In this document: in pieces, positions 1 to 51,125 of the stretch
Layout of the letters: every line of letters begins with the position of its first letter
Numbering within the stretch: the stretch's first letter is position 1
NCBI GenBank assembly: GCA_902517895.1
Contig: CABYEA010000010.1
Location: forward strand, 1 to 51,125
Direction of reading: 5' to 3'
Source of the DNA: an uncultured Bacteroidota bacterium
GTDB taxonomy: Bacteria; Bacteroidota; Bacteroidia; Flavobacteriales; Flavobacteriaceae
Length of the DNA stretch: 51,125 nucleotides
Position numbers and translations under genes: made by a program
Notes under the pieces: generated by a model
What the model saw: only the letters and a program-made list of their open reading frames with translations
Databases searched by the model: none
Told to the model about the DNA's origin: nothing

Positions 1-396
1 AAAACTATCTTCTACAATCAATTTATTTGAAACAAATTTTAACACTGCAGGATTTGGAGTACTTTCGGTATAAATTGAAATTGGGTTACTTTTATTTTTT
101 TCAGCCTCATTAATAACGTTCCTACCGCTGTTTAGGTAATTTTCTATTACTTTTTTTACTTCTTCTTCGACGTCACCCCATTCAACTATGTTAAATCTTT
201 CGATAGAGATAAAGGAAGCTGTTATATAAACCTTTTTTACAAATGGCAGATAAAACAATTCTTGAGCAAGTTTAGAATTTTTTGCTTCATCAATATTATT
301 GTATTCAAAACTTAAATGGTTTGTTATAAACTCATTAACTTCAAATTTAGATATGAATTTATTTTTGGTTCTTTCAATTTTAACAACGTATTTCAT
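1..396 (-). CDS. NifU-family Fe-S scaffold protein, C-terminus cut off by the window edge
   Basis: The reading frame runs on the minus strand from ATG at 396 through the left edge, giving 132 codons without a stop. Two Nfu_N-type segments are visible. The first (residues 1-65) contains the family-like stretch NIDEAKNSKLAQELFYLPFV followed by VKKVYITASFISIER. The second begins near residue 112 with YTESTPNPAVLKFVSNK, a strong Nfu_N signature. The C-terminal NifU domain with its CxxC Fe-S ligands would lie beyond the edge. Nfu proteins carry Fe-S clusters to apo-enzymes in the cytoplasm. In the first copy the usual TPNP tetrad is replaced (RTKNKF), so that copy looks eroded. The gene is divergent from porP/sprF with a 128-nt spacer. 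The family call is firm; the role of the missing part is inferred. Confidence 0.85.
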   Translation of the reverse strand, partial: MKYVVKIERTKNKFISKFEVNEFITNHLSFEYNNIDEAKNSKLAQELFYLPFVKKVYITASFISIERFNIVEWGDVEEEVKKVIENYLNSGRNVINEAEKNKSNPISIYTESTPNPAVLKFVSNKLIVEDSF

Positions 397-414
397 ACAC
401 ATTAAATATTTTAG

Positions 415-422
415 CAAAAATA
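415..422 (-). promoter_or_regulatory. Candidate -7 box for the NifU gene
   Basis: On the minus strand these bases read TATTTTTG, matching the Bacteroidota -7 consensus TAnnTTTG, 18 nt upstream of the ATG at 396. No convincing -33 TTG was found at the expected distance. Confidence 0.35.
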
Positions 423-448
423 ATAAATAAGAAGCTTTACTAAAATAA

Positions 449-483
449 TTGACAAGATATGTCTATTAAAATTTATATATTTG
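449..483 (+). promoter_or_regulatory. Candidate promoter of porP/sprF
   Basis: A TTG (449-451) lies 24 nt before TATATTTG (476-483), which fits TAnnTTTG. The spacing is slightly longer than the usual 17-23 nt. The ATG follows at 525, leaving a leader of about 35 nt. Confidence 0.45.
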
Positions 484-524
484 ATCGACCTATATCTTTA
501 GGTTATAGTAATTGATGATTTACA

Positions 525-1547
525 ATGAAACAAATGAGGCCTAATTTTTTAATTTTATCATTCTTTGTATTTCTAATCTTTAATACAAAATCTTTTTCCC
601 AAGAGGGACTCCCGATTTACTCAGACTATTTAACTGATAACTTTTATTTGCTATATCCTTCAATGGCTGGCGCATCAAATTGTACAAAAGTAAGATTTAC
701 AGCAAGAGAGCAATGGGTGGATCAAGATGAAGCACCAAATTTACAAACCTTGAGCATTAACGGCAGAATTGGAGACTCTAGATCTGCATTGGGTACAATT
801 GCTTTTAAGGATCAAAATGGATATCATTCACAGTCTGGAGCTTACATAACCTATGCTCACCACATTATGTTTTCTAGGAGTGAGCTTGATTTGGATATGT
901 TATCTTTTGGATTGAGTGCTGGAATGATTCAGTATAAACTTGATGAATCTGCCTTTTATTATGAAGGATTTGATCCATTAATTTCTGGTTTCGAACAAAG
1001 CGCAACAGATTTTAATATTGACTTTGGGTTTTCATACCAATACCTTGATTTCTATGCTCATGCATCCATAAAAAATTTATTGAATAATGACGGTATCAAT
1101 TTTAATGAGCAGGGTTTAAGCTATAATAATTTGAGGACCTATCTTTTTTCAACTGGATATTTATTTTCTGACTCTTCAAATGATTGGAATTTTGAACCTT
1201 CAATGATGTTTGCTCATAAAGATGCAACAAAAGAAACATTTGTTGATATCAATTTCAAAACTTATTATGATACAGACTTTGGAAGAATATGGGGAGGATT
1301 ATCATACAGAAATAGTTTTGATGGAGCGGAATACCTAAATCTTCAGGATGAGGTTAAAACACAAAAACTTCAGTATATCACCCCATTTGTAGGTCTTGAA
1401 TTCAATAGTTTTGTTTTTGCCTATACATACTCATACCAGTCAAATTCTGTTGTATTTGATAACGGAGGGTATCATCAATTTACTTTAGGGTTTAATTTTG
1501 GTTGTAAAAAGCAGAGATACGATTGCAATTGCCCATGGATTAAGTAA
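525..1547 (+). CDS. Type IX secretion system membrane protein, PorP/SprF family
   Basis: A 340-residue protein with a signal peptide (residues 1 to about 25, ending FNTKSFSQ) followed by the family's opening, a short YSDYLTDNFYLLYPSMAGAS-type segment, then REQW and alternating aromatic/polar beta-strands typical of an outer-membrane barrel. It ends in a Cys-containing tail (CNCPWIK), as is common in this family. PorP/SprF proteins sit in the outer membrane and partner with the T9SS motor and substrates; many flavobacteria have several copies, often next to large adhesin genes. Here no adhesin is adjacent, the neighbours being NifU (divergent) and murI (convergent, stop one base after this stop). 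A specific substrate cannot be assigned. The window does contain a T9SS cargo (21582-26273) but it is distant. Confidence 0.88.
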   Translation: MKQMRPNFLILSFFVFLIFNTKSFSQEGLPIYSDYLTDNFYLLYPSMAGASNCTKVRFTAREQWVDQDEAPNLQTLSINGRIGDSRSALGTIAFKDQNGYHSQSGAYITYAHHIMFSRSELDLDMLSFGLSAGMIQYKLDESAFYYEGFDPLISGFEQSATDFNIDFGFSYQYLDFYAHASIKNLLNNDGINFNEQGLSYNNLRTYLFSTGYLFSDSSNDWNFEPSMMFAHKDATKETFVDINFKTYYDTDFGRIWGGLSYRNSFDGAEYLNLQDEVKTQKLQYITPFVGLEFNSFVFAYTYSYQSNSVVFDNGGYHQFTLGFNFGCKKQRYDCNCPWIK

Positions 1548-1548
1548 T

Positions 1549-2325
1549 TTAAAAGTTTAAATAATTTAGATTATATTCTTTATCAAGATACTTATTTGCT
1601 AATCTCTTACCGTTAAAAAATATCTCAATATTTCTTTTCTTACCGCCTTTATTTAGAATATTTTTTGATTTTAGTGTATTGTAAATATGTTGGTTAATTG
1701 GGCTAATTGTATCTACTATTCTGATATTTTCAGGTATTATATTTTTAATAACATCTATTAAATAATGATAATGTGTACATCCTAAAACTAAATAATCAAT
1801 GTTTTTATTTATCATTGGAATTAAATAAAGTTTTAAAATTTTATTGAAATCTTTTTTTGAGTTATTACCACCTTCAAGCATTTTTACCAATTTAAACCCA
1901 ATTTGTTCATGAATTTTCACATTATTAAGTGTATTTTCATTAAGCGTATTATTAAAAAGTTTACTCTCTAGTGTTTTTTCGGTAGCTAATACACCAATAT
2001 TCTTTGTTTCTGTTTGCATTATGGCTGGCTTTAAACCTGGCTCTACTCCAATAATTGGCACTTGGATTGTTTCTCTCAATCTTTTAATTGAGTTGGTGGT
2101 AGCAGTGTTGCAAGCAACAATTATAACCTTACAATTAAATTCAGATAATTTTTTACAGTTCTTAATGCTTAATGATAATATTTCATTTTTAGATTTACTC
2201 CCATATGGGCAATTTAGATTATCTGCTAGATATACCATGTTTTCATTAGGTAATAATTCTTTCAATTTTTCTAGAATTGATAAGCCACCAATACCAGAGT
2301 CAAATATTCCAATTGGATTATCCAT
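1549..2325 (-). CDS. murI: Glutamate racemase
   Basis: Interconverts L- and D-glutamate, supplying D-Glu for peptidoglycan in the cytoplasm. The 258-residue protein shows GIFDSGIGGLS (residues 6-16, with catalytic-region D9 and S10), NCPYG (38-42), the first catalytic cysteine in VACNTATT (C72) and the second in LGCTHYHYL (C183, with H185). An upstream in-frame start at 2352 would add nine residues but lies inside the terminator hairpin of the preceding ompH gene, so ATG 2325 is chosen. It directly follows the ompH terminator, so it is probably expressed by its own start or by read-through. The length is normal for the family and all key residues are present. Confidence 0.95.
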   Translation of the reverse strand: MDNPIGIFDSGIGGLSILEKLKELLPNENMVYLADNLNCPYGSKSKNEILSLSIKNCKKLSEFNCKVIIVACNTATTNSIKRLRETIQVPIIGVEPGLKPAIMQTETKNIGVLATEKTLESKLFNNTLNENTLNNVKIHEQIGFKLVKMLEGGNNSKKDFNKILKLYLIPMINKNIDYLVLGCTHYHYLIDVIKNIIPENIRIVDTISPINQHIYNTLKSKNILNKGGKKRNIEIFFNGKRLANKYLDKEYNLNYLNF

Positions 2326-2334
2326 AGTTTTTAT

Positions 2335-2364
2335 AAAAAAAAAGCTGTCCAATTAGACAGCTTT
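2335..2364 (-). terminator. Rho-independent terminator after ompH
   Basis: On the minus strand the arms AAAGCTGTC and GACAGCTTT (2364-2341) are perfectly complementary around a 6-nt loop and run into a T tract to 2335. It begins 22 nt past the ompH stop and closes the nadK-to-ompH block, separating it from murI. Confidence 0.85.
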
Positions 2365-2386
2365 CAAAATTTTTGACAAACGTTAT

Positions 2387-2890
2387 TTAGAACCCAAGTT
2401 CTTTTTTAACATCTTCCATTAAATCTTTACCATTGGCAACAATTACTCCTTGACCTTGGGTAGAATCTAAAACATAATTAAATCCAAGTGCTTCAGCTAC
2501 TTTATTAATTGCAGTCTGTGCTTTTTCAGTAATTGGTTTTAATAAATCGAATTCCTTTTTTTGTAATTCTTGCTGAGCTTGTGCCTGATATTGTCTAATA
2601 CTTTGCTCCATTCCTTGAACTTCTTGTAATCTTTTTGCATTTTCTTCATCTGTCTGAGCGGCAGCTTCGGAGTCGTATTGTTTTACTTTACTTTGTAATT
2701 CAGCAGCCATTGTTTGAATATCAGTTTCATAAGTTTTTGCTAGTTTTTCAAGTTCTGCTTTTGCATCATTCATCTCCGGCATTGCAGCAACTAGTTCGGT
2801 TGTATTAATATGTGCAATAGTTGATTGAGCAATAGTTGAAAAACTAATGGCTAAAAGCAATATTACTAATGATATTTTAATCTTTTTCAT
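2387..2890 (-). CDS. OmpH/Skp-like periplasmic chaperone (copy 1, promoter-distal)
   Basis: Skp-type chaperones hold unfolded outer-membrane proteins in the periplasm and hand them to BamA. The 167-residue protein has a signal peptide (MKKIKISLVILLLAISFSTIAQ), a beta segment (IAHINTTELVAAMPEM), a long Gln/Glu/Ala-rich coiled coil (about residues 35-110), and a C-terminal GFNYVLDSTQG strand typical of OmpH. The TTG two codons upstream is less likely than ATG 2890. It is the second of two tandem ompH genes downstream of bamA (37-44 nt after the longer copy) and is followed by a strong terminator. The arrangement bamA-ompH-ompH is classical for Bacteroidota. Family call firm; client preference unknown. 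Confidence 0.92.
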   Translation of the reverse strand: MKKIKISLVILLLAISFSTIAQSTIAHINTTELVAAMPEMNDAKAELEKLAKTYETDIQTMAAELQSKVKQYDSEAAAQTDEENAKRLQEVQGMEQSIRQYQAQAQQELQKKEFDLLKPITEKAQTAINKVAEALGFNYVLDSTQGQGVIVANGKDLMEDVKKELGF

Positions 2891-2934
2891 AATCAATATT
2901 TTTTATTTTTTATTTTTAAATGTATGTAAAGGTA

Positions 2935-3678
2935 CTAATCTTTTACTTTTCTTTTATTACTATTTTTTTGTTTTCTTAGTTCAAGTAATTCTTTGACAGT
3001 AAGCTTTTTACTTGGTTTTGTAGTTTCCGTTTCTTCTGAATTATCGGAGATATCCTTTTTTTCGTCACTAGTCACTTCAGCAACTTCAATTGAGTCATCA
3101 ATAAGATTTTCTTTTTCTACTTCTCTTTTATCCCTACTGGAATCAAGTTTTCGTCTGTTATTAGCTCTTGAAATAGTTCTCAAGATTTGATCACTGATAT
3201 CATATCTTTTATCTGAATATAGCATCACAATATCAGCAGATTTATCAAATATAAAATCATAGTTTCTTGATTTTGCAATTTCTTTTATTGCATTAAATAT
3301 TTGGTCCTGAACTGGTTGAATTAGCTGTTGTCTCTGAATTATCAGATCGCCTCTTGGGCCAAACCTTTTTTGTTGATACTCGCTTAATTCTTCTTCATCA
3401 ATCGTTATCTCCTCTTCAATTTCCTTAATCATTTCATTTGTCAATAAAATTCTTTCAGAATCTAAGGATGCTTTTTTTTTCTTGATTTCTCTTGATTTAG
3501 TATCAACCTCTTTTTTCCATTCTGCGGCTTTTTCCTCCAATTTTTCTAATACCTGGTTATATTCTGGTAAATTTTCTAATATATATTCTGTATCTATATA
3601 TCCTATTTTAACACCTCTTTGGGCGCTTAGAGTTGAAGTGGTTAAAATTAGTATGATGATAAAATAAATCCTATTCAT
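2935..3678 (-). CDS. OmpH/Skp-like periplasmic chaperone (copy 2, with long charged tail)
   Basis: A 247-residue OmpH-family protein with a signal peptide (residues 1-19, ending TLSAQ), the entry strand VKIGYIDTEYILENLPEY, a strongly charged coiled coil (about 38-115) and the C-terminal core strand NYDFIFDKSADIVML (near 140-155). Beyond residue about 185 it carries an extra acidic/lysine-rich low-complexity tail (KREVEKENLIDDS ... KKLTVKELLELRKQK) that the shorter neighbour lacks. It sits 36 nt downstream of bamA and is presumably co-transcribed. The tail may bind membrane or BamA, but this is inference; longer OmpH copies with such tails are common in flavobacteria. Confidence 0.92.
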   Translation of the reverse strand: MNRIYFIIILILTTSTLSAQRGVKIGYIDTEYILENLPEYNQVLEKLEEKAAEWKKEVDTKSREIKKKKASLDSERILLTNEMIKEIEEEITIDEEELSEYQQKRFGPRGDLIIQRQQLIQPVQDQIFNAIKEIAKSRNYDFIFDKSADIVMLYSDKRYDISDQILRTISRANNRRKLDSSRDKREVEKENLIDDSIEVAEVTSDEKKDISDNSEETETTKPSKKLTVKELLELRKQKNSNKRKVKD

Positions 3679-3714
3679 GATATTAAAAAACGTTAATATA
3701 GTTCAAATATTTCA

Positions 3715-6315
3715 TTAAAAGTTTTGTCCAAATATAAAATGAGTTTCCCATCCATGCTTGGATGACTGACCAGGAACAGGATCAAAACCATGACCAAAGT
3801 CTATGCCTAAAAGACCAAATTGAGGCATAAATAATCTGACACCAACTCCGGCAGACCTTTTTAGAAGGAATGGGTCAAAATCTCTGAAACTATTGTAAGA
3901 TGCACCACCTTCAATAAAAGTCAATGCAAATATTTTAGCTTGTTCCCCAAGACTAATAGGGTATCTTAGTTCTAAAGAATATTTATTATAAATTGATCCA
4001 CCATCCTGAGCTGATAAAGACTGATTAGGATAACCTCTTAAGGGGATATTTTCTCTTCCATCTAAATTATACATCCCCATACCGTCTCCACCAAGGAAAA
4101 AGCGCTCAAAAGGGATAACACCTCTGTCATTATTATATGCACCTAAAAAACCAAACTCAAAAGATGGTCTTAAAACTAATTTCTTGGTTAAAGCTGTAAA
4201 CCATTCACCCTTAAATTTAATTTTATAAAACTCTAACCATTTATACCTTTCTTGATCTATTTCTGCGACTCTATCCCCAGCTGAAGTATTGGCTGGATCA
4301 ACTGCTAATTGATCAACTAATTCATCTCTTTCAACCTTCAGGGCTCTATAATCAACATCATTAAATGCAGAATAAGGGAATGTTAATTTAGCAGATAAGG
4401 AGAAATTTGAGCCACCCGTAGGGTAGATTGGATCAGTGTATGTGTTATTTCTGCTTAATGCAATAGTATATGATAAATTATTTGAAGATCCATTACCAAA
4501 GGTAAATAGACCCGTATTATATTCATTTAAGTCATAAAATTGATATCCAATAAATTGAGAGAGGGTAAAATAGTCATCTGGGACAGTAAGTCTTTTGGCT
4601 AATCCAACTGAGACACCTGAAATATTAAAGTATCTAGATTTATCAGCAGTGTAGTTGTAAGGATTAAACATGAACTGTTTAGTTTGTGAGAGCTGTACAG
4701 AAAACTGAACTGGTTTTTTACCACCTAGCCAGGGTTCCGTAAAATTAAAACTATTTACAGTGTAAAATCTGCTTGCTTGTAATCTTAAAGCTAATCTTTG
4801 GCCATCACCCATTGGAATAGGAGTATATGCTTCTTTTTTGAAAACATCTTTAATAGAAAAATTATTAAATGACAAACCAATAGTTCCGATAAATCCACCG
4901 CCACCGTATCCTCCTTGTAGCTCAATTTGGCTAGACCCAGTTTCCACAAGTGTATACTCGAGATCAACTGTACCGTCATTAGGGTTGATATTTTTGAAAT
5001 CAGGTGAAATTAATTGAGGATCAAAAAAACCCAATTGACCAAGTTCTCTTAAAGACCTAAATACATTTGCTTTACTGTAAAGTTGACCAGGTCTTGTCCT
5101 TATTTCCCTGTAAATGACGTGATCATTAGTTTTATTGTTTCCAACAACAGAAATTTTATTGAAATATGCAGGCTTGCCTTCATTAATTCTTATTTCCAAG
5201 TCAATTATATTTCCATCAGCATTTACTTCAACTGGAGTAATAGATGAAAATAGATATCCATTATTTTGATAAAGATTACTTAAATCGTCAGCGTCAGGAT
5301 CAGATCTGTCGGCGATTCTTTTTTCTAATTCTATACCATTATATGTGTCTCCTTGCTGAATTTTTAAAATCTGGTTAAGTTGTTGATCTGTATAAACACT
5401 ATTTCCTAAATATTCTATTTTGCCAAAAGTGTACCTAGATCCTTCAACTAATGAGATGGATACATCAATATGTTTATTATTATTATTTAATATTGTATCA
5501 GAAATTATTCTTGCATCTCTAAAACCATTTTCTTTGTATTTATCTATTAAACTGGTAAGATCTTCTTCAAAATCATCTGGGACGTATTTTGATCTTTTAA
5601 AAATTCTGTAGAACTTTTGTCTTTTGGTGTTTTTCATTGCCTTTTCAAGAGTTTTAGATTTTAGTTCTTTAATTCCATTAAATTTAATCTCATTTATTTT
5701 TATTTTATTACCCTTTATAATATCTAATGTCATTTTAACTTTAGATTTTTTTGAGGAATCCACAACTTCTTCGGTTTTAATGATAACTTTTGCATTAAGA
5801 AATCCCTTCTTTTTGTATTTATTTTCTAAATAATTTTTTGTAGTAGTAATTAAGTTTTCGGTTACCTTTACTCCAGTTTGAAGTTTATTTTCTTTTATTA
5901 TTTCTTCAATTTTTCTTTTTTTAACCCCGGTTACACTCAGATCTGATAATTCAGGTAAATCATTCAGTTCAATTTCAAGATCAATTACACCATCCTTGAC
6001 ATTATTTTCATAAACATTAACTGTACTAAAAAGGTTAGAACCCCAGAGTTTTTTTATTGCATCGCTTAATTTTTGTCCAGGAACAGTTATTGGATCCCCT
6101 TCCTTAAGGCCAGAAAATGTAACAATTGTTATTGGACTGAAAGATGTATTTCCTGTAACTTCAATTTTACCAATAGTATATCTCTCAATGTTTTGCTGAG
6201 AGTAAAGTGAATTTGAAAAAACTAATAATATTGTAAGAAATATCGAAGATGCTACATGTGAAAGTTTTTCAATGTTTTTTAGCTTATTATTTAACCTGTT
6301 CACTAGTTTTTCCAA
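3715..6315 (-). CDS. bamA: Outer-membrane protein assembly factor BamA
   Basis: Inserts beta-barrel proteins into the outer membrane. The 866-residue frame has a membrane-targeting segment (IFLTILLVFSNSLYSQ, about residues 24-39), POTRA repeats from IGKIEVTGNTSFS (near 48) to about 460, and a C-terminal Omp85 barrel starting at a Gly-rich strand (GGYGGGGFIG). The conserved L6 RGY motif is present in NIPLRGYPNQ (about residue 757), and the protein ends in aromatic F (IFGQNF), as expected for a barrel signal. The start is uncertain: TTG at 6315 overlaps uppS by 29 nt; GTG at 6303 would shorten it by four residues and cut the overlap to 17 nt. Either way it is translationally coupled to uppS. 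It is followed by two ompH genes. Confidence 0.97.
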   Translation of the reverse strand: MEKLVNRLNNKLKNIEKLSHVASSIFLTILLVFSNSLYSQQNIERYTIGKIEVTGNTSFSPITIVTFSGLKEGDPITVPGQKLSDAIKKLWGSNLFSTVNVYENNVKDGVIDLEIELNDLPELSDLSVTGVKKRKIEEIIKENKLQTGVKVTENLITTTKNYLENKYKKKGFLNAKVIIKTEEVVDSSKKSKVKMTLDIIKGNKIKINEIKFNGIKELKSKTLEKAMKNTKRQKFYRIFKRSKYVPDDFEEDLTSLIDKYKENGFRDARIISDTILNNNNKHIDVSISLVEGSRYTFGKIEYLGNSVYTDQQLNQILKIQQGDTYNGIELEKRIADRSDPDADDLSNLYQNNGYLFSSITPVEVNADGNIIDLEIRINEGKPAYFNKISVVGNNKTNDHVIYREIRTRPGQLYSKANVFRSLRELGQLGFFDPQLISPDFKNINPNDGTVDLEYTLVETGSSQIELQGGYGGGGFIGTIGLSFNNFSIKDVFKKEAYTPIPMGDGQRLALRLQASRFYTVNSFNFTEPWLGGKKPVQFSVQLSQTKQFMFNPYNYTADKSRYFNISGVSVGLAKRLTVPDDYFTLSQFIGYQFYDLNEYNTGLFTFGNGSSNNLSYTIALSRNNTYTDPIYPTGGSNFSLSAKLTFPYSAFNDVDYRALKVERDELVDQLAVDPANTSAGDRVAEIDQERYKWLEFYKIKFKGEWFTALTKKLVLRPSFEFGFLGAYNNDRGVIPFERFFLGGDGMGMYNLDGRENIPLRGYPNQSLSAQDGGSIYNKYSLELRYPISLGEQAKIFALTFIEGGASYNSFRDFDPFLLKRSAGVGVRLFMPQFGLLGIDFGHGFDPVPGQSSKHGWETHFIFGQNF

Positions 6316-7024
6316 ATCTTCTTTCTCTATTTTGATAACTAATTATAGCCTTGTATAAATCTTTTTTTCTAAAGTCTGGCCATAATTTTTTAGTAAAGTA
6401 CAGCTCAGAATAAGCAATCTGCCAAAGTAAAAAGTTACTTATTCTTTTTTCACCACTTGTTCTAATCAATAAGTCAACATCTGGCAAATTACGGGTGTAA
6501 AGATGGTCATTTATTACGGTTTCATCAATATTTTTTGAAGAAATTATATTATTTTTAACTTTATCAGATAGCTCTTTTACAACATTAACTATTTCGTTTC
6601 TGCTACCATAACTTAAAGCCAGGGTTAAAGTTAGTTTTGAATTGTCCTTAGTCTCGCTTTTTACTTTTTCTAAATAATTGATAATTTTTTTTGGTAGTTG
6701 ATATAGATCCCCTATTGTTTTAAATTTAATATTATTTTTATTTAAATTTTTCAACTCGTCTTTAAGAGATAAAAGTAATAGTTGCATTAAAAAATTAATT
6801 TCTATTTTAGGTCTATTCCAATTTTCGGTTGAAAAAGCGTAAAGGGTTAAGTTTTTAATACCCAGTTCTACACATGATTCGATAATTTTTTTAACGGATT
6901 TTCTTCCAGCTCTATGCCCACTCTCTCTTCTCATACCCCTTTTTTTTGCCCACCTGCCATTACCATCCATAATAACTGCAATATGTTGAGGTATATTATT
7001 TTTATCTATTTTTTCAAAAATCAT
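6287..7024 (-). CDS. uppS: Isoprenyl transferase (undecaprenyl diphosphate synthase)
   Basis: Makes the C55 isoprenoid carrier for cell-wall and LPS synthesis from FPP and IPP. The 245-residue protein has HIAVIMDGNGRWA (catalytic D20), the RRESGHRAG helix (32-40), AFSTENW (63-69) and the C-terminal substrate motif LLIRTSGEKRISNFLLWQ followed by AYSELYF. The ATG at 7024 overlaps the stop of the PorG-like gene by 4 nt (ATGA), and its own 3' end overlaps bamA, so the three genes are coupled. Length and motifs are standard. Confidence 0.97.
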   Translation of the reverse strand: MIFEKIDKNNIPQHIAVIMDGNGRWAKKRGMRRESGHRAGRKSVKKIIESCVELGIKNLTLYAFSTENWNRPKIEINFLMQLLLLSLKDELKNLNKNNIKFKTIGDLYQLPKKIINYLEKVKSETKDNSKLTLTLALSYGSRNEIVNVVKELSDKVKNNIISSKNIDETVINDHLYTRNLPDVDLLIRTSGEKRISNFLLWQIAYSELYFTKKLWPDFRKKDLYKAIISYQNRERRFGKTSEQVK

Positions 7025-7713
7025 TTTCCAATATTACAATAACAAGGGTTTCTTCCAAAAGTATATGTTAAACTAAAGTTTGAAAACATATACCAATCCT
7101 TATTATTTATATTTCCAAAGTTATAATTTAAATCATCGCTTATTACACTATTTCCGTCAATTTTATCAGAGAAGGTGTATCTTGCGCCAATTTCTAGGGA
7201 TAAAATCAGATTATCATAAAATCTATGCTTAAACCCCACAACCATTGGAATTGCTAATGTAGACTGGTTTTTATTTGTACTATTGAGAGCTCCGTTTAAT
7301 AGCAGCTGTTCTTTAAAGGTTACATAAGAAATTCCTGAGAAAATGTAAGGTGAAAATAAAACATCAAAATCGTGAAGATCAAATTCAAAAAAATTAAATT
7401 CCATTCCTAATGATAATTCATTAATTGGAGTCTCAAAATTATATCCTCTTTCAATTCTCCGAGGGTCTTTAGATTCTAAATCATCAGCTGTTAGTTTAGA
7501 TCTGAGGTAAGTGATTCTGTATGAGTGTCTTGGGCTTCGATTCCATTTTATAATCGCACCAAATGTATCATCTTTTGGATTAATGAATATAGTATTACCT
7601 ACATCTCCGATAAAATTTGATTTGCCGTATGAAACTCCCATCTCGTAAATCTGAGAAAAAGATATCTGAGTAAAAAGAAATATGACTAATATTTTAATAC
7701 ACCAATTGTTCAA
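7021..7713 (-). CDS. porG: PorG-like outer-membrane protein (DUF6089)
   Basis: A 230-residue protein with a signal peptide (residues 1-20, ending TQISFSQ), then IYEMGVSYGKSNFIGDVG and a run of amphipathic beta-strands ending in TYTFGRNPCYCNIGK. This is the DUF6089 family, to which the T9SS protein PorG of Porphyromonas gingivalis belongs; there too it sits beside uppS, bamA and ompH genes. PorG is associated with the PorK/PorN ring of the T9SS in the outer membrane. Start is TTG 7713, since the next ATG would remove the signal peptide. The stop overlaps the uppS ATG by 4 nt. Family and synteny support the call; the functional link is by homology only. Confidence 0.8.
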   Translation of the reverse strand: MNNWCIKILVIFLFTQISFSQIYEMGVSYGKSNFIGDVGNTIFINPKDDTFGAIIKWNRSPRHSYRITYLRSKLTADDLESKDPRRIERGYNFETPINELSLGMEFNFFEFDLHDFDVLFSPYIFSGISYVTFKEQLLLNGALNSTNKNQSTLAIPMVVGFKHRFYDNLILSLEIGARYTFSDKIDGNSVISDDLNYNFGNINNKDWYMFSNFSLTYTFGRNPCYCNIGK

Positions 7714-7752
7714 AATATTTCTGTTTTAAAAATAAACTATAATCTTTTTAAA

Positions 7753-8616
7753 TTATTGTTCGGTTCTTCTGTCTTTACCCCACATCAATTTTTCCCTAAG
7801 CGTATTTATATAGCTATCCTCTTCAAATTCTATCATTTTTAAAACGTATGGAGCTTTTGAAATATTTAGCTTAGAATCTATACTTACAGAAAATATTTTT
7901 GAGTCAGCTGAAACAAAATATTCACTTTCTCTACTGTTAATTGAAATTACAATTTTCTTTTCATCTGAGATAACCAAAGGTCTGGCATTTAGATTGTGTG
8001 GAGCTATAGGCGTTAAAACAAAATTTTTGCTATCGGGCATTATTATTGGTCCACCACAACTTAAAGAATATCCAGTTGATCCAGTAGGAGTTGATATTAT
8101 TAAACCATCAGCCCAATAAGTATTTAGATATTGATTATCAAGCATTGTGTCAATTGTAATTAGTGATGTTGTGTTTTTTCTTGAAACAGAAATTTCATTC
8201 AGAGCTTTTTTTATATTTCCTTCAAATTCAACTTGTATAATTGATCTCTCAGAAATTTTAAAATTTGATGCTTGTATTTTGTTTATTAAAGAATCAAAAA
8301 CTTCAACTGGTGAATTAGCAAGAAATCCAAGTCTTCCTTTATTTAAACCAATAATTGGAATAGATAATTTACCGATCTCATCTACAGATCTTAAAATAGT
8401 CCCATCACCACCAATTGAAACAACATAATCATATTCCTTGGTCAGTTTTTTTATTCTATTAAAATTAGTTTTTGAATTTAAACTATTTAATAATAGATCG
8501 AATGAGTCTCCATCAATATCAAAATCTATATTGTGTTTTTGAAGGCTTTTTAAAACGGAAAATATGTAATCATTATTTTCTTGTGGGTCTAATTTTGTGT
8601 AAATAGCAAATCTCAA
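7753..8616 (-). CDS. nadK: NAD kinase
   Basis: Phosphorylates NAD to NADP in the cytoplasm. The 287-residue protein shows SIGGDGTILRSV (GGDG at 69-72), NKGRLGFLA (92-100) and the nucleotide-binding TPTGSTGYSLSCGGP (176-190), then SADSKIF near the C-terminus. The start is TTG 8616 (no in-frame ATG upstream; an ATG nearby is out of frame and meets a stop after three codons). It is the first gene of the minus-strand envelope block, 39 nt ahead of the PorG-like gene, and is divergent from pdxJ across 84 nt. In many flavobacteria a CBS-domain gene stands between nadK and pdxJ; none is present here. Confidence 0.96.
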   Translation of the reverse strand: MRFAIYTKLDPQENNDYIFSVLKSLQKHNIDFDIDGDSFDLLLNSLNSKTNFNRIKKLTKEYDYVVSIGGDGTILRSVDEIGKLSIPIIGLNKGRLGFLANSPVEVFDSLINKIQASNFKISERSIIQVEFEGNIKKALNEISVSRKNTTSLITIDTMLDNQYLNTYWADGLIISTPTGSTGYSLSCGGPIIMPDSKNFVLTPIAPHNLNARPLVISDEKKIVISINSRESEYFVSADSKIFSVSIDSKLNISKAPYVLKMIEFEEDSYINTLREKLMWGKDRRTEQ

Positions 8617-8670
8617 AATTTCATATAAAATTTAGGCTAATTAAAGGTTCAAAATTAAGTAAAAATAAAT

Positions 8671-8678
8671 TAGTTTTG
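8671..8678 (+). promoter_or_regulatory. Candidate -7 box for pdxJ
   Basis: TAGTTTTG fits TAnnTTTG 22 nt upstream of the TTG start at 8701. A TTC at 8648-8650 stands at a -33-like distance (20 nt gap), one base off TTG. Confidence 0.4.
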
Positions 8679-8700
8679 CAGAAAACATCTTACTTATAAT

Positions 8701-9420
8701 TTGAGAAAAACAAAGCTTAGCGTTAATATAAATAAAATTGCAACTCTTAGAAACTCACGGGGAGGAAATTATCCAAATGTGTGTGATTTTGCATTTGATA
8801 TTCAAGAATATGGTGCTGACGGAATAACTATCCACCCAAGACCTGACGAGCGACATATTAGATATAAAGATGTTTATGACTTGAAAAAAGTTGTAACCAC
8901 TGAATTTAATATTGAAGGTAATCCGATTCATAAATTCGTTAGGATGGTTACTGATATAAAACCAACCCAGGTAACCTTGGTCCCTGATGCTATTGATGCA
9001 ATTACATCAAATTCTGGATGGGATACTAATACCAATAAAAGTATGTTGAAGGAGGTTGTTGGTGAATTTAAATCATACGGAATAAGAGTGTCAATTTTTT
9101 TGGATCCTGATATTCAGTTTATAGATTCCGTATGCGAGATAAACCCTGATAGAATTGAATTATATACAGAGGATTATGCAAGACAATTCTCCAAAAATAA
9201 TTTTAGTGTTATTAATAATTACTGTGAATATTCCAGAGAAATAGGTAAAGCTGGAATTGGTATTAATGCAGGTCATGATCTTAATTTAAAAAACATCAAA
9301 TATTTCAAAGAAAATATTGAAAATCTTCTTGAAGTTTCCATAGGCCATGCACTAATAACTGAGAGTTTGTATTTTGGCTTGGAAAATACTATCAAAAAAT
9401 ATCTTGAATTTTTGTCTTAG
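8701..9420 (+). CDS. pdxJ: Pyridoxine 5'-phosphate synthase
   Basis: Condenses aminoacetone-phosphate-type precursor and deoxyxylulose 5-phosphate to pyridoxine 5'-phosphate, the last ring-forming step of vitamin B6 synthesis. The 239-residue TIM-barrel protein has LSVNINKIATLRNSRG (6-21), GADGITIHPRPDERHI (38-53), the VTLVPD strand and GIGINAGHDLN near residue 180-195, then IGHALITESL, all diagnostic. Translation starts at TTG 8701 right after the upstream stop-rich spacer. The next gene begins 3 nt after its stop, so the two are co-transcribed. Confidence 0.97.
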   Translation: MRKTKLSVNINKIATLRNSRGGNYPNVCDFAFDIQEYGADGITIHPRPDERHIRYKDVYDLKKVVTTEFNIEGNPIHKFVRMVTDIKPTQVTLVPDAIDAITSNSGWDTNTNKSMLKEVVGEFKSYGIRVSIFLDPDIQFIDSVCEINPDRIELYTEDYARQFSKNNFSVINNYCEYSREIGKAGIGINAGHDLNLKNIKYFKENIENLLEVSIGHALITESLYFGLENTIKKYLEFLS

Positions 9421-9423
9421 CTT

Positions 9424-10188
9424 GTGATTCTTCATTCAAAAATATTAGGTGATTCAAACAAGCATATATTAATTCTTCATGGCTTTTTAGGCTCTGGTGA
9501 TAATTGGATTTCTATTGCAAGAAAATTAAATCCACTTGGATACACAATTCATCTTATTGATCAACGAAATCATGGAAGAAGCTTTCATTCTGAAAAATTT
9601 GACTATGAACTTATGTGTGAAGATCTATTCGATTATATTAAATATCATAACATTGAAAATTCAATTTTAATTGGTCATTCAATGGGTGGAAAAACTGCAA
9701 TGAATTTTTCTTTAATTCATCCAAAATTAGTTTCTAAACTTATTGTCTTAGACACATCACCAAGGGGATACCCAGTGCTACATCAAAATATTATTGATTC
9801 ACTCAAAGAAATTGACTTTAGTGTTTTCGTGACTAGAAAAGAAATAGATATTGAGTTAAGAAAATCAGTTAATCAAGAAGGACTAAGAAATTTTCTTTTA
9901 AAAAATATTTACAAGATGAATGACGGAAAATTAAATTTTAGATTCAACTTAAAATCACTGTCTCAAAATATTGTTAAAATTGGTCAAAAAATTGAATCTG
10001 AGACTCAATTCAAAAGAGAAGTTATTTTTATCAAGGGTGAGACATCTGATTATATTAATGAATCTGATAAAGTAATGATCAATAATCTATTTCCAAATGC
10101 TAGGTTTTATAAGATCCCTAATGCAGGTCATTGGTTACATGTTGATAATCCGATTGATTTTATGTCTATCTTATTAAGTTTGATCTGA
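9424..10188 (+). CDS. Alpha/beta hydrolase, YbfF-like esterase
   Basis: A 254-residue alpha/beta-hydrolase. Seen motifs: oxyanion loop LHGFLGSGDNW (18-28), DQRNHGRS (46-53), nucleophile elbow GHSMGGK with S86, a candidate acid D110 (VLDTSP) and catalytic histidine H235 (NAGHWLHVDNP). This pattern fits short-chain acyl esterases related to YbfF/PldB; the natural substrate is unknown. It starts at GTG 9424, three bases after the pdxJ stop, and is commonly found beside pdxJ in flavobacteria. Not secreted: no signal peptide. A role in detoxifying acyl esters or thioesters is inference. Confidence 0.85.
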   Translation: MILHSKILGDSNKHILILHGFLGSGDNWISIARKLNPLGYTIHLIDQRNHGRSFHSEKFDYELMCEDLFDYIKYHNIENSILIGHSMGGKTAMNFSLIHPKLVSKLIVLDTSPRGYPVLHQNIIDSLKEIDFSVFVTRKEIDIELRKSVNQEGLRNFLLKNIYKMNDGKLNFRFNLKSLSQNIVKIGQKIESETQFKREVIFIKGETSDYINESDKVMINNLFPNARFYKIPNAGHWLHVDNPIDFMSILLSLI

Positions 10189-10227
10189 TAATTAATATTT
10201 TTCCTTTCAGAGCAGTAAAAAAAACAG

Positions 10228-10235
10228 TACTTTCG
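10228..10235 (+). promoter_or_regulatory. Candidate -7 box for tig
   Basis: TACTTTCG (one mismatch to TAnnTTTG, the last-but-one base) lies 18 nt upstream of the tig ATG; a TTTC at 10205-10208 stands 19 nt before it. Suggests a separate promoter for the tig-clpP-clpX group. Confidence 0.35.
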
Positions 10236-10253
10236 CAGACCAATTAGCAACAA

Positions 10254-11576
10254 ATGAAAATTACCTTAAATAAAAAAAATAAGCTTAACGGAATTATTTC
10301 TATAGAAATAGAGAATAATGACTATGAACAAAAGGTAAATGATGTATTGAAAAGGTATTCAAAAACAGCAAAGATACCGGGTTTTAGAAAAGGATTTGTT
10401 CCGATTGGCTTAGTAAAAAAGCAGTATGGAAATGCTGTTAAGGTTGATGAAATAAATAAACTACTTGACTCTAGCTTGAAAAAATATATTCAGGATGAAA
10501 AATTAGATATTTTAGGAGGCCCAATACCTCATACGGATAATGAAATAAATTGGGATTCTGAAATAATTAATTTTGATTTTGAAATAGGCTTTACCCCACA
10601 ATTCAAAATTAATCTAAAACCAAAAAAACCCATACTTAAATATGAAGTTAAAGCTGACAAAAAGATGGTTGATGGTCAGATAAAAAATATCCAATCTCAA
10701 TACGGAAAATTAATTTCAAAACCTAAAGTTGAAAACAATTCAGAGATAACAGCGATCTTTAATTGTAAAACGGATGAAATCAACAATTCCAGTATGTTTA
10801 AGACTGAGGGTTTAAAACCATCATTCTTAAAAAGAATTATAGGATTAAAAGTAGGTAATGAATTGACTGAAATCGGTTCAAAGATTTTCAAAGAAAATTA
10901 TGAGCTTTCAAGAAATTTGAAGATTGAATTAGAAAAAGCAAAAAAATTTAAAAGCGAAGTGTCAATTAAGATTGAAGAAATTAATGAAAGAGAAATGGCT
11001 GATCTTGATCAGGATTTATTTGATAAAGTTTTTGGTAAGAATTCTGTTAAAAGTGTAACAGAGATGAAGAATAAACTATCTGAGGATTTTGTCAAACAAT
11101 TTCAAAATCAAGTTGATCAAAAATTAATGAATGATACTATTGATTATTTAATTGAATCAACAAAAATTAATTTACCCTCTCAATTTTTAATCAAATGGAT
11201 GAAATTAAGCTCTGAAAATAAAATTTCAAATGATGAAGCAAAATCTGAGTATGAAAAGTCTGAAAAGGGTATGAAATATCAATTAATTGAAAGTAAAATT
11301 ATTATCGATAATGATATTCAGGTAAATTTTGAAGACCTTAAGTCTTTCACCACCGATTTAATAAAAAATCAGATGTTACAATATGGTCAAGCCATTCCTG
11401 ATGAAAAAGAAGTTGATGCAATAGTTGCGAGAGTGATGAGTAATAAAGATGAAATTAAAAGATTAACCGAACAATTAACCAGTACAAGAATCCTAAACTT
11501 TTTTAAAGATAATTTTAATTACAAAACAAAAAAAGTTAGCTATGATGAATATATAAAGCAGGCATATCCATCGTAA
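10254..11576 (+). CDS. tig: Trigger factor
   Basis: Ribosome-associated chaperone for nascent chains. The 440-residue protein carries the ribosome-docking loop GFRKG (43-47) in the N-terminal domain (1-115). The central region (about 150-240) is where the FKBP-type PPIase domain sits in proteobacteria; here it is short and lacks clear FKBP active-site aromatics, as usual in Bacteroidota trigger factors. The C-terminal half (about 245-440) is helical and charged, forming the chaperone arms. It is followed 32 nt later by clpP and then clpX, the classical tig-clpP-clpX order. Confidence 0.96.
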   Translation: MKITLNKKNKLNGIISIEIENNDYEQKVNDVLKRYSKTAKIPGFRKGFVPIGLVKKQYGNAVKVDEINKLLDSSLKKYIQDEKLDILGGPIPHTDNEINWDSEIINFDFEIGFTPQFKINLKPKKPILKYEVKADKKMVDGQIKNIQSQYGKLISKPKVENNSEITAIFNCKTDEINNSSMFKTEGLKPSFLKRIIGLKVGNELTEIGSKIFKENYELSRNLKIELEKAKKFKSEVSIKIEEINEREMADLDQDLFDKVFGKNSVKSVTEMKNKLSEDFVKQFQNQVDQKLMNDTIDYLIESTKINLPSQFLIKWMKLSSENKISNDEAKSEYEKSEKGMKYQLIESKIIIDNDIQVNFEDLKSFTTDLIKNQMLQYGQAIPDEKEVDAIVARVMSNKDEIKRLTEQLTSTRILNFFKDNFNYKTKKVSYDEYIKQAYPS

Positions 11577-11608
11577 TTCTTATATTTATAAATAATAAAA
11601 TTTAAATC

Positions 11609-12283
11609 ATGGACTTCGGAAAAGAGTTTAAAAAATTCGCAACTAAGGATCAAGGTATTAGCAGCACTTATTATAACGATATTGTAAGCAGTATGTTCCC
11701 AAGGGGATTAACTCCAAATATTATTGAGGAAAGACAAATGAATATCGCAATTTTTGATGTTTTTTCTAGATTAATGATGGATAGAATTATTTTTATGGGT
11801 ACTGCGATAAATGATCAGGTAGCAAATATTATTCAAGCTCAGTTATTATTCTTAGAGAGTACAGACTCAACCAAAGACATTCAAATATATATCAATTCAC
11901 CTGGAGGAAGTGTCTATGCTGGCTTAGGCATATACGACACTATGCAGCTTATTAAGCCAGATGTTGCGACAATTTGTACTGGAATGGCAGCTTCAATGGG
12001 AGCAGTACTTCTATGTGCTGGGGAAAAGGGCAAAAGAAGCGGGCTTACGCATTCTAGAGTTATGATCCATCAACCTTTGGGTGGTGCTCAAGGGCAAGCA
12101 AGTGATATTGAAATAACAACCAAAGAGATACTATCTCTAAAAGAAGAACTTTATAAGATTATAAGTAAGCATACAGGGCAGAAATATGATAAAGTATACG
12201 CAGATAGCGACAGAGATTATTGGATGAAGGCTGATAAAGCACTTGAATATGGAATGATTGACGAAATTCTAACCAAAAGCTAA
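11609..12283 (+). CDS. clpP: ATP-dependent Clp protease proteolytic subunit
   Basis: Barrel-forming serine peptidase that degrades substrates fed by ClpX. The 224-residue protein has the triad S129 (GMAASMGA), H154 (MIHQPLGG) and D203 (DRDYW), plus the handle-region motif [11 protein letters not shown] (95-105). It has a 25-30 residue N-terminal extension before the mature-like segment, typical of the phylum. It lies between tig and clpX with only 5 nt before the clpX ATG. Confidence 0.97.
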
Positions 12284-12288
12284 ACAAA

Positions 12289-13518
12289 ATGAGTAAGTCT
12301 GATTTGCAATGTTCATTTTGCGGTAAGAAAAAAGATCAAACCAGACTGCTAATTGCAGGTATTGATGCTCACATTTGTGATTTATGTATAGAACAAGCCA
12401 ACGGAATTATACTTCAGGAAAATAACTCAAACGAAAATAATTCAAAAGAAAAATCAGATCTAGAGCTTCTAAAACCACAACAAATCAAGCTATTTTTAGA
12501 TGATTATATAGTAGGTCAAGATTATACAAAAAAAGTAATTTCTGTATCTGTCTATAATCACTACAAAAGAATTAGTCAAGAGACTGAGAACGAGGTAGAA
12601 ATAGAGAAAAGTAATATAATAATGGTTGGTCAAACTGGAACAGGAAAAACATTAATAGCAAAGACAATTGCGAAAATGTTAGATGTACCATTAGCCATTG
12701 TTGACGCTACTGTTTTAACCGAAGCAGGTTATGTTGGTGAAGATGTAGAGGGTATTTTAACTAAACTTTTGCAATCTGCTGACTATAATGTTGAGAAGGC
12801 TGAGAAAGGAATTGTTTTCATCGACGAGATTGATAAAATTGCTCGAAAGAGTGATAACCCCTCAATAACAAGGGATGTTTCTGGGGAAGGTGTACAGCAA
12901 GCCCTATTGAAGTTATTAGAGGGAACTGTAGTAAATGTTCCTCCCAAGGGCGGCAGAAAGCACCCCGATCAAAATTTCATCGAGATTAACACCGAAAAGA
13001 TTCTTTTTATAGCTGGAGGTGCATTCGATGGTATTGAAAGACATATTTCAAGACGACTAAATTTAAACGTGATTGGGTATAAAAGCACGGGTAAAGATTC
13101 AGTTTCTAAGCACAATATTTTAAAACATATTAACCCAAAAGATCTTAAAGAATTTGGTTTGATTCCAGAAATTATTGGAAGACTTCCTATTGTTACTTAT
13201 ATGAATCCACTCAATAAAGATGCTCTATTAAGTATACTTACAGACCCAAAAAATGCATTAATTAAACAATATGTAAAACTATTTCAAATGGATGATATTG
13301 TTCTAGAATTTAAAAAAGATGCTTTAAATTATATTGTAGATAAAGCTATTGACTATAATTTAGGAGCTCGAGGACTAAGATCTCTATGTGAGGAAATTCT
13401 TAATGATGCTATGTTCAATTTACCTGGTGGTGAGATTAAGAAATTGATTGTTAACAAGAAATATGCTGAGCAACAAGTTTCTAGAATAAGTTTAGAAAAA
13501 TTAAAAGCAGCTTCTTAA
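12289..13518 (+). CDS. clpX: ATP-dependent Clp protease ATP-binding subunit ClpX
   Basis: AAA+ unfoldase that delivers proteins to ClpP. The 409-residue protein has an N-terminal zinc-binding domain with C8, C11, C30 and C33, Walker A GQTGTGKT (113-120), pore loop GYVGED (146-151), Walker [13 protein letters not shown] (173-184) and the sensor-2 region [13 protein letters not shown]. Nothing is missing. It closes the tig-clpP-clpX run; its stop overlaps the stop of the convergent GH3-like gene, with no terminator hairpin evident between them. Confidence 0.97.
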
Positions 13519-15029
13519 TTATTTAGCTCTATCAAGCTTTCAATAAATTTCCTTTCATTTGATAGTCTAGGAATTTTATTTTGCCCCCCCATTTTATTAT
13601 TTAACTCTAACCATTTTAAAAAAACCCCTTTCTTAGAAATTATAATTTCAGGTTTTTTAAGAGTAAAATTGTTATATCTTTTTGCATCATAATCGGAGTT
13701 TTCCGATTTCAATTCTTTATCAATTATTTCGGCAATATTAATTTTTTCAGACGGGATATTTTTGAATTCTATGAACCATTGATGGGCACCTTTTTTATTT
13801 TTTTCCATAAAAACAGGTGCCACTGTATAATCCACAATTTCCAAATTATAGTTAGACGATAATTTATTAATTACATTATCAGTATTTTCAATAATCACCT
13901 CTTCACCAAAAACATTTATAAAATGTTTTGTTCTACCTGAAACAACAATTTTATATGGATTTAAGCTTGTAAATTTTATCGTGTCTCCAATTTTGTATCT
14001 CCACAACCCTGCATTTGTTGTTATTAATATTGCATAATTTAAATCTTTTTCAACTTCGTTTAAAGGGATAATTTTTTCATTCTTAGTCCCAAATGTTTTC
14101 ATTGGTATAAATTCATAGAAAATACCATAATCTAACATTAGTAAAAGTTCATTTGAATTATTTTCATATTGAATAGCAAAAAACCCTTCAGAAGCATTAT
14201 ATATTTCATAATACTGCATTGAATTTTTATTAATTACAGCATCATACTGATTTAAATAAGGTTTGAAACTAACTCCCCCGTGAAAATACACTTCTAGGTT
14301 TGGCCATATTTCTGAAATATATTTCTTCTTACTTTCTTTTAAGATTTTATTTAATAGTACTAACATCCATGATGGTACCCCGGCAAGACTGGTTACATTC
14401 TCTTTGACAGTTTCATTAATTATTGCTTCAATTTTATAATTCCAATCTTCCATCAAGGAAGTCTTGTTGCTTGGTGTACTACTAAACTCTGCCCAAAAAG
14501 GCATATTATCGATAAGAATAGCAGATAGGTCACCATAGAATGTACCATTCTTTTCATAAGGGCTTTTACTCCCTCCCAGTCTTAGGCTTTTTCCGGTAAA
14601 GAGTTGAGAATTTGGATTATTATTTAAATACATACATAACAAATCTTTGCCTGCTGCATAATGACAATCCTCAAGGGATTCATCACTTACTGGAATAAAT
14701 TTACTTTTTGCATTTGTTGTCCCACTAGATTTTGCAAACCACTTAATTTTTGATGACCAAAAAATATTATTTTCACCTCTTCTGGCTAAATCTATTTTAT
14801 CCGCAAATTCTTCATAACTAAATACCGGAACTCTTTCTAAAAAGGTTTCATAATCTTTAATTGAATTGAAATCATATTTTTTACCAATAAATGTATCTTT
14901 TGCTGAATTTATCAGATTTAAAAGTATGTCGTTTTGCACCTCGTTAGGATATTTTATAAATAGCTCAATTTGATGCATTCTTTTTTTAAGAAACCAGGAA
15001 GCAATTGAATTAATTAATGGAATTGGCAT
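13515..15029 (-). CDS. GH3 auxin-responsive promoter-family protein (acyl-adenylating enzyme-like)
   Basis: A 504-residue protein of the GH3 family, the adenylate-forming enzymes whose plant members conjugate amino acids to carboxylic hormones. Visible signs: [20 protein letters not shown] (about 90-110), the ATP-binding P-loop-like segment of this superfamily, then [10 protein letters not shown] (about 215), [13 protein letters not shown] (about 275-287) and [11 protein letters not shown] (about 344), all conserved in bacterial GH3 proteins. No signal peptide. Substrates of the bacteroidetal members are not established. It is convergent with clpX and divergent from the DUF2797 gene (42 nt). 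No operon partner points to a pathway. Confidence 0.85.
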
Positions 15030-15071
15030 CTTTTTTTTGTAATTTACTTTCTCTTAAAATTAAGAAATTTT

Positions 15072-15869
15072 ATGCATTTTGAAGGAGTGGTAAGAAAAAT
15101 GACTACTGAGTATTCTTCAGTGGTTAATTATTTTATTGAATTTAAAAATAGTTACATTCATCTAAATCAATTTTTAGAAAAATCATTTACTATTGAATGT
15201 GCTGGTTATAGTTGTCTCTCATGTTCTTCTGATGATGAAATATTCAGACAAGGCTTTTGTAAAAGATGTTTTTTTGAAAGCCCTCTTGCTGGTGATTGGA
15301 TAATAAGACCTGAATTAAGCAAAGCACATTTAAATATTGCAGACAGAGATCTAGATTATGAAAAGAAAATTCAACTCCAACCTCATATTGTTTATTTATC
15401 AAACACCGGATCTGTAAAGGTTGGTATCACAAGAAAATCACAATTACCTCACCGTTGGATTGATCAAGGAGCACATGAGGCAATCGAGATTATTGAAACT
15501 CCTAACAGATTTTTGGCCGGTACTGCTGAAGTTGCGTTAAAAAAGTATATGAGTGACAAAACTAATTGGCGAAAAATGCTAAAGAATGAGAGAGACAATA
15601 TTAATTTATCAAGTTTCAAAGAACAGGCAAAAACTTATATTCCAAGTAATCTTGTTCACTATTTTAATGATAATAGTAAAGTGCTTAATATAGATTTTCC
15701 AGTTAAAAAATTTCCTTCAAAGCCAAATTCAATTAAGCTCAAAAAAAACTCAAAATTTTCAGGAAAATTATTAGGTATAAAAGGGCAGTATTTAATTTTT
15801 GACCAAGATAAAGTTATTAATTATAGAGGCCATGAAGGACACATATTTAAAATTACTATTGGATCTTAG
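15072..15869 (+). CDS. DUF2797 protein with zinc-ribbon-like cysteines and a GIY-YIG-like segment
   Basis: A 265-residue member of the DUF2797 family, function not established. The sequence shows C43 plus the paired motifs CLSC (48-51) and CKRC (63-66), a likely zinc site. Downstream, HIVYLSNTGSVKVGITR (105-121), an arginine at 128, and AGTAEVALKKYM with E153 follow the order tyrosine strand, GITR strand, helix Arg, helix Glu that defines GIY-YIG endonuclease folds. The C-terminal 70 residues are basic with a small beta domain (GKLLGIKGQYLIFD). A nucleic-acid role is therefore plausible but inferred. It stands alone on the plus strand, convergent with the YhhQ-like gene. Confidence 0.75.
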   Translation: MHFEGVVRKMTTEYSSVVNYFIEFKNSYIHLNQFLEKSFTIECAGYSCLSCSSDDEIFRQGFCKRCFFESPLAGDWIIRPELSKAHLNIADRDLDYEKKIQLQPHIVYLSNTGSVKVGITRKSQLPHRWIDQGAHEAIEIIETPNRFLAGTAEVALKKYMSDKTNWRKMLKNERDNINLSSFKEQAKTYIPSNLVHYFNDNSKVLNIDFPVKKFPSKPNSIKLKKNSKFSGKLLGIKGQYLIFDQDKVINYRGHEGHIFKITIGS

Positions 15870-15879
15870 TGAATAAACT

Positions 15880-16584
15880 TTAATCTATATTAATTTCTTC
15901 GTTAATTTTTAAATCAAATTTATTTCTAAATAAATAAACACCTAAATATAAAAAGGGAGTATCAACAAGCGCTACTAAAACTTTAAATAGAAATCCAGAA
16001 ATTAACAATCCCGCGAATTGATCCCAATCCAAAATATTTGTCAAACACAATAAAAATAAAATGGTGAATGTGTCAACAAACTGTGAGAAGAAAGTTGAAA
16101 AGTTGTTTCTTAACCACAACATTTTACCCTTTGTCAGGTTTTTCCAAAAATGATATATATGAATATCAATGTACTGAGCAAACAAATAACTAAGCATACT
16201 TGATAATACAGCAATTATGGTACTTCCAAATACTTTTGTAAAAAGGGAATCATCAACTGGTGAATTTTCCATTGCAGGAACTGAATCAGCTACATATATT
16301 ATTAATGTTGAAAAAATTGCGGCAAAAATCCCCACTGTAACAACTTGGTTAGCTTTCTTTTTACCATAAATTTCACTGATGAGGTCAGTTACAAGAAATG
16401 TTATTGGATATGGAAGAATACCTACTGACAAATAAAATAATTTTTCTCCTAAGATTTCTATATCAATGGGATGCCAATAAAAAAACTTTTGAAAAATTAA
16501 ATTTGAAACTACCAATGAGGTAATGAAAAGAGATGCTAGAATCAAATAAAGTTTTTGAGCTAATTTTTTTTTTTTAGGATTCAT
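15880..16584 (-). CDS. Queuosine-precursor transporter, YhhQ/VUT family
   Basis: A six- to seven-helix inner-membrane protein of 234 residues. Family motifs are visible: a first helix with SLVVSNLIF, then ILPYPITFLVTDLISEIYGKK (near 55-75), which is the YhhQ hallmark, and a late helix with SQFVDTFTILFLL (about 165). YhhQ imports queuosine precursors (preQ0/preQ1) for tRNA modification. An in-frame TTG at 16602 would add six residues; ATG 16584 is preferred. No queuosine synthesis gene is in the window, which fits a salvage role. Divergent from folK with 59 nt between ATGs. Confidence 0.88.
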   Translation of the reverse strand: MNPKKKKLAQKLYLILASLFITSLVVSNLIFQKFFYWHPIDIEILGEKLFYLSVGILPYPITFLVTDLISEIYGKKKANQVVTVGIFAAIFSTLIIYVADSVPAMENSPVDDSLFTKVFGSTIIAVLSSMLSYLFAQYIDIHIYHFWKNLTKGKMLWLRNNFSTFFSQFVDTFTILFLLCLTNILDWDQFAGLLISGFLFKVLVALVDTPFLYLGVYLFRNKFDLKINEEINID

Positions 16585-16643
16585 CAATTTGTCTTTAATC
16601 AAATATAGTAAATCAATTTCTTTTGACTAATTTGTTATTTCTT

Positions 16644-17768
16644 ATGGATTTTTATAAAAAATATCACATATCGATTGGTTCTAATATCGGAGATAGATTG
16701 AAAAATATTCAGTCATCTATTGACTTAATTCATTCTAGAATTGCATCAATTATTAAAATTTCATCAATATATGAAACTGAGTCAATTGGATTTGAAGGTG
16801 ATGATTTTTTTAATATATGTGTGTCATTTAATTCTTTCAAATCTCCTTACCATATAATGAATGAGTTGCTTGACATTGAAACCGATTTAGGAAGGAATAG
16901 AAGTAGAGAAAAAAAATATGTTTCTAGAATTATCGACATTGACATTTTATTAGTTGAAGATATGGTAATTAATTCAGAGGAATTAAAAATACCACATTTA
17001 GAAATTTGTAACAGAAAATTTGTTTTGAAACCATTATTAGAAATTGATCCAAATTTAATTCATCCTATCAGTAAAATTTCATTTAAGGAAATTTTCTCCT
17101 CTTTTAAGACTAATCAAAAAGTTCAAAAAAAAGATTTATCACTTAAAAATCCAATACATTTAACTAACATAACAAATTATAATTATATAGCGATTGAGGG
17201 TAATATAGGTTCTGGAAAAACCAGCTTATCCAAATTGATTTCAAGTGATTTTAATACAAAATTGATGCTTGAAAGATTTATTGACAATCCATTTTTAGCT
17301 AAATTTTATGAGAACCCAAAAGGTTTTTCCTTTAAGTTAGAGATGTCTTTTTTAGCTGACAGATATCAGCAAACAAGTGAAGATTTATCACAATTAAATT
17401 TTTTTAGTCAGAATATTATAAGTGATTATGATATCCATAAGTCATTGATCTTCTCAAAAATTAATTTAAACTCTGATGAATTTAACTTATATAGGAAATT
17501 ATTTTATTCATTATACAGGAGTATTATTAAACCTGATTTAATTATTTTTTTAAATCAAACAATTGAAAATCTGAAAGCAAATATTAAAAAAAGAGGTAGA
17601 GATTATGAGTCGACAATTTCTGAAGATTACTTAAAAAAAATTAATCAGAGTTATTCAGAATTTTTTAAATCTAGACCAGATTTAAATGTAAAATTTATAG
17701 ATGTATCTGAAATGGATTTTGTAAAAAATAGATTAGATTATTTATCCATAATAAATGGAATCAATTAG
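16644..17768 (+). CDS. folK: FolK-deoxynucleoside kinase fusion
   Basis: Residues 1 to about 160 are 6-hydroxymethyl-7,8-dihydropterin pyrophosphokinase (folate synthesis): SIGSNIGDRLKNIQ (10-23), ETESIG (44-49), LGRNRSREKKYVSRIIDIDILL with the Mg-binding D98-x-D100. Residues about 178-374 are a deoxynucleoside-kinase-type P-loop domain: EGNIGSGKT (185-193), LERFIDNPFL (209-218), KKRGRDYE. In this second domain the usual D/E-R pair after the fourth strand reads D261-Y262 (ISDYDIHKS), unlike the free kinase at 41508-42113 (D78-R79). Such fusions are typical of Bacteroidota. ATG 16644 is chosen over TTG 16623, which would add seven residues. Its 3' end overlaps the convergent methyltransferase by 8 nt. 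Confidence 0.9.
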   Translation: MDFYKKYHISIGSNIGDRLKNIQSSIDLIHSRIASIIKISSIYETESIGFEGDDFFNICVSFNSFKSPYHIMNELLDIETDLGRNRSREKKYVSRIIDIDILLVEDMVINSEELKIPHLEICNRKFVLKPLLEIDPNLIHPISKISFKEIFSSFKTNQKVQKKDLSLKNPIHLTNITNYNYIAIEGNIGSGKTSLSKLISSDFNTKLMLERFIDNPFLAKFYENPKGFSFKLEMSFLADRYQQTSEDLSQLNFFSQNIISDYDIHKSLIFSKINLNSDEFNLYRKLFYSLYRSIIKPDLIIFLNQTIENLKANIKKRGRDYESTISEDYLKKINQSYSEFFKSRPDLNVKFIDVSEMDFVKNRLDYLSIINGIN

Positions 17769-18294
17769 TTCTTATTTTGGTGAAAAAATCCCAAATAACG
17801 ATTCCAACTGACACCGAAACATTAAATGAATGCTTAGTGCCAAATTGAGGTATTTCAACTACGTCATCGCTTATATCAATAACTTTTTGATTAACACCAT
17901 TTATTTCATTACCAAAAATTATTGCATATTTTTTTTTAGATTGAATATTAAAATTTTCTAATTCGGTTGACTTGTCAGCTTGCTCAACTGAAATAATTTG
18001 ATACTTTTCTTTTTTTAATTTTAAAATTGCATCTTGAATATTTTCAAAATAACTCCATTTCACGGAATCAGTACTTCCTAATGCGGTTTTTCTGATTTCT
18101 TTATTTGGCGGTTTGGCTGTGATACCGCATAGAATTATCTCATCAATTAAAAAAGCGTCACATGATCTAAATATACTTCCAACATTATGTGCACTCCTTA
18201 TGTTATCTAGTAAAACTTTAATCGGAGTTTTAGACGAGTTTTTAAATTCCTCAATTGAAATCCTATTTAATTCACTATTTTTTAATTTTTTCAT
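17761..18294 (-). CDS. SPOUT/TrmH-family RNA 2'-O-methyltransferase
   Basis: A compact 177-residue SpoU-family enzyme, probably methylating a ribose in tRNA or rRNA with SAM. Motif 1 is LDNIRSAHNVGSIFRSCDA (29-47), motif 2 AIIFGNEINGV (about 124-134) and motif 3 EIPQFGTKHSFNVSVSVGI (about 148-166), where the family's SLNVSVA is here SFNVSVS. There is no N-terminal RNA-binding extension, so it is of the short TrmL/TrmH type. Target site cannot be told. Convergent with folK and divergent from mutS (93 nt). Confidence 0.9.
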   Translation of the reverse strand: MKKLKNSELNRISIEEFKNSSKTPIKVLLDNIRSAHNVGSIFRSCDAFLIDEIILCGITAKPPNKEIRKTALGSTDSVKWSYFENIQDAILKLKKEKYQIISVEQADKSTELENFNIQSKKKYAIIFGNEINGVNQKVIDISDDVVEIPQFGTKHSFNVSVSVGIVIWDFFTKIRTN

Positions 18295-18387
18295 TTAAGC
18301 TTACTTAAAACATTTGTTTTTTAAACAACTAAATAATAATTACATTAGTAAAGATGTAGGTGTAAAAATAGTATTTAACTTATCCAA

Positions 18388-20994
18388 TTGAAAAAAGACG
18401 CAAAAAAAATTACTCCTTTAATGCAGCAGTATAATGCTATCAAAGCAAAGTATCCTGATGCTTTACTTCTTTTTAGAGTTGGAGATTTTTATGAAACTTT
18501 TGGAGAGGATGCAGTTCAAGCATCTAAAATTTTAGATATTATTTTAACAAAAAGAGGAGCAGGAAGCCAAAGTGAAACTGAGCTTGCCGGATTCCCTCAT
18601 CATTCTCTAAATTTATATTTGCCAAAACTTGTAAAGGCTGGTTTACGTGTTGCAATATGTGATCAATTAGAAGATCCAAAAAAGACAAAAAAAATCGTAA
18701 AAAGAGGAGTAACTGAACTCGTAACACCAGGGTTAGCCTCTGTTGACGGAGTGCTAAATCCAAAGAAAAATAATTTTTTAGCTTCAATTTTTATAAGTAA
18801 TAATATTGGAATTTCTTTTTTAGATATTTCTACCGGTGAGTTTTTACTGTCACAGGGAGATTCAGAATACATTGCTAAATTATTAGCAAATTTTAATCCA
18901 AGTGAAATATTAATTGCTAAGCAGCAAAAAAAATTTTTTAATGAAAAATTTGGTGAGTTTTCTAATCTGTTTTTTCTAGATGAATGGGTTTATAATTCAG
19001 ACTTTGCCTATGAGCTTATTCAAAAGCAATTTAAAACTAATTCAATTAAAGGATTTGGCATAAAAGATTTAAACGAAGGTGTTATATCTACTGCAGGTAT
19101 TTTACACTATTTAAGTGAAACTCAACATGACAGGTTAAGTCATATAACAAAAATTATTCGAATTCCAGTTGACGGTCATGTTTGGATTGATAGATTTACA
19201 GTTAGAAATCTAGAAATATTTCATCCAAATAATTTTGAGGGAACATGCTTAATCAATGTAATTGATAATACAATTTCCCCCATGGGAGGAAGATTATTAA
19301 AAAGATGGTTAGCTCTACCTTCCACAGACAAGGATTTGATTTTTCAAAGACACAATATTGTTGATCATTTTATTTCGGAAGATGATCATAGAAATTTCAT
19401 TTGTGAAGTACTTTTATCTTTAAGTGATATAGAAAGATTAGTGTCGAAAATAGCCACTAAAAAAATCAATCCAAGAGAATTATATAATCTGAAAGAGTCC
19501 TTAAAAACTATTAAACCTTTAAAAAATAAATTAAAAAAAACCAGTTGTAAAGACTTAAATAAATTGATTAATTCATTAAGTTCTTGTGAAGATTTTATAA
19601 AAAAAATAGACACAACTCTTTCAGAAAACCCACCAGTGAATGTCAACAAGGGGAATTCGATTTCATCCGAATTTTCGAAGGAATTAAAAGAGCTTAGGAG
19701 TTTGTCTAAGAACAATAAAGATTATTTAGATGACATGCTTAAGCAGCAATCTGAAATAACTAACATCCCTTCATTAAAAATTTCTTCAAATAATGTATTT
19801 GGATATTATATTGAAGTAAGAAATACTCACAAAGAAAAGGTTCCTGAAAGTTGGATTAGAAAGCAAACTCTAGTTAATGCAGAAAGATATATAACAGAGG
19901 AATTAAAGGAATATGAGTCTAAAATTTTAGGAGTTGAGGAAAGAATTATGCAATTAGAAATTAAATTTCTTGATGAATTGTTAAATTCTTGTCAATTATT
20001 TATTGGAGAAATTCAAAATAATTCAGCACTGATCGCGCAGCTTGATTGCCTTGTTTCATTTTCCAACCTATCAATATCTAAAAATTATGTGAGACCTGAA
20101 ATTAACGATTCTTTTGAAATTGAGATAATCAACGGAAAACACCCTGTTATAGAATCTCAATTACCAATTGATAAACCCTACATACCTAATAGTATATCTC
20201 TAAATAAAGAAAAGCAACAAATTATTATGATCACAGGGCCCAATATGTCCGGTAAATCAGCAATTCTTAGGCAAACTGCAATAATTTGTTTACTTGCACA
20301 GATTGGTTGTTTTGTTCCAGCTCAAAAATTAAAGATGGGTATAATCGATAAAATATTTACCCGCGTTGGAGCATCCGACAATATAAGTATGGGTGAATCA
20401 ACATTTATGGTAGAGATGAATGAGACTGCACTAATTTTAAATAATATTTCAGAAAGAAGTTTGATTTTACTTGATGAAATTGGAAGAGGGACAAGTACTT
20501 ATGATGGCATTTCGATTGCTTGGGCAATTTCTGAATATTTACACAATCACAAGTCTAAACCAAAAACTTTATTTGCAACTCATTATCATGAATTAAATCA
20601 GATGGCCGATTTATTTGAGAGAATTAAAAACTTTAATGTATCGATAAAGGAAGAAAATAATCAAATTTTGTTTTTAAGGAAATTAGTACCAGGAAGTAGT
20701 GAACACAGTTTTGGAATTCATGTTGCGAAAATGGCTGGTATGCCTAAAGATGTTTTAGATAAAGCAAATGATATGTTAAAACAGCTTGAAAAATCTCGAT
20801 CTTCAAAAGGATTAACAGTGAATGCGATATCACCTCAATTACAATTTTTTGACATCCATGACCCTTTACTTGAGGAAATAAGTAAAGAATTAGATAATTT
20901 AAATTTGGATCAATTAACTCCAATAGAGGCATTATTAAAGTTAAGCGAACTTAAAAGAAAAATTAAATTTGACGGAAATTCAGAAAAATTGTAA
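18388..20994 (+). CDS. mutS: DNA mismatch repair protein MutS
   Basis: Recognises mismatches and starts mismatch repair. The 868-residue protein begins KKITPLMQQY and has the mismatch-wedge motif RVGDFYETF (G32-D33-F34-Y35-E36), which marks MutS1, then connector, lever and clamp domains. The C-terminal ATPase has Walker A GPNMSGKS (617-624), GASDNISMGESTFMVEM, Walker B LILLDEIGRGTS (692-703) and the ATHYHEL switch. All domains are present at normal length. The start is TTG 18388; no nearby in-frame ATG gives the conserved N-terminus. A short spacer of 32 nt leads to the histidine phosphatase gene, which has its own -7 box. Confidence 0.97.
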   Translation: MKKDAKKITPLMQQYNAIKAKYPDALLLFRVGDFYETFGEDAVQASKILDIILTKRGAGSQSETELAGFPHHSLNLYLPKLVKAGLRVAICDQLEDPKKTKKIVKRGVTELVTPGLASVDGVLNPKKNNFLASIFISNNIGISFLDISTGEFLLSQGDSEYIAKLLANFNPSEILIAKQQKKFFNEKFGEFSNLFFLDEWVYNSDFAYELIQKQFKTNSIKGFGIKDLNEGVISTAGILHYLSETQHDRLSHITKIIRIPVDGHVWIDRFTVRNLEIFHPNNFEGTCLINVIDNTISPMGGRLLKRWLALPSTDKDLIFQRHNIVDHFISEDDHRNFICEVLLSLSDIERLVSKIATKKINPRELYNLKESLKTIKPLKNKLKKTSCKDLNKLINSLSSCEDFIKKIDTTLSENPPVNVNKGNSISSEFSKELKELRSLSKNNKDYLDDMLKQQSEITNIPSLKISSNNVFGYYIEVRNTHKEKVPESWIRKQTLVNAERYITEELKEYESKILGVEERIMQLEIKFLDELLNSCQLFIGEIQNNSALIAQLDCLVSFSNLSISKNYVRPEINDSFEIEIINGKHPVIESQLPIDKPYIPNSISLNKEKQQIIMITGPNMSGKSAILRQTAIICLLAQIGCFVPAQKLKMGIIDKIFTRVGASDNISMGESTFMVEMNETALILNNISERSLILLDEIGRGTSTYDGISIAWAISEYLHNHKSKPKTLFATHYHELNQMADLFERIKNFNVSIKEENNQILFLRKLVPGSSEHSFGIHVAKMAGMPKDVLDKANDMLKQLEKSRSSKGLTVNAISPQLQFFDIHDPLLEEISKELDNLNLDQLTPIEALLKLSELKRKIKFDGNSEKL

Positions 20995-21005
20995 AAAAGC
21001 TTTAT

Positions 21006-21013
21006 TAAATTTG
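21006..21013 (+). promoter_or_regulatory. Candidate -7 box for the histidine phosphatase/dikinase pair
   Basis: TAAATTTG matches TAnnTTTG, between the mutS stop and the ATG at 21027. No clear -33 element. Confidence 0.35.
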
Positions 21014-21026
21014 ACCTATATACTTC

Positions 21027-21557
21027 ATGCTAAAAATTTCTACCTCCTCATTTATTTTATTATTCTCTTTATGCGTCGGTGCTATTAACTTTTATGCCCA
21101 AGAAAAAAAAGAAAGTTATACAATTTATTTAATAAGACACTCCGAAAAAAAAATCTCACATAATAATCAATACGACCCACCTTTATCAAAATGTGGAATA
21201 GAAAGGTCTAACTACTTAAATTCTTTTTTCAAAGATATTAGTCTTGAAAACATATATAGTACTGATTATTTAAGAACTAAAAATACTGCGATGCCAATAG
21301 CATTTTCAAAGCAACTTAAAATAGAATATTATGATGAAAATCAATTAAGATCATTTTCAGATGTATTAATTGAGTCTGAGCAAAACAGCCTAGTTATTGG
21401 ACATAGTGATACCACAGGTGTTTTGGCTGGCCTTTTAGTTGAACAGAGTATTGGCGCATTTGACACTGATATTTATGATCAGATTTATAAGATTATAATA
21501 GAAAAAAATAAAAGAGAGTTATTTTTATTAAAATCAGTTTTTAATTGTAAAAAGTGA
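21027..21557 (+). CDS. Secreted histidine phosphatase (SixA/phosphoglycerate-mutase superfamily)
   Basis: A 176-residue protein with a signal peptide (residues 1 to about 25, ending INFYAQ) and the core of a branch-1 histidine phosphatase: catalytic LIRHSEK (R37, H38), a second arginine in YSTDYLRTKNTA (R83), and the second histidine in VIGHSDT (H126). The fold is small, as in SixA, which removes phosphate from phosphohistidine, but other members act on small phosphate esters. The predicted site is periplasm or outside. It lies 24 nt upstream of a very large exported protein with a phosphohistidine-type dikinase core, so a shared substrate is possible; that link is inference. Confidence 0.85.
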   Translation: MLKISTSSFILLFSLCVGAINFYAQEKKESYTIYLIRHSEKKISHNNQYDPPLSKCGIERSNYLNSFFKDISLENIYSTDYLRTKNTAMPIAFSKQLKIEYYDENQLRSFSDVLIESEQNSLVIGHSDTTGVLAGLLVEQSIGAFDTDIYDQIYKIIIEKNKRELFLLKSVFNCKK

Positions 21558-21581
21558 TTAATTAATTATATATTGATTAGG

Positions 21582-24500
21582 ATGAGTATTAATTATAGAC
21601 TTAGCATTTTATTATTGTTTTTTCAAACTTTGTGTTTCTCTCAATTTGTAACTATAGATAATTATTCTGTAAATAATTTTGGTCAAGTTCAATTATATAT
21701 TCAAACACAGGAGGATAAGTACTACATTTTGCATGCACAACATAATCCAGAATTTAATTGGGCTGTATCAATGACAATTGGCACTGGTGGTACAATGATT
21801 ATTTCAGAGCCATCACAAGCTTATCCAATAGAACAATATTCAATAACTGAACACGACATCTCTAACCCTGATGATTATGATGGAGATGGAATCGATGATA
21901 TAAGTGAATTTAATAATATGCCATATGATTCTCCATTTAACAATGCTCCTGCAATAGATATTATTGATGGCGCCACTTCAATTCCTGATTCTGAAACATT
22001 TATGGAATTGGCAACAGTTCAAAATGTTAGTTGGGCCCCTTTTTTAGATGATCAACTTTATGTCAAGTTTGGAATATTGGATCGGGACACAGATGAGCCA
22101 AAAGTTTACTTTATTAATAGCAACACCCATTTAATACATGCAGGTTTTTGGAATGGAATTGGCGCCTCTATTACTGGTGATGATGGTTCTGGTGAAATAG
22201 TTTTCAACCCAAATAATGTTCTGCCTACTGGTGTAATTGGCACATATTCATTTAATTTTTCATTTGGTGATGCTTACAATTTTGAAGAAACTCAAAGAAC
22301 ATATGAGCTTTTGGTTGCAAATATGCCTTTTTTACAAAATAATATGAATCATTTTATTGGACAAGCTGCTGAAAATAATCACATTAATAATTATGCTGAT
22401 GAATTTGAAGATTCTAGATTTGATGTTGTTTTAGAAACCGACGTTTTTGCTGAAATAAATTATATACCTTTTCACCTTGCAGAGGGATATGGTTTTTTTA
22501 GACATATGCAAAATTTAAATGAGACCCCAGGCAGCAGAGATATAGTACTTTATGATGCTCTTCCTAACTCTTTACCTAGGGTTGGAGGTATAATAACTTC
22601 AGTTATTCAAACACCTCTATCGCATGTAAATTTAAGAGCTATTCAAGACAATGTGCCAAATGCTTATATAGCAGATCCATTATCTATTAACTCAATTGCA
22701 AGTCTTTTGAATGGATACATTTATTATAAAGTTGAAAATGAAAGCTATGAAATCAGAGAAGCTACACTCGCTGAAGTCAATGATTGGTACGAAAATATAA
22801 GACCCACAGAGGCGCAAATTCCTATTCGTGATTTAAGTATTACAGAAATATTGCCGTTAGCAGATATAAGTTTTGAAATGTCGACTGCATTTGGTGCAAA
22901 ATGCTCAAATGTTGCAACAATGAGAACATTTGAATTTCCTGAGGGAACAATTCCAAACGGATTTGGAGTTCCCTTTTACTATTATGATGAATTTATGCAG
23001 TTTAATAACTTTTATGAAGAGGTTCAGGTAATGATAGATAATCCAGCATTTCAGAACGATATAAATTTTCGAGTTAACAGACTTGAATCTTTAAGGACTG
23101 CCATAAAAGATGCTCCGATGCCACAATGGATGTTGGATGATCTTCAGGCAATGCATGATGCCTTCCCAGAAGGAACAGCGGTTAGGGTTAGATCTAGTAC
23201 TAACAACGAAGATTTGCCTGGTTTTAGTGGAGCGGGACTATATACTTCAAAAACCCAATATCTAGACGAGGGCCATATTTCAAAATCTGTTAAACAAGTT
23301 TATGCAAGCATGTGGAACTTTAGAGCCTATGAGGAAAGAGATTTTTACAGAATTGATCATTTCATGGCAGCCATGGGACTTCTTTGTCATCCAAATTTTC
23401 AAGAGGAACAATCAAATGGAGTAGGAATAAGCATTGACCCAATTTATGAAACCGAGGAAACATTTTACCTAAATACTCAAGTTGGGGAATCTCTTATCAC
23501 CAACCCAGATCCAAATTCTGTCCCAGAAGAAATATTATTATATAGAGATCCTAATGAATCTGGAGGTTATCTTGTTCTAAGACTTTCAAATTTGGTTGAT
23601 GCTGGAGAATTAATAATGGATGAAGAATATTTGAATCAAATGAGAGATTTTTTGACGGTAATCCATGATGAATTTGCAATATTATATGACGTTGAGGGTC
23701 AAGAGGATTTTGCCATGGATATTGAATATAAAGTTACAGCACAAAATCAATTGGCCATTAAACAAGCTAGACCATGGGTTTCATTTTGGGCAGACATCAA
23801 TGGTGATTATGACCTAGCTGTTGATGCCATTATCGAACCACAAACATCTTCAGGCTTAAGTGATAATGAAATCGTATCTGCAACAATTTCAAATTATGGT
23901 TTAAATGAAATGACCGATTTTCAAATTCAGTTGCTTTTGAACGGTGAATCTGTAGAAACTCTAACTATTGATGAAACAATTGAGCCTTTTTCTCAGTCTA
24001 ATTTTGAGTTTATAGCTCCATTAGATTTATCATCAGATGGAGATTATAATATTACCGTTAATGTAAATCATCCAGACGATGAATATGAAAATAATGACTC
24101 ACTAACCAAAATTATTAGTAATATTTTAGAATTTGATGGTTCAGTTGAAATTGATAATTTGACAGTCTTGTGCGACAATACTATACAAATAGATTTAATT
24201 ATATCTAACCTAGGTGATACAACAATAAATGAAGTTCAGATTGAAGCTGTTGTAAACGGTAGCTCAACAATTGTTAATTATGATTCCCTTGAAATTTCTT
24301 TTTCAGAGCAAGAAATATTAACACTAGTTTTAGACCAAAATTTACAAGAATCAAATGAGATTGATATCAACTTATTGAATATAAATAATCAAATTGACGA
24401 AAACTTAATTAACAACACTATTTCAACAATTTCTACATTGGATTCATCTTATGATCAAATAATATTTATTATCAATGCAGATAATTATCCGGAGGAAACA

Positions 24501-26273
24501 TCATGGAAACTTTATGAAAGTATTACCGGTGAAATTATCTCAACTGGTTCTTTAAATTCAAATACTGAAGATTATAGCGAAGAAATTTGTGTAAATTATG
24601 ACTCATGTTATACTCTTGATGTGTTTGATTCTTTTGGTGATGGAATTTGCTGTGGCTATGGTGAGGGCAAATTTTCGATAATTGATTCTAGCGGAAATAC
24701 AATTGTAGAAAATGATGGGGTTTTTGACAACTTCACACAGGAGGTATTTTGTCTTGGTGAAAACGGATGTGAAATCAATGCTGAAATTAATATCACTAAC
24801 ACCTCATCTGATGAGACTAATGATGGTTCAATTTCAATAATTGCAACATCTGGTATAAGTCCATTTCAATATAGTATTGACGGAGGCGAAACATATTTTG
24901 AAACAAATAATTTCACAAATTTATCATCAGGAAGTTATAGTGTATCTGTGTTAGGGGCTGTCGGAGATTGTATATTTGAACAGGATATAATAATTCAAGA
25001 GTGTAATTTATCTGATATTGAAATTGTAACCACGGGAGTGCCCTCAAATTTATCAAATGATGGAACTATATTCATAATGCCAAATACTGGGACTCCCCCT
25101 TATGAATATAGTATTGACGGAGGTCAAAACTTTTTTGAAAATAATTTCTTCTCAAATTTACCAAGTGGGCTTTATAATATTGTAGTAAATGACTCTGAAA
25201 ATATATGTTCTTTTGAGGATAGTGTAAGGGTAGAGGTTGAGTCGATTATAATTAACGAGATTAATTACAGATCTGGTGAAGAATTTAGCCCAAATGACTG
25301 GATTGAATTGTATAACCCAAAACCAAATCCAGTAGATGTGTCGAATTGGCAAATTAGAGATGATAACAATAATCACATTTTTATTTTACCGGATGCAACA
25401 CAAATTGAAGCAAATGGGTTTTTAGTGGTTGTTAGAGACGAATCTGATTTTAATAGTTTTTATCCTAATATTCCTTTCATCGGAGAATTAGGATTTGGTT
25501 TAGGCAGTTCAGACGCTGTTCGTTTATTTAATTCAGAAAATAAATTAATGGATGAGGTTTATTATGATATTGAGGATTATGACACCGAATGTGTACATGT
25601 ATTGAATATGATAGATTCATACGGAGATGGCTGGAATGGAACTGCTGTAAGTGTAGTAGTTAACGGAGAAATAGTACTTGATGAGGTAACATTTAATAAT
25701 GGATACTTTGAGAGCGTTGAATTTAATGCAAATACTGGAGATCTTATCGGATTATTTTGGATAGAAGGAGATTGGTTAGAAGAAATATCTTTTGAAATTT
25801 TGGATGGAATTGGTAATATAATTTCATCTGGTGAATATGGAGACACACTAACTGGTGAAAATGTGACGGCATTTTGTTTTGACTACATTCCTGAATGGCC
25901 TACATGTGCCGATGGTACTGGATACACACTTGAACTAATATCACCTGATTTAGATAATTCATTGCCAGCAAATTGGGATTGTATTAATCAATACGGAAGT
26001 CCTAATGAACATAATGTTGAGAATCTCTCTTTTAGTTCAGTTTCCGAATCTGATTTGGTGAAAATTTATCCAAATCCTGTAAAGGATATTCTTTATATAG
26101 TCGGTGATTTTCAGTACTATAATATTCAAATTTACACATTAACAGGGCAACTTATTAAACAGGATATAAATGTTTCATATATCGATATGAGTTTATTTGA
26201 GAATGGTATTTATCTGATAAAAATATTTGATGAAGATTCATTTGTTTTCAAACGTGTTATTAAATTTAATTAG
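21582..26273 (+). CDS. Large T9SS-exported protein with glucan-water-dikinase-like phosphohistidine and ATP-grasp core
   Basis: From ATG 21582 (an in-frame TTG lies 9 nt earlier) it has 1563 residues. Order: signal peptide (ending TLCFSQ); Ca-binding-like DYDGDGIDD (98-106); uncharacterised region to about 300; phosphohistidine swivel segment with TPLSHVNLRA (H348); an ATP-binding PPDK_N-type domain from FGAKCSNVATM (437) through RVRSSTNNEDLPGFSGAGLY (535-554) and KQVYASMWNFRAYEERDF to DIEYKV and QARPW (728-732); two CARDB-like beta domains (about 742-975); a Cys-rich DSFGDGICCG module; two SprB-like repeats (about 1066-1216, each with the core QYSIDGG or EYSIDGG); a lamin-tail domain (from about 1221) interrupted by a DSYGDGWNG module; and a T9SS type A sorting domain (VKIYPNPVKD, about 1491-1563). 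No PEP-binding TIM barrel is present. The His-before-ATP-grasp order and the NEDLPGFSGAGLY motif resemble glucan water dikinase. Substrate unknown. Confidence 0.85.
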   Translation: MSINYRLSILLLFFQTLCFSQFVTIDNYSVNNFGQVQLYIQTQEDKYYILHAQHNPEFNWAVSMTIGTGGTMIISEPSQAYPIEQYSITEHDISNPDDYDGDGIDDISEFNNMPYDSPFNNAPAIDIIDGATSIPDSETFMELATVQNVSWAPFLDDQLYVKFGILDRDTDEPKVYFINSNTHLIHAGFWNGIGASITGDDGSGEIVFNPNNVLPTGVIGTYSFNFSFGDAYNFEETQRTYELLVANMPFLQNNMNHFIGQAAENNHINNYADEFEDSRFDVVLETDVFAEINYIPFHLAEGYGFFRHMQNLNETPGSRDIVLYDALPNSLPRVGGIITSVIQTPLSHVNLRAIQDNVPNAYIADPLSINSIASLLNGYIYYKVENESYEIREATLAEVNDWYENIRPTEAQIPIRDLSITEILPLADISFEMSTAFGAKCSNVATMRTFEFPEGTIPNGFGVPFYYYDEFMQFNNFYEEVQVMIDNPAFQNDINFRVNRLESLRTAIKDAPMPQWMLDDLQAMHDAFPEGTAVRVRSSTNNEDLPGFSGAGLYTSKTQYLDEGHISKSVKQVYASMWNFRAYEERDFYRIDHFMAAMGLLCHPNFQEEQSNGVGISIDPIYETEETFYLNTQVGESLITNPDPNSVPEEILLYRDPNESGGYLVLRLSNLVDAGELIMDEEYLNQMRDFLTVIHDEFAILYDVEGQEDFAMDIEYKVTAQNQLAIKQARPWVSFWADINGDYDLAVDAIIEPQTSSGLSDNEIVSATISNYGLNEMTDFQIQLLLNGESVETLTIDETIEPFSQSNFEFIAPLDLSSDGDYNITVNVNHPDDEYENNDSLTKIISNILEFDGSVEIDNLTVLCDNTIQIDLIISNLGDTTINEVQIEAVVNGSSTIVNYDSLEISFSEQEILTLVLDQNLQESNEIDINLLNINNQIDENLINNTISTISTLDSSYDQIIFIINADNYPEETSWKLYESITGEIISTGSLNSNTEDYSEEICVNYDSCYTLDVFDSFGDGICCGYGEGKFSIIDSSGNTIVENDGVFDNFTQEVFCLGENGCEINAEINITNTSSDETNDGSISIIATSGISPFQYSIDGGETYFETNNFTNLSSGSYSVSVLGAVGDCIFEQDIIIQECNLSDIEIVTTGVPSNLSNDGTIFIMPNTGTPPYEYSIDGGQNFFENNFFSNLPSGLYNIVVNDSENICSFEDSVRVEVESIIINEINYRSGEEFSPNDWIELYNPKPNPVDVSNWQIRDDNNNHIFILPDATQIEANGFLVVVRDESDFNSFYPNIPFIGELGFGLGSSDAVRLFNSENKLMDEVYYDIEDYDTECVHVLNMIDSYGDGWNGTAVSVVVNGEIVLDEVTFNNGYFESVEFNANTGDLIGLFWIEGDWLEEISFEILDGIGNIISSGEYGDTLTGENVTAFCFDYIPEWPTCADGTGYTLELISPDLDNSLPANWDCINQYGSPNEHNVENLSFSSVSESDLVKIYPNPVKDILYIVGDFQYYNIQIYTLTGQLIKQDINVSYIDMSLFENGIYLIKIFDEDSFVFKRVIKFN

Positions 26274-26295
26274 TTTTATATTTCAAAATTTATCT

Positions 26296-26303
26296 TAAAT
26301 TTG
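26296..26303 (+). promoter_or_regulatory. Candidate -7 box of the tRNA operon
   Basis: TAAATTTG matches TAnnTTTG 36 nt before tRNA-Gly. Between them is a small hairpin, ACTTAG-GACG-CTAAGT (26311-26326), in the pre-tRNA leader. Confidence 0.5.
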
Positions 26304-26339
26304 CATCCGCACTTAGGACGCTAAGTTCTTTTAAAGAAT

Positions 26340-26414
26340 GCGAAAGTAGCTCAGGGGTAGAGCATCACCTTGCCAAGGTGAGGGTCGCGGGTTCAAATCC
26401 CGTCTTTCGCTCCA
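26340..26414 (+). tRNA. tRNA-Gly(GCC)
   Basis: Acceptor arms GCGAAAG and CTTTCGC pair perfectly. The anticodon stem CACC/GGTG encloses loop TTGCCAA, giving anticodon GCC. The T arm holds GGGTTCAAATCCC. Discriminator T is at 26411 and the CCA end is encoded (26412-26414). It is 15 nt upstream of tRNA-Leu. Confidence 0.97.
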
Positions 26415-26429
26415 CAATATTAGATTAAT

Positions 26430-26515
26430 GCTGAAGTGGTGGAATTGGTAGACACGTTGGACTTAAAATCCAATGGATAGTAATATCCGTGCGGGTTCAA
26501 GTCCCGCCTTCAGTA
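26430..26515 (+). tRNA. tRNA-Leu(UAA)
   Basis: A class II tRNA with a long variable arm (GGATAGTAATATCC). Acceptor GCTGAAG pairs with CTTCAGT (first pair is G-T wobble). The anticodon stem TTGGA/TCCAA encloses CTTAAAA, giving anticodon TAA. T arm GCGGGTTCAAGTCCCGC. Discriminator A at 26515; CCA is not encoded, unlike the adjacent tRNA-Gly. Confidence 0.97.
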
Positions 26516-26520
26516 CAAAA

Positions 26521-26555
26521 CGGAAGATTTCATATTGATTTCTTCCGTTTTTTTT
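26521..26555 (+). terminator. Rho-independent terminator of the tRNA operon
   Basis: CGGAAGA and TCTTCCG form a 7-bp stem with a 13-nt loop, followed by eight T (26548-26555), five bases after tRNA-Leu. Confidence 0.85.
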
Positions 26556-26630
26556 ATCAAAAATTTAAAAAAATTTAAAAAAATCTAATGATTTTATACT
26601 AAAAAGTATATATTCCTATGATTTCTGCAT

Positions 26631-26638
26631 TAAATTTG
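26631..26638 (+). promoter_or_regulatory. Candidate -7 box for the DUF1624 gene
   Basis: TAAATTTG fits TAnnTTTG 16 nt upstream of ATG 26655, after the tRNA terminator, so the gene probably has its own promoter. No clear -33 TTG. Confidence 0.45.
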
Positions 26639-26654
26639 TAAAATTACTGAAATT

Positions 26655-27818
26655 ATGAAAAGAATTAATTCATTAGATATATTAAAGGGGTTGATAATAG
26701 TACTAATGTCTTTAGACCATTTTAGAGACTATTTCCATTACGAAGCTTTCTTTTTTAACCCAACCGATCCAGAACAAACTAATAATGCTACATTTTTTAT
26801 TAGATGGATAACTCATTATTGTGCACCTGTCTTCGCCTTTCTTGCAGGAGTTTCGGCTTATATTGTTGGTAATAAGTACGAAAAAAATTATCTGTCAAAA
26901 TTTCTTTTATCAAGGGGGATTTGGTTAGTTTTTGTTGAGATTGCCATTATGAATTTCGGATGGAAATTTGATATTGAATTCAATTTTATTGTCTTACAAG
27001 TAATTTGGATGTTAGGTATATGTATGATTTTACTTTCACTCATAATTTGGCTTTCACTAAAGCAAATTTTATTTTTTAGCGTATTTATAATTTTTGGACA
27101 CAATTTATTAGATACTTATGATATTTCAGGAAATTTTATTTGGGCTGTAATTCATAAGTTAGAATTCTTTAATTATTCTGAAACAAAAACTCTTGCTGTA
27201 GTATACCCCATAATTCCATGGATTGGGGTAATGTCTTTAGGATATTTTTTTGGTCAATTTTTTCAAAAAGATTTTCCTCAAGATTTAAGGATTAAAATTT
27301 TAAAAAGAGTTGGGGTTATTTCAATAATCGGTTTTTTTGTTGTTAGATTTTTAAATTCCTATGGTAATTCAAAAACATGGATGAATTATGATTTATTTTC
27401 TCAGACCATATACTCATTTATGGATCCGCAAAAATACCCACCATCTCTATCTTATTTGTTAATGACATTAGGGCCAATGCTTTTACTGTTAGCAGTTTTT
27501 GAATTATATAAGAAAACAACTTTTTCAAATATTTTCATAGTATTTGGCAAGGTTCCTTTTTTCTTTTACATCTTACATGTTTATTTCATACATATTTTTG
27601 CAATGATTGCAGCAGAATTTACAGGTTTTGGATGGGAATCAATGGTATTAAAACAGCCAATAATGATATTACCTTCACATCTAGAAGGTTTTGGATTTAA
27701 TACACTTATAATGTTAGTATTGTGGATTTGTTTTGTTGCTTTTATGTATCCTATGTGTAAAAGATTTGGGGAATATAAGATGAAAAATAAACAAAAAAAA
27801 TGGCTTAGTTACTTATAG
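26655..27818 (+). CDS. DUF1624 / heparan-alpha-glucosaminide N-acetyltransferase-like membrane protein
   Basis: A 387-residue polytopic inner-membrane protein with about ten hydrophobic helices. The N-terminus RINSLDILKGLIIVLMSLDHFRDYFH (residues 3-28) is the family hallmark, with the conserved Asp-His of the first helix; ITHYCAPVFAFLAGVSAY (51-68) is also typical. Family members resemble the lysosomal transmembrane acetyltransferase and bacterial acyltransferase-3 proteins, which move acyl groups across membranes onto sugars. The acceptor here is unknown. It ends exactly where the convergent helicase gene ends (stop codons adjacent, no spacer). Confidence 0.85.
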   Translation: MKRINSLDILKGLIIVLMSLDHFRDYFHYEAFFFNPTDPEQTNNATFFIRWITHYCAPVFAFLAGVSAYIVGNKYEKNYLSKFLLSRGIWLVFVEIAIMNFGWKFDIEFNFIVLQVIWMLGICMILLSLIIWLSLKQILFFSVFIIFGHNLLDTYDISGNFIWAVIHKLEFFNYSETKTLAVVYPIIPWIGVMSLGYFFGQFFQKDFPQDLRIKILKRVGVISIIGFFVVRFLNSYGNSKTWMNYDLFSQTIYSFMDPQKYPPSLSYLLMTLGPMLLLLAVFELYKKTTFSNIFIVFGKVPFFFYILHVYFIHIFAMIAAEFTGFGWESMVLKQPIMILPSHLEGFGFNTLIMLVLWICFVAFMYPMCKRFGEYKMKNKQKKWLSYL

Positions 27819-29549
27819 CTATCTAAATCTTGATTTTTTCTTTTTTCTCTTTTTTGAAGAATTTCTAGAAGCAGATCTTTTACTAGTATTTCTTCTGTCT
27901 CTTCTGTTTCCTCTATTACTTTTAGAAGGTTTTTGTTCGAAATGAGATGGTTCTCCTAAAACCAAATCATTTCCTTTAAAATCAATTTTTTTAATATTTT
28001 TTATAAAATCTTCTTTATAATCTTGATCAATTTCAAAAAATGTTTGATGCCTACTTAATTCAATCTTCCCAATTTCAATACTATTTGATTTTAGCGCTCT
28101 ATTTACAATTGAGATAATATCTAAGGGAGTTGCCCTGTGTTTTCTTCCGATATTAATAGAAAACCCTGTTAATGACTTTCCGTTTCTGTCACCTCTTTTA
28201 GAACTTCTTTTATCTCTAGATCTTTTAGAAGTAAGTTTATTTGATTCCTTGTAATATTTTAAAAATCTATTAAATTCAGCAGACACAAATCTTTTTATTA
28301 ATTCTTCTCTACTTAGCCACTCAAGTTTTTTATATATGTTATCTAAAAATGGTTTGATTTGCTCCTCATCAACATCAACATTTTCAATTTTATCTATCAG
28401 CTTATACAACTGATTTGAACATATTTCATTTCCTGTTGGGACCTCTTTTGGAATGAATTTTATACCTCCCTTTTTTTCAATAGATTTTATTTTTCGTCTT
28501 TCACTTTCATTAGATATAGCAATTGAAATTCCACTTTTTCCAGCTCTAGCTGTTCTACCACTTCTATGAACATAAACCTCAGGATCGTCAGGAAGTGAAT
28601 AATTAATTACGTGTGTAATATTATCAACATCTAAACCTCTCGCTGCAACATCCGTAGCAATTAATATCTGTAAAGACTTATCTCTAAACCTCTGCATCAC
28701 TTCATCTCTTTGATTTTGAGAAAGATCCCCATGAATTGCATCAGCATTATATCCCTCAGCCATGAATTTATTTGCAATATCTTTTGTGTGTCTTTTTGTT
28801 CTGCAAAAAACAATTCCATAGATATTAGGATTAAAATCAGCGATTCTTTTTAATGCCTCATATTTATTTCTTGAGCTTACATTATAAATATGATGCTCTA
28901 TATTTTTTGCGGTTGAATTTATTTTAGAAACGGTAATTTCTTTGGCATCACTCATATATTTTTTTGAGATACTTTTAACCTCTTTTGAAATTGTTGCTGA
29001 AAATAACATTGTTTGCCTATTTGATGAGGTTTTATCCAAAATAAAATCCAAATCATCCTTGAACCCCATGCTAAGCATTTCATCTGCCTCATCTAGAATT
29101 ACCTTATTAACTATTTCTAGTTTTAAATTTTTTCTTTTTAATAAATCTTTAGTTCTACCAGGTGTTCCAACTACAATCTGAACACCTTTTTTTAAAGATT
29201 TAATTTGTGTTTCAATATTGGTGCCTCCGTAAACAGATAAAAGCTTAATACCCTTAACATATTTTGAGTAAGATTCTAAATCTTTACAAATCTGAACACA
29301 TAATTCTCTTGTAGGACATAATATAATTACCTGAACATTTTTATTTTCAACATCAACTTGTTGAATTGCAGGTAAGCCAAAAGCTGCTGTTTTACCCGTT
29401 CCTGTTTGTGCAAGTGAAATAAGATCCTTACTTTCTGTAAGTAAAAATGGAATTGATTCTTTCTGAACTTCTGTGGGTTTTTTAAAACCAAGTTCTTCAA
29501 TTGCTTTACACAAATCTTTATTTACCCCTAATTCTTTAAACTTCGTCAT
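27819..29549 (-). CDS. DEAD-box RNA helicase with DbpA-type RNA-binding domain
   Basis: A 576-residue ATP-dependent RNA helicase. Q motif FKKPTEVQKESIP (22-34), Walker A AQTGTGKT (47-54), PTRELC (79-84), DEAD (153-156), SAT (184-186) and the helicase-C motif HRSGRTARAG (about 331-340) are all seen. After about residue 460 comes FSINIGRKHRATPLDIISIV, the start of a DbpA-like RRM, which in DbpA binds 23S rRNA hairpin 92. The last 35 residues are a very basic Lys/Arg/Ser tail. It most likely works in ribosome assembly or RNA turnover at low temperature (CsdA/DbpA type); the exact role is inferred. Confidence 0.93.
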   Translation of the reverse strand: MTKFKELGVNKDLCKAIEELGFKKPTEVQKESIPFLLTESKDLISLAQTGTGKTAAFGLPAIQQVDVENKNVQVIILCPTRELCVQICKDLESYSKYVKGIKLLSVYGGTNIETQIKSLKKGVQIVVGTPGRTKDLLKRKNLKLEIVNKVILDEADEMLSMGFKDDLDFILDKTSSNRQTMLFSATISKEVKSISKKYMSDAKEITVSKINSTAKNIEHHIYNVSSRNKYEALKRIADFNPNIYGIVFCRTKRHTKDIANKFMAEGYNADAIHGDLSQNQRDEVMQRFRDKSLQILIATDVAARGLDVDNITHVINYSLPDDPEVYVHRSGRTARAGKSGISIAISNESERRKIKSIEKKGGIKFIPKEVPTGNEICSNQLYKLIDKIENVDVDEEQIKPFLDNIYKKLEWLSREELIKRFVSAEFNRFLKYYKESNKLTSKRSRDKRSSKRGDRNGKSLTGFSINIGRKHRATPLDIISIVNRALKSNSIEIGKIELSRHQTFFEIDQDYKEDFIKNIKKIDFKGNDLVLGEPSHFEQKPSKSNRGNRRDRRNTSKRSASRNSSKKRKKKKSRFR

Positions 29550-29669
29550 TGACTTAATTAATCGTGCAAATGTCGACTATTTAATTGGGTATTCAATCAA
29601 AAAAAATAAATTAAAAAATTTTTAATTAATGTCTTTACAATAAACAAATAGATCATTATATTTATACTA

Positions 29670-29726
29670 ATGAAAAAATTATTTGTAAATAACTGGTGGT
29701 GGTCAAATGAAATTAATATTTCGTGA
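29670..29726 (+). CDS. Putative Trp-rich leader peptide of an orphan attenuator
   Basis: The ORF encodes MKKLFVNNWWWSNEINIS then TGA. Three consecutive TGG codons lie at 29694-29702. About 50 nt later a strong terminator begins (29752), the arrangement of classical tryptophan attenuators, where ribosome stalling at Trp codons decides between antiterminator and terminator. Candidate competing pairings: GTGGT within the Trp codons with ACCGC (29731-29735), and GAAAT/ATTTC (29709-29722) around the ORF end. No structural gene follows on this strand. A -7-like TATATTTA at 29657-29664 is too close to the ATG to be convincing. Function is inferred from the pattern alone. Confidence 0.6.
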   Translation: MKKLFVNNWWWSNEINIS

Positions 29727-29751
29727 GGTAACCGCTATTATAACAATATTT

Positions 29752-29786
29752 AAAAAGCTTATCAATCACGATAAGCTTTTTTTTTT
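29752..29786 (+). terminator. Terminator hairpin after the Trp-rich leader
   Basis: AAAAAGCTTATC and GATAAGCTTTTT (29752-29763 and 29770-29781) pair perfectly over 12 bp with loop AATCAC, followed by more T to 29786. It is a plus-strand intrinsic terminator and would end a transcript of roughly 120-160 nt that contains only the leader ORF. Confidence 0.85.
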
Positions 29787-29834
29787 AAATTTTAAATTAT
29801 ATAGTTAGTAATTAGTTTTAGTTTGTTTATGTTT

Positions 29835-29871
29835 AATTTGGGGGGATATTTAATATACCCCCCAAATTTTT
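29835..29871. terminator. Strong G6/C6 hairpin downstream of kdtA
   Basis: AATTTGGGGGG (29835-29845) and CCCCCCAAATT (29858-29868) pair perfectly over 11 bp around a 12-nt AT loop, the most GC-dense stem in the spacer. On the plus strand it runs into five T (29867-29871). On the minus strand it starts just after the kdtA stop but lacks a long T tract. Probably a bidirectional barrier or minus-strand 3' end stabiliser. Confidence 0.6.
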
Positions 29872-29872
29872 G

Positions 29873-31093
29873 TTATAAATATTGTAGAATTATTTCAACG
29901 GCTCCTTTATTTTTTTTAAAATATTTGGTGCATTTTTCTGACATTTTTCTTCTCATATTTTCATCACAAATAATTAAATCTAGTGCACTACTAAATTCTT
30001 TATAATTTCTAATGCTTATCACATTCCCGTTACTAATCATCTTTTCTGCTTCTTCAAAGCCCTTGTAATTTTTTCCTATAATTATAGGTTTTGAAAAGTA
30101 AGCAGGCTCTAATATATTGTGCAATCCTTTTGTACCCATTCCACCTCCCACATAGGCAACCGTACAGTAACCATACAAAGATGATAGCATTCCTATGTTG
30201 TCAATAATTAAACTTGAAAATTTTTTCAAATTGGAATTTGATTTTATTTTTGAAAATAAAACAGAATTATCTCCTAAATACTCTTTAATCCTTTCTGAAT
30301 TTTTATCAATTTCATGTGGCACTAAAATGTATTTGATTTTTTTATTACAATTATTAATGTATTTAATAATTAATTCCTCATCTTCTACCCATGTACTCCC
30401 AAAAACTACACAATTATTTCTTTCAATAAATCTATTTATAATTTCATCAATATCAATTTTAAGTTTTGGGATAATAGTGTCATATCTCAAATCACCAACA
30501 ACAATTACATTTTTATTACCAATATCCTCAGCTATTTTTTTTGACTTTTGATTTAAAACAAAAATGGAATCAAATTCCTTTATTGCTGAATTTATTTTAA
30601 ATATTTTTTTAAAATAATTTGAGGAAAAATTACCTCCGATAGAGTAAAGTTTTGAACCACTCATTTTTGCATGTTTAATAAAATTTGGCCAAATTTCGTT
30701 TTTGATAAAAAATGTAGCCCTAGGAGAAATTATTTTATAAAATTCAATACAATTTTTATTTGATTCGAGAGGTAGATAAATCACACAATCAAATAGATCT
30801 ATATTAGCATTTTCATAGCCTGAAGGTGAAATAAATGATAAGAGAAACTTATAATCATTAAACTTGTACTTAAGATGTGCAATTAATTTTTCGGACATTA
30901 AATATTCCCCATGGGATGCGCAGTGAATATGTATAATATTATCATTTTTTTTAAATGATGATTTTAGTTTTTTAAAACTATACTTTCTGCCTATAATACC
31001 TTTTTCGATTTTTTTTGAAAAAGGAGCGCAGATTTTTAGCCCAACTTCAAATATTTTAATTAATAGTGAATTAATATTGCCGGTTTTAAACAA
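29873..31093 (-). CDS. waaA: 3-deoxy-D-manno-octulosonic acid (Kdo) transferase
   Basis: Transfers Kdo to lipid A at the inner membrane, the first step of LPS core assembly. The 406-residue protein has the GT30 catalytic region IHIHCASHGEYL with Glu63, FIKNEIWPNFI (about 130-140), VVGDLRYDTI (about 203-212), and the C-terminal nucleotide-sugar domain with GGGMGTKGLHNILEPA (about 321-336). The start is TTG 31093 because an in-frame stop lies three codons upstream and no ATG precedes the conserved N-terminal helix. It is the last gene of the minus-strand run that starts with etfB; 75 nt separate it from lspA. Confidence 0.95.
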   Translation of the reverse strand: MFKTGNINSLLIKIFEVGLKICAPFSKKIEKGIIGRKYSFKKLKSSFKKNDNIIHIHCASHGEYLMSEKLIAHLKYKFNDYKFLLSFISPSGYENANIDLFDCVIYLPLESNKNCIEFYKIISPRATFFIKNEIWPNFIKHAKMSGSKLYSIGGNFSSNYFKKIFKINSAIKEFDSIFVLNQKSKKIAEDIGNKNVIVVGDLRYDTIIPKLKIDIDEIINRFIERNNCVVFGSTWVEDEELIIKYINNCNKKIKYILVPHEIDKNSERIKEYLGDNSVLFSKIKSNSNLKKFSSLIIDNIGMLSSLYGYCTVAYVGGGMGTKGLHNILEPAYFSKPIIIGKNYKGFEEAEKMISNGNVISIRNYKEFSSALDLIICDENMRRKMSEKCTKYFKKNKGAVEIILQYL

Positions 31094-31168
31094 AAGTAAC
31101 TAAAAATTAATATTGTATCGTTTAGTCACAAATCAATGTTATTACAAAAAAAGGTATGGGTTAAAAAA

Positions 31169-31657
31169 TTAAGAATTTTTTTTAAAGCTAGAAATCAAAA
31201 TCAAAATCATGCCCGTTGTAACAGACAAATCGGCAATATTAAATATACCAGTCTTAAATATTCCTCCAAAATCCAAATAGAGGAAATCTGTTACTGAGCC
31301 ATAAACAATTCTGTCAAAAATATTTCCGATACCGCCTCCAATTATTAATGAAAATCCAATAATGGAAATTTTATCAAGCGCTTTATCAATGTAAGTATAA
31401 ATAGTAATGGAAATTAAGACCATTATAGGCAAAACAATCAATAATAAGATTCTAAGCGTTTCTGAGAGCTCACTTCCCATGCCTAAAAATGCACCTGTAT
31501 TTTCAACCTTTATTAGTGTAAACACATCACTGATTATGCTATTTTCTATATAACTATCAAAATTATTTCTAACCCAAATTTTTGAAATTTGATCAAATGC
31601 AATACTTAAAAAAACTATTGTTGTAATTAATAAATTGCGTTTTCTTTTATTTAACAT
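31169..31657 (-). CDS. lspA: Lipoprotein signal peptidase (signal peptidase II)
   Basis: Cleaves prolipoprotein signal peptides in the inner membrane. The 162-residue protein has four hydrophobic helices and the family boxes DQISKIWV (22-29), VENTGAFLG (51-59), GGIGNIFDRIVYGSVTDFL with catalytic D115, and FNIADLSVTTG with catalytic D143. Its ATG lies inside the 3' end of fabD (11-nt overlap), so translation is coupled. Confidence 0.97.
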   Translation of the reverse strand: MLNKRKRNLLITTIVFLSIAFDQISKIWVRNNFDSYIENSIISDVFTLIKVENTGAFLGMGSELSETLRILLLIVLPIMVLISITIYTYIDKALDKISIIGFSLIIGGGIGNIFDRIVYGSVTDFLYLDFGGIFKTGIFNIADLSVTTGMILILISSFKKNS

Positions 31658-32540
31658 TATCCAAATTTAATGAACTTGAATTTATATCACCATTAATTTT
31701 TCTTACCAATCCTTGTAGGACACGACCAGGTCCAACTTCGATAAACTCTTCAGCTCCATCTTCAACCATTTGTTTGATTGACTGGGTCCATTTAACTGGA
31801 TTAGTTAGCTGAGATATTAAATTTTCTTTTATTTCAATTTCTGTTGAGTATGGAAGGCCACTAACATTTTGATATATTGGACATATTGGATCAGAAAATA
31901 CAGTTTTATTTATGGCATTTTCAAGTTCCCTTTTTGCTTCCTCCATAAGTGGAGAATGAAATGCACCTCCAACAGGCAAAACTAATGCACGACTAGCCCC
32001 AATTTCTTTTAATTTTTTGCATGCTAATTCTACAGCATTTAATTCACCTGAAATAACCAATTGGCCTGGGCAATTATAATTTGCAGATACCACAGTGCCA
32101 TTAACTTCAGTGCAAACATTTTCAACGAGTTTATCTTCCAGCCCTAAAACAGCCGCCATAGTTCCAGGATTATTTTCACAAGTTTTTTGCATTGCATTTG
32201 CTCTAATTGAAACTAACTTTAGTCCGTCTTCAAATGAAATAGATTTATTTATAACAAGAGCTGAGAATTCGCCTAATGAGTGACCTGCAACCATTGCAGG
32301 TGAGATTTCATTTTCTTTAATGATTGCCAATATTACAGAATGTAAAAAAATAGCTGGTTGAGTGACCGAGGTTTGTTTTAAGTCTTCAGCGGATCCGTTA
32401 AACATCACATCACTTATTTTAAAACCTAAAATTTCATTAGCATTATTAAAAAGTTTATAGGCAGTCTTTGAATTTTCAAATAAATCCTTACCCATACCTG
32501 AAAATTGTGCTCCCTGACCTGGAAAAATATATGCTTTCAT
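31647..32540 (-). CDS. fabD: Malonyl-CoA:ACP transacylase
   Basis: Loads malonyl groups onto acyl carrier protein for fatty-acid synthesis. The 297-residue protein begins AYIFPGQGAQFSGMG, has the nucleophile S88 in AGHSLGEFSAL and catalytic H195 in GGAFHSPLM, and QNVSG near 215. Complete. Its start codon overlaps the folA stop by one base, and its end overlaps lspA by 11 nt, linking folate, lipid and lipoprotein genes in one transcript. Confidence 0.97.
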   Translation of the reverse strand: MKAYIFPGQGAQFSGMGKDLFENSKTAYKLFNNANEILGFKISDVMFNGSAEDLKQTSVTQPAIFLHSVILAIIKENEISPAMVAGHSLGEFSALVINKSISFEDGLKLVSIRANAMQKTCENNPGTMAAVLGLEDKLVENVCTEVNGTVVSANYNCPGQLVISGELNAVELACKKLKEIGASRALVLPVGGAFHSPLMEEAKRELENAINKTVFSDPICPIYQNVSGLPYSTEIEIKENLISQLTNPVKWTQSIKQMVEDGAEEFIEVGPGRVLQGLVRKINGDINSSSLNLDNVK

Positions 32541-33040
32541 TAATCAATTTTTAAATATGTTTTATATGTAAATGAATATTTATGGCGTTCATCCTTTTCA
32601 TGTTTTTCTTCGTTAATTAGTTTCCATTCGTCTTCGTTAATTTTAGGAAAGAAGGTATCCGCTTCAAACTCCTCATGAACCCTTGTCAATTCAATAATAT
32701 CAGTGTATTTCATGGCTAGACTATAAATTTGCCCACCTCCAATTACATATGGATTTTCATCTTCATTAGTTGCTTTTACTGCATCCTCAAAATTATTGAC
32801 AACAATAACTTCTTCAGGAAAGTATCTGTTAGATTTTTTTGAAATAACAATATGCTTTCTTTTGGGTAATAATTTAGGAAATGAATCAAATGTTTTTCTA
32901 CCCATAATTATGCAATGACCAGAAGTAAGCCTTTTAAACCTTTTAAGGTCATCTGGCAAATTCCAGATGAGGTCATTGTTTTTTCCGATAGCATAATTTT
33001 CAGCTGCAGCGACAATAATGGTTATAGTTTTTTTTTTCAT
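32540..33040 (-). CDS. folA: Dihydrofolate reductase
   Basis: Reduces dihydrofolate to tetrahydrofolate with NADPH. The 166-residue protein has NYAIGKNNDLIWNLPDDLKRFK with catalytic D30, IIMGRKTFDSFP (44-55) and the cofactor motif YVIGGGQIYSLAM (about 98-110). It follows thyA after 8 nt; pairing with thyA is the common thyA-folA unit, because thymidylate synthase produces the dihydrofolate this enzyme recycles. Confidence 0.97.
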   Translation of the reverse strand: MKKKTITIIVAAAENYAIGKNNDLIWNLPDDLKRFKRLTSGHCIIMGRKTFDSFPKLLPKRKHIVISKKSNRYFPEEVIVVNNFEDAVKATNEDENPYVIGGGQIYSLAMKYTDIIELTRVHEEFEADTFFPKINEDEWKLINEEKHEKDERHKYSFTYKTYLKID

Positions 33041-33048
33041 GAGATCGA

Positions 33049-33873
33049 TTATACTGCAACTTTTCCTTTTATGTGAGGATGAGGATTATAATCTTCTAAA
33101 ACAAAATCTTCAAATTTAAAATCAAAAATACTTTTAACCTCTTTATTGACTTTAATTGTTGGCAGCCTTCTTGGCTCTCTAGTTAGTTGTAGCTTCATCT
33201 GATCAAAGTGATTACTGTAAATATGAGCATCTCCAAAAGTATGAATAAAATCACCCAATTTTAAATCACACACTTGAGCTATCATTATAGTAAGAAGCGA
33301 ATATGATGCAATATTAAAAGGTACTCCCAAAAAAATATCTGCACTTCTTTGATACAATTGACAAGAAAGTTTTCCGTTAATTACATGAAATTGAAAAAAT
33401 GCATGACATGGAGGTAATGCAGCCTTTCCATTCGCAACATTAGTTTCAAAAGATTTTGAAGTATCAGGTAAAACAGATGGATTCCAGGCTGAAATAAGAT
33501 GCCTTCTGCTACTTGGATTGTTTTTTAAATCATTGATTAAGTTTGATATTTGATCAATCCCATCATTGTTCCAATTTCTCCATTGAAAACCATAAACAGG
33601 ACCAAGATCACCATTTGAATCTGCCCAAGCATCCCATATTTTAACTCCATTTTCTTGTAAATATTTAATATTTGTTTCACCTTTCAAAAACCATAATAAT
33701 TCATAAATTATTGATTTAAGGTGAAGTTTTTTTGTTGTTACCATTGGAAATCCATCATATAAATTAAATCTCATTTGATAGCCGAAAACACTTTTAGTTC
33801 CGGTTCCGGTTCTATCTTCCTTTAGTTCTCCATTATCAAGAACGTGTTTAACTAAGTCTAAATATTGTCTCAT
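33049..33873 (-). CDS. thyA: Thymidylate synthase
   Basis: Methylates dUMP to dTMP using methylene-tetrahydrofolate. The 274-residue protein has [11 protein letters not shown] (21-31), [11 protein letters not shown] (58-68), the active-site cysteine C156 in [11 protein letters not shown], and [18 protein letters not shown] short insertion before the PPC motif ([12 protein letters not shown], 140-151) is typical of flavobacterial enzymes. Complete; transcribed into folA. Confidence 0.98.
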
Positions 33874-33944
33874 AAAATTCAGTTAGTAAAAATAATTAAT
33901 AGTGAGAATCTTAATTAAAAAGAAAACTAAAAGTTATTAACTTT

Positions 33945-35348
33945 TTAGCCAATGATCATACCTGCAATTGTTGCTGATAAAAGGGATGCTAAAGTACCTC
34001 CGATTAATGCTTTAAATCCAAATTTTGAAAGATTTTTTCTTTGTTTTGGTTCAAGAGCACCTATTCCTCCTATTTGGATTCCGATTGATGCAAAATTTGC
34101 AAAACCGCAAAGCATATATGTAGCTATGATTATTGATTTTTGATAATTTAGATGAATCACATTGGTCGCATCTTTTAAATCAGACAATTGGATATATCCT
34201 ATAAATTCGCTAGCTGCTAATTTTATACCTAATAGTTGCCCCATCAAGGTAATATCTTCCTTCGCAACACCTATCAACCACATAACTGGAGCAAAAATAT
34301 ATCCTAATATAAGCTCTAGTGATAATTCGGAGTATACAGTTTTATCACTAATCCAAGCGTTTAAATTTGTTATATCACCAAAGCCGCTTAATATATAATT
34401 AATTAAAGCTATAAAGGCGATAAATACTAGCAGCATAGCTGCGATATTAGCTGCTAATTTTAATCCCTCCGAAGTTCCGATAGAAATAGCATCTAAAAAA
34501 TTAGAGCCTATTTTGTCTTGGGACACTTCAACATTTGAATCAATTTTTTCAGTTTCTGGATAAAGAATTTTAGAAATCACAATTGCACCAGGCGCAGCCA
34601 TTACAGATGCTGTTAAAAGATGTTTTGCATAATAGACCTTAAGTTCGGGGTCTTCTCCTCCAAGGAAACCAATATAAGCAGCAAGAACACCTCCTGCAAC
34701 TGTAGCCATTCCCCCAATCATAACCAATAAAATTTCAGATTTTGACATTTTTTCTAAGTATGCTTTAATCATTAGTGGAGATTCGGTTTGACCAAGAAAT
34801 ATATTTCCTGCAACACTTAAACTTTCAGGCCCAGAAACACCAAGAAGTTTAGATAATAGTAAAGCCATCACTCTTACTATTTTTTGTATAATTCCAAGAT
34901 AAAATAAAATGGATGTTAATGCTGCAAAGAAAATCACAGTAGGTAAAATGGAAAAAATAAACACATTTCCAAAATTTTCTACACTTACTAAATCCCCAAA
35001 TAAAAATTTGGTGCCTTCCATTGTAAAATCAAGAATTTTAACAAAAACCTTCCCTGCGCTTTCAAATACCATCTTTACCCAAGAAATTTTAAGAACTCCA
35101 ACTGCAAGAATTAATTGAAGTATTAAGCCAGTTGATGCAGTTTTCCAGTTGATTGCTTTTTTATTATTTGAAAGAAGATAAGCTGTTAAAATTAGAAATG
35201 ATATTCCTAAGAGACCTCTCAGAAATCCTTCAAGGGTAAAGCCATTACTTGGAATAATATTTTGATCTTGTGCAAAAACAAAAGTATTTGCAGTAATAAA
35301 AAATAAGGTTGTTAAAATTATCTTTTTTTTATCTGTTAGAAATTTCAT
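33945..35348 (-). CDS. Concentrative nucleoside transporter, NupC/CNT family
   Basis: Ion-coupled nucleoside importer in the inner membrane. From ATG 35348 the protein has 467 residues. An N-terminal signal-like helix (MKFLTDKKKIILTTLFF ... VFAQ) precedes about ten membrane helices. CNT motifs: SVAGNIFLGQTESPLMIKAYL (about 185-205) and IGGMATVAGGVLAAYIGFLG; GQTESP carries the Gln-Thr/Glu-Ser nucleoside-binding residues. A longer frame from 35393 would lie deep inside the nuclease gene; ATG 35348 leaves a 20-nt overlap and suits the signal sequence. Imported nucleosides could feed the deoxynucleoside kinases in this window. Confidence 0.93.
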   Translation of the reverse strand: MKFLTDKKKIILTTLFFITANTFVFAQDQNIIPSNGFTLEGFLRGLLGISFLILTAYLLSNNKKAINWKTASTGLILQLILAVGVLKISWVKMVFESAGKVFVKILDFTMEGTKFLFGDLVSVENFGNVFIFSILPTVIFFAALTSILFYLGIIQKIVRVMALLLSKLLGVSGPESLSVAGNIFLGQTESPLMIKAYLEKMSKSEILLVMIGGMATVAGGVLAAYIGFLGGEDPELKVYYAKHLLTASVMAAPGAIVISKILYPETEKIDSNVEVSQDKIGSNFLDAISIGTSEGLKLAANIAAMLLVFIAFIALINYILSGFGDITNLNAWISDKTVYSELSLELILGYIFAPVMWLIGVAKEDITLMGQLLGIKLAASEFIGYIQLSDLKDATNVIHLNYQKSIIIATYMLCGFANFASIGIQIGGIGALEPKQRKNLSKFGFKALIGGTLASLLSATIAGMIIG

Positions 35349-35925
35349 CCCTGATTTTTGCAGCTGATTCATAATTTTCATTTTGAATAGCAATTTTTAA
35401 TAATTCTTCTAATTCTTTCTTTGTTTTCTCTTTAAGGTCGCTATTTTCAACTTCTGAATTTTCATCTGAAAATAACTCTTTAAGTAATGATTTTTCGTCA
35501 ATTTCTTTTTCTACTTTAATCACTACTCCTGCTTTTTCAAGAATATTTTCATAAGTGTAAATTGGGGCTTCAAATCTTATTGCTAAAGCAATAGCATCAC
35601 TGGATCTGGAGTCGATTATTTCTTCAATTCCATCTCTTTCACAAATAACGCTAGAATAAAACACACCATCAACCAGCTTGTGAATAATCACCTGTTTTAT
35701 TTTGATATCAAATCTTACACAAAAATTTTTGAATAAATCGTGAGTCAACGGTCTTGGAGGTTTAATTTCCTTTTCAATAGCAATTGCAATAGATTGCGCC
35801 TCGTTGGTACCAATTACAATTGGCAACTTTCTCTCACCTTCTATTTCGCTCAAAATTAACGCATATGCACCATTCTGAGTTTGGCTGTAGGAAATACCGT
35901 TAATTAGTAGTTGGATAAGATTCAT
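35329..35925 (-). CDS. Bifunctional nuclease family protein (DUF151) with UVR motif
   Basis: A 198-residue protein. Residues 1 to about 130 are the bifunctional-nuclease domain: YALILSEIEGERKLPIVIG (22-40), EAQSIAIAIE and DSRSSDAIALAIR (106-118). Residues about 168-195 (LLKIAIQNENYESAAKIRDEI) form a UVR motif, the helical hairpin used by UvrB/UvrC and ClpC-type proteins for pairing. The combination is common in Bacteroidota. Exact substrate is unproven. It is cotranscribed with nupC (20-nt overlap) and follows etfA by 42 nt. Confidence 0.9.
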   Translation of the reverse strand: MNLIQLLINGISYSQTQNGAYALILSEIEGERKLPIVIGTNEAQSIAIAIEKEIKPPRPLTHDLFKNFCVRFDIKIKQVIIHKLVDGVFYSSVICERDGIEEIIDSRSSDAIALAIRFEAPIYTYENILEKAGVVIKVEKEIDEKSLLKELFSDENSEVENSDLKEKTKKELEELLKIAIQNENYESAAKIRDEISNR

Positions 35926-35967
35926 AAAGTAAATCTAGTGTTATGTTTTAATTTAAAAAAATAAAGA

Positions 35968-36933
35968 TTAGTCATTATCAGCTTTAAATTCTTTTAGTTT
36001 ATCAATTAATTTTGGCACAACTTCAAAAGCATCTCCAACAATTCCATAGTCAGCCGCTTTAAAAAAAGGAGCCTCAGGATCTGTATTTATAACGACTTTA
36101 ACTTTTGATGAATTAACACCAGCAAGATGCTGAATTGCACCGGAAACACCAATTGCAATATATAAGTTTGATGATACAGGCTTGCCGGTTTGCCCCACGT
36201 GTTCGCTGTGAGGTCTCCATCCTAAATCAGAGACAGGCTTTGAGCATGCTGTTGCACCACCAAGAACTTCAGCAAGGTTTTCTATTAGGTGCCAATTTTC
36301 AGGACCTTTTAAACCTCTTCCACCTGAAACAACAATATCAGCATCGGCAATTGTAACTTTATTTGTTGCTCTGTCTATTGATTTTACTTTATTTCTCGAT
36401 TCAGATATATTAAAATTTATTTCAACAAACTCAGATTTTACAGGGTTTTCTTTTAAACCAAAAGAATTTTTTGAAATAGCTAAAATAATTTTGTTTTTAA
36501 TTATTTCTACGGTTTCAAAAGCTTTATTTGTAAAAGTATTTCTTACAACTGTCATTTTTTCACCACCGGAGGGTTTTGAAATTACATTTGTAACATAACT
36601 AGCATCCATTAAAACAGATAATATACCTCCTAGGTACTTTGAATTTGAACTAGAGCTTAATAAAAGTAAATTACATTTCTCGTTGTTAAAAACTTCACAA
36701 ATACATTTTGAATAGTTACTTGGGTCAAAATTTTTGAGTTTTTCATTTTTAGAGTTTATTATTTTATTAACCCCATAATCTGTTAAGCTTTCAGCGTTGG
36801 ATGCGTTAAAACACAAAGCATTTACACTACCTCCTTTTTCAGATGAAATTTCGGAAGCATATGATGCAATTTCATAAGCGTCTTTTTTAAGATTACCTTT
36901 ATCACAAGTTTCTGCGAAAATTAGTATTTCCAT
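35968..36933 (-). CDS. etfA: Electron transfer flavoprotein alpha subunit
   Basis: Carries FAD and passes electrons from acyl-CoA and other dehydrogenases to the quinone pool with EtfB. From ATG 36933 it has 321 residues; the longer frame from 36969 overlaps etfB and is unlikely. The N-terminus EILIFAETCDKGNLKKDAYEIASYA and the FAD-binding signature SNLYIAIGVSGAIQHLAG followed by NTDPEAPFFKAADYGIVGD (about 245-290) are clear. Its ATG is one base after the etfB stop, so the pair is coupled. Confidence 0.96.
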   Translation of the reverse strand: MEILIFAETCDKGNLKKDAYEIASYASEISSEKGGSVNALCFNASNAESLTDYGVNKIINSKNEKLKNFDPSNYSKCICEVFNNEKCNLLLLSSSSNSKYLGGILSVLMDASYVTNVISKPSGGEKMTVVRNTFTNKAFETVEIIKNKIILAISKNSFGLKENPVKSEFVEINFNISESRNKVKSIDRATNKVTIADADIVVSGGRGLKGPENWHLIENLAEVLGGATACSKPVSDLGWRPHSEHVGQTGKPVSSNLYIAIGVSGAIQHLAGVNSSKVKVVINTDPEAPFFKAADYGIVGDAFEVVPKLIDKLKEFKADND

Positions 36934-36934
36934 A

Positions 36935-37681
36935 TTATAATACTTTGGCTTCGTTATGTAATAAATCAATTAACTTTTCAATTTCATCTGGGGGCACTAA
37001 AGTAACCTCTCCTTTTGGTTGAGGTTTCTCAAAACTTTTTGAATGAGTTACACTGGGATCTTCAGTAGTCTCAACAACAACTAGTTCTTTTTTTCTTGCC
37101 ATCATTATTCCTCTCATATTTGGAATCCGCAAATCACTCTCTTCAACTAAACCTTTTTGACCTCCGATTATTAGTGGTAAATTTGATGATATATTTTCTT
37201 TACCGCCCTCAATTTCTCTTGAGGCTTCGATGGAATTTCCTGAAATGTTTAAAGCAATACATTTGTCAATAAAATTGATATTAGTTAGGGCTGAAATCAT
37301 TCCAGGAACCATACCACCATTATAATCAATTGACTCTCTTCCAGCAATTATTAAATCATAACTATTTTCATTAATGTAATTTGATATAAACTTAGCTACG
37401 GAGAAACCGTCTTTAGGGTCATGATTGATTCTTACAGCCTTATCTGCCCCAATAGCAAGTGCTTTTCTAAGTGTGGGTTCAGTATCTTGTAATCCTACAT
37501 TAATTACATCAATTGTTGCATCATTTTTTTCCTTAAACCAAATGGCTCGTGTTAATCCAAACTCATCATTTGGATTAATTACAAATTGCACACCAGATTT
37601 GTCAAACTTACTGTTATTTTCGGTAAAATTAATCTTTGATGTAGTGTCAGGAACATGACTTATACATACAAGAATTTTCAT
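36935..37681 (-). CDS. etfB: Electron transfer flavoprotein beta subunit
   Basis: Partner of EtfA; binds AMP. The 248-residue protein begins KILVCISHVPDTTSKINF, has INPNDEFGLTRAIWFKE (36-52), ALAIGADKAVRI (73-84), and LIIAGRESIDYNGGMVPGMISAL (about 109-131), the ETF-beta signature. It is the first gene of the long minus-strand run to waaA and is divergent from the pdhB-like gene across 131 nt that hold promoters for both. Confidence 0.96.
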   Translation of the reverse strand: MKILVCISHVPDTTSKINFTENNSKFDKSGVQFVINPNDEFGLTRAIWFKEKNDATIDVINVGLQDTEPTLRKALAIGADKAVRINHDPKDGFSVAKFISNYINENSYDLIIAGRESIDYNGGMVPGMISALTNINFIDKCIALNISGNSIEASREIEGGKENISSNLPLIIGGQKGLVEESDLRIPNMRGIMMARKKELVVVETTEDPSVTHSKSFEKPQPKGEVTLVPPDEIEKLIDLLHNEAKVL

Positions 37682-37707
37682 AGGATAGATATTCTAAAAT
37701 TCATCAT

Positions 37708-37715
37708 CAAAGTTA
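37708..37715 (-). promoter_or_regulatory. Candidate -7 box for etfBA
   Basis: Reads TAACTTTG on the minus strand (TAnnTTTG), 26 nt upstream of the etfB ATG. No clear -33 element. Confidence 0.4.
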
Positions 37716-37788
37716 CTAATTTGAAAGACAAAAAACTTTAATTAATAAATAATTTTAACTTATTAATGTTTAATTTTAACTGCTTTAT

Positions 37789-37796
37789 TATTTTTG
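37789..37796 (+). promoter_or_regulatory. Candidate -7 box for the pdhB-like gene
   Basis: TATTTTTG fits TAnnTTTG, 16 nt upstream of ATG 37813; an imperfect TTT at 37769-37771 is at the -33 distance. Confidence 0.45.
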
Positions 37797-37812
37797 TCAA
37801 AAATTAGATTTT

Positions 37813-38790
37813 ATGAGGACTATTCAATTCAGAGAAGCTGTTTGTGAAGCAATGAGCGAAGAAATGCGAAATGATGAAAGTATATTTCTTATGGGTGAAG
37901 AAGTTGCTGAGTACAATGGTGCATACAAAGCATCTAAAGGCATGCTTGATGAATTTGGAGCTAAAAGGGTTATTGATACTCCGATTTCTGAAGCTGGTTT
38001 TGCTGGAGTTGCAATTGGTTCAACAATGACAGGTAATAGGCCAATTGTTGAATACATGACTTTTAATTTTTCATTAGTTGGAATAGATCAAATTATCAAT
38101 AATGCTGCAAAAATTAGACAAATGTCAGGTGGTCAATTTAATTGCCCAATCGTTTTCAGAGGCCCTACTGCATCTGCTGGTCAATTAGCAGCAACTCATT
38201 CTCAAGCTTTTGAAAATTGGTTTGCCAATACCCCCGGACTTAAGGTAGTTGTTCCTTCTAATCCATATGACGCCAAAGGTTTATTAAAATCAGCGATTCG
38301 TGATGATGACCCAGTCATTTTCATGGAAAGTGAGCAGATGTATGGAGATAAAGGTGAGGTGCCTGAAGGCGAATACACAATTCCTATTGGGGTTGCTGAC
38401 ATAAAAAGAGAAGGTTCCGATGTTACAATTGTCTCTTTTGGGAAAATAATTAAGGAAGCCTACAAAGCATCTGATGAATTGAAAAAAGAAAATATTTCGT
38501 GTGAAATTATTGATCTCAGGACTGTCCGACCAATGGATCATGAAGCTATCCTAAATTCTGTAAAAAAAACCAATAGACTTGTGATTTTAGAAGAAGCTTG
38601 GCCATTTGGTAATGTTGCTACAGAAATTACCTACCAAGTTCAATCCCAAGCATTTGATTATCTTGATGCTCCAATAGAAAAAATTAATACCGCAGATACT
38701 CCTGCCCCATATTCTCCAGTTTTACTTAAAGAATGGCTTCCTAACAGTGAAGATGTTATAAAAGCGGTTAAAAAGGTGCTCTACAAATAA
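37813..38790 (+). CDS. pdhB: Pyruvate dehydrogenase E1 component, beta subunit
   Basis: The 325-residue transketolase-C-type subunit begins RTIQFREAVCEAMSEEMRND, has FLMGEEVAEYNGAYKASKGML (25-45), DTPISEAGFAGVAIG (56-70) and the C-terminal LRTVRPMDHEAILNSVKKTNRLVILEEAWP split across about 237-266. The GEEV-AEYNGAYK pattern is that of PDH rather than branched-chain E1 beta. With an E1-alpha subunit it decarboxylates pyruvate; no alpha subunit or E2 gene is in this window, as is usual in flavobacteria where pdhB stands apart. It is followed by hppA (65 nt, own -7 box). Confidence 0.92.
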   Translation: MRTIQFREAVCEAMSEEMRNDESIFLMGEEVAEYNGAYKASKGMLDEFGAKRVIDTPISEAGFAGVAIGSTMTGNRPIVEYMTFNFSLVGIDQIINNAAKIRQMSGGQFNCPIVFRGPTASAGQLAATHSQAFENWFANTPGLKVVVPSNPYDAKGLLKSAIRDDDPVIFMESEQMYGDKGEVPEGEYTIPIGVADIKREGSDVTIVSFGKIIKEAYKASDELKKENISCEIIDLRTVRPMDHEAILNSVKKTNRLVILEEAWPFGNVATEITYQVQSQAFDYLDAPIEKINTADTPAPYSPVLLKEWLPNSEDVIKAVKKVLYK

Positions 38791-38823
38791 TCAAAGAGTT
38801 TTTCTTAATTAACTCTATTTCAC

Positions 38824-38831
38824 TATTTTTG
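38824..38831 (+). promoter_or_regulatory. Candidate -7 box for hppA
   Basis: TATTTTTG fits TAnnTTTG, 24 nt upstream of the ATG at 38856. Confidence 0.45.
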
Positions 38832-38855
38832 CCAACTAATTAAAAAAAATTAACT

Positions 38856-41477
38856 ATGAATTCAATGATGATTTACATGCCGATAATCATGTCAGTGTTA
38901 GGCCTTGTTTATGTTTTTATAAGAAGGTCTTGGGTGATGAAACAAGATGCGGGTGACGGAAAAATGAAAGAGATTTCTGATCATATATATGAAGGTGCAT
39001 TAGCCTTTTTAAATGCTGAATATCGTTTATTAACTGTATTTGTATTAGTGGTAAGTGCAGTTCTTGCAGGTATATCATTTATTGTACCTACAACTCACAT
39101 TTTAATTGTGGTATCATTTATTTTTGGAGCATTTTTTTCTGCTTATGCTGGTAACATAGGAATGAAGATTGCTACCAAGACAAATGTTAGAACTACACAG
39201 GCTGCTAAAACATCTTTACCAAATGCACTTAAAATTTCATTTGCTGGTGGAACAGTTATGGGGTTAGGCGTAGCAGGTTTAGCTGTATTAGGTCTAACAG
39301 CTTTTTTTATCATATTCTTTAACCATTTTATGGGTGGTGTTTGGGTCGATACTGATTATGGATCTGCCAGTGATACAATGACTATAGTTTTAGAAACTCT
39401 TGCTGGATTTTCATTAGGAGCAGAATCAATTGCTTTATTTGCAAGAGTTGGTGGTGGAATTTACACAAAAGCTGCAGATGTTGGTGCTGATTTAGTTGGA
39501 AAAGTTGAAGCTGGAATCCCAGAAGATGATCCACGAAATCCAGCTACAATTGCTGATAATGTAGGAGATAATGTAGGTGATGTTGCTGGTATGGGAGCTG
39601 ACTTATTTGGTTCATATGTAGCAACGGTCCTCGCTGCTATGGTACTCGGAAATTATGTTATTATTGATATGGGAGGCTTTATTGACGATTCTTTCGGGGG
39701 AATTGGACCAATTTTATTACCAATGGCTATAGCTGGACTAGGTATTATTATATCTCTAATAGGAACACTATTTGTAAAAATAAATTCTAACGATGCTAAG
39801 GAGGCCGAAGTTATGGGTGCTCTTAATAAAGGAAATGGGATTTCTATTATACTAGTTGCATTTTCATGTTTTTTCCTAGTTGACTATATGCTTCCCGAAA
39901 CTCTAAATATGGAGTTTTTTGGTGAAGGATTAAAAGATATTGCTTCAATTAATGTATTCTACGCTACATTAACAGGTTTAATTGTTGGCTGGTTTATTTC
40001 TGCAATTACTGAATATTATACAGGATTGGGTAAAAAACCTGTTCTTGAAATCGTTCAAAAATCAAGTACTGGTGCAGCTACCAATATTATCGCAGGTTTA
40101 GCAACTGGTATGATTTCAACTTTTGGATCAGTAATCTTATTTGCAGCTGCAATATGGGCAGCATATGCTTTTGCTGGTTTTTACGGAGTAGCTTTATCTG
40201 CTTCAGCTATGATGGCAACAACTGGAATGCAATTAGCAATTGATGCTTTTGGCCCAATATCCGACAATGCGGGTGGAGTTGCCGAAATGAGTGGACAAGA
40301 TCCCATTGTAAGGGAAAGAACAGATATATTAGATTCAGTCGGAAATACTACGGCAGCTACCGGAAAAGGTTTTGCAATTGCTTCTGCAGCCCTTACTTCG
40401 CTTGCATTATTTGCAGCTTATGTCACATTCACTGGAATTGAAGGTATAAATATATTTAAAGCTCCCGTTTTAGCAATGTTATTTATTGGAGGTATGGTTC
40501 CTGTGGTATTTTCAGCTCTAGCCATGAATGCAGTTGGAAAGGCTGCTATGGAAATGGTTTATGAGGTTAGAAGACAATTTAAAGATATTCCTGGAATTAT
40601 GAAGGGTAAGGCTAAGCCTGAATATGATAAATGTGTTGATATCTCAACTAAAGCATCTCTTAAAGAAATGATGTTGCCAGGAATATTAACAATAGGAACT
40701 CCTATAATTATTACAGTTTTACCAATGTTATTCGGACTAGACAACCAATTAATCGCTGAAATGCTTGGTGGATATATGGCTGGAGTAACGGTCAGTGGAG
40801 TTTTATGGGCAATTTTCCAAAACAACGCTGGTGGTGCGTGGGATAATGCAAAAAAATCTTTTGAGGCAGGCGTTGAAATTAACGGAGAAATGACATTCAA
40901 AGGTTCCGATGCCCATAAGGCATCAGTTACCGGAGATACAGTTGGAGATCCTTTTAAAGACACATCAGGGCCATCAATGAATATTCTTATCAAACTTACG
41001 TGTTTAATAGGCTTGGTAATTGCTCCAATATTAGGAGGTCATGAAGCTCATAATGTTGAACACAAATCAGTAACATATATTTATGACGCTACATATCTTG
41101 ACACATTCGAAATGGGTAATGAGGAAAAAGTATTAATTGTACAATCTATGGTGAGAGATTTAATAGCTAAAGATTACACTAAAGTTGCTGAATATCTTTC
41201 AGAAGATGTTGTTTTTAATCTTTCTGATGGTTCACTAATCGAAGGTAAGGAATCTGCCATGAAACATATTTCAGGTACATATTCTGCAGTTGATATTGAA
41301 GATTATAGTGTAGCTGTTAACCTTGCAGTTACTGGGGATAATGGTGACGAATGGGTTTTACTATGGGACGAAGGAAAGATAGTTGAATCAGCCGGTGAAT
41401 CAACAATTAAAAGCTGGATGGAATCTTTTCGTTTTGACGGAGATAAAATTAATTTTATTAATATGTATTCCAAATAA
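38856..41477 (+). CDS. hppA: Membrane ion-translocating pyrophosphatase with C-terminal NTF2/SnoaL-like extension
   Basis: Hydrolyses pyrophosphate to pump H+ or Na+ across the inner membrane. The 873-residue protein has about 16 membrane helices and the M-PPase catalytic loops: [16 protein letters not shown] (about 204-219) with [21 protein letters not shown], and [11 protein letters not shown]. The site [10 protein letters not shown] has Ala500 and Gly503 where potassium-independent enzymes have Lys; this points to the potassium-dependent class. Whether H+ or Na+ is moved cannot be told. After the last helix ([11 protein letters not shown]) residues about 750-873 form an extra soluble domain ([20 protein letters not shown], then YLSEDVVF ... 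GKESAMKHI, ending [20 protein letters not shown]) that looks like an NTF2/SnoaL fold. A terminator follows. Confidence 0.93.
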
Positions 41478-41479
41478 AT

Positions 41480-41509
41480 AAAAAAAGGCTCCAAAAAAGG
41501 CCTTTTTTT
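41480..41509. terminator. Bidirectional terminator between hppA and dNK
   Basis: AAAAAAAGGC (41480-41489) and GCCTTTTTTT (41500-41509) pair over 10 bp with a 10-nt loop. A/T tracts on both flanks allow it to end hppA on the plus strand and the dNK gene on the minus strand; it touches the dNK stop codon. Confidence 0.8.
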
Positions 41510-42113
41510 ATTTCATTTTTTCATCTATCAATGAAATTATTTTTTTAAGGTCATCCTTTTTTTCAACAAAGTCTAAATCATCAATATCTATTACTAACAA
41601 CTCACCTTTTTTATAATTATGTATCCAAGCTTCATATCTTTCATTCAAACGACTTAAATACTCAATACTTATAGAGTTCTCGTATTCTCGGCCTCTTTTA
41701 TGAATCTGTGAAACTAGATTTGGTATAGAGCTTCTAAGATATATTAATAGGTCTGGTGCAGCTACATTTTCTTCCATCAGATCAAAAAGTAGTCGGTAGT
41801 TTTCAAAATCACGATTTGTCATTAGCCCCATTGCATGAAGGTTAGGCGCAAAAATATTAGCGTCCTCATAAATAGTTCTGTCTTGAATTACATTTTTATT
41901 TTTTTCGTGAATTTCTTTGACTTGCCTAAATCTACTATTTAAAAAATATATTTGCAGATTAAAACTCCATCTTTCCATTTGATTATAAAAATCATCTAGA
42001 TAAGGATTTTTAACTACATCTTCTAATTGCTTATTAAATTTGTAATGTTTAGCTAGGTATTTAGTTAATGTGGTTTTCCCAGCACCAATATTTCCTGCGA
42101 TTGCTATATGCAT
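41508..42113 (-). CDS. Deoxynucleoside kinase (deoxyadenosine/deoxyguanosine type)
   Basis: Phosphorylates salvaged deoxynucleosides. The 201-residue protein has P-loop GNIGAGKT (7-14), a catalytic-base position in LEDVVKNPYL (E31), QDRTIYED with D78-R79, and the lid HKRGREYENSI (about 135-145). It resembles Bacillus dGK/dAK more than thymidine kinases; specificity is inferred. It is one base downstream of the hypothetical secreted protein gene, so both are co-transcribed. Compare the fused dNK domain at 16644-17768, which lacks the DR arginine. Confidence 0.92.
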   Translation of the reverse strand: MHIAIAGNIGAGKTTLTKYLAKHYKFNKQLEDVVKNPYLDDFYNQMERWSFNLQIYFLNSRFRQVKEIHEKNKNVIQDRTIYEDANIFAPNLHAMGLMTNRDFENYRLLFDLMEENVAAPDLLIYLRSSIPNLVSQIHKRGREYENSISIEYLSRLNERYEAWIHNYKKGELLVIDIDDLDFVEKKDDLKKIISLIDEKMK

Positions 42114-42114
42114 T

Positions 42115-42894
42115 TTAGTCTGTTAAAATTAAGTATTTGTTTAAATGATCCTTGTCATAAATATACAAGGTTTCGTTGATTACGGAAAAATCTTTTATAA
42201 ATAATTTTTCATGTTTAATATTTATAAATAATTCTTCATCGTTTTTAAAATGAACTAATTGATTATTACTTGCTATAATGACATCATTTTTAAATAAACT
42301 TATTTTATTATATCCGTTTCTATTTTCAGATTTATAAATTATTGAACCATTATAATTTATTTTATAAAAAAATTCGTCAGTCAGAACCCATAAATAATTA
42401 TAATTACTTTGAAAATTAATAAAGATTCCGTCTATTTTAGTTTCAATATTCTCAATAAATATTCGCTTAAAAAAATCAAATTTTTTTATTTTCATTTCTA
42501 TTTCGTCAAATACCCATACGCTATTATTGTTTGCAGAAGAAATATCACGAATTTGAGTAAATTTTGAAATGTTATTAAAATTAATGCGGGTTATTTCATT
42601 TAAAAAATTGTCGAGAATAATAAGTGTATTATAATCTTGGAACCAAACTTTAATTTTTATAGGACTATAGGCATCAGCTTTATCAATAAATCCCATTGAC
42701 GAGTCAGAAAATAGAAGTTTATTTTTTTTTAATAGTTTATTGTCAACTAAATAATATTCATTTCCTAGATTATCAATATTTAATAATTTAAAATTATTTT
42801 GATATTTGGATGACTCTATTTTTTTTAAAGTAGTTTGGTTGTAAGCTAAAAGAGAGTTGAGAAAAATAAAAAGGAATAATAATTTTGCTCTCAT
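42115..42894 (-). CDS. Hypothetical exported protein, propeller-like
   Basis: Not recognised by name. From ATG 42894 (a longer frame from 42909 adds five residues) it has 259 residues: a signal peptide (MRAKLLFLFIFLNSLLAYNQ) and then a repetitive pattern of short beta segments with aromatic and Asn/Asp turns (NEYYLVDN, YNTLIILDNFL, NNSVWVFDE, YNYLWVLTDEFF, ETLYIYDKD), like a 5-7 blade beta-propeller with a sensor-like repeat. No catalytic motif. It is translationally linked to the deoxynucleoside kinase gene, an arrangement conserved in my recollection of flavobacterial genomes but not checked here. Confidence 0.6.
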   Translation of the reverse strand: MRAKLLFLFIFLNSLLAYNQTTLKKIESSKYQNNFKLLNIDNLGNEYYLVDNKLLKKNKLLFSDSSMGFIDKADAYSPIKIKVWFQDYNTLIILDNFLNEITRINFNNISKFTQIRDISSANNNSVWVFDEIEMKIKKFDFFKRIFIENIETKIDGIFINFQSNYNYLWVLTDEFFYKINYNGSIIYKSENRNGYNKISLFKNDVIIASNNQLVHFKNDEELFINIKHEKLFIKDFSVINETLYIYDKDHLNKYLILTD

Positions 42895-42906
42895 AATATC
42901 AATGTA

Positions 42907-42914
42907 CAAAAATA
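42907..42914 (-). promoter_or_regulatory. Candidate -7 box for the hypothetical protein/dNK pair
   Basis: Reads TATTTTTG on the minus strand (TAnnTTTG), 12 nt upstream of ATG 42894, in the divergent spacer before the GLPGLI gene. Confidence 0.4.
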
Positions 42915-42978
42915 TTATTATTAATTTAACTCACTATTAACAACCAAATTGTTTTTGAGTTTTTTATATTTAAAAATT

Positions 42979-43812
42979 ATGAATAAGATTATTTATCTAT
43001 TTAGCTTCATATTCTCAATCAGCATTAGCTCTCAAGATTTCCAAGGACAAGCTTTTTATAAGACCCAAACATCTATGGATTTTGGGTCTTGGGGTGATAG
43101 AATGTCTGCTGAACAAAAAAAGGCAATGAAAGAAAGAATGAAGCCTTTTCTAGAACCTGTATACATCCTCACTTTTGATAAGACCAAATCCATTTACCAG
43201 CAAGAGGAAACATTAGACGCACTAGGAAGTGGTGGCGGAAGAGGTTGGGGAAAGATGTGGGCATCTTCAGGAGGCCCTGTTTATAAAGATTTAGCGTCAA
43301 AAAAATCTCTTCAAAGTACTGAGTTTATGGGGAAAAAGTTTCTAATTTCCAATGATCCTGATAAAATTAAATGGGTTATGGAAAAAGAACAAAAGATGAT
43401 TGGAAATTATTTATGTTTTAAGGCAACAGCAAAAGTTCCTAAGCCAAAAACTATGACTAGTGTATGGAGAAAAACAGAAAATCAGAATGACTCAATCAAA
43501 GATTCAACTATTAACGAGTCAGAAGGAGAACATTTGACAATAACTGCATGGTATACTCCTCAAATCCCAGTAAATCATGGTCCTGCCCAATACGGAGGTC
43601 TCCCTGGATTAATTTTAGAATTAACAAATGATAACACTGTAATGTTATGTACCAAAGTTGTAATGAACCCAGAGAAGAGAATACAAATTTCTGAGCCAAA
43701 AAAAGGGGAATTTGTTTCTAGAACAGAGTTTGAAAATATAGTTGAAGTTAAGACTAAAGAAATGAGAGACATGTGGAGGGGAGGACGGTCTAAATCAATA
43801 AGAAAAAACTAA
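42979..43812 (+). CDS. GLPGLI family exported protein
   Basis: From ATG 42979 (a TTT-started longer frame is rejected) it has 277 residues with a signal peptide (MNKIIYLFSFIFSISISSQ) and the hallmark GLPGLI at residues 207-212 in YGGLPGLILEL, preceded by the conserved AWYTPQIPVNHGP. GLPGLI proteins are a Bacteroidota-specific family of unknown function, often encoded right beside outer-membrane barrel proteins with a carboxypeptidase-regulatory domain. That partner occurs here at 44911-47673, but with an alkane monooxygenase between them (7 nt after this stop). A role in outer-membrane transport or assembly is inferred. Confidence 0.85.
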   Translation: MNKIIYLFSFIFSISISSQDFQGQAFYKTQTSMDFGSWGDRMSAEQKKAMKERMKPFLEPVYILTFDKTKSIYQQEETLDALGSGGGRGWGKMWASSGGPVYKDLASKKSLQSTEFMGKKFLISNDPDKIKWVMEKEQKMIGNYLCFKATAKVPKPKTMTSVWRKTENQNDSIKDSTINESEGEHLTITAWYTPQIPVNHGPAQYGGLPGLILELTNDNTVMLCTKVVMNPEKRIQISEPKKGEFVSRTEFENIVEVKTKEMRDMWRGGRSKSIRKN

Positions 43813-43819
43813 ATATCAA

Positions 43820-44923
43820 ATGTTTGCCAAAGATTTAAAATCACTTAAGGGTTTTTTACTATCAGACTTTAAATATCTGATGGCTTACTCAATTCCCTTA
43901 ACCGCTTTAATTGGGTTTTATCTTGGTGGTTATTGGTTGTTTACTACCCCATTTTACATATTTGTAATAATTCCAGCCGTGGAATTCATTCTTACTCGAT
44001 ATGGAATCGATGAATTAGAGATCCATAGATCTGAAAAAGGAATTCATTGGTTATTTGATTTAATGTTGTATTTAAATATTCTGATTGTATTTGGACTACT
44101 GATATATTCTTTGACCAAAATTATCTATTATGAATACTTGTCTATTGAATTTTTAGGGTCATTACTTTCATTAGGGCTTGTAATGGCCTCAAATGGTATT
44201 AACGTAGCTCATGAATTATGTCATCGTACCAAAACCCCAGAAAGATTTTTAGGTAAATTTCTACTAATACCATCTCTTTATATGCATTTTTACCTTGAGC
44301 ATAACTATGGTCATCATCTAAAGGTTGCAACAAAAGAAGATCCCGTTACTGCAAAATATAATGAACCGGTTTACAACTTTTGGATTAGTGCAATTAAAGG
44401 GGAATTCTTGGGAGCCATTAAGATTCAAAAAGATAGGTTATCAAGAAAAAATTTATCCTTTTTTTCTGTCTATAATGATATGTTTTGGTATGGGATAATT
44501 CAATTATCATATACGATTTTAGTTTTTATTTTATTTGGTTTTAAGGGGTTAACTTTTTGTTTACTGGCAGCTCTTATTTCGGTGCTTTTATTCGAAAGTG
44601 TAAATTATATTGAACACTATGGCCTTTTAAGAAAAAAATTATCATCTGGAAGATATGAAAGGGTTCAAGAAAGACATTCTTGGAACTCTAATCATATATT
44701 TGGAAGAATAGTGCTTTATGAATTAACAAGACACAGCGATCATCACAGGATTGCTGAAACGGAATATCAAAATTTGAAATCAATAAACAATTCTCCACAA
44801 CTGCCTTTTGGTTACCCAACAAGTATTTTATTGTCTTTTATACCGGTTTTATGGTTTAAAATAATGAATCCAAGAGTTCCCAAGGATATGTATGAACTAT
44901 CTTTTAAAAAATGGAAAAAGTGA
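43820..44923 (+). CDS. alkB: AlkB-type alkane 1-monooxygenase (membrane non-haem di-iron)
   Basis: A 367-residue integral membrane protein with six predicted helices and all four conserved AlkB signatures: HELCH (131-135), EHNYGHH (160-166), NYIEHYGL (262-269) and LTRHSDHH followed by a YQ (302-309). AlkB hydroxylates terminal carbons of medium-chain alkanes, using rubredoxin. No rubredoxin gene is adjacent, so electron donors would be encoded elsewhere. The enzyme may act on a fatty or terpenoid substrate rather than n-alkanes. It is translationally coupled to the barrel gene that follows (13-nt overlap, ATG 44911 inside its 3' end) and preceded by GLPGLI. Confidence 0.93.
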   Translation: MFAKDLKSLKGFLLSDFKYLMAYSIPLTALIGFYLGGYWLFTTPFYIFVIIPAVEFILTRYGIDELEIHRSEKGIHWLFDLMLYLNILIVFGLLIYSLTKIIYYEYLSIEFLGSLLSLGLVMASNGINVAHELCHRTKTPERFLGKFLLIPSLYMHFYLEHNYGHHLKVATKEDPVTAKYNEPVYNFWISAIKGEFLGAIKIQKDRLSRKNLSFFSVYNDMFWYGIIQLSYTILVFILFGFKGLTFCLLAALISVLLFESVNYIEHYGLLRKKLSSGRYERVQERHSWNSNHIFGRIVLYELTRHSDHHRIAETEYQNLKSINNSPQLPFGYPTSILLSFIPVLWFKIMNPRVPKDMYELSFKKWKK

Positions 44924-47673
44924 AAAAATATATTACATTAATTATTTTTTTATCAAGCTCAATTATTTTTTCTCAGATAAAGATGAGCGGTAAGGTAACC
45001 GATAGTATAGGTACACCCTTAGAGCTGGCAAATATTATTTTAATTGATTCAAATTCTAATACTCTTGAAACTTTTGCAATGTCAGATAATGAGGGTGATT
45101 ATAAATTATCCTTAAAAAAGAATAGTAAATATAAACTTCAGGTTAGCTACATCGGTATGGCTACTTTTACACAAACGTTAAATACCAGAGAAAATGATAT
45201 TGTTAAGAATCTCTCTTTAAGACAAGATAATCAACTTGATGCAGTCGAGTTAACATACGAAATGCCAGTTGTTGTAAGTGGCGATACGCTAGTTTATGAT
45301 GCTGATTCATTCAAAACTGGTACCGAAAGAAAACTTGAAGATTTATTAAAAAATCTACCCGGTGTTGAAATAAATGATGATGGAGAGATAGAAGTTGAAG
45401 GAAAAGCCGTTACAAAAGTTATGGTTGAAGGAAAAGATTTTTTTGATGGTGATTCTAAAATTGCTTCAAAGAATATACCTTCTAATGCAGTAGATAAAGT
45501 TCAAATTTTAAAGAACTATGCAGAGGTTGGACAACTTAGCTCTGTTCAAAACAACCAAGATAACATTGCCATTAATATTAAGTTAAAGAAGGGCAAAGAT
45601 AAGTTTTGGTTTGGTGATATTCTAGTAGGTGCAGGTGAGTCACCTAGCCACACCCAAAATCAAAATTTGGACCTACATATCTTTCAGCCAAAGCTTTTCT
45701 TCTACAGTCCAACTTACAGTATTAATGTTATTGGAGATTTAAATAATATTGGTGAGCAGGCATTTTCAAGAAGGGATTATTGGAATTTTTCAGGTGGTTT
45801 TAACAGACCAAGCGGAAAAAGTGGAACAAATATTTCGCTAGGAAATAATAATTTAAGTTTTTTGCAACTTCAAAATAATAGAGCAAAAGATATTAATACT
45901 GAGTTTGTAGCAATAAACTCTAGCTATTCCCCAGATAAAAAAATTGATTATTCTGCTTTTTTAATTTTAACAAATAGTGAGACAGAAATACAACAAAATA
46001 ATAGTACTCAGTATGTTGGTTTACCTGAAAATATTCCCGACGAAAATACTCAAACAAATACTTCACAAGTTAGTGAGCTTGGAATTGGCAAGTTTTCGCT
46101 AAAATTCATCCCAAATGTTAATAATCAGTTTGAGTATGAGATTTTGGGTAGATTAACAAATGAAACTCAAGACCAAAATTATTTATCCTCGGTTATCGGA
46201 GCTATTGATCAGTTTGATGAAGCTGAAACTTTCAGCATTAATCAAAACTTAAACCATTATTACACCTTAAACGAAAAAAATATTTTTGCGTTAGAAGCCC
46301 AACATTTAATCAAGGATGAAGATCCTTTTTACAATGCTATTTTGGAAAATAATGAGAACTATCAAATTACAGCTACTGGATTGGGATTAGATAATTCTCT
46401 TCCTTTTTATAATATCGCTCAGGACAAAAAAGTTAAGTCAAATCAACTTGATGCAAAAATTGATTATTGGAATATTTTAAATAAAAAGAGTGATATTAAC
46501 TTAACCTTTGGAACAATTTATAGTAAACAAGAATTTGATTCAGATATTTTTCAGTTCCTCTCCAACTCAAATGAGAATACATATAATCCAACTCCTTACA
46601 TAAATAACGGTATAGATTCTAATGATGTTGGTTATGTTTTTAATGACGTTTATTTGGGATTACACTACAGATTAAAATCGGGTAAGTTTACAATTAGCCC
46701 AGGGTTTACAGCTCATTCATATAATTCTGAAAATTCACAGAATGAGTCTTTTGATGCTGGAAGTCTAAATTTTAAAAAATCTTTTTTTAAACTTCTTCCA
46801 GATTTTAATATGATTATTCAATTTAAGGATAGTGAGACACTTAGGTTAAACTATGCCATGAGAACACAATTTACAGATGTAAGTAAAATTGCAAGAGGGT
46901 TGGTTTTAAACAATTACAACTCAATTTTTATTGGCACCCAAGATTTACAAAATGCTGTTTCACATAATATAAGTTTAAATTATAACAGTTTTAATCTTTT
47001 TAATTATACGAATGTTTATGCTGGAATAAACTACAATAAATCTATTGATCAAATAAGAAATTTAACCAGTTTTGAAAGTGTAATAGCTACAAGTAGCCCT
47101 TTTAACTCAGGTTTTGCTGATGAAAATTTATCTGCATATGGAAGATATCAAAGATCTTTTGGAAAAATAAGGGGGACTGTTGGTACAAACTTTAATTTAT
47201 CTAAATTTAATCAGTTTATTCAAGATACATCAAGACCTAGCCTGAGTAAAACTTTCTCTCAAAATTATAATGCTTCTTTCAGAACTTTATTTAAGAATGC
47301 TCCTAACCTCGAAGCCGGTATGAAGTACTCCATAAGTGAAACAAATATTGGAGATTTAGAAACTAAGTATTTCACAGAAAGTCCATTTATTGAAATTGAT
47401 GCACTTATACTAAAATCATTTACTTTCAGATCAAATTATTCCACAACCAAGTTTAAAGATCAAAATTCAATTATTAACAATTATGAATTTTTTGATGCAG
47501 CTATTTCTTACAGAAAGGACAAGGAAAGTAAATGGGAGTTTGAATTAAGAGCAACTAACTTATTAGATACAAAATCCCAAAGTCAATCAAACGTATCCAA
47601 TATTTCTGTTAGTACTAACGAATACTTTATTCAACCAAGGTTTGTAACAATAAGACTTATTTACAGTCTTTAA
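44911..47673 (+). CDS. Outer-membrane beta-barrel protein with carboxypeptidase-regulatory-like domain
   Basis: A 920-residue TonB-receptor-like protein with a signal peptide (to about residue 22, SSSIIFSQ), a carboxypeptidase-D regulatory-like beta domain (about 23-105, GKVTDSIGTPLELANIILID), a plug-like domain (about 110-225, with LKNLPGVEINDDGEIEVEG), then a large barrel ending in VTIRLIYSL. It belongs to the TonB-dependent-transporter-like group typically paired with GLPGLI genes in flavobacteria. A TonB box was not identified. Its job in the operon would be import of a hydrophobic substrate for AlkB or export-linked assembly; not demonstrated. ATG 44911 overlaps alkB by 13 nt; GTG 44920 is an alternative. 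Confidence 0.85.
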   Translation: MEKVKKYITLIIFLSSSIIFSQIKMSGKVTDSIGTPLELANIILIDSNSNTLETFAMSDNEGDYKLSLKKNSKYKLQVSYIGMATFTQTLNTRENDIVKNLSLRQDNQLDAVELTYEMPVVVSGDTLVYDADSFKTGTERKLEDLLKNLPGVEINDDGEIEVEGKAVTKVMVEGKDFFDGDSKIASKNIPSNAVDKVQILKNYAEVGQLSSVQNNQDNIAINIKLKKGKDKFWFGDILVGAGESPSHTQNQNLDLHIFQPKLFFYSPTYSINVIGDLNNIGEQAFSRRDYWNFSGGFNRPSGKSGTNISLGNNNLSFLQLQNNRAKDINTEFVAINSSYSPDKKIDYSAFLILTNSETEIQQNNSTQYVGLPENIPDENTQTNTSQVSELGIGKFSLKFIPNVNNQFEYEILGRLTNETQDQNYLSSVIGAIDQFDEAETFSINQNLNHYYTLNEKNIFALEAQHLIKDEDPFYNAILENNENYQITATGLGLDNSLPFYNIAQDKKVKSNQLDAKIDYWNILNKKSDINLTFGTIYSKQEFDSDIFQFLSNSNENTYNPTPYINNGIDSNDVGYVFNDVYLGLHYRLKSGKFTISPGFTAHSYNSENSQNESFDAGSLNFKKSFFKLLPDFNMIIQFKDSETLRLNYAMRTQFTDVSKIARGLVLNNYNSIFIGTQDLQNAVSHNISLNYNSFNLFNYTNVYAGINYNKSIDQIRNLTSFESVIATSSPFNSGFADENLSAYGRYQRSFGKIRGTVGTNFNLSKFNQFIQDTSRPSLSKTFSQNYNASFRTLFKNAPNLEAGMKYSISETNIGDLETKYFTESPFIEIDALILKSFTFRSNYSTTKFKDQNSIINNYEFFDAAISYRKDKESKWEFELRATNLLDTKSQSQSNVSNISVSTNEYFIQPRFVTIRLIYSL

Positions 47674-47728
47674 ATTTTATCAATAATTCTTTTTTTAGTT
47701 AAAGAAAAAGTTTTTCTTTACAGAGTAA

Positions 47729-47771
47729 ATTATCTGTGTAAATTTATTTTCATAGATAATTTTCTTTTTTT
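47729..47771 (+). terminator. Hairpin with T tract in front of ilvD, terminator or attenuator
   Basis: ATTATCTGTG (47729-47738) and CATAGATAAT (47751-47760) pair over 10 bp with one G-T wobble and a 12-nt AT loop, then a tract of T with one C (to 47771), ending five bases before the ilvD ATG (47776). It could end the preceding barrel gene, or control ilvDB read-through. No amino-acid-rich leader ORF was found in front. Confidence 0.55.
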
Positions 47772-47775
47772 ATAT

Positions 47776-49455
47776 ATGAAAAAATTAAATAAATATAGTA
47801 GAACAGTAACTCAGGACAATTCACAACCTGCAGCTCAGGCGATGCTATATGCTATTGGTTTTACTGATGATGATTTTAACAAGCCTTTAATCGGAATTGC
47901 AAGTACTGGATATGAAGGAAACCCTTGTAATATGCATCTAAATAATTTAGCCTTAGATGTGAAAGATGGAGTAAATTCTATTGATTTTGTTGGATTAATT
48001 TTCAACACAATAGGAGTGAGTGATGGAATTTCAATGGGTACTCCTGGAATGAGATATTCTTTACCTTCAAGAGATATTATCGCAGATTCTGTTGAAACCG
48101 TTGTGCAAGCCATGAGCTATGACGGTTTGGTTACAGTGGTTGGTTGTGATAAGAATATGCCAGGAGCTTTAATGGGGATGATTAGGCTGAATCGACCGTC
48201 AATTCTTTTATACGGTGGAACAATTGACTCAGGTTGTCATAAAAATAAAAAATTAGATATTGTCTCTGCATTTGAAGCATGGGGAGAAAAGGTAACCGGA
48301 ACAATTGATAATAAAGAGTATAGAGAAATTATAAAAAAATCTTGCCCTGGCTCTGGAGCATGTGGAGGAATGTATACTGCAAATACAATGGCTTCTGCAA
48401 TTGAAGCATTAGGTATGTCATTGCCATTTTCTTCTTCTATTCCTGCAAATAATAAAATGAGAAATTCTCTATCCAGTGATACCGGAAAGGCAATGAAAAA
48501 ATTAATTGAGAATGATTTAAAACCCTTAGACATCATTAATGAAAAATCTATTGAAAATGCTGTAACAACTGTTGTTGCTCTCGGTGGATCGACAAATGCC
48601 GTTTTACATTTTCTGGCAATAGCAAGAGCTGCTGACATTGATTTTACAATTGATGATTTTCAAAGAATTAGTGAAAGAACCCCTTTTATCGCTGATTTAA
48701 AGCCAAGCGGTAAGTATTTGATGGAAGATTTACATGATATAGGAGGTGTTCCTGTAGTTCTAAAGTATCTTCTTACAAAAGGTTATTTACATGGTGATTG
48801 CTTAACAGTTACAGGAAATACTTTAAGTGAAAATCTTGATGAAGTTGAAGAAATTACTTTTCAACAAGATATAATTAGACCATGTGAGAATCCGATTAAA
48901 AATAGCGGACACATTAGAATATTATATGGAAATTTAGCGAGTGAAGGTAGTGTTGCTAAAATAACAGGTAAAGAGGGTTTACATTTTAGAGGAACTGCAA
49001 ATGTTTTTGATTCAGAGGAAGAAGTAAATTTTGGTATAAAAAATGGTAAAGTTAAAAAAGGTGATGTAGTTGTTATCCGCTATGTTGGACCAAAAGGTGG
49101 TCCTGGAATGCCTGAAATGTTAAAGCCAACTGCTGGAATTATGGGTGCTGGTTTAGGAAAAGATGTTGCATTAATTACGGATGGTAGATTTTCAGGGGGC
49201 ACACACGGTTTTGTTGTAGGTCATATTACTCCAGAAGCTCAGGTTGGTGGAAATATTGCAATTGTAAAGGACGGGGATAAAATTTCAATTGATGCTGAAA
49301 AAAATATTATTACTTTACATTTGTCAGATGACGAATTAATTAGAAGAAGAAAAAAATGGAAAAAACCACCTTTAAAAGTTACCAAAGGTTCACTATTTAA
49401 GTATGCAAATGTAGTTTCTTCAGCCTCTTTAGGTTGTGTAACTGATGAATTTTAA
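47776..49455 (+). CDS. ilvD: Dihydroxy-acid dehydratase
   Basis: Dehydrates dihydroxy-acids to 2-keto acids in valine, isoleucine and leucine synthesis with an Fe-S cluster. The 559-residue protein has the cluster ligands in [15 protein letters not shown] (about 115-130) and [16 protein letters not shown] (about 190-205), [10 protein letters not shown], and [14 protein letters not shown] near 435. Complete. ilvB follows 10 nt later and the pair opens the branched-chain operon, which continues beyond the window. Confidence 0.97.
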
Positions 49456-49465
49456 TTTAAATATT

Positions 49466-51125
49466 ATGTCAAAAATTACCGGTAGCGAGGCTGTTATAAA
49501 ATGTTTATTAGAGGAAAACGTAGATATCATCTACGGTTATCCTGGTGGCGCAATTATGCCTGTTTATGATGAATTATATAAATATCAAGATAAGATTCAT
49601 CACGTATTAACTAGACATGAACAGGGCGCAACTCATTCTGCACAAGGATTTGCTAGAATTTCAGGAAGAGTAGGAGTTGCAATAGCTACATCAGGGCCTG
49701 GGGCCACAAATTTGGTAACTGGATTAGCAGATGCTCAAATTGATTCCACTCCAATGGTGTGTATAACTGGTCAGGTTAGTTCACATCTACTTGGCAGTGA
49801 TGCGTTTCAGGAAACGGATATTATTGGTATCTCAACCCCGATTACGAAATGGAATTATCAAATAACAAAAGCCTCCGAAATTCCAGAAATCTTTGCAAAG
49901 GCATTTTACATTGCTAAGAGTGGTAGACCTGGCCCTGTTTTAATTGATATTACAAAGGATGCCCAATTTGATAAAATTGAATTTTCTTACAAAAAGGTTG
50001 AAGCGATTAGAAGTTATAATCCAGAACCTAAAATAAACCCCGATGCTTTAAAAAATGCAGCAGATTTAATAAACAATGCAAAAAAGCCCCTTATTGTGTG
50101 GGGTCAAGGGGTAATCTTGGGAAATGCAGAAGATGAGTTAATTAGGTTTGTTGAAAAATCTGGAATTCCAGCTGCTTGGACAATTCTTGGAGCTTCAGCC
50201 ATACCAACTAGTCATTCTTTAAACGTAGGTATGTTGGGTATGCATGGAAATTATGCACCAAATGTTCTTACCAATGAATGTGATCTGTTAATCGCAATTG
50301 GGATGAGATTTGACGATAGAGTTACCGGAGATGTTAATCGATATGCTAAGCAGGCAAAAATCATTCATTTTGAGATTGATCCAGCAGAGGTTAATAAGAA
50401 TATTAAGGTGGATATCGCTGTTTTGGGTGATGCCAAAAAATCTTTGAACAAAATCCTAAAAATTACTAACAAAAAAACTCATAAAAAATGGTTAAATGAA
50501 TTCAAAAAGCTTTATAAAATTGAATATGAAAAAGTTATTCATAATGATCTAAACCCTGTAAAAGATGGTTTGACAATGGGTGAAGTAATTAAGGAAATTA
50601 ATATTCAAACCAAGGGTAATGCGGCTATTGTTTCGGATGTTGGCCAGCATCAAATGATTGCATGCAGATATTCTGATTTCAATATATCAAAAAGTAATAT
50701 TACATCAGGCGGATTAGGAACTATGGGGTTTGCATTACCGGCAGCAATTGGAGCTAAAATGGCATGCCCCGAAAGAGAAGTTGTTGCTGTGATTGGTGAC
50801 GGAGGCTATCAAATGACAATTCAGGAATTGGGAACTGTTTTTCAAACTAAAGCCGCTGTTAAAATAGTTGTCTTAAATAATGATTTTTTGGGTATGGTTA
50901 GACAATGGCAGCAATTATTTTTTGATAAAAGATATGCCTCAACAGAGATGGTAAACCCTGATTTTGTAAAAATTGCTGAGGGATATTTTTTAAAAGCAAG
51001 AAGAGTTACTAAAAGAAAGGATCTGGCAGATGCTGTAGAGGAAATGATAAAATCTAACGACCCCTATTTTTTAGAGGTTGTTGTAGAAAAAGAGGCTAAT
51101 GTATTTCCTATGATTCCTACAGGGT
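49466..51125 (+). CDS. ilvB: Acetolactate synthase large subunit, C-terminus cut off by the window edge
   Basis: The frame opens at ATG 49466 with MSKITGSEAVIKCLLEENVD and stays open to the right edge, 553 codons. It catalyses the first common step of branched-chain amino-acid synthesis with ThDP and FAD. Evidence: GYPGGAIMPVYDEL (near 24-37), the catalytic Glu in TRHEQGATHSAQGFAR, ATSGPGATNLVTGLADA, GMLGMHGNYAPN, and the ThDP motif IGDGGYQMTIQEL followed by LNNDFLGMVRQWQQLF. The regulatory subunit ilvH and ilvC are expected just beyond the edge. Confidence 0.96.
   Translation, partial: MSKITGSEAVIKCLLEENVDIIYGYPGGAIMPVYDELYKYQDKIHHVLTRHEQGATHSAQGFARISGRVGVAIATSGPGATNLVTGLADAQIDSTPMVCITGQVSSHLLGSDAFQETDIIGISTPITKWNYQITKASEIPEIFAKAFYIAKSGRPGPVLIDITKDAQFDKIEFSYKKVEAIRSYNPEPKINPDALKNAADLINNAKKPLIVWGQGVILGNAEDELIRFVEKSGIPAAWTILGASAIPTSHSLNVGMLGMHGNYAPNVLTNECDLLIAIGMRFDDRVTGDVNRYAKQAKIIHFEIDPAEVNKNIKVDIAVLGDAKKSLNKILKITNKKTHKKWLNEFKKLYKIEYEKVIHNDLNPVKDGLTMGEVIKEINIQTKGNAAIVSDVGQHQMIACRYSDFNISKSNITSGGLGTMGFALPAAIGAKMACPEREVVAVIGDGGYQMTIQELGTVFQTKAAVKIVVLNNDFLGMVRQWQQLFFDKRYASTEMVNPDFVKIAEGYFLKARRVTKRKDLADAVEEMIKSNDPYFLEVVVEKEANVFPMIPTG

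What the first reader, a model, noticed from the sequence alone, without database searches (positions are those of the whole stretch)
29670..29786. Orphan tryptophan-leader attenuator with no trp genes behind it
An 18-codon plus-strand ORF contains three tandem TGG codons (29694-29702) in an otherwise AT-rich spacer, then a stop (29724-29726), then about 25 nt later a perfect 12-bp terminator with T tract. Distance from Trp codons to terminator (about 50 nt) matches classical attenuators. But the next gene lies on the opposite strand, and a second hairpin (29835-29871) seals the plus strand. So either the trp operon moved away and left its leader, or the short transcript is itself functional. 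In Sinorhizobium a trp attenuator RNA and its peptide act in trans, so a free-standing Trp-sensing RNA is conceivable.
Basis: partly seen in the sequence, partly recalled or inferred. Interest (0 to 1): 0.8.

Follow-up and report, generated by a model that had tools for sequence, protein, structure and literature searches.

The report
Tryptophan leader left without its operon
A marine bacterium keeps an intact tryptophan-sensing switch at a spot where its close relatives carry the tryptophan-making genes, a one-gene substitute or nothing, so the switch looks like the empty version of a site where these genes come and go.

Summary
In detail: an 18-codon ORF with three Trp codons, a TGA and a 12-bp terminator lie at 29670-29786, with no trp gene behind them. 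The element matches Rfam Bacteroid-trp (RF01692) below its gathering score (38.6 vs 49 bits). A model built from the genus finds 19 strong copies in 17 of 21 same-genus genomes: ten directly before trpEGDCFBA, seven (the window included) orphans in assemblies without trpE, trpB or trpC, one before a lone trpB2, one as a second copy behind trpA. Fifteen of 19 adjoin the helicase gene; the others lie in the same neighbourhood. In G019 the operon is 92-98% identical to that of G008/G014/G002, whose flanks match it at 73-87%, while its flanks are 93-96% identical to trp-less G009: the operon was imported at the leader. Left and right flanks have conflicting histories, in the window too. The orphan is best read as the cargo-less allele of an exchange site. 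Start, Trp codons, stop and terminator stem are invariant in the orphans, but the rest evolves faster than in trp-bearing copies. A trans function is possible but unshown.

The parts
29634..29669 (+). Promoter-like region; TATATTTA at 29657-29664, 5 nt before the ATG, so the transcript may be nearly leaderless (inference; Bacteroidota promoter form recalled)
   Evidence: TTTACA-17-TATATT, 10 of 12, but such sites are about as frequent as in shuffles; TATNTTT before the ATG is kept in 18 of 18 aligned copies, with A to C at the fourth base in G007
29670..29726 (+). Leader peptide ORF MKKLFVNNWWWSNEINIS, stop TGA
   Evidence: 18-codon ORF with WWW in 19 of 19 genus copies (G003 also has an in-frame ATG further upstream)
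29694..29702 (+). Three tandem Trp codons
   Evidence: Invariant in 18 of 18 aligned copies; 0 of 9 sites vary among 8 orphan-type copies
29694..29737 (+). Hairpin 1:2: the Trp codons pair with ACCGCTA, and ATGAAAT pairs with ATTTCGT
   Evidence: 87.9% of cells paired; no covariation support beyond shuffles
29721..29771 (+). Antiterminator 2:3: TCGTGAGGTA (29721-29730) pairs with TATC..TCACGA (29760-29763, 29766-29771)
   Evidence: 95.3% of cells paired; one double change G-C to A-U in G007/G012
29752..29786 (+). Intrinsic terminator 3:4 with T-run; also terminator-like on the minus strand
29787..29834 (+). AT-rich tract shared with orphans G009/G020/G006 (75-77%) but not with G012/G007/G003 (51-53%): right-hand ancestry starts here
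29835..29868 (.). Second hairpin (G6/C6); by eye in the position of the hairpin that precedes trpE in several trp-bearing relatives
27819..29549 (-). DEAD-box RNA helicase, divergent from the leader; left border of the exchange site
29873..31093 (-). waaA-like gene, convergent with the leader; right border of the exchange site

Best explanation
The element is a complete ribosome-controlled tryptophan attenuator of the Bacteroid-trp kind, and its orphan state is the cargo-less allele of a fixed exchange site between the DEAD-box helicase gene and waaA. Across this genus of marine Flavobacteriaceae the same leader in the same neighbourhood carries trpEGDCFBA, a lone trpB2, or nothing; the alternatives have been swapped by recombination in or beside the leader (shown by sequence comparison for the operon in G019 and, less directly, for trpB2 in G013). 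In the window the crossover lies just behind the terminator: helicase and leader are of one ancestry, waaA and beyond of another. The RNA should still switch (inferred): with ample Trp the ribosome runs to the TGA, 2:3 cannot form and transcription stops at about 29786 (RNA of about 115 nt); with little charged tRNA-Trp it stalls on the three UGG codons, 2:3 forms and RNA polymerase reads on towards the second hairpin (about 200 nt). With no gene behind it there is no cis output. The leader persists because loss of the operon leaves it behind, because leader sequences are exchanged among relatives, and possibly because it gives incoming trp DNA a matching arm and a ready regulator.
For: Leader directly before trpE in 10 of 10 trpE copies found in the genus. 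Seven orphans with unbroken helicase-leader-(PQQ-dehydrogenase-like)-waaA contigs (in G007 waaA is cut by the contig end) and no trpE, trpB or trpC in the assembly (trpB judged by cross-match of the TIGR01415 model). G019: leader-trpEGDCFBA-leader; operon 92-98% identical to G008/G014/G002, whose flanks match G019 at 73-87%, while its flanks match trp-less G009 at 93-96%; the 5' leader has a G009-like left spacer (94%) and donor-like sequence after the terminator (96-100%), the 3' copy is followed by G009-like sequence (97%). G018: trpE to trpB 93-96% identical to G011, against 80% for rpoB and the helicase gene. trpB2 behind the leader in G013 while its sister G012 (rpoB 97%) is an orphan. 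Flank trees conflict: AU p = 1.3e-9 and 3e-51 (groups named after seeing the trees). rpoB tree: 4 changes between trp and orphan, at least 2 forced by well-supported branches.
Against: Genomes are 56-86% complete, so a trp operon missed in every orphan assembly, though unlikely in seven, is not strictly excluded. G019 alone shows the two-leader structure, and an illegitimate join on its right side is not excluded. Exchange is not confined to the cargo: G018's whole right flank is G011-like too (86-94%), G002 looks like a swap of the helicase gene, and G019's mutS and the gene next to it are nearer to trp-bearing G016 (99 and 97%) than to G009 (95%). No formal hotspot test was made; breakpoints were judged from segment identities of five chosen genomes. 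The AU test on rpoB for G019 with its donors was not significant (p = 0.256), so the import rests on identity levels and on the trp tree. Transcription and switching are untested.
Confidence: 0.7

Rival explanations
1. The orphan is a working trans-acting RNA and/or peptide gene: the short Trp-dependent RNA, or its WWW peptide, regulates other genes, as rnTrpL/peTrpL do in Sinorhizobium.
For: Start, Trp codons, stop and terminator stem: 0 of 37 sites vary among 8 orphan-type copies, against 39 of 76 other sites (p = 2e-9; four F-type orphans 0 of 37 against 20 of 76, p = 1.4e-4). Random substitution at the observed numbers rarely keeps all features (1 to 26 of 4000 for the six pairs with 7 or more changes, 112 of 4000 for the pair with 5). 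Antiterminator double change in G007/G012. The ATG lies close to the promoter-like box, as in rnTrpL, which starts at its ATG (PMC7298713, passages).
Against: The same pattern is expected if selection acted mostly before operon loss or if leaders are exchanged with trp-bearing relatives; trp-bearing rows show it too (2 of 37 against 42 of 76). Relative to deaD four-fold sites orphan leaders evolve faster: F-type pairs 0.088-0.122 against 0.295-0.394, G007/G012 0.044 against 0.040, G006/G009/G020 pairs 0.070-0.088 against 0.565-0.635; trp-bearing pairs 0.018-0.053 against 0.062-0.636. The antiterminator is on average somewhat weaker in orphans. No target is known.
Confidence: 0.15
2. Only the hairpin matters: it is kept as a two-way terminator that insulates waaA from the helicase gene, and the ORF is a passenger.
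For: The hairpin scores as a terminator on both strands in the window; no stem pair breaks in orphans apart from the outermost A-T pair; waaA transcription runs towards it.
Against: Start, Trp and stop codons are also invariant (0 of 15 sites against 39 of 76 others, p = 8e-5), as is most of the antiterminator, which a plain terminator does not need. In G009 the scan did not list this hairpin, only the second one.
Confidence: 0.1
3. Readthrough under Trp starvation makes an antisense RNA to the 3' end of waaA (or the PQQ-dehydrogenase-like gene) and tunes it.
For: The genes are convergent and the leader points at them.
Against: A second plus-strand terminator-like hairpin follows in the two orphans scanned besides the window (G009, G012), and the gene opposite differs between orphans.
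Confidence: 0.03
4. Assembly artefact: the operon collapsed out between repeated leaders.
For: G019 shows that two leader copies can flank the operon.
Confidence: 0.02

Closest known systems
Bacteroid-trp leader RNA (RF01692; Weinberg et al. 2010, PMC2864571, only its table row seen)
   Same: Trp-codon leader ORF, alternative hairpins, terminator (family anatomy recalled); Bacteroidetes; relatives upstream of trpE in the wider family
   Different: Scores below the gathering threshold (38.6 vs 49 bits; only 1 of 21 genus genomes passes); stands without a downstream gene
Sinorhizobium meliloti trp attenuator products rnTrpL and peTrpL (PMC7298713, abstract and passages)
   Same: Attenuator-derived short RNA with a Trp-rich leader peptide and its ATG near the 5' end
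   Different: There the leader still precedes trpE(G) and trans activity was measured; here there is no cis gene and no evidence of a target
Candidate trp attenuator before trpB2A in Corynebacterium diphtheriae (PMC1262725, passages)
   Same: A Trp attenuator before a trpB2-type gene, as in G013 and G186
   Different: Different phylum, trpB2 with trpA; here a lone TrpB-like gene of TIGR01415 takes the operon's place at the same leader

Membership tests
Bacteroid-trp (RF01692) | Covariance-model score at or above the gathering score | tested here: not met
   38.6 bits against 49 for the window, E 0.0039; an overlapping sub-threshold match to FsrA (26.1 bits, gathering 80) has E 0.0021; same-genus G017 passes RF01692 with 51.2
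Bacteroid-trp (RF01692) | Homology to leaders that do precede trp genes | tested here: met
   Genus model R1: 127.3 bits for the window (which was among the 18 sequences in the model); outside the genus 101 of 101 printed leaders whose trpE place was also printed lie 49-302 nt before trpE
Ribosome-mediated trp attenuator | Short ORF with tandem Trp codons placed before alternative hairpins and a terminator | tested here: met
Ribosome-mediated trp attenuator | Mutually exclusive 1:2, 2:3 and 3:4 pairings conserved among relatives | tested here: met
   Cells paired 87.9%, 95.3% and 97.5%; covariation is scanty: one double change each in 2:3 and 3:4, none beyond shuffles in 1:2
Ribosome-mediated trp attenuator | A downstream gene whose transcription it controls | tested here: not met
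   None on the plus strand; the next gene is convergent
Ribosome-mediated trp attenuator | Trp-dependent termination | not testable with these tools
   No expression data
Trans-acting attenuator sRNA (rnTrpL type) | A released short RNA that acts on other mRNAs | not testable with these tools
   No RNA data; no targets sought

The most novel reading that the evidence does not exclude
The leader is a selected socket: trp-less cells keep a homologous, ready-regulated landing site, so that one crossover with DNA from trp-bearing neighbours restores regulated Trp synthesis (whole operon or trpB2), making Trp prototrophy a reversible, population-level trait governed by an attenuator sequence that serves both as regulator and as recombination arm.
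Probability: 0.2. Interest if true: 0.75.

Novelty: new variant of a known kind. Interest (0 to 1): 0.55.

Why it matters
It gives a clean case of a biosynthetic operon that appears and disappears at one site while its attenuator stays. That makes testable how marine bacteria flip between making and importing an amino acid, whether a leftover regulator is scrap, an sRNA or a recombination arm, and it warns that Trp leaders cannot be taken as proof of a trp operon.

Tried and rejected
Considered and set aside: a leader with its operon elsewhere in the same genome (no trpE, trpB or trpC found; the one chorismate-binding hit in G000 lies behind a methyltransferase-like ORF and looks by eye like a menaquinone-pathway gene); orphan leaders outside the genus (of 47 printed leader places with no printed trpE place, four have trpE in a fetched locus, G186 has trpB2, G042 and G108 precede an aspartokinase-like gene, G169 has a broken but adjacent trpE, and 39 were not checked; the places of about 36 more matching genomes were not printed); a viral carrier of the leader (no exact match to the leader pattern in the viral collection); covariation as proof of the 1:2 hairpin (none beyond shuffles); the rpoB AU test for G019 (not significant). 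Paper searches for an orphan trp leader or leader-guided exchange of the trp operon showed nothing of the kind by title and abstract start; three of those lists were capped (12 of 20, 12 of 42, 8 of 18), only open-licence full texts are held, and I opened three papers, in passages.

Full report
What is there. The window holds, on the plus strand between a DEAD-box helicase gene and a waaA-like gene (both minus), an 18-codon ORF MKKLFVNNWWWSNEINIS, a TGA, and a 12-bp terminator with a T-run. The leader folds well beyond shuffles (z = -4.98). Rfam's Bacteroid-trp model RF01692 matches 29650-29763 at 38.6 bits, under its gathering score of 49; a sub-threshold FsrA match (26.1 bits, gathering 80) overlaps it. 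The ordinary Rfam scan at gathering score therefore lists only two tRNAs.

How it should work. In the ribosome-free fold the three UGG codons pair with ACCGCUA and AUGAAAU pairs with AUUUCGU (1:2), and the terminator stands (3:4). The strand UCGUGAGGUA can instead pair with UAUC..UCACGA in the terminator loop and stem (2:3), which excludes the terminator. Across 18 aligned genus copies (of 19; 17 distinct rows) 87.9%, 95.3% and 97.5% of the cells of the three helices pair. Covariation is thin: one double change in 2:3 (G007 and G012, both orphans), one in 3:4 (G017, trp-bearing), none beyond shuffles in 1:2. G003 breaks two pairs of 2:3 in this register; by eye UCAUGAU could pair with AUCAUGA one base aside (tested only as a fold energy). 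That a stalled ribosome frees strand 2 is the classical mechanism and is inferred, not shown.

Census in the genus. All 21 same-genus genomes held (56-86% complete) were searched. The genus model R1 finds 19 strong copies (105 bits or more) in 17 of 21; weaker hits at 32-36 bits were not counted, several of them being the opposite strand of the same hairpin. Ten copies stand directly before trpE and the set E-G-D-C-F-B-A: G001, G002 (two contigs; 6% contamination), G008, G011, G014, G015, G017, G018, G019. All 10 trpE copies of the genus have the leader. G016 has trp genes cut by a contig end, with no leader in the assembly. Seven copies are orphans: G000 (window), G003, G006, G007, G009, G012, G020; none of these assemblies has trpE, trpB (by cross-match) or trpC, and the genomes with trpC are exactly the ten trp-bearing ones, G016 included. 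G013 has the leader before a lone TrpB-like gene (TIGR01415, 623 bits, cut-off 519; NF009057 717.5 bits, cut-off 366). G019 has a second leader right behind trpA. Fifteen of the 19 copies adjoin the helicase gene; in G001, G015 and G017 that gene is not found there but mutS lies to the left and lspA or waaA to the right, and the nineteenth is G019's second copy. G004, G005 and G010 have no strong leader, trpE, trpB, trpC or helicase match (G010 one R1 hit of 33.7 bits) and are undecided. Names include MED-G13, MED649, NAT90 and isolates AG-/AH-, which I recall as single-cell genome names although some titles say MAG.

An exchange site. rpoB (20 of 21 genomes) gives a tree in which trp-bearing and orphan genomes are mixed: four changes on the best tree, two forced by well-supported branches. 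Identities tell how. G019's flanks are 93-96% identical to those of trp-less G009 on both sides, yet its trp genes are 92-98% identical to those of G008, G014 and G002, whose flanking genes match G019 at 73-87% and whose rpoB at 87%. Its outermost left genes, mutS and the GH97-like gene, are nearer still to trp-bearing G016 (99 and 97%), whose trp genes match G019 at only 84-91%. G018's trpE to trpB are 93-96% identical to G011's (trpA 82%), with rpoB and the helicase gene at 80%; its right flank is also G011-like (86-94%), so more than the cargo moved. The concatenated trp tree puts G019 among G008/G014/G002 and rejects grouping with G011/G016 (p = 2e-17); the converse test on rpoB is not significant (p = 0.256). 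At the joints, G019's left spacer is G009-like (94% against 78-84% for the donors) and the sequence after its 5' terminator donor-like (96-100% against 41%); the sequence after its 3' leader is G009-like (97%). This is what a crossover inside the leader would leave; whether the right side came from a circular molecule or from an illegitimate join cannot be told. G013, whose right flank is 94-99% identical to orphan G012, has helicase and left spacer of G012's kind (94% and 91%) but a leader body like G019's (95-100% against 78-82%), so leader body and trpB2 differ from the sister together. Trees from the helicase gene and from lspA-fabD-folA-thyA conflict strongly (14 genomes; groups chosen after seeing the trees). 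The window itself is such a mosaic: helicase head, spacer and leader 87-93% identical to G012/G007/G003, the stretch after the terminator 75-77% identical to G009/G020/G006 against 51-53%, waaA 84% to G009 against 67% to G012, thyA 96% against 83%.

Is the orphan still used? Among 8 orphan-type copies (7 orphans and G019's 3' copy) 0 of 37 start, Trp, stop and stem sites vary, against 39 of 76 others (p = 2e-9); among the four F-type orphans 0 of 37 against 20 of 76 (p = 1.4e-4). The trp-bearing rows look much the same (2 of 37 against 42 of 76), so the pattern cannot date selection to the orphan phase. Random substitutions at the observed number rarely keep ORF, WWW and both energies together: 1 to 26 of 4000 for six pairs, 112 of 4000 for the closest pair. 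Against continued selection, orphan leaders change faster for their linked silent divergence than trp-bearing ones, G007 and G012 at about the silent rate; antiterminator energies are -8.7 to -11.4 in the seven orphans and -8.7 to -13.4 in trp-bearing copies. I read this as relaxed, perhaps not absent, constraint, complicated by exchange of leaders.

Outside the genus. Of 249 genomes of the family (which include G000 and G020), 186 have an R1 match and 241 a trpE-like match at 1e-60. I compared the 148 printed leader places outside the genus with the printed trpE places: 101 had one in the same genome, and all 101 lie 49-302 nt before it, median 62; 47 had none printed. Separately, of the 28 best loci outside the genus that were fetched, 27 show trpE on the leader's downstream side and one (G186) trpB2. 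Of the 47, four are covered by those loci, four (G186, G042, G108, G169) were read in full, and 39 were not checked: G186 has a leader before trpB2; G042 and G108 are hits on the leader of an aspartokinase-like gene; G169 has a frame-broken trpE next door. So no second orphan was found outside the genus, within these limits. TrpB2 genes occur in 15 of 249; G186 has a leader upstream by strong model match, G073 by a weak match with visible Trp codons, G227 by eye only, and these three genomes lack a trpE of the usual strength. A similar weak score at another TrpB2 locus (L165) is a hairpin without the Trp part.

Conclusion. The element belongs by homology to the Bacteroid-trp leaders and works like one in every sequence feature tested, but the defining cis gene is missing. 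Best reading: the empty allele of a leader-marked exchange site (0.7). A trans-acting RNA or peptide remains open (0.15).

Noticed in passing
L042:13120-14475 (-), L172, L162, L161: Lone trpB2 genes behind Trp-rich leaders in G013 and in up to three other genera that lack a strong trpE (of 15 TrpB2 loci of the family search: one by strong model match, one by weak match, one by eye).
   Followed up: partly
L157:6996-7125 (-), L158:1421-1530 (-): Leaders before aspartokinase-like genes in G042 and G108 share a GTCGTGAG / GTCATCACGAC core like that of the trp attenuators, so one attenuator core seems to serve two amino acids.
   Followed up: partly
window 29795-29818 and L042:13106-13129 (-): AATTATATAGTTAGTAATTAGTTT after the window's terminator equals, in 23 of 24 bases, the end of trpB2 and what follows it in G013; the orphans of this kind may be scars of a lost trpB2, or trpB2 may have been inserted there.
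   Followed up: partly
L159:7295-9354 (+): G169 has trpE broken by an apparent frame change beside its Trp leader, and the following trpG-like ORF also looks cut short.
   Followed up: no
L036:6863-8206 and the same place in other genomes: A PQQ-dehydrogenase-like gene with a T9SS tail comes and goes between waaA and the cargo site, so the right border also varies.
   Followed up: partly
window 39449-39457: The only other TGGTGGTGG of the window lies inside a long plus-strand ORF.
   Followed up: no
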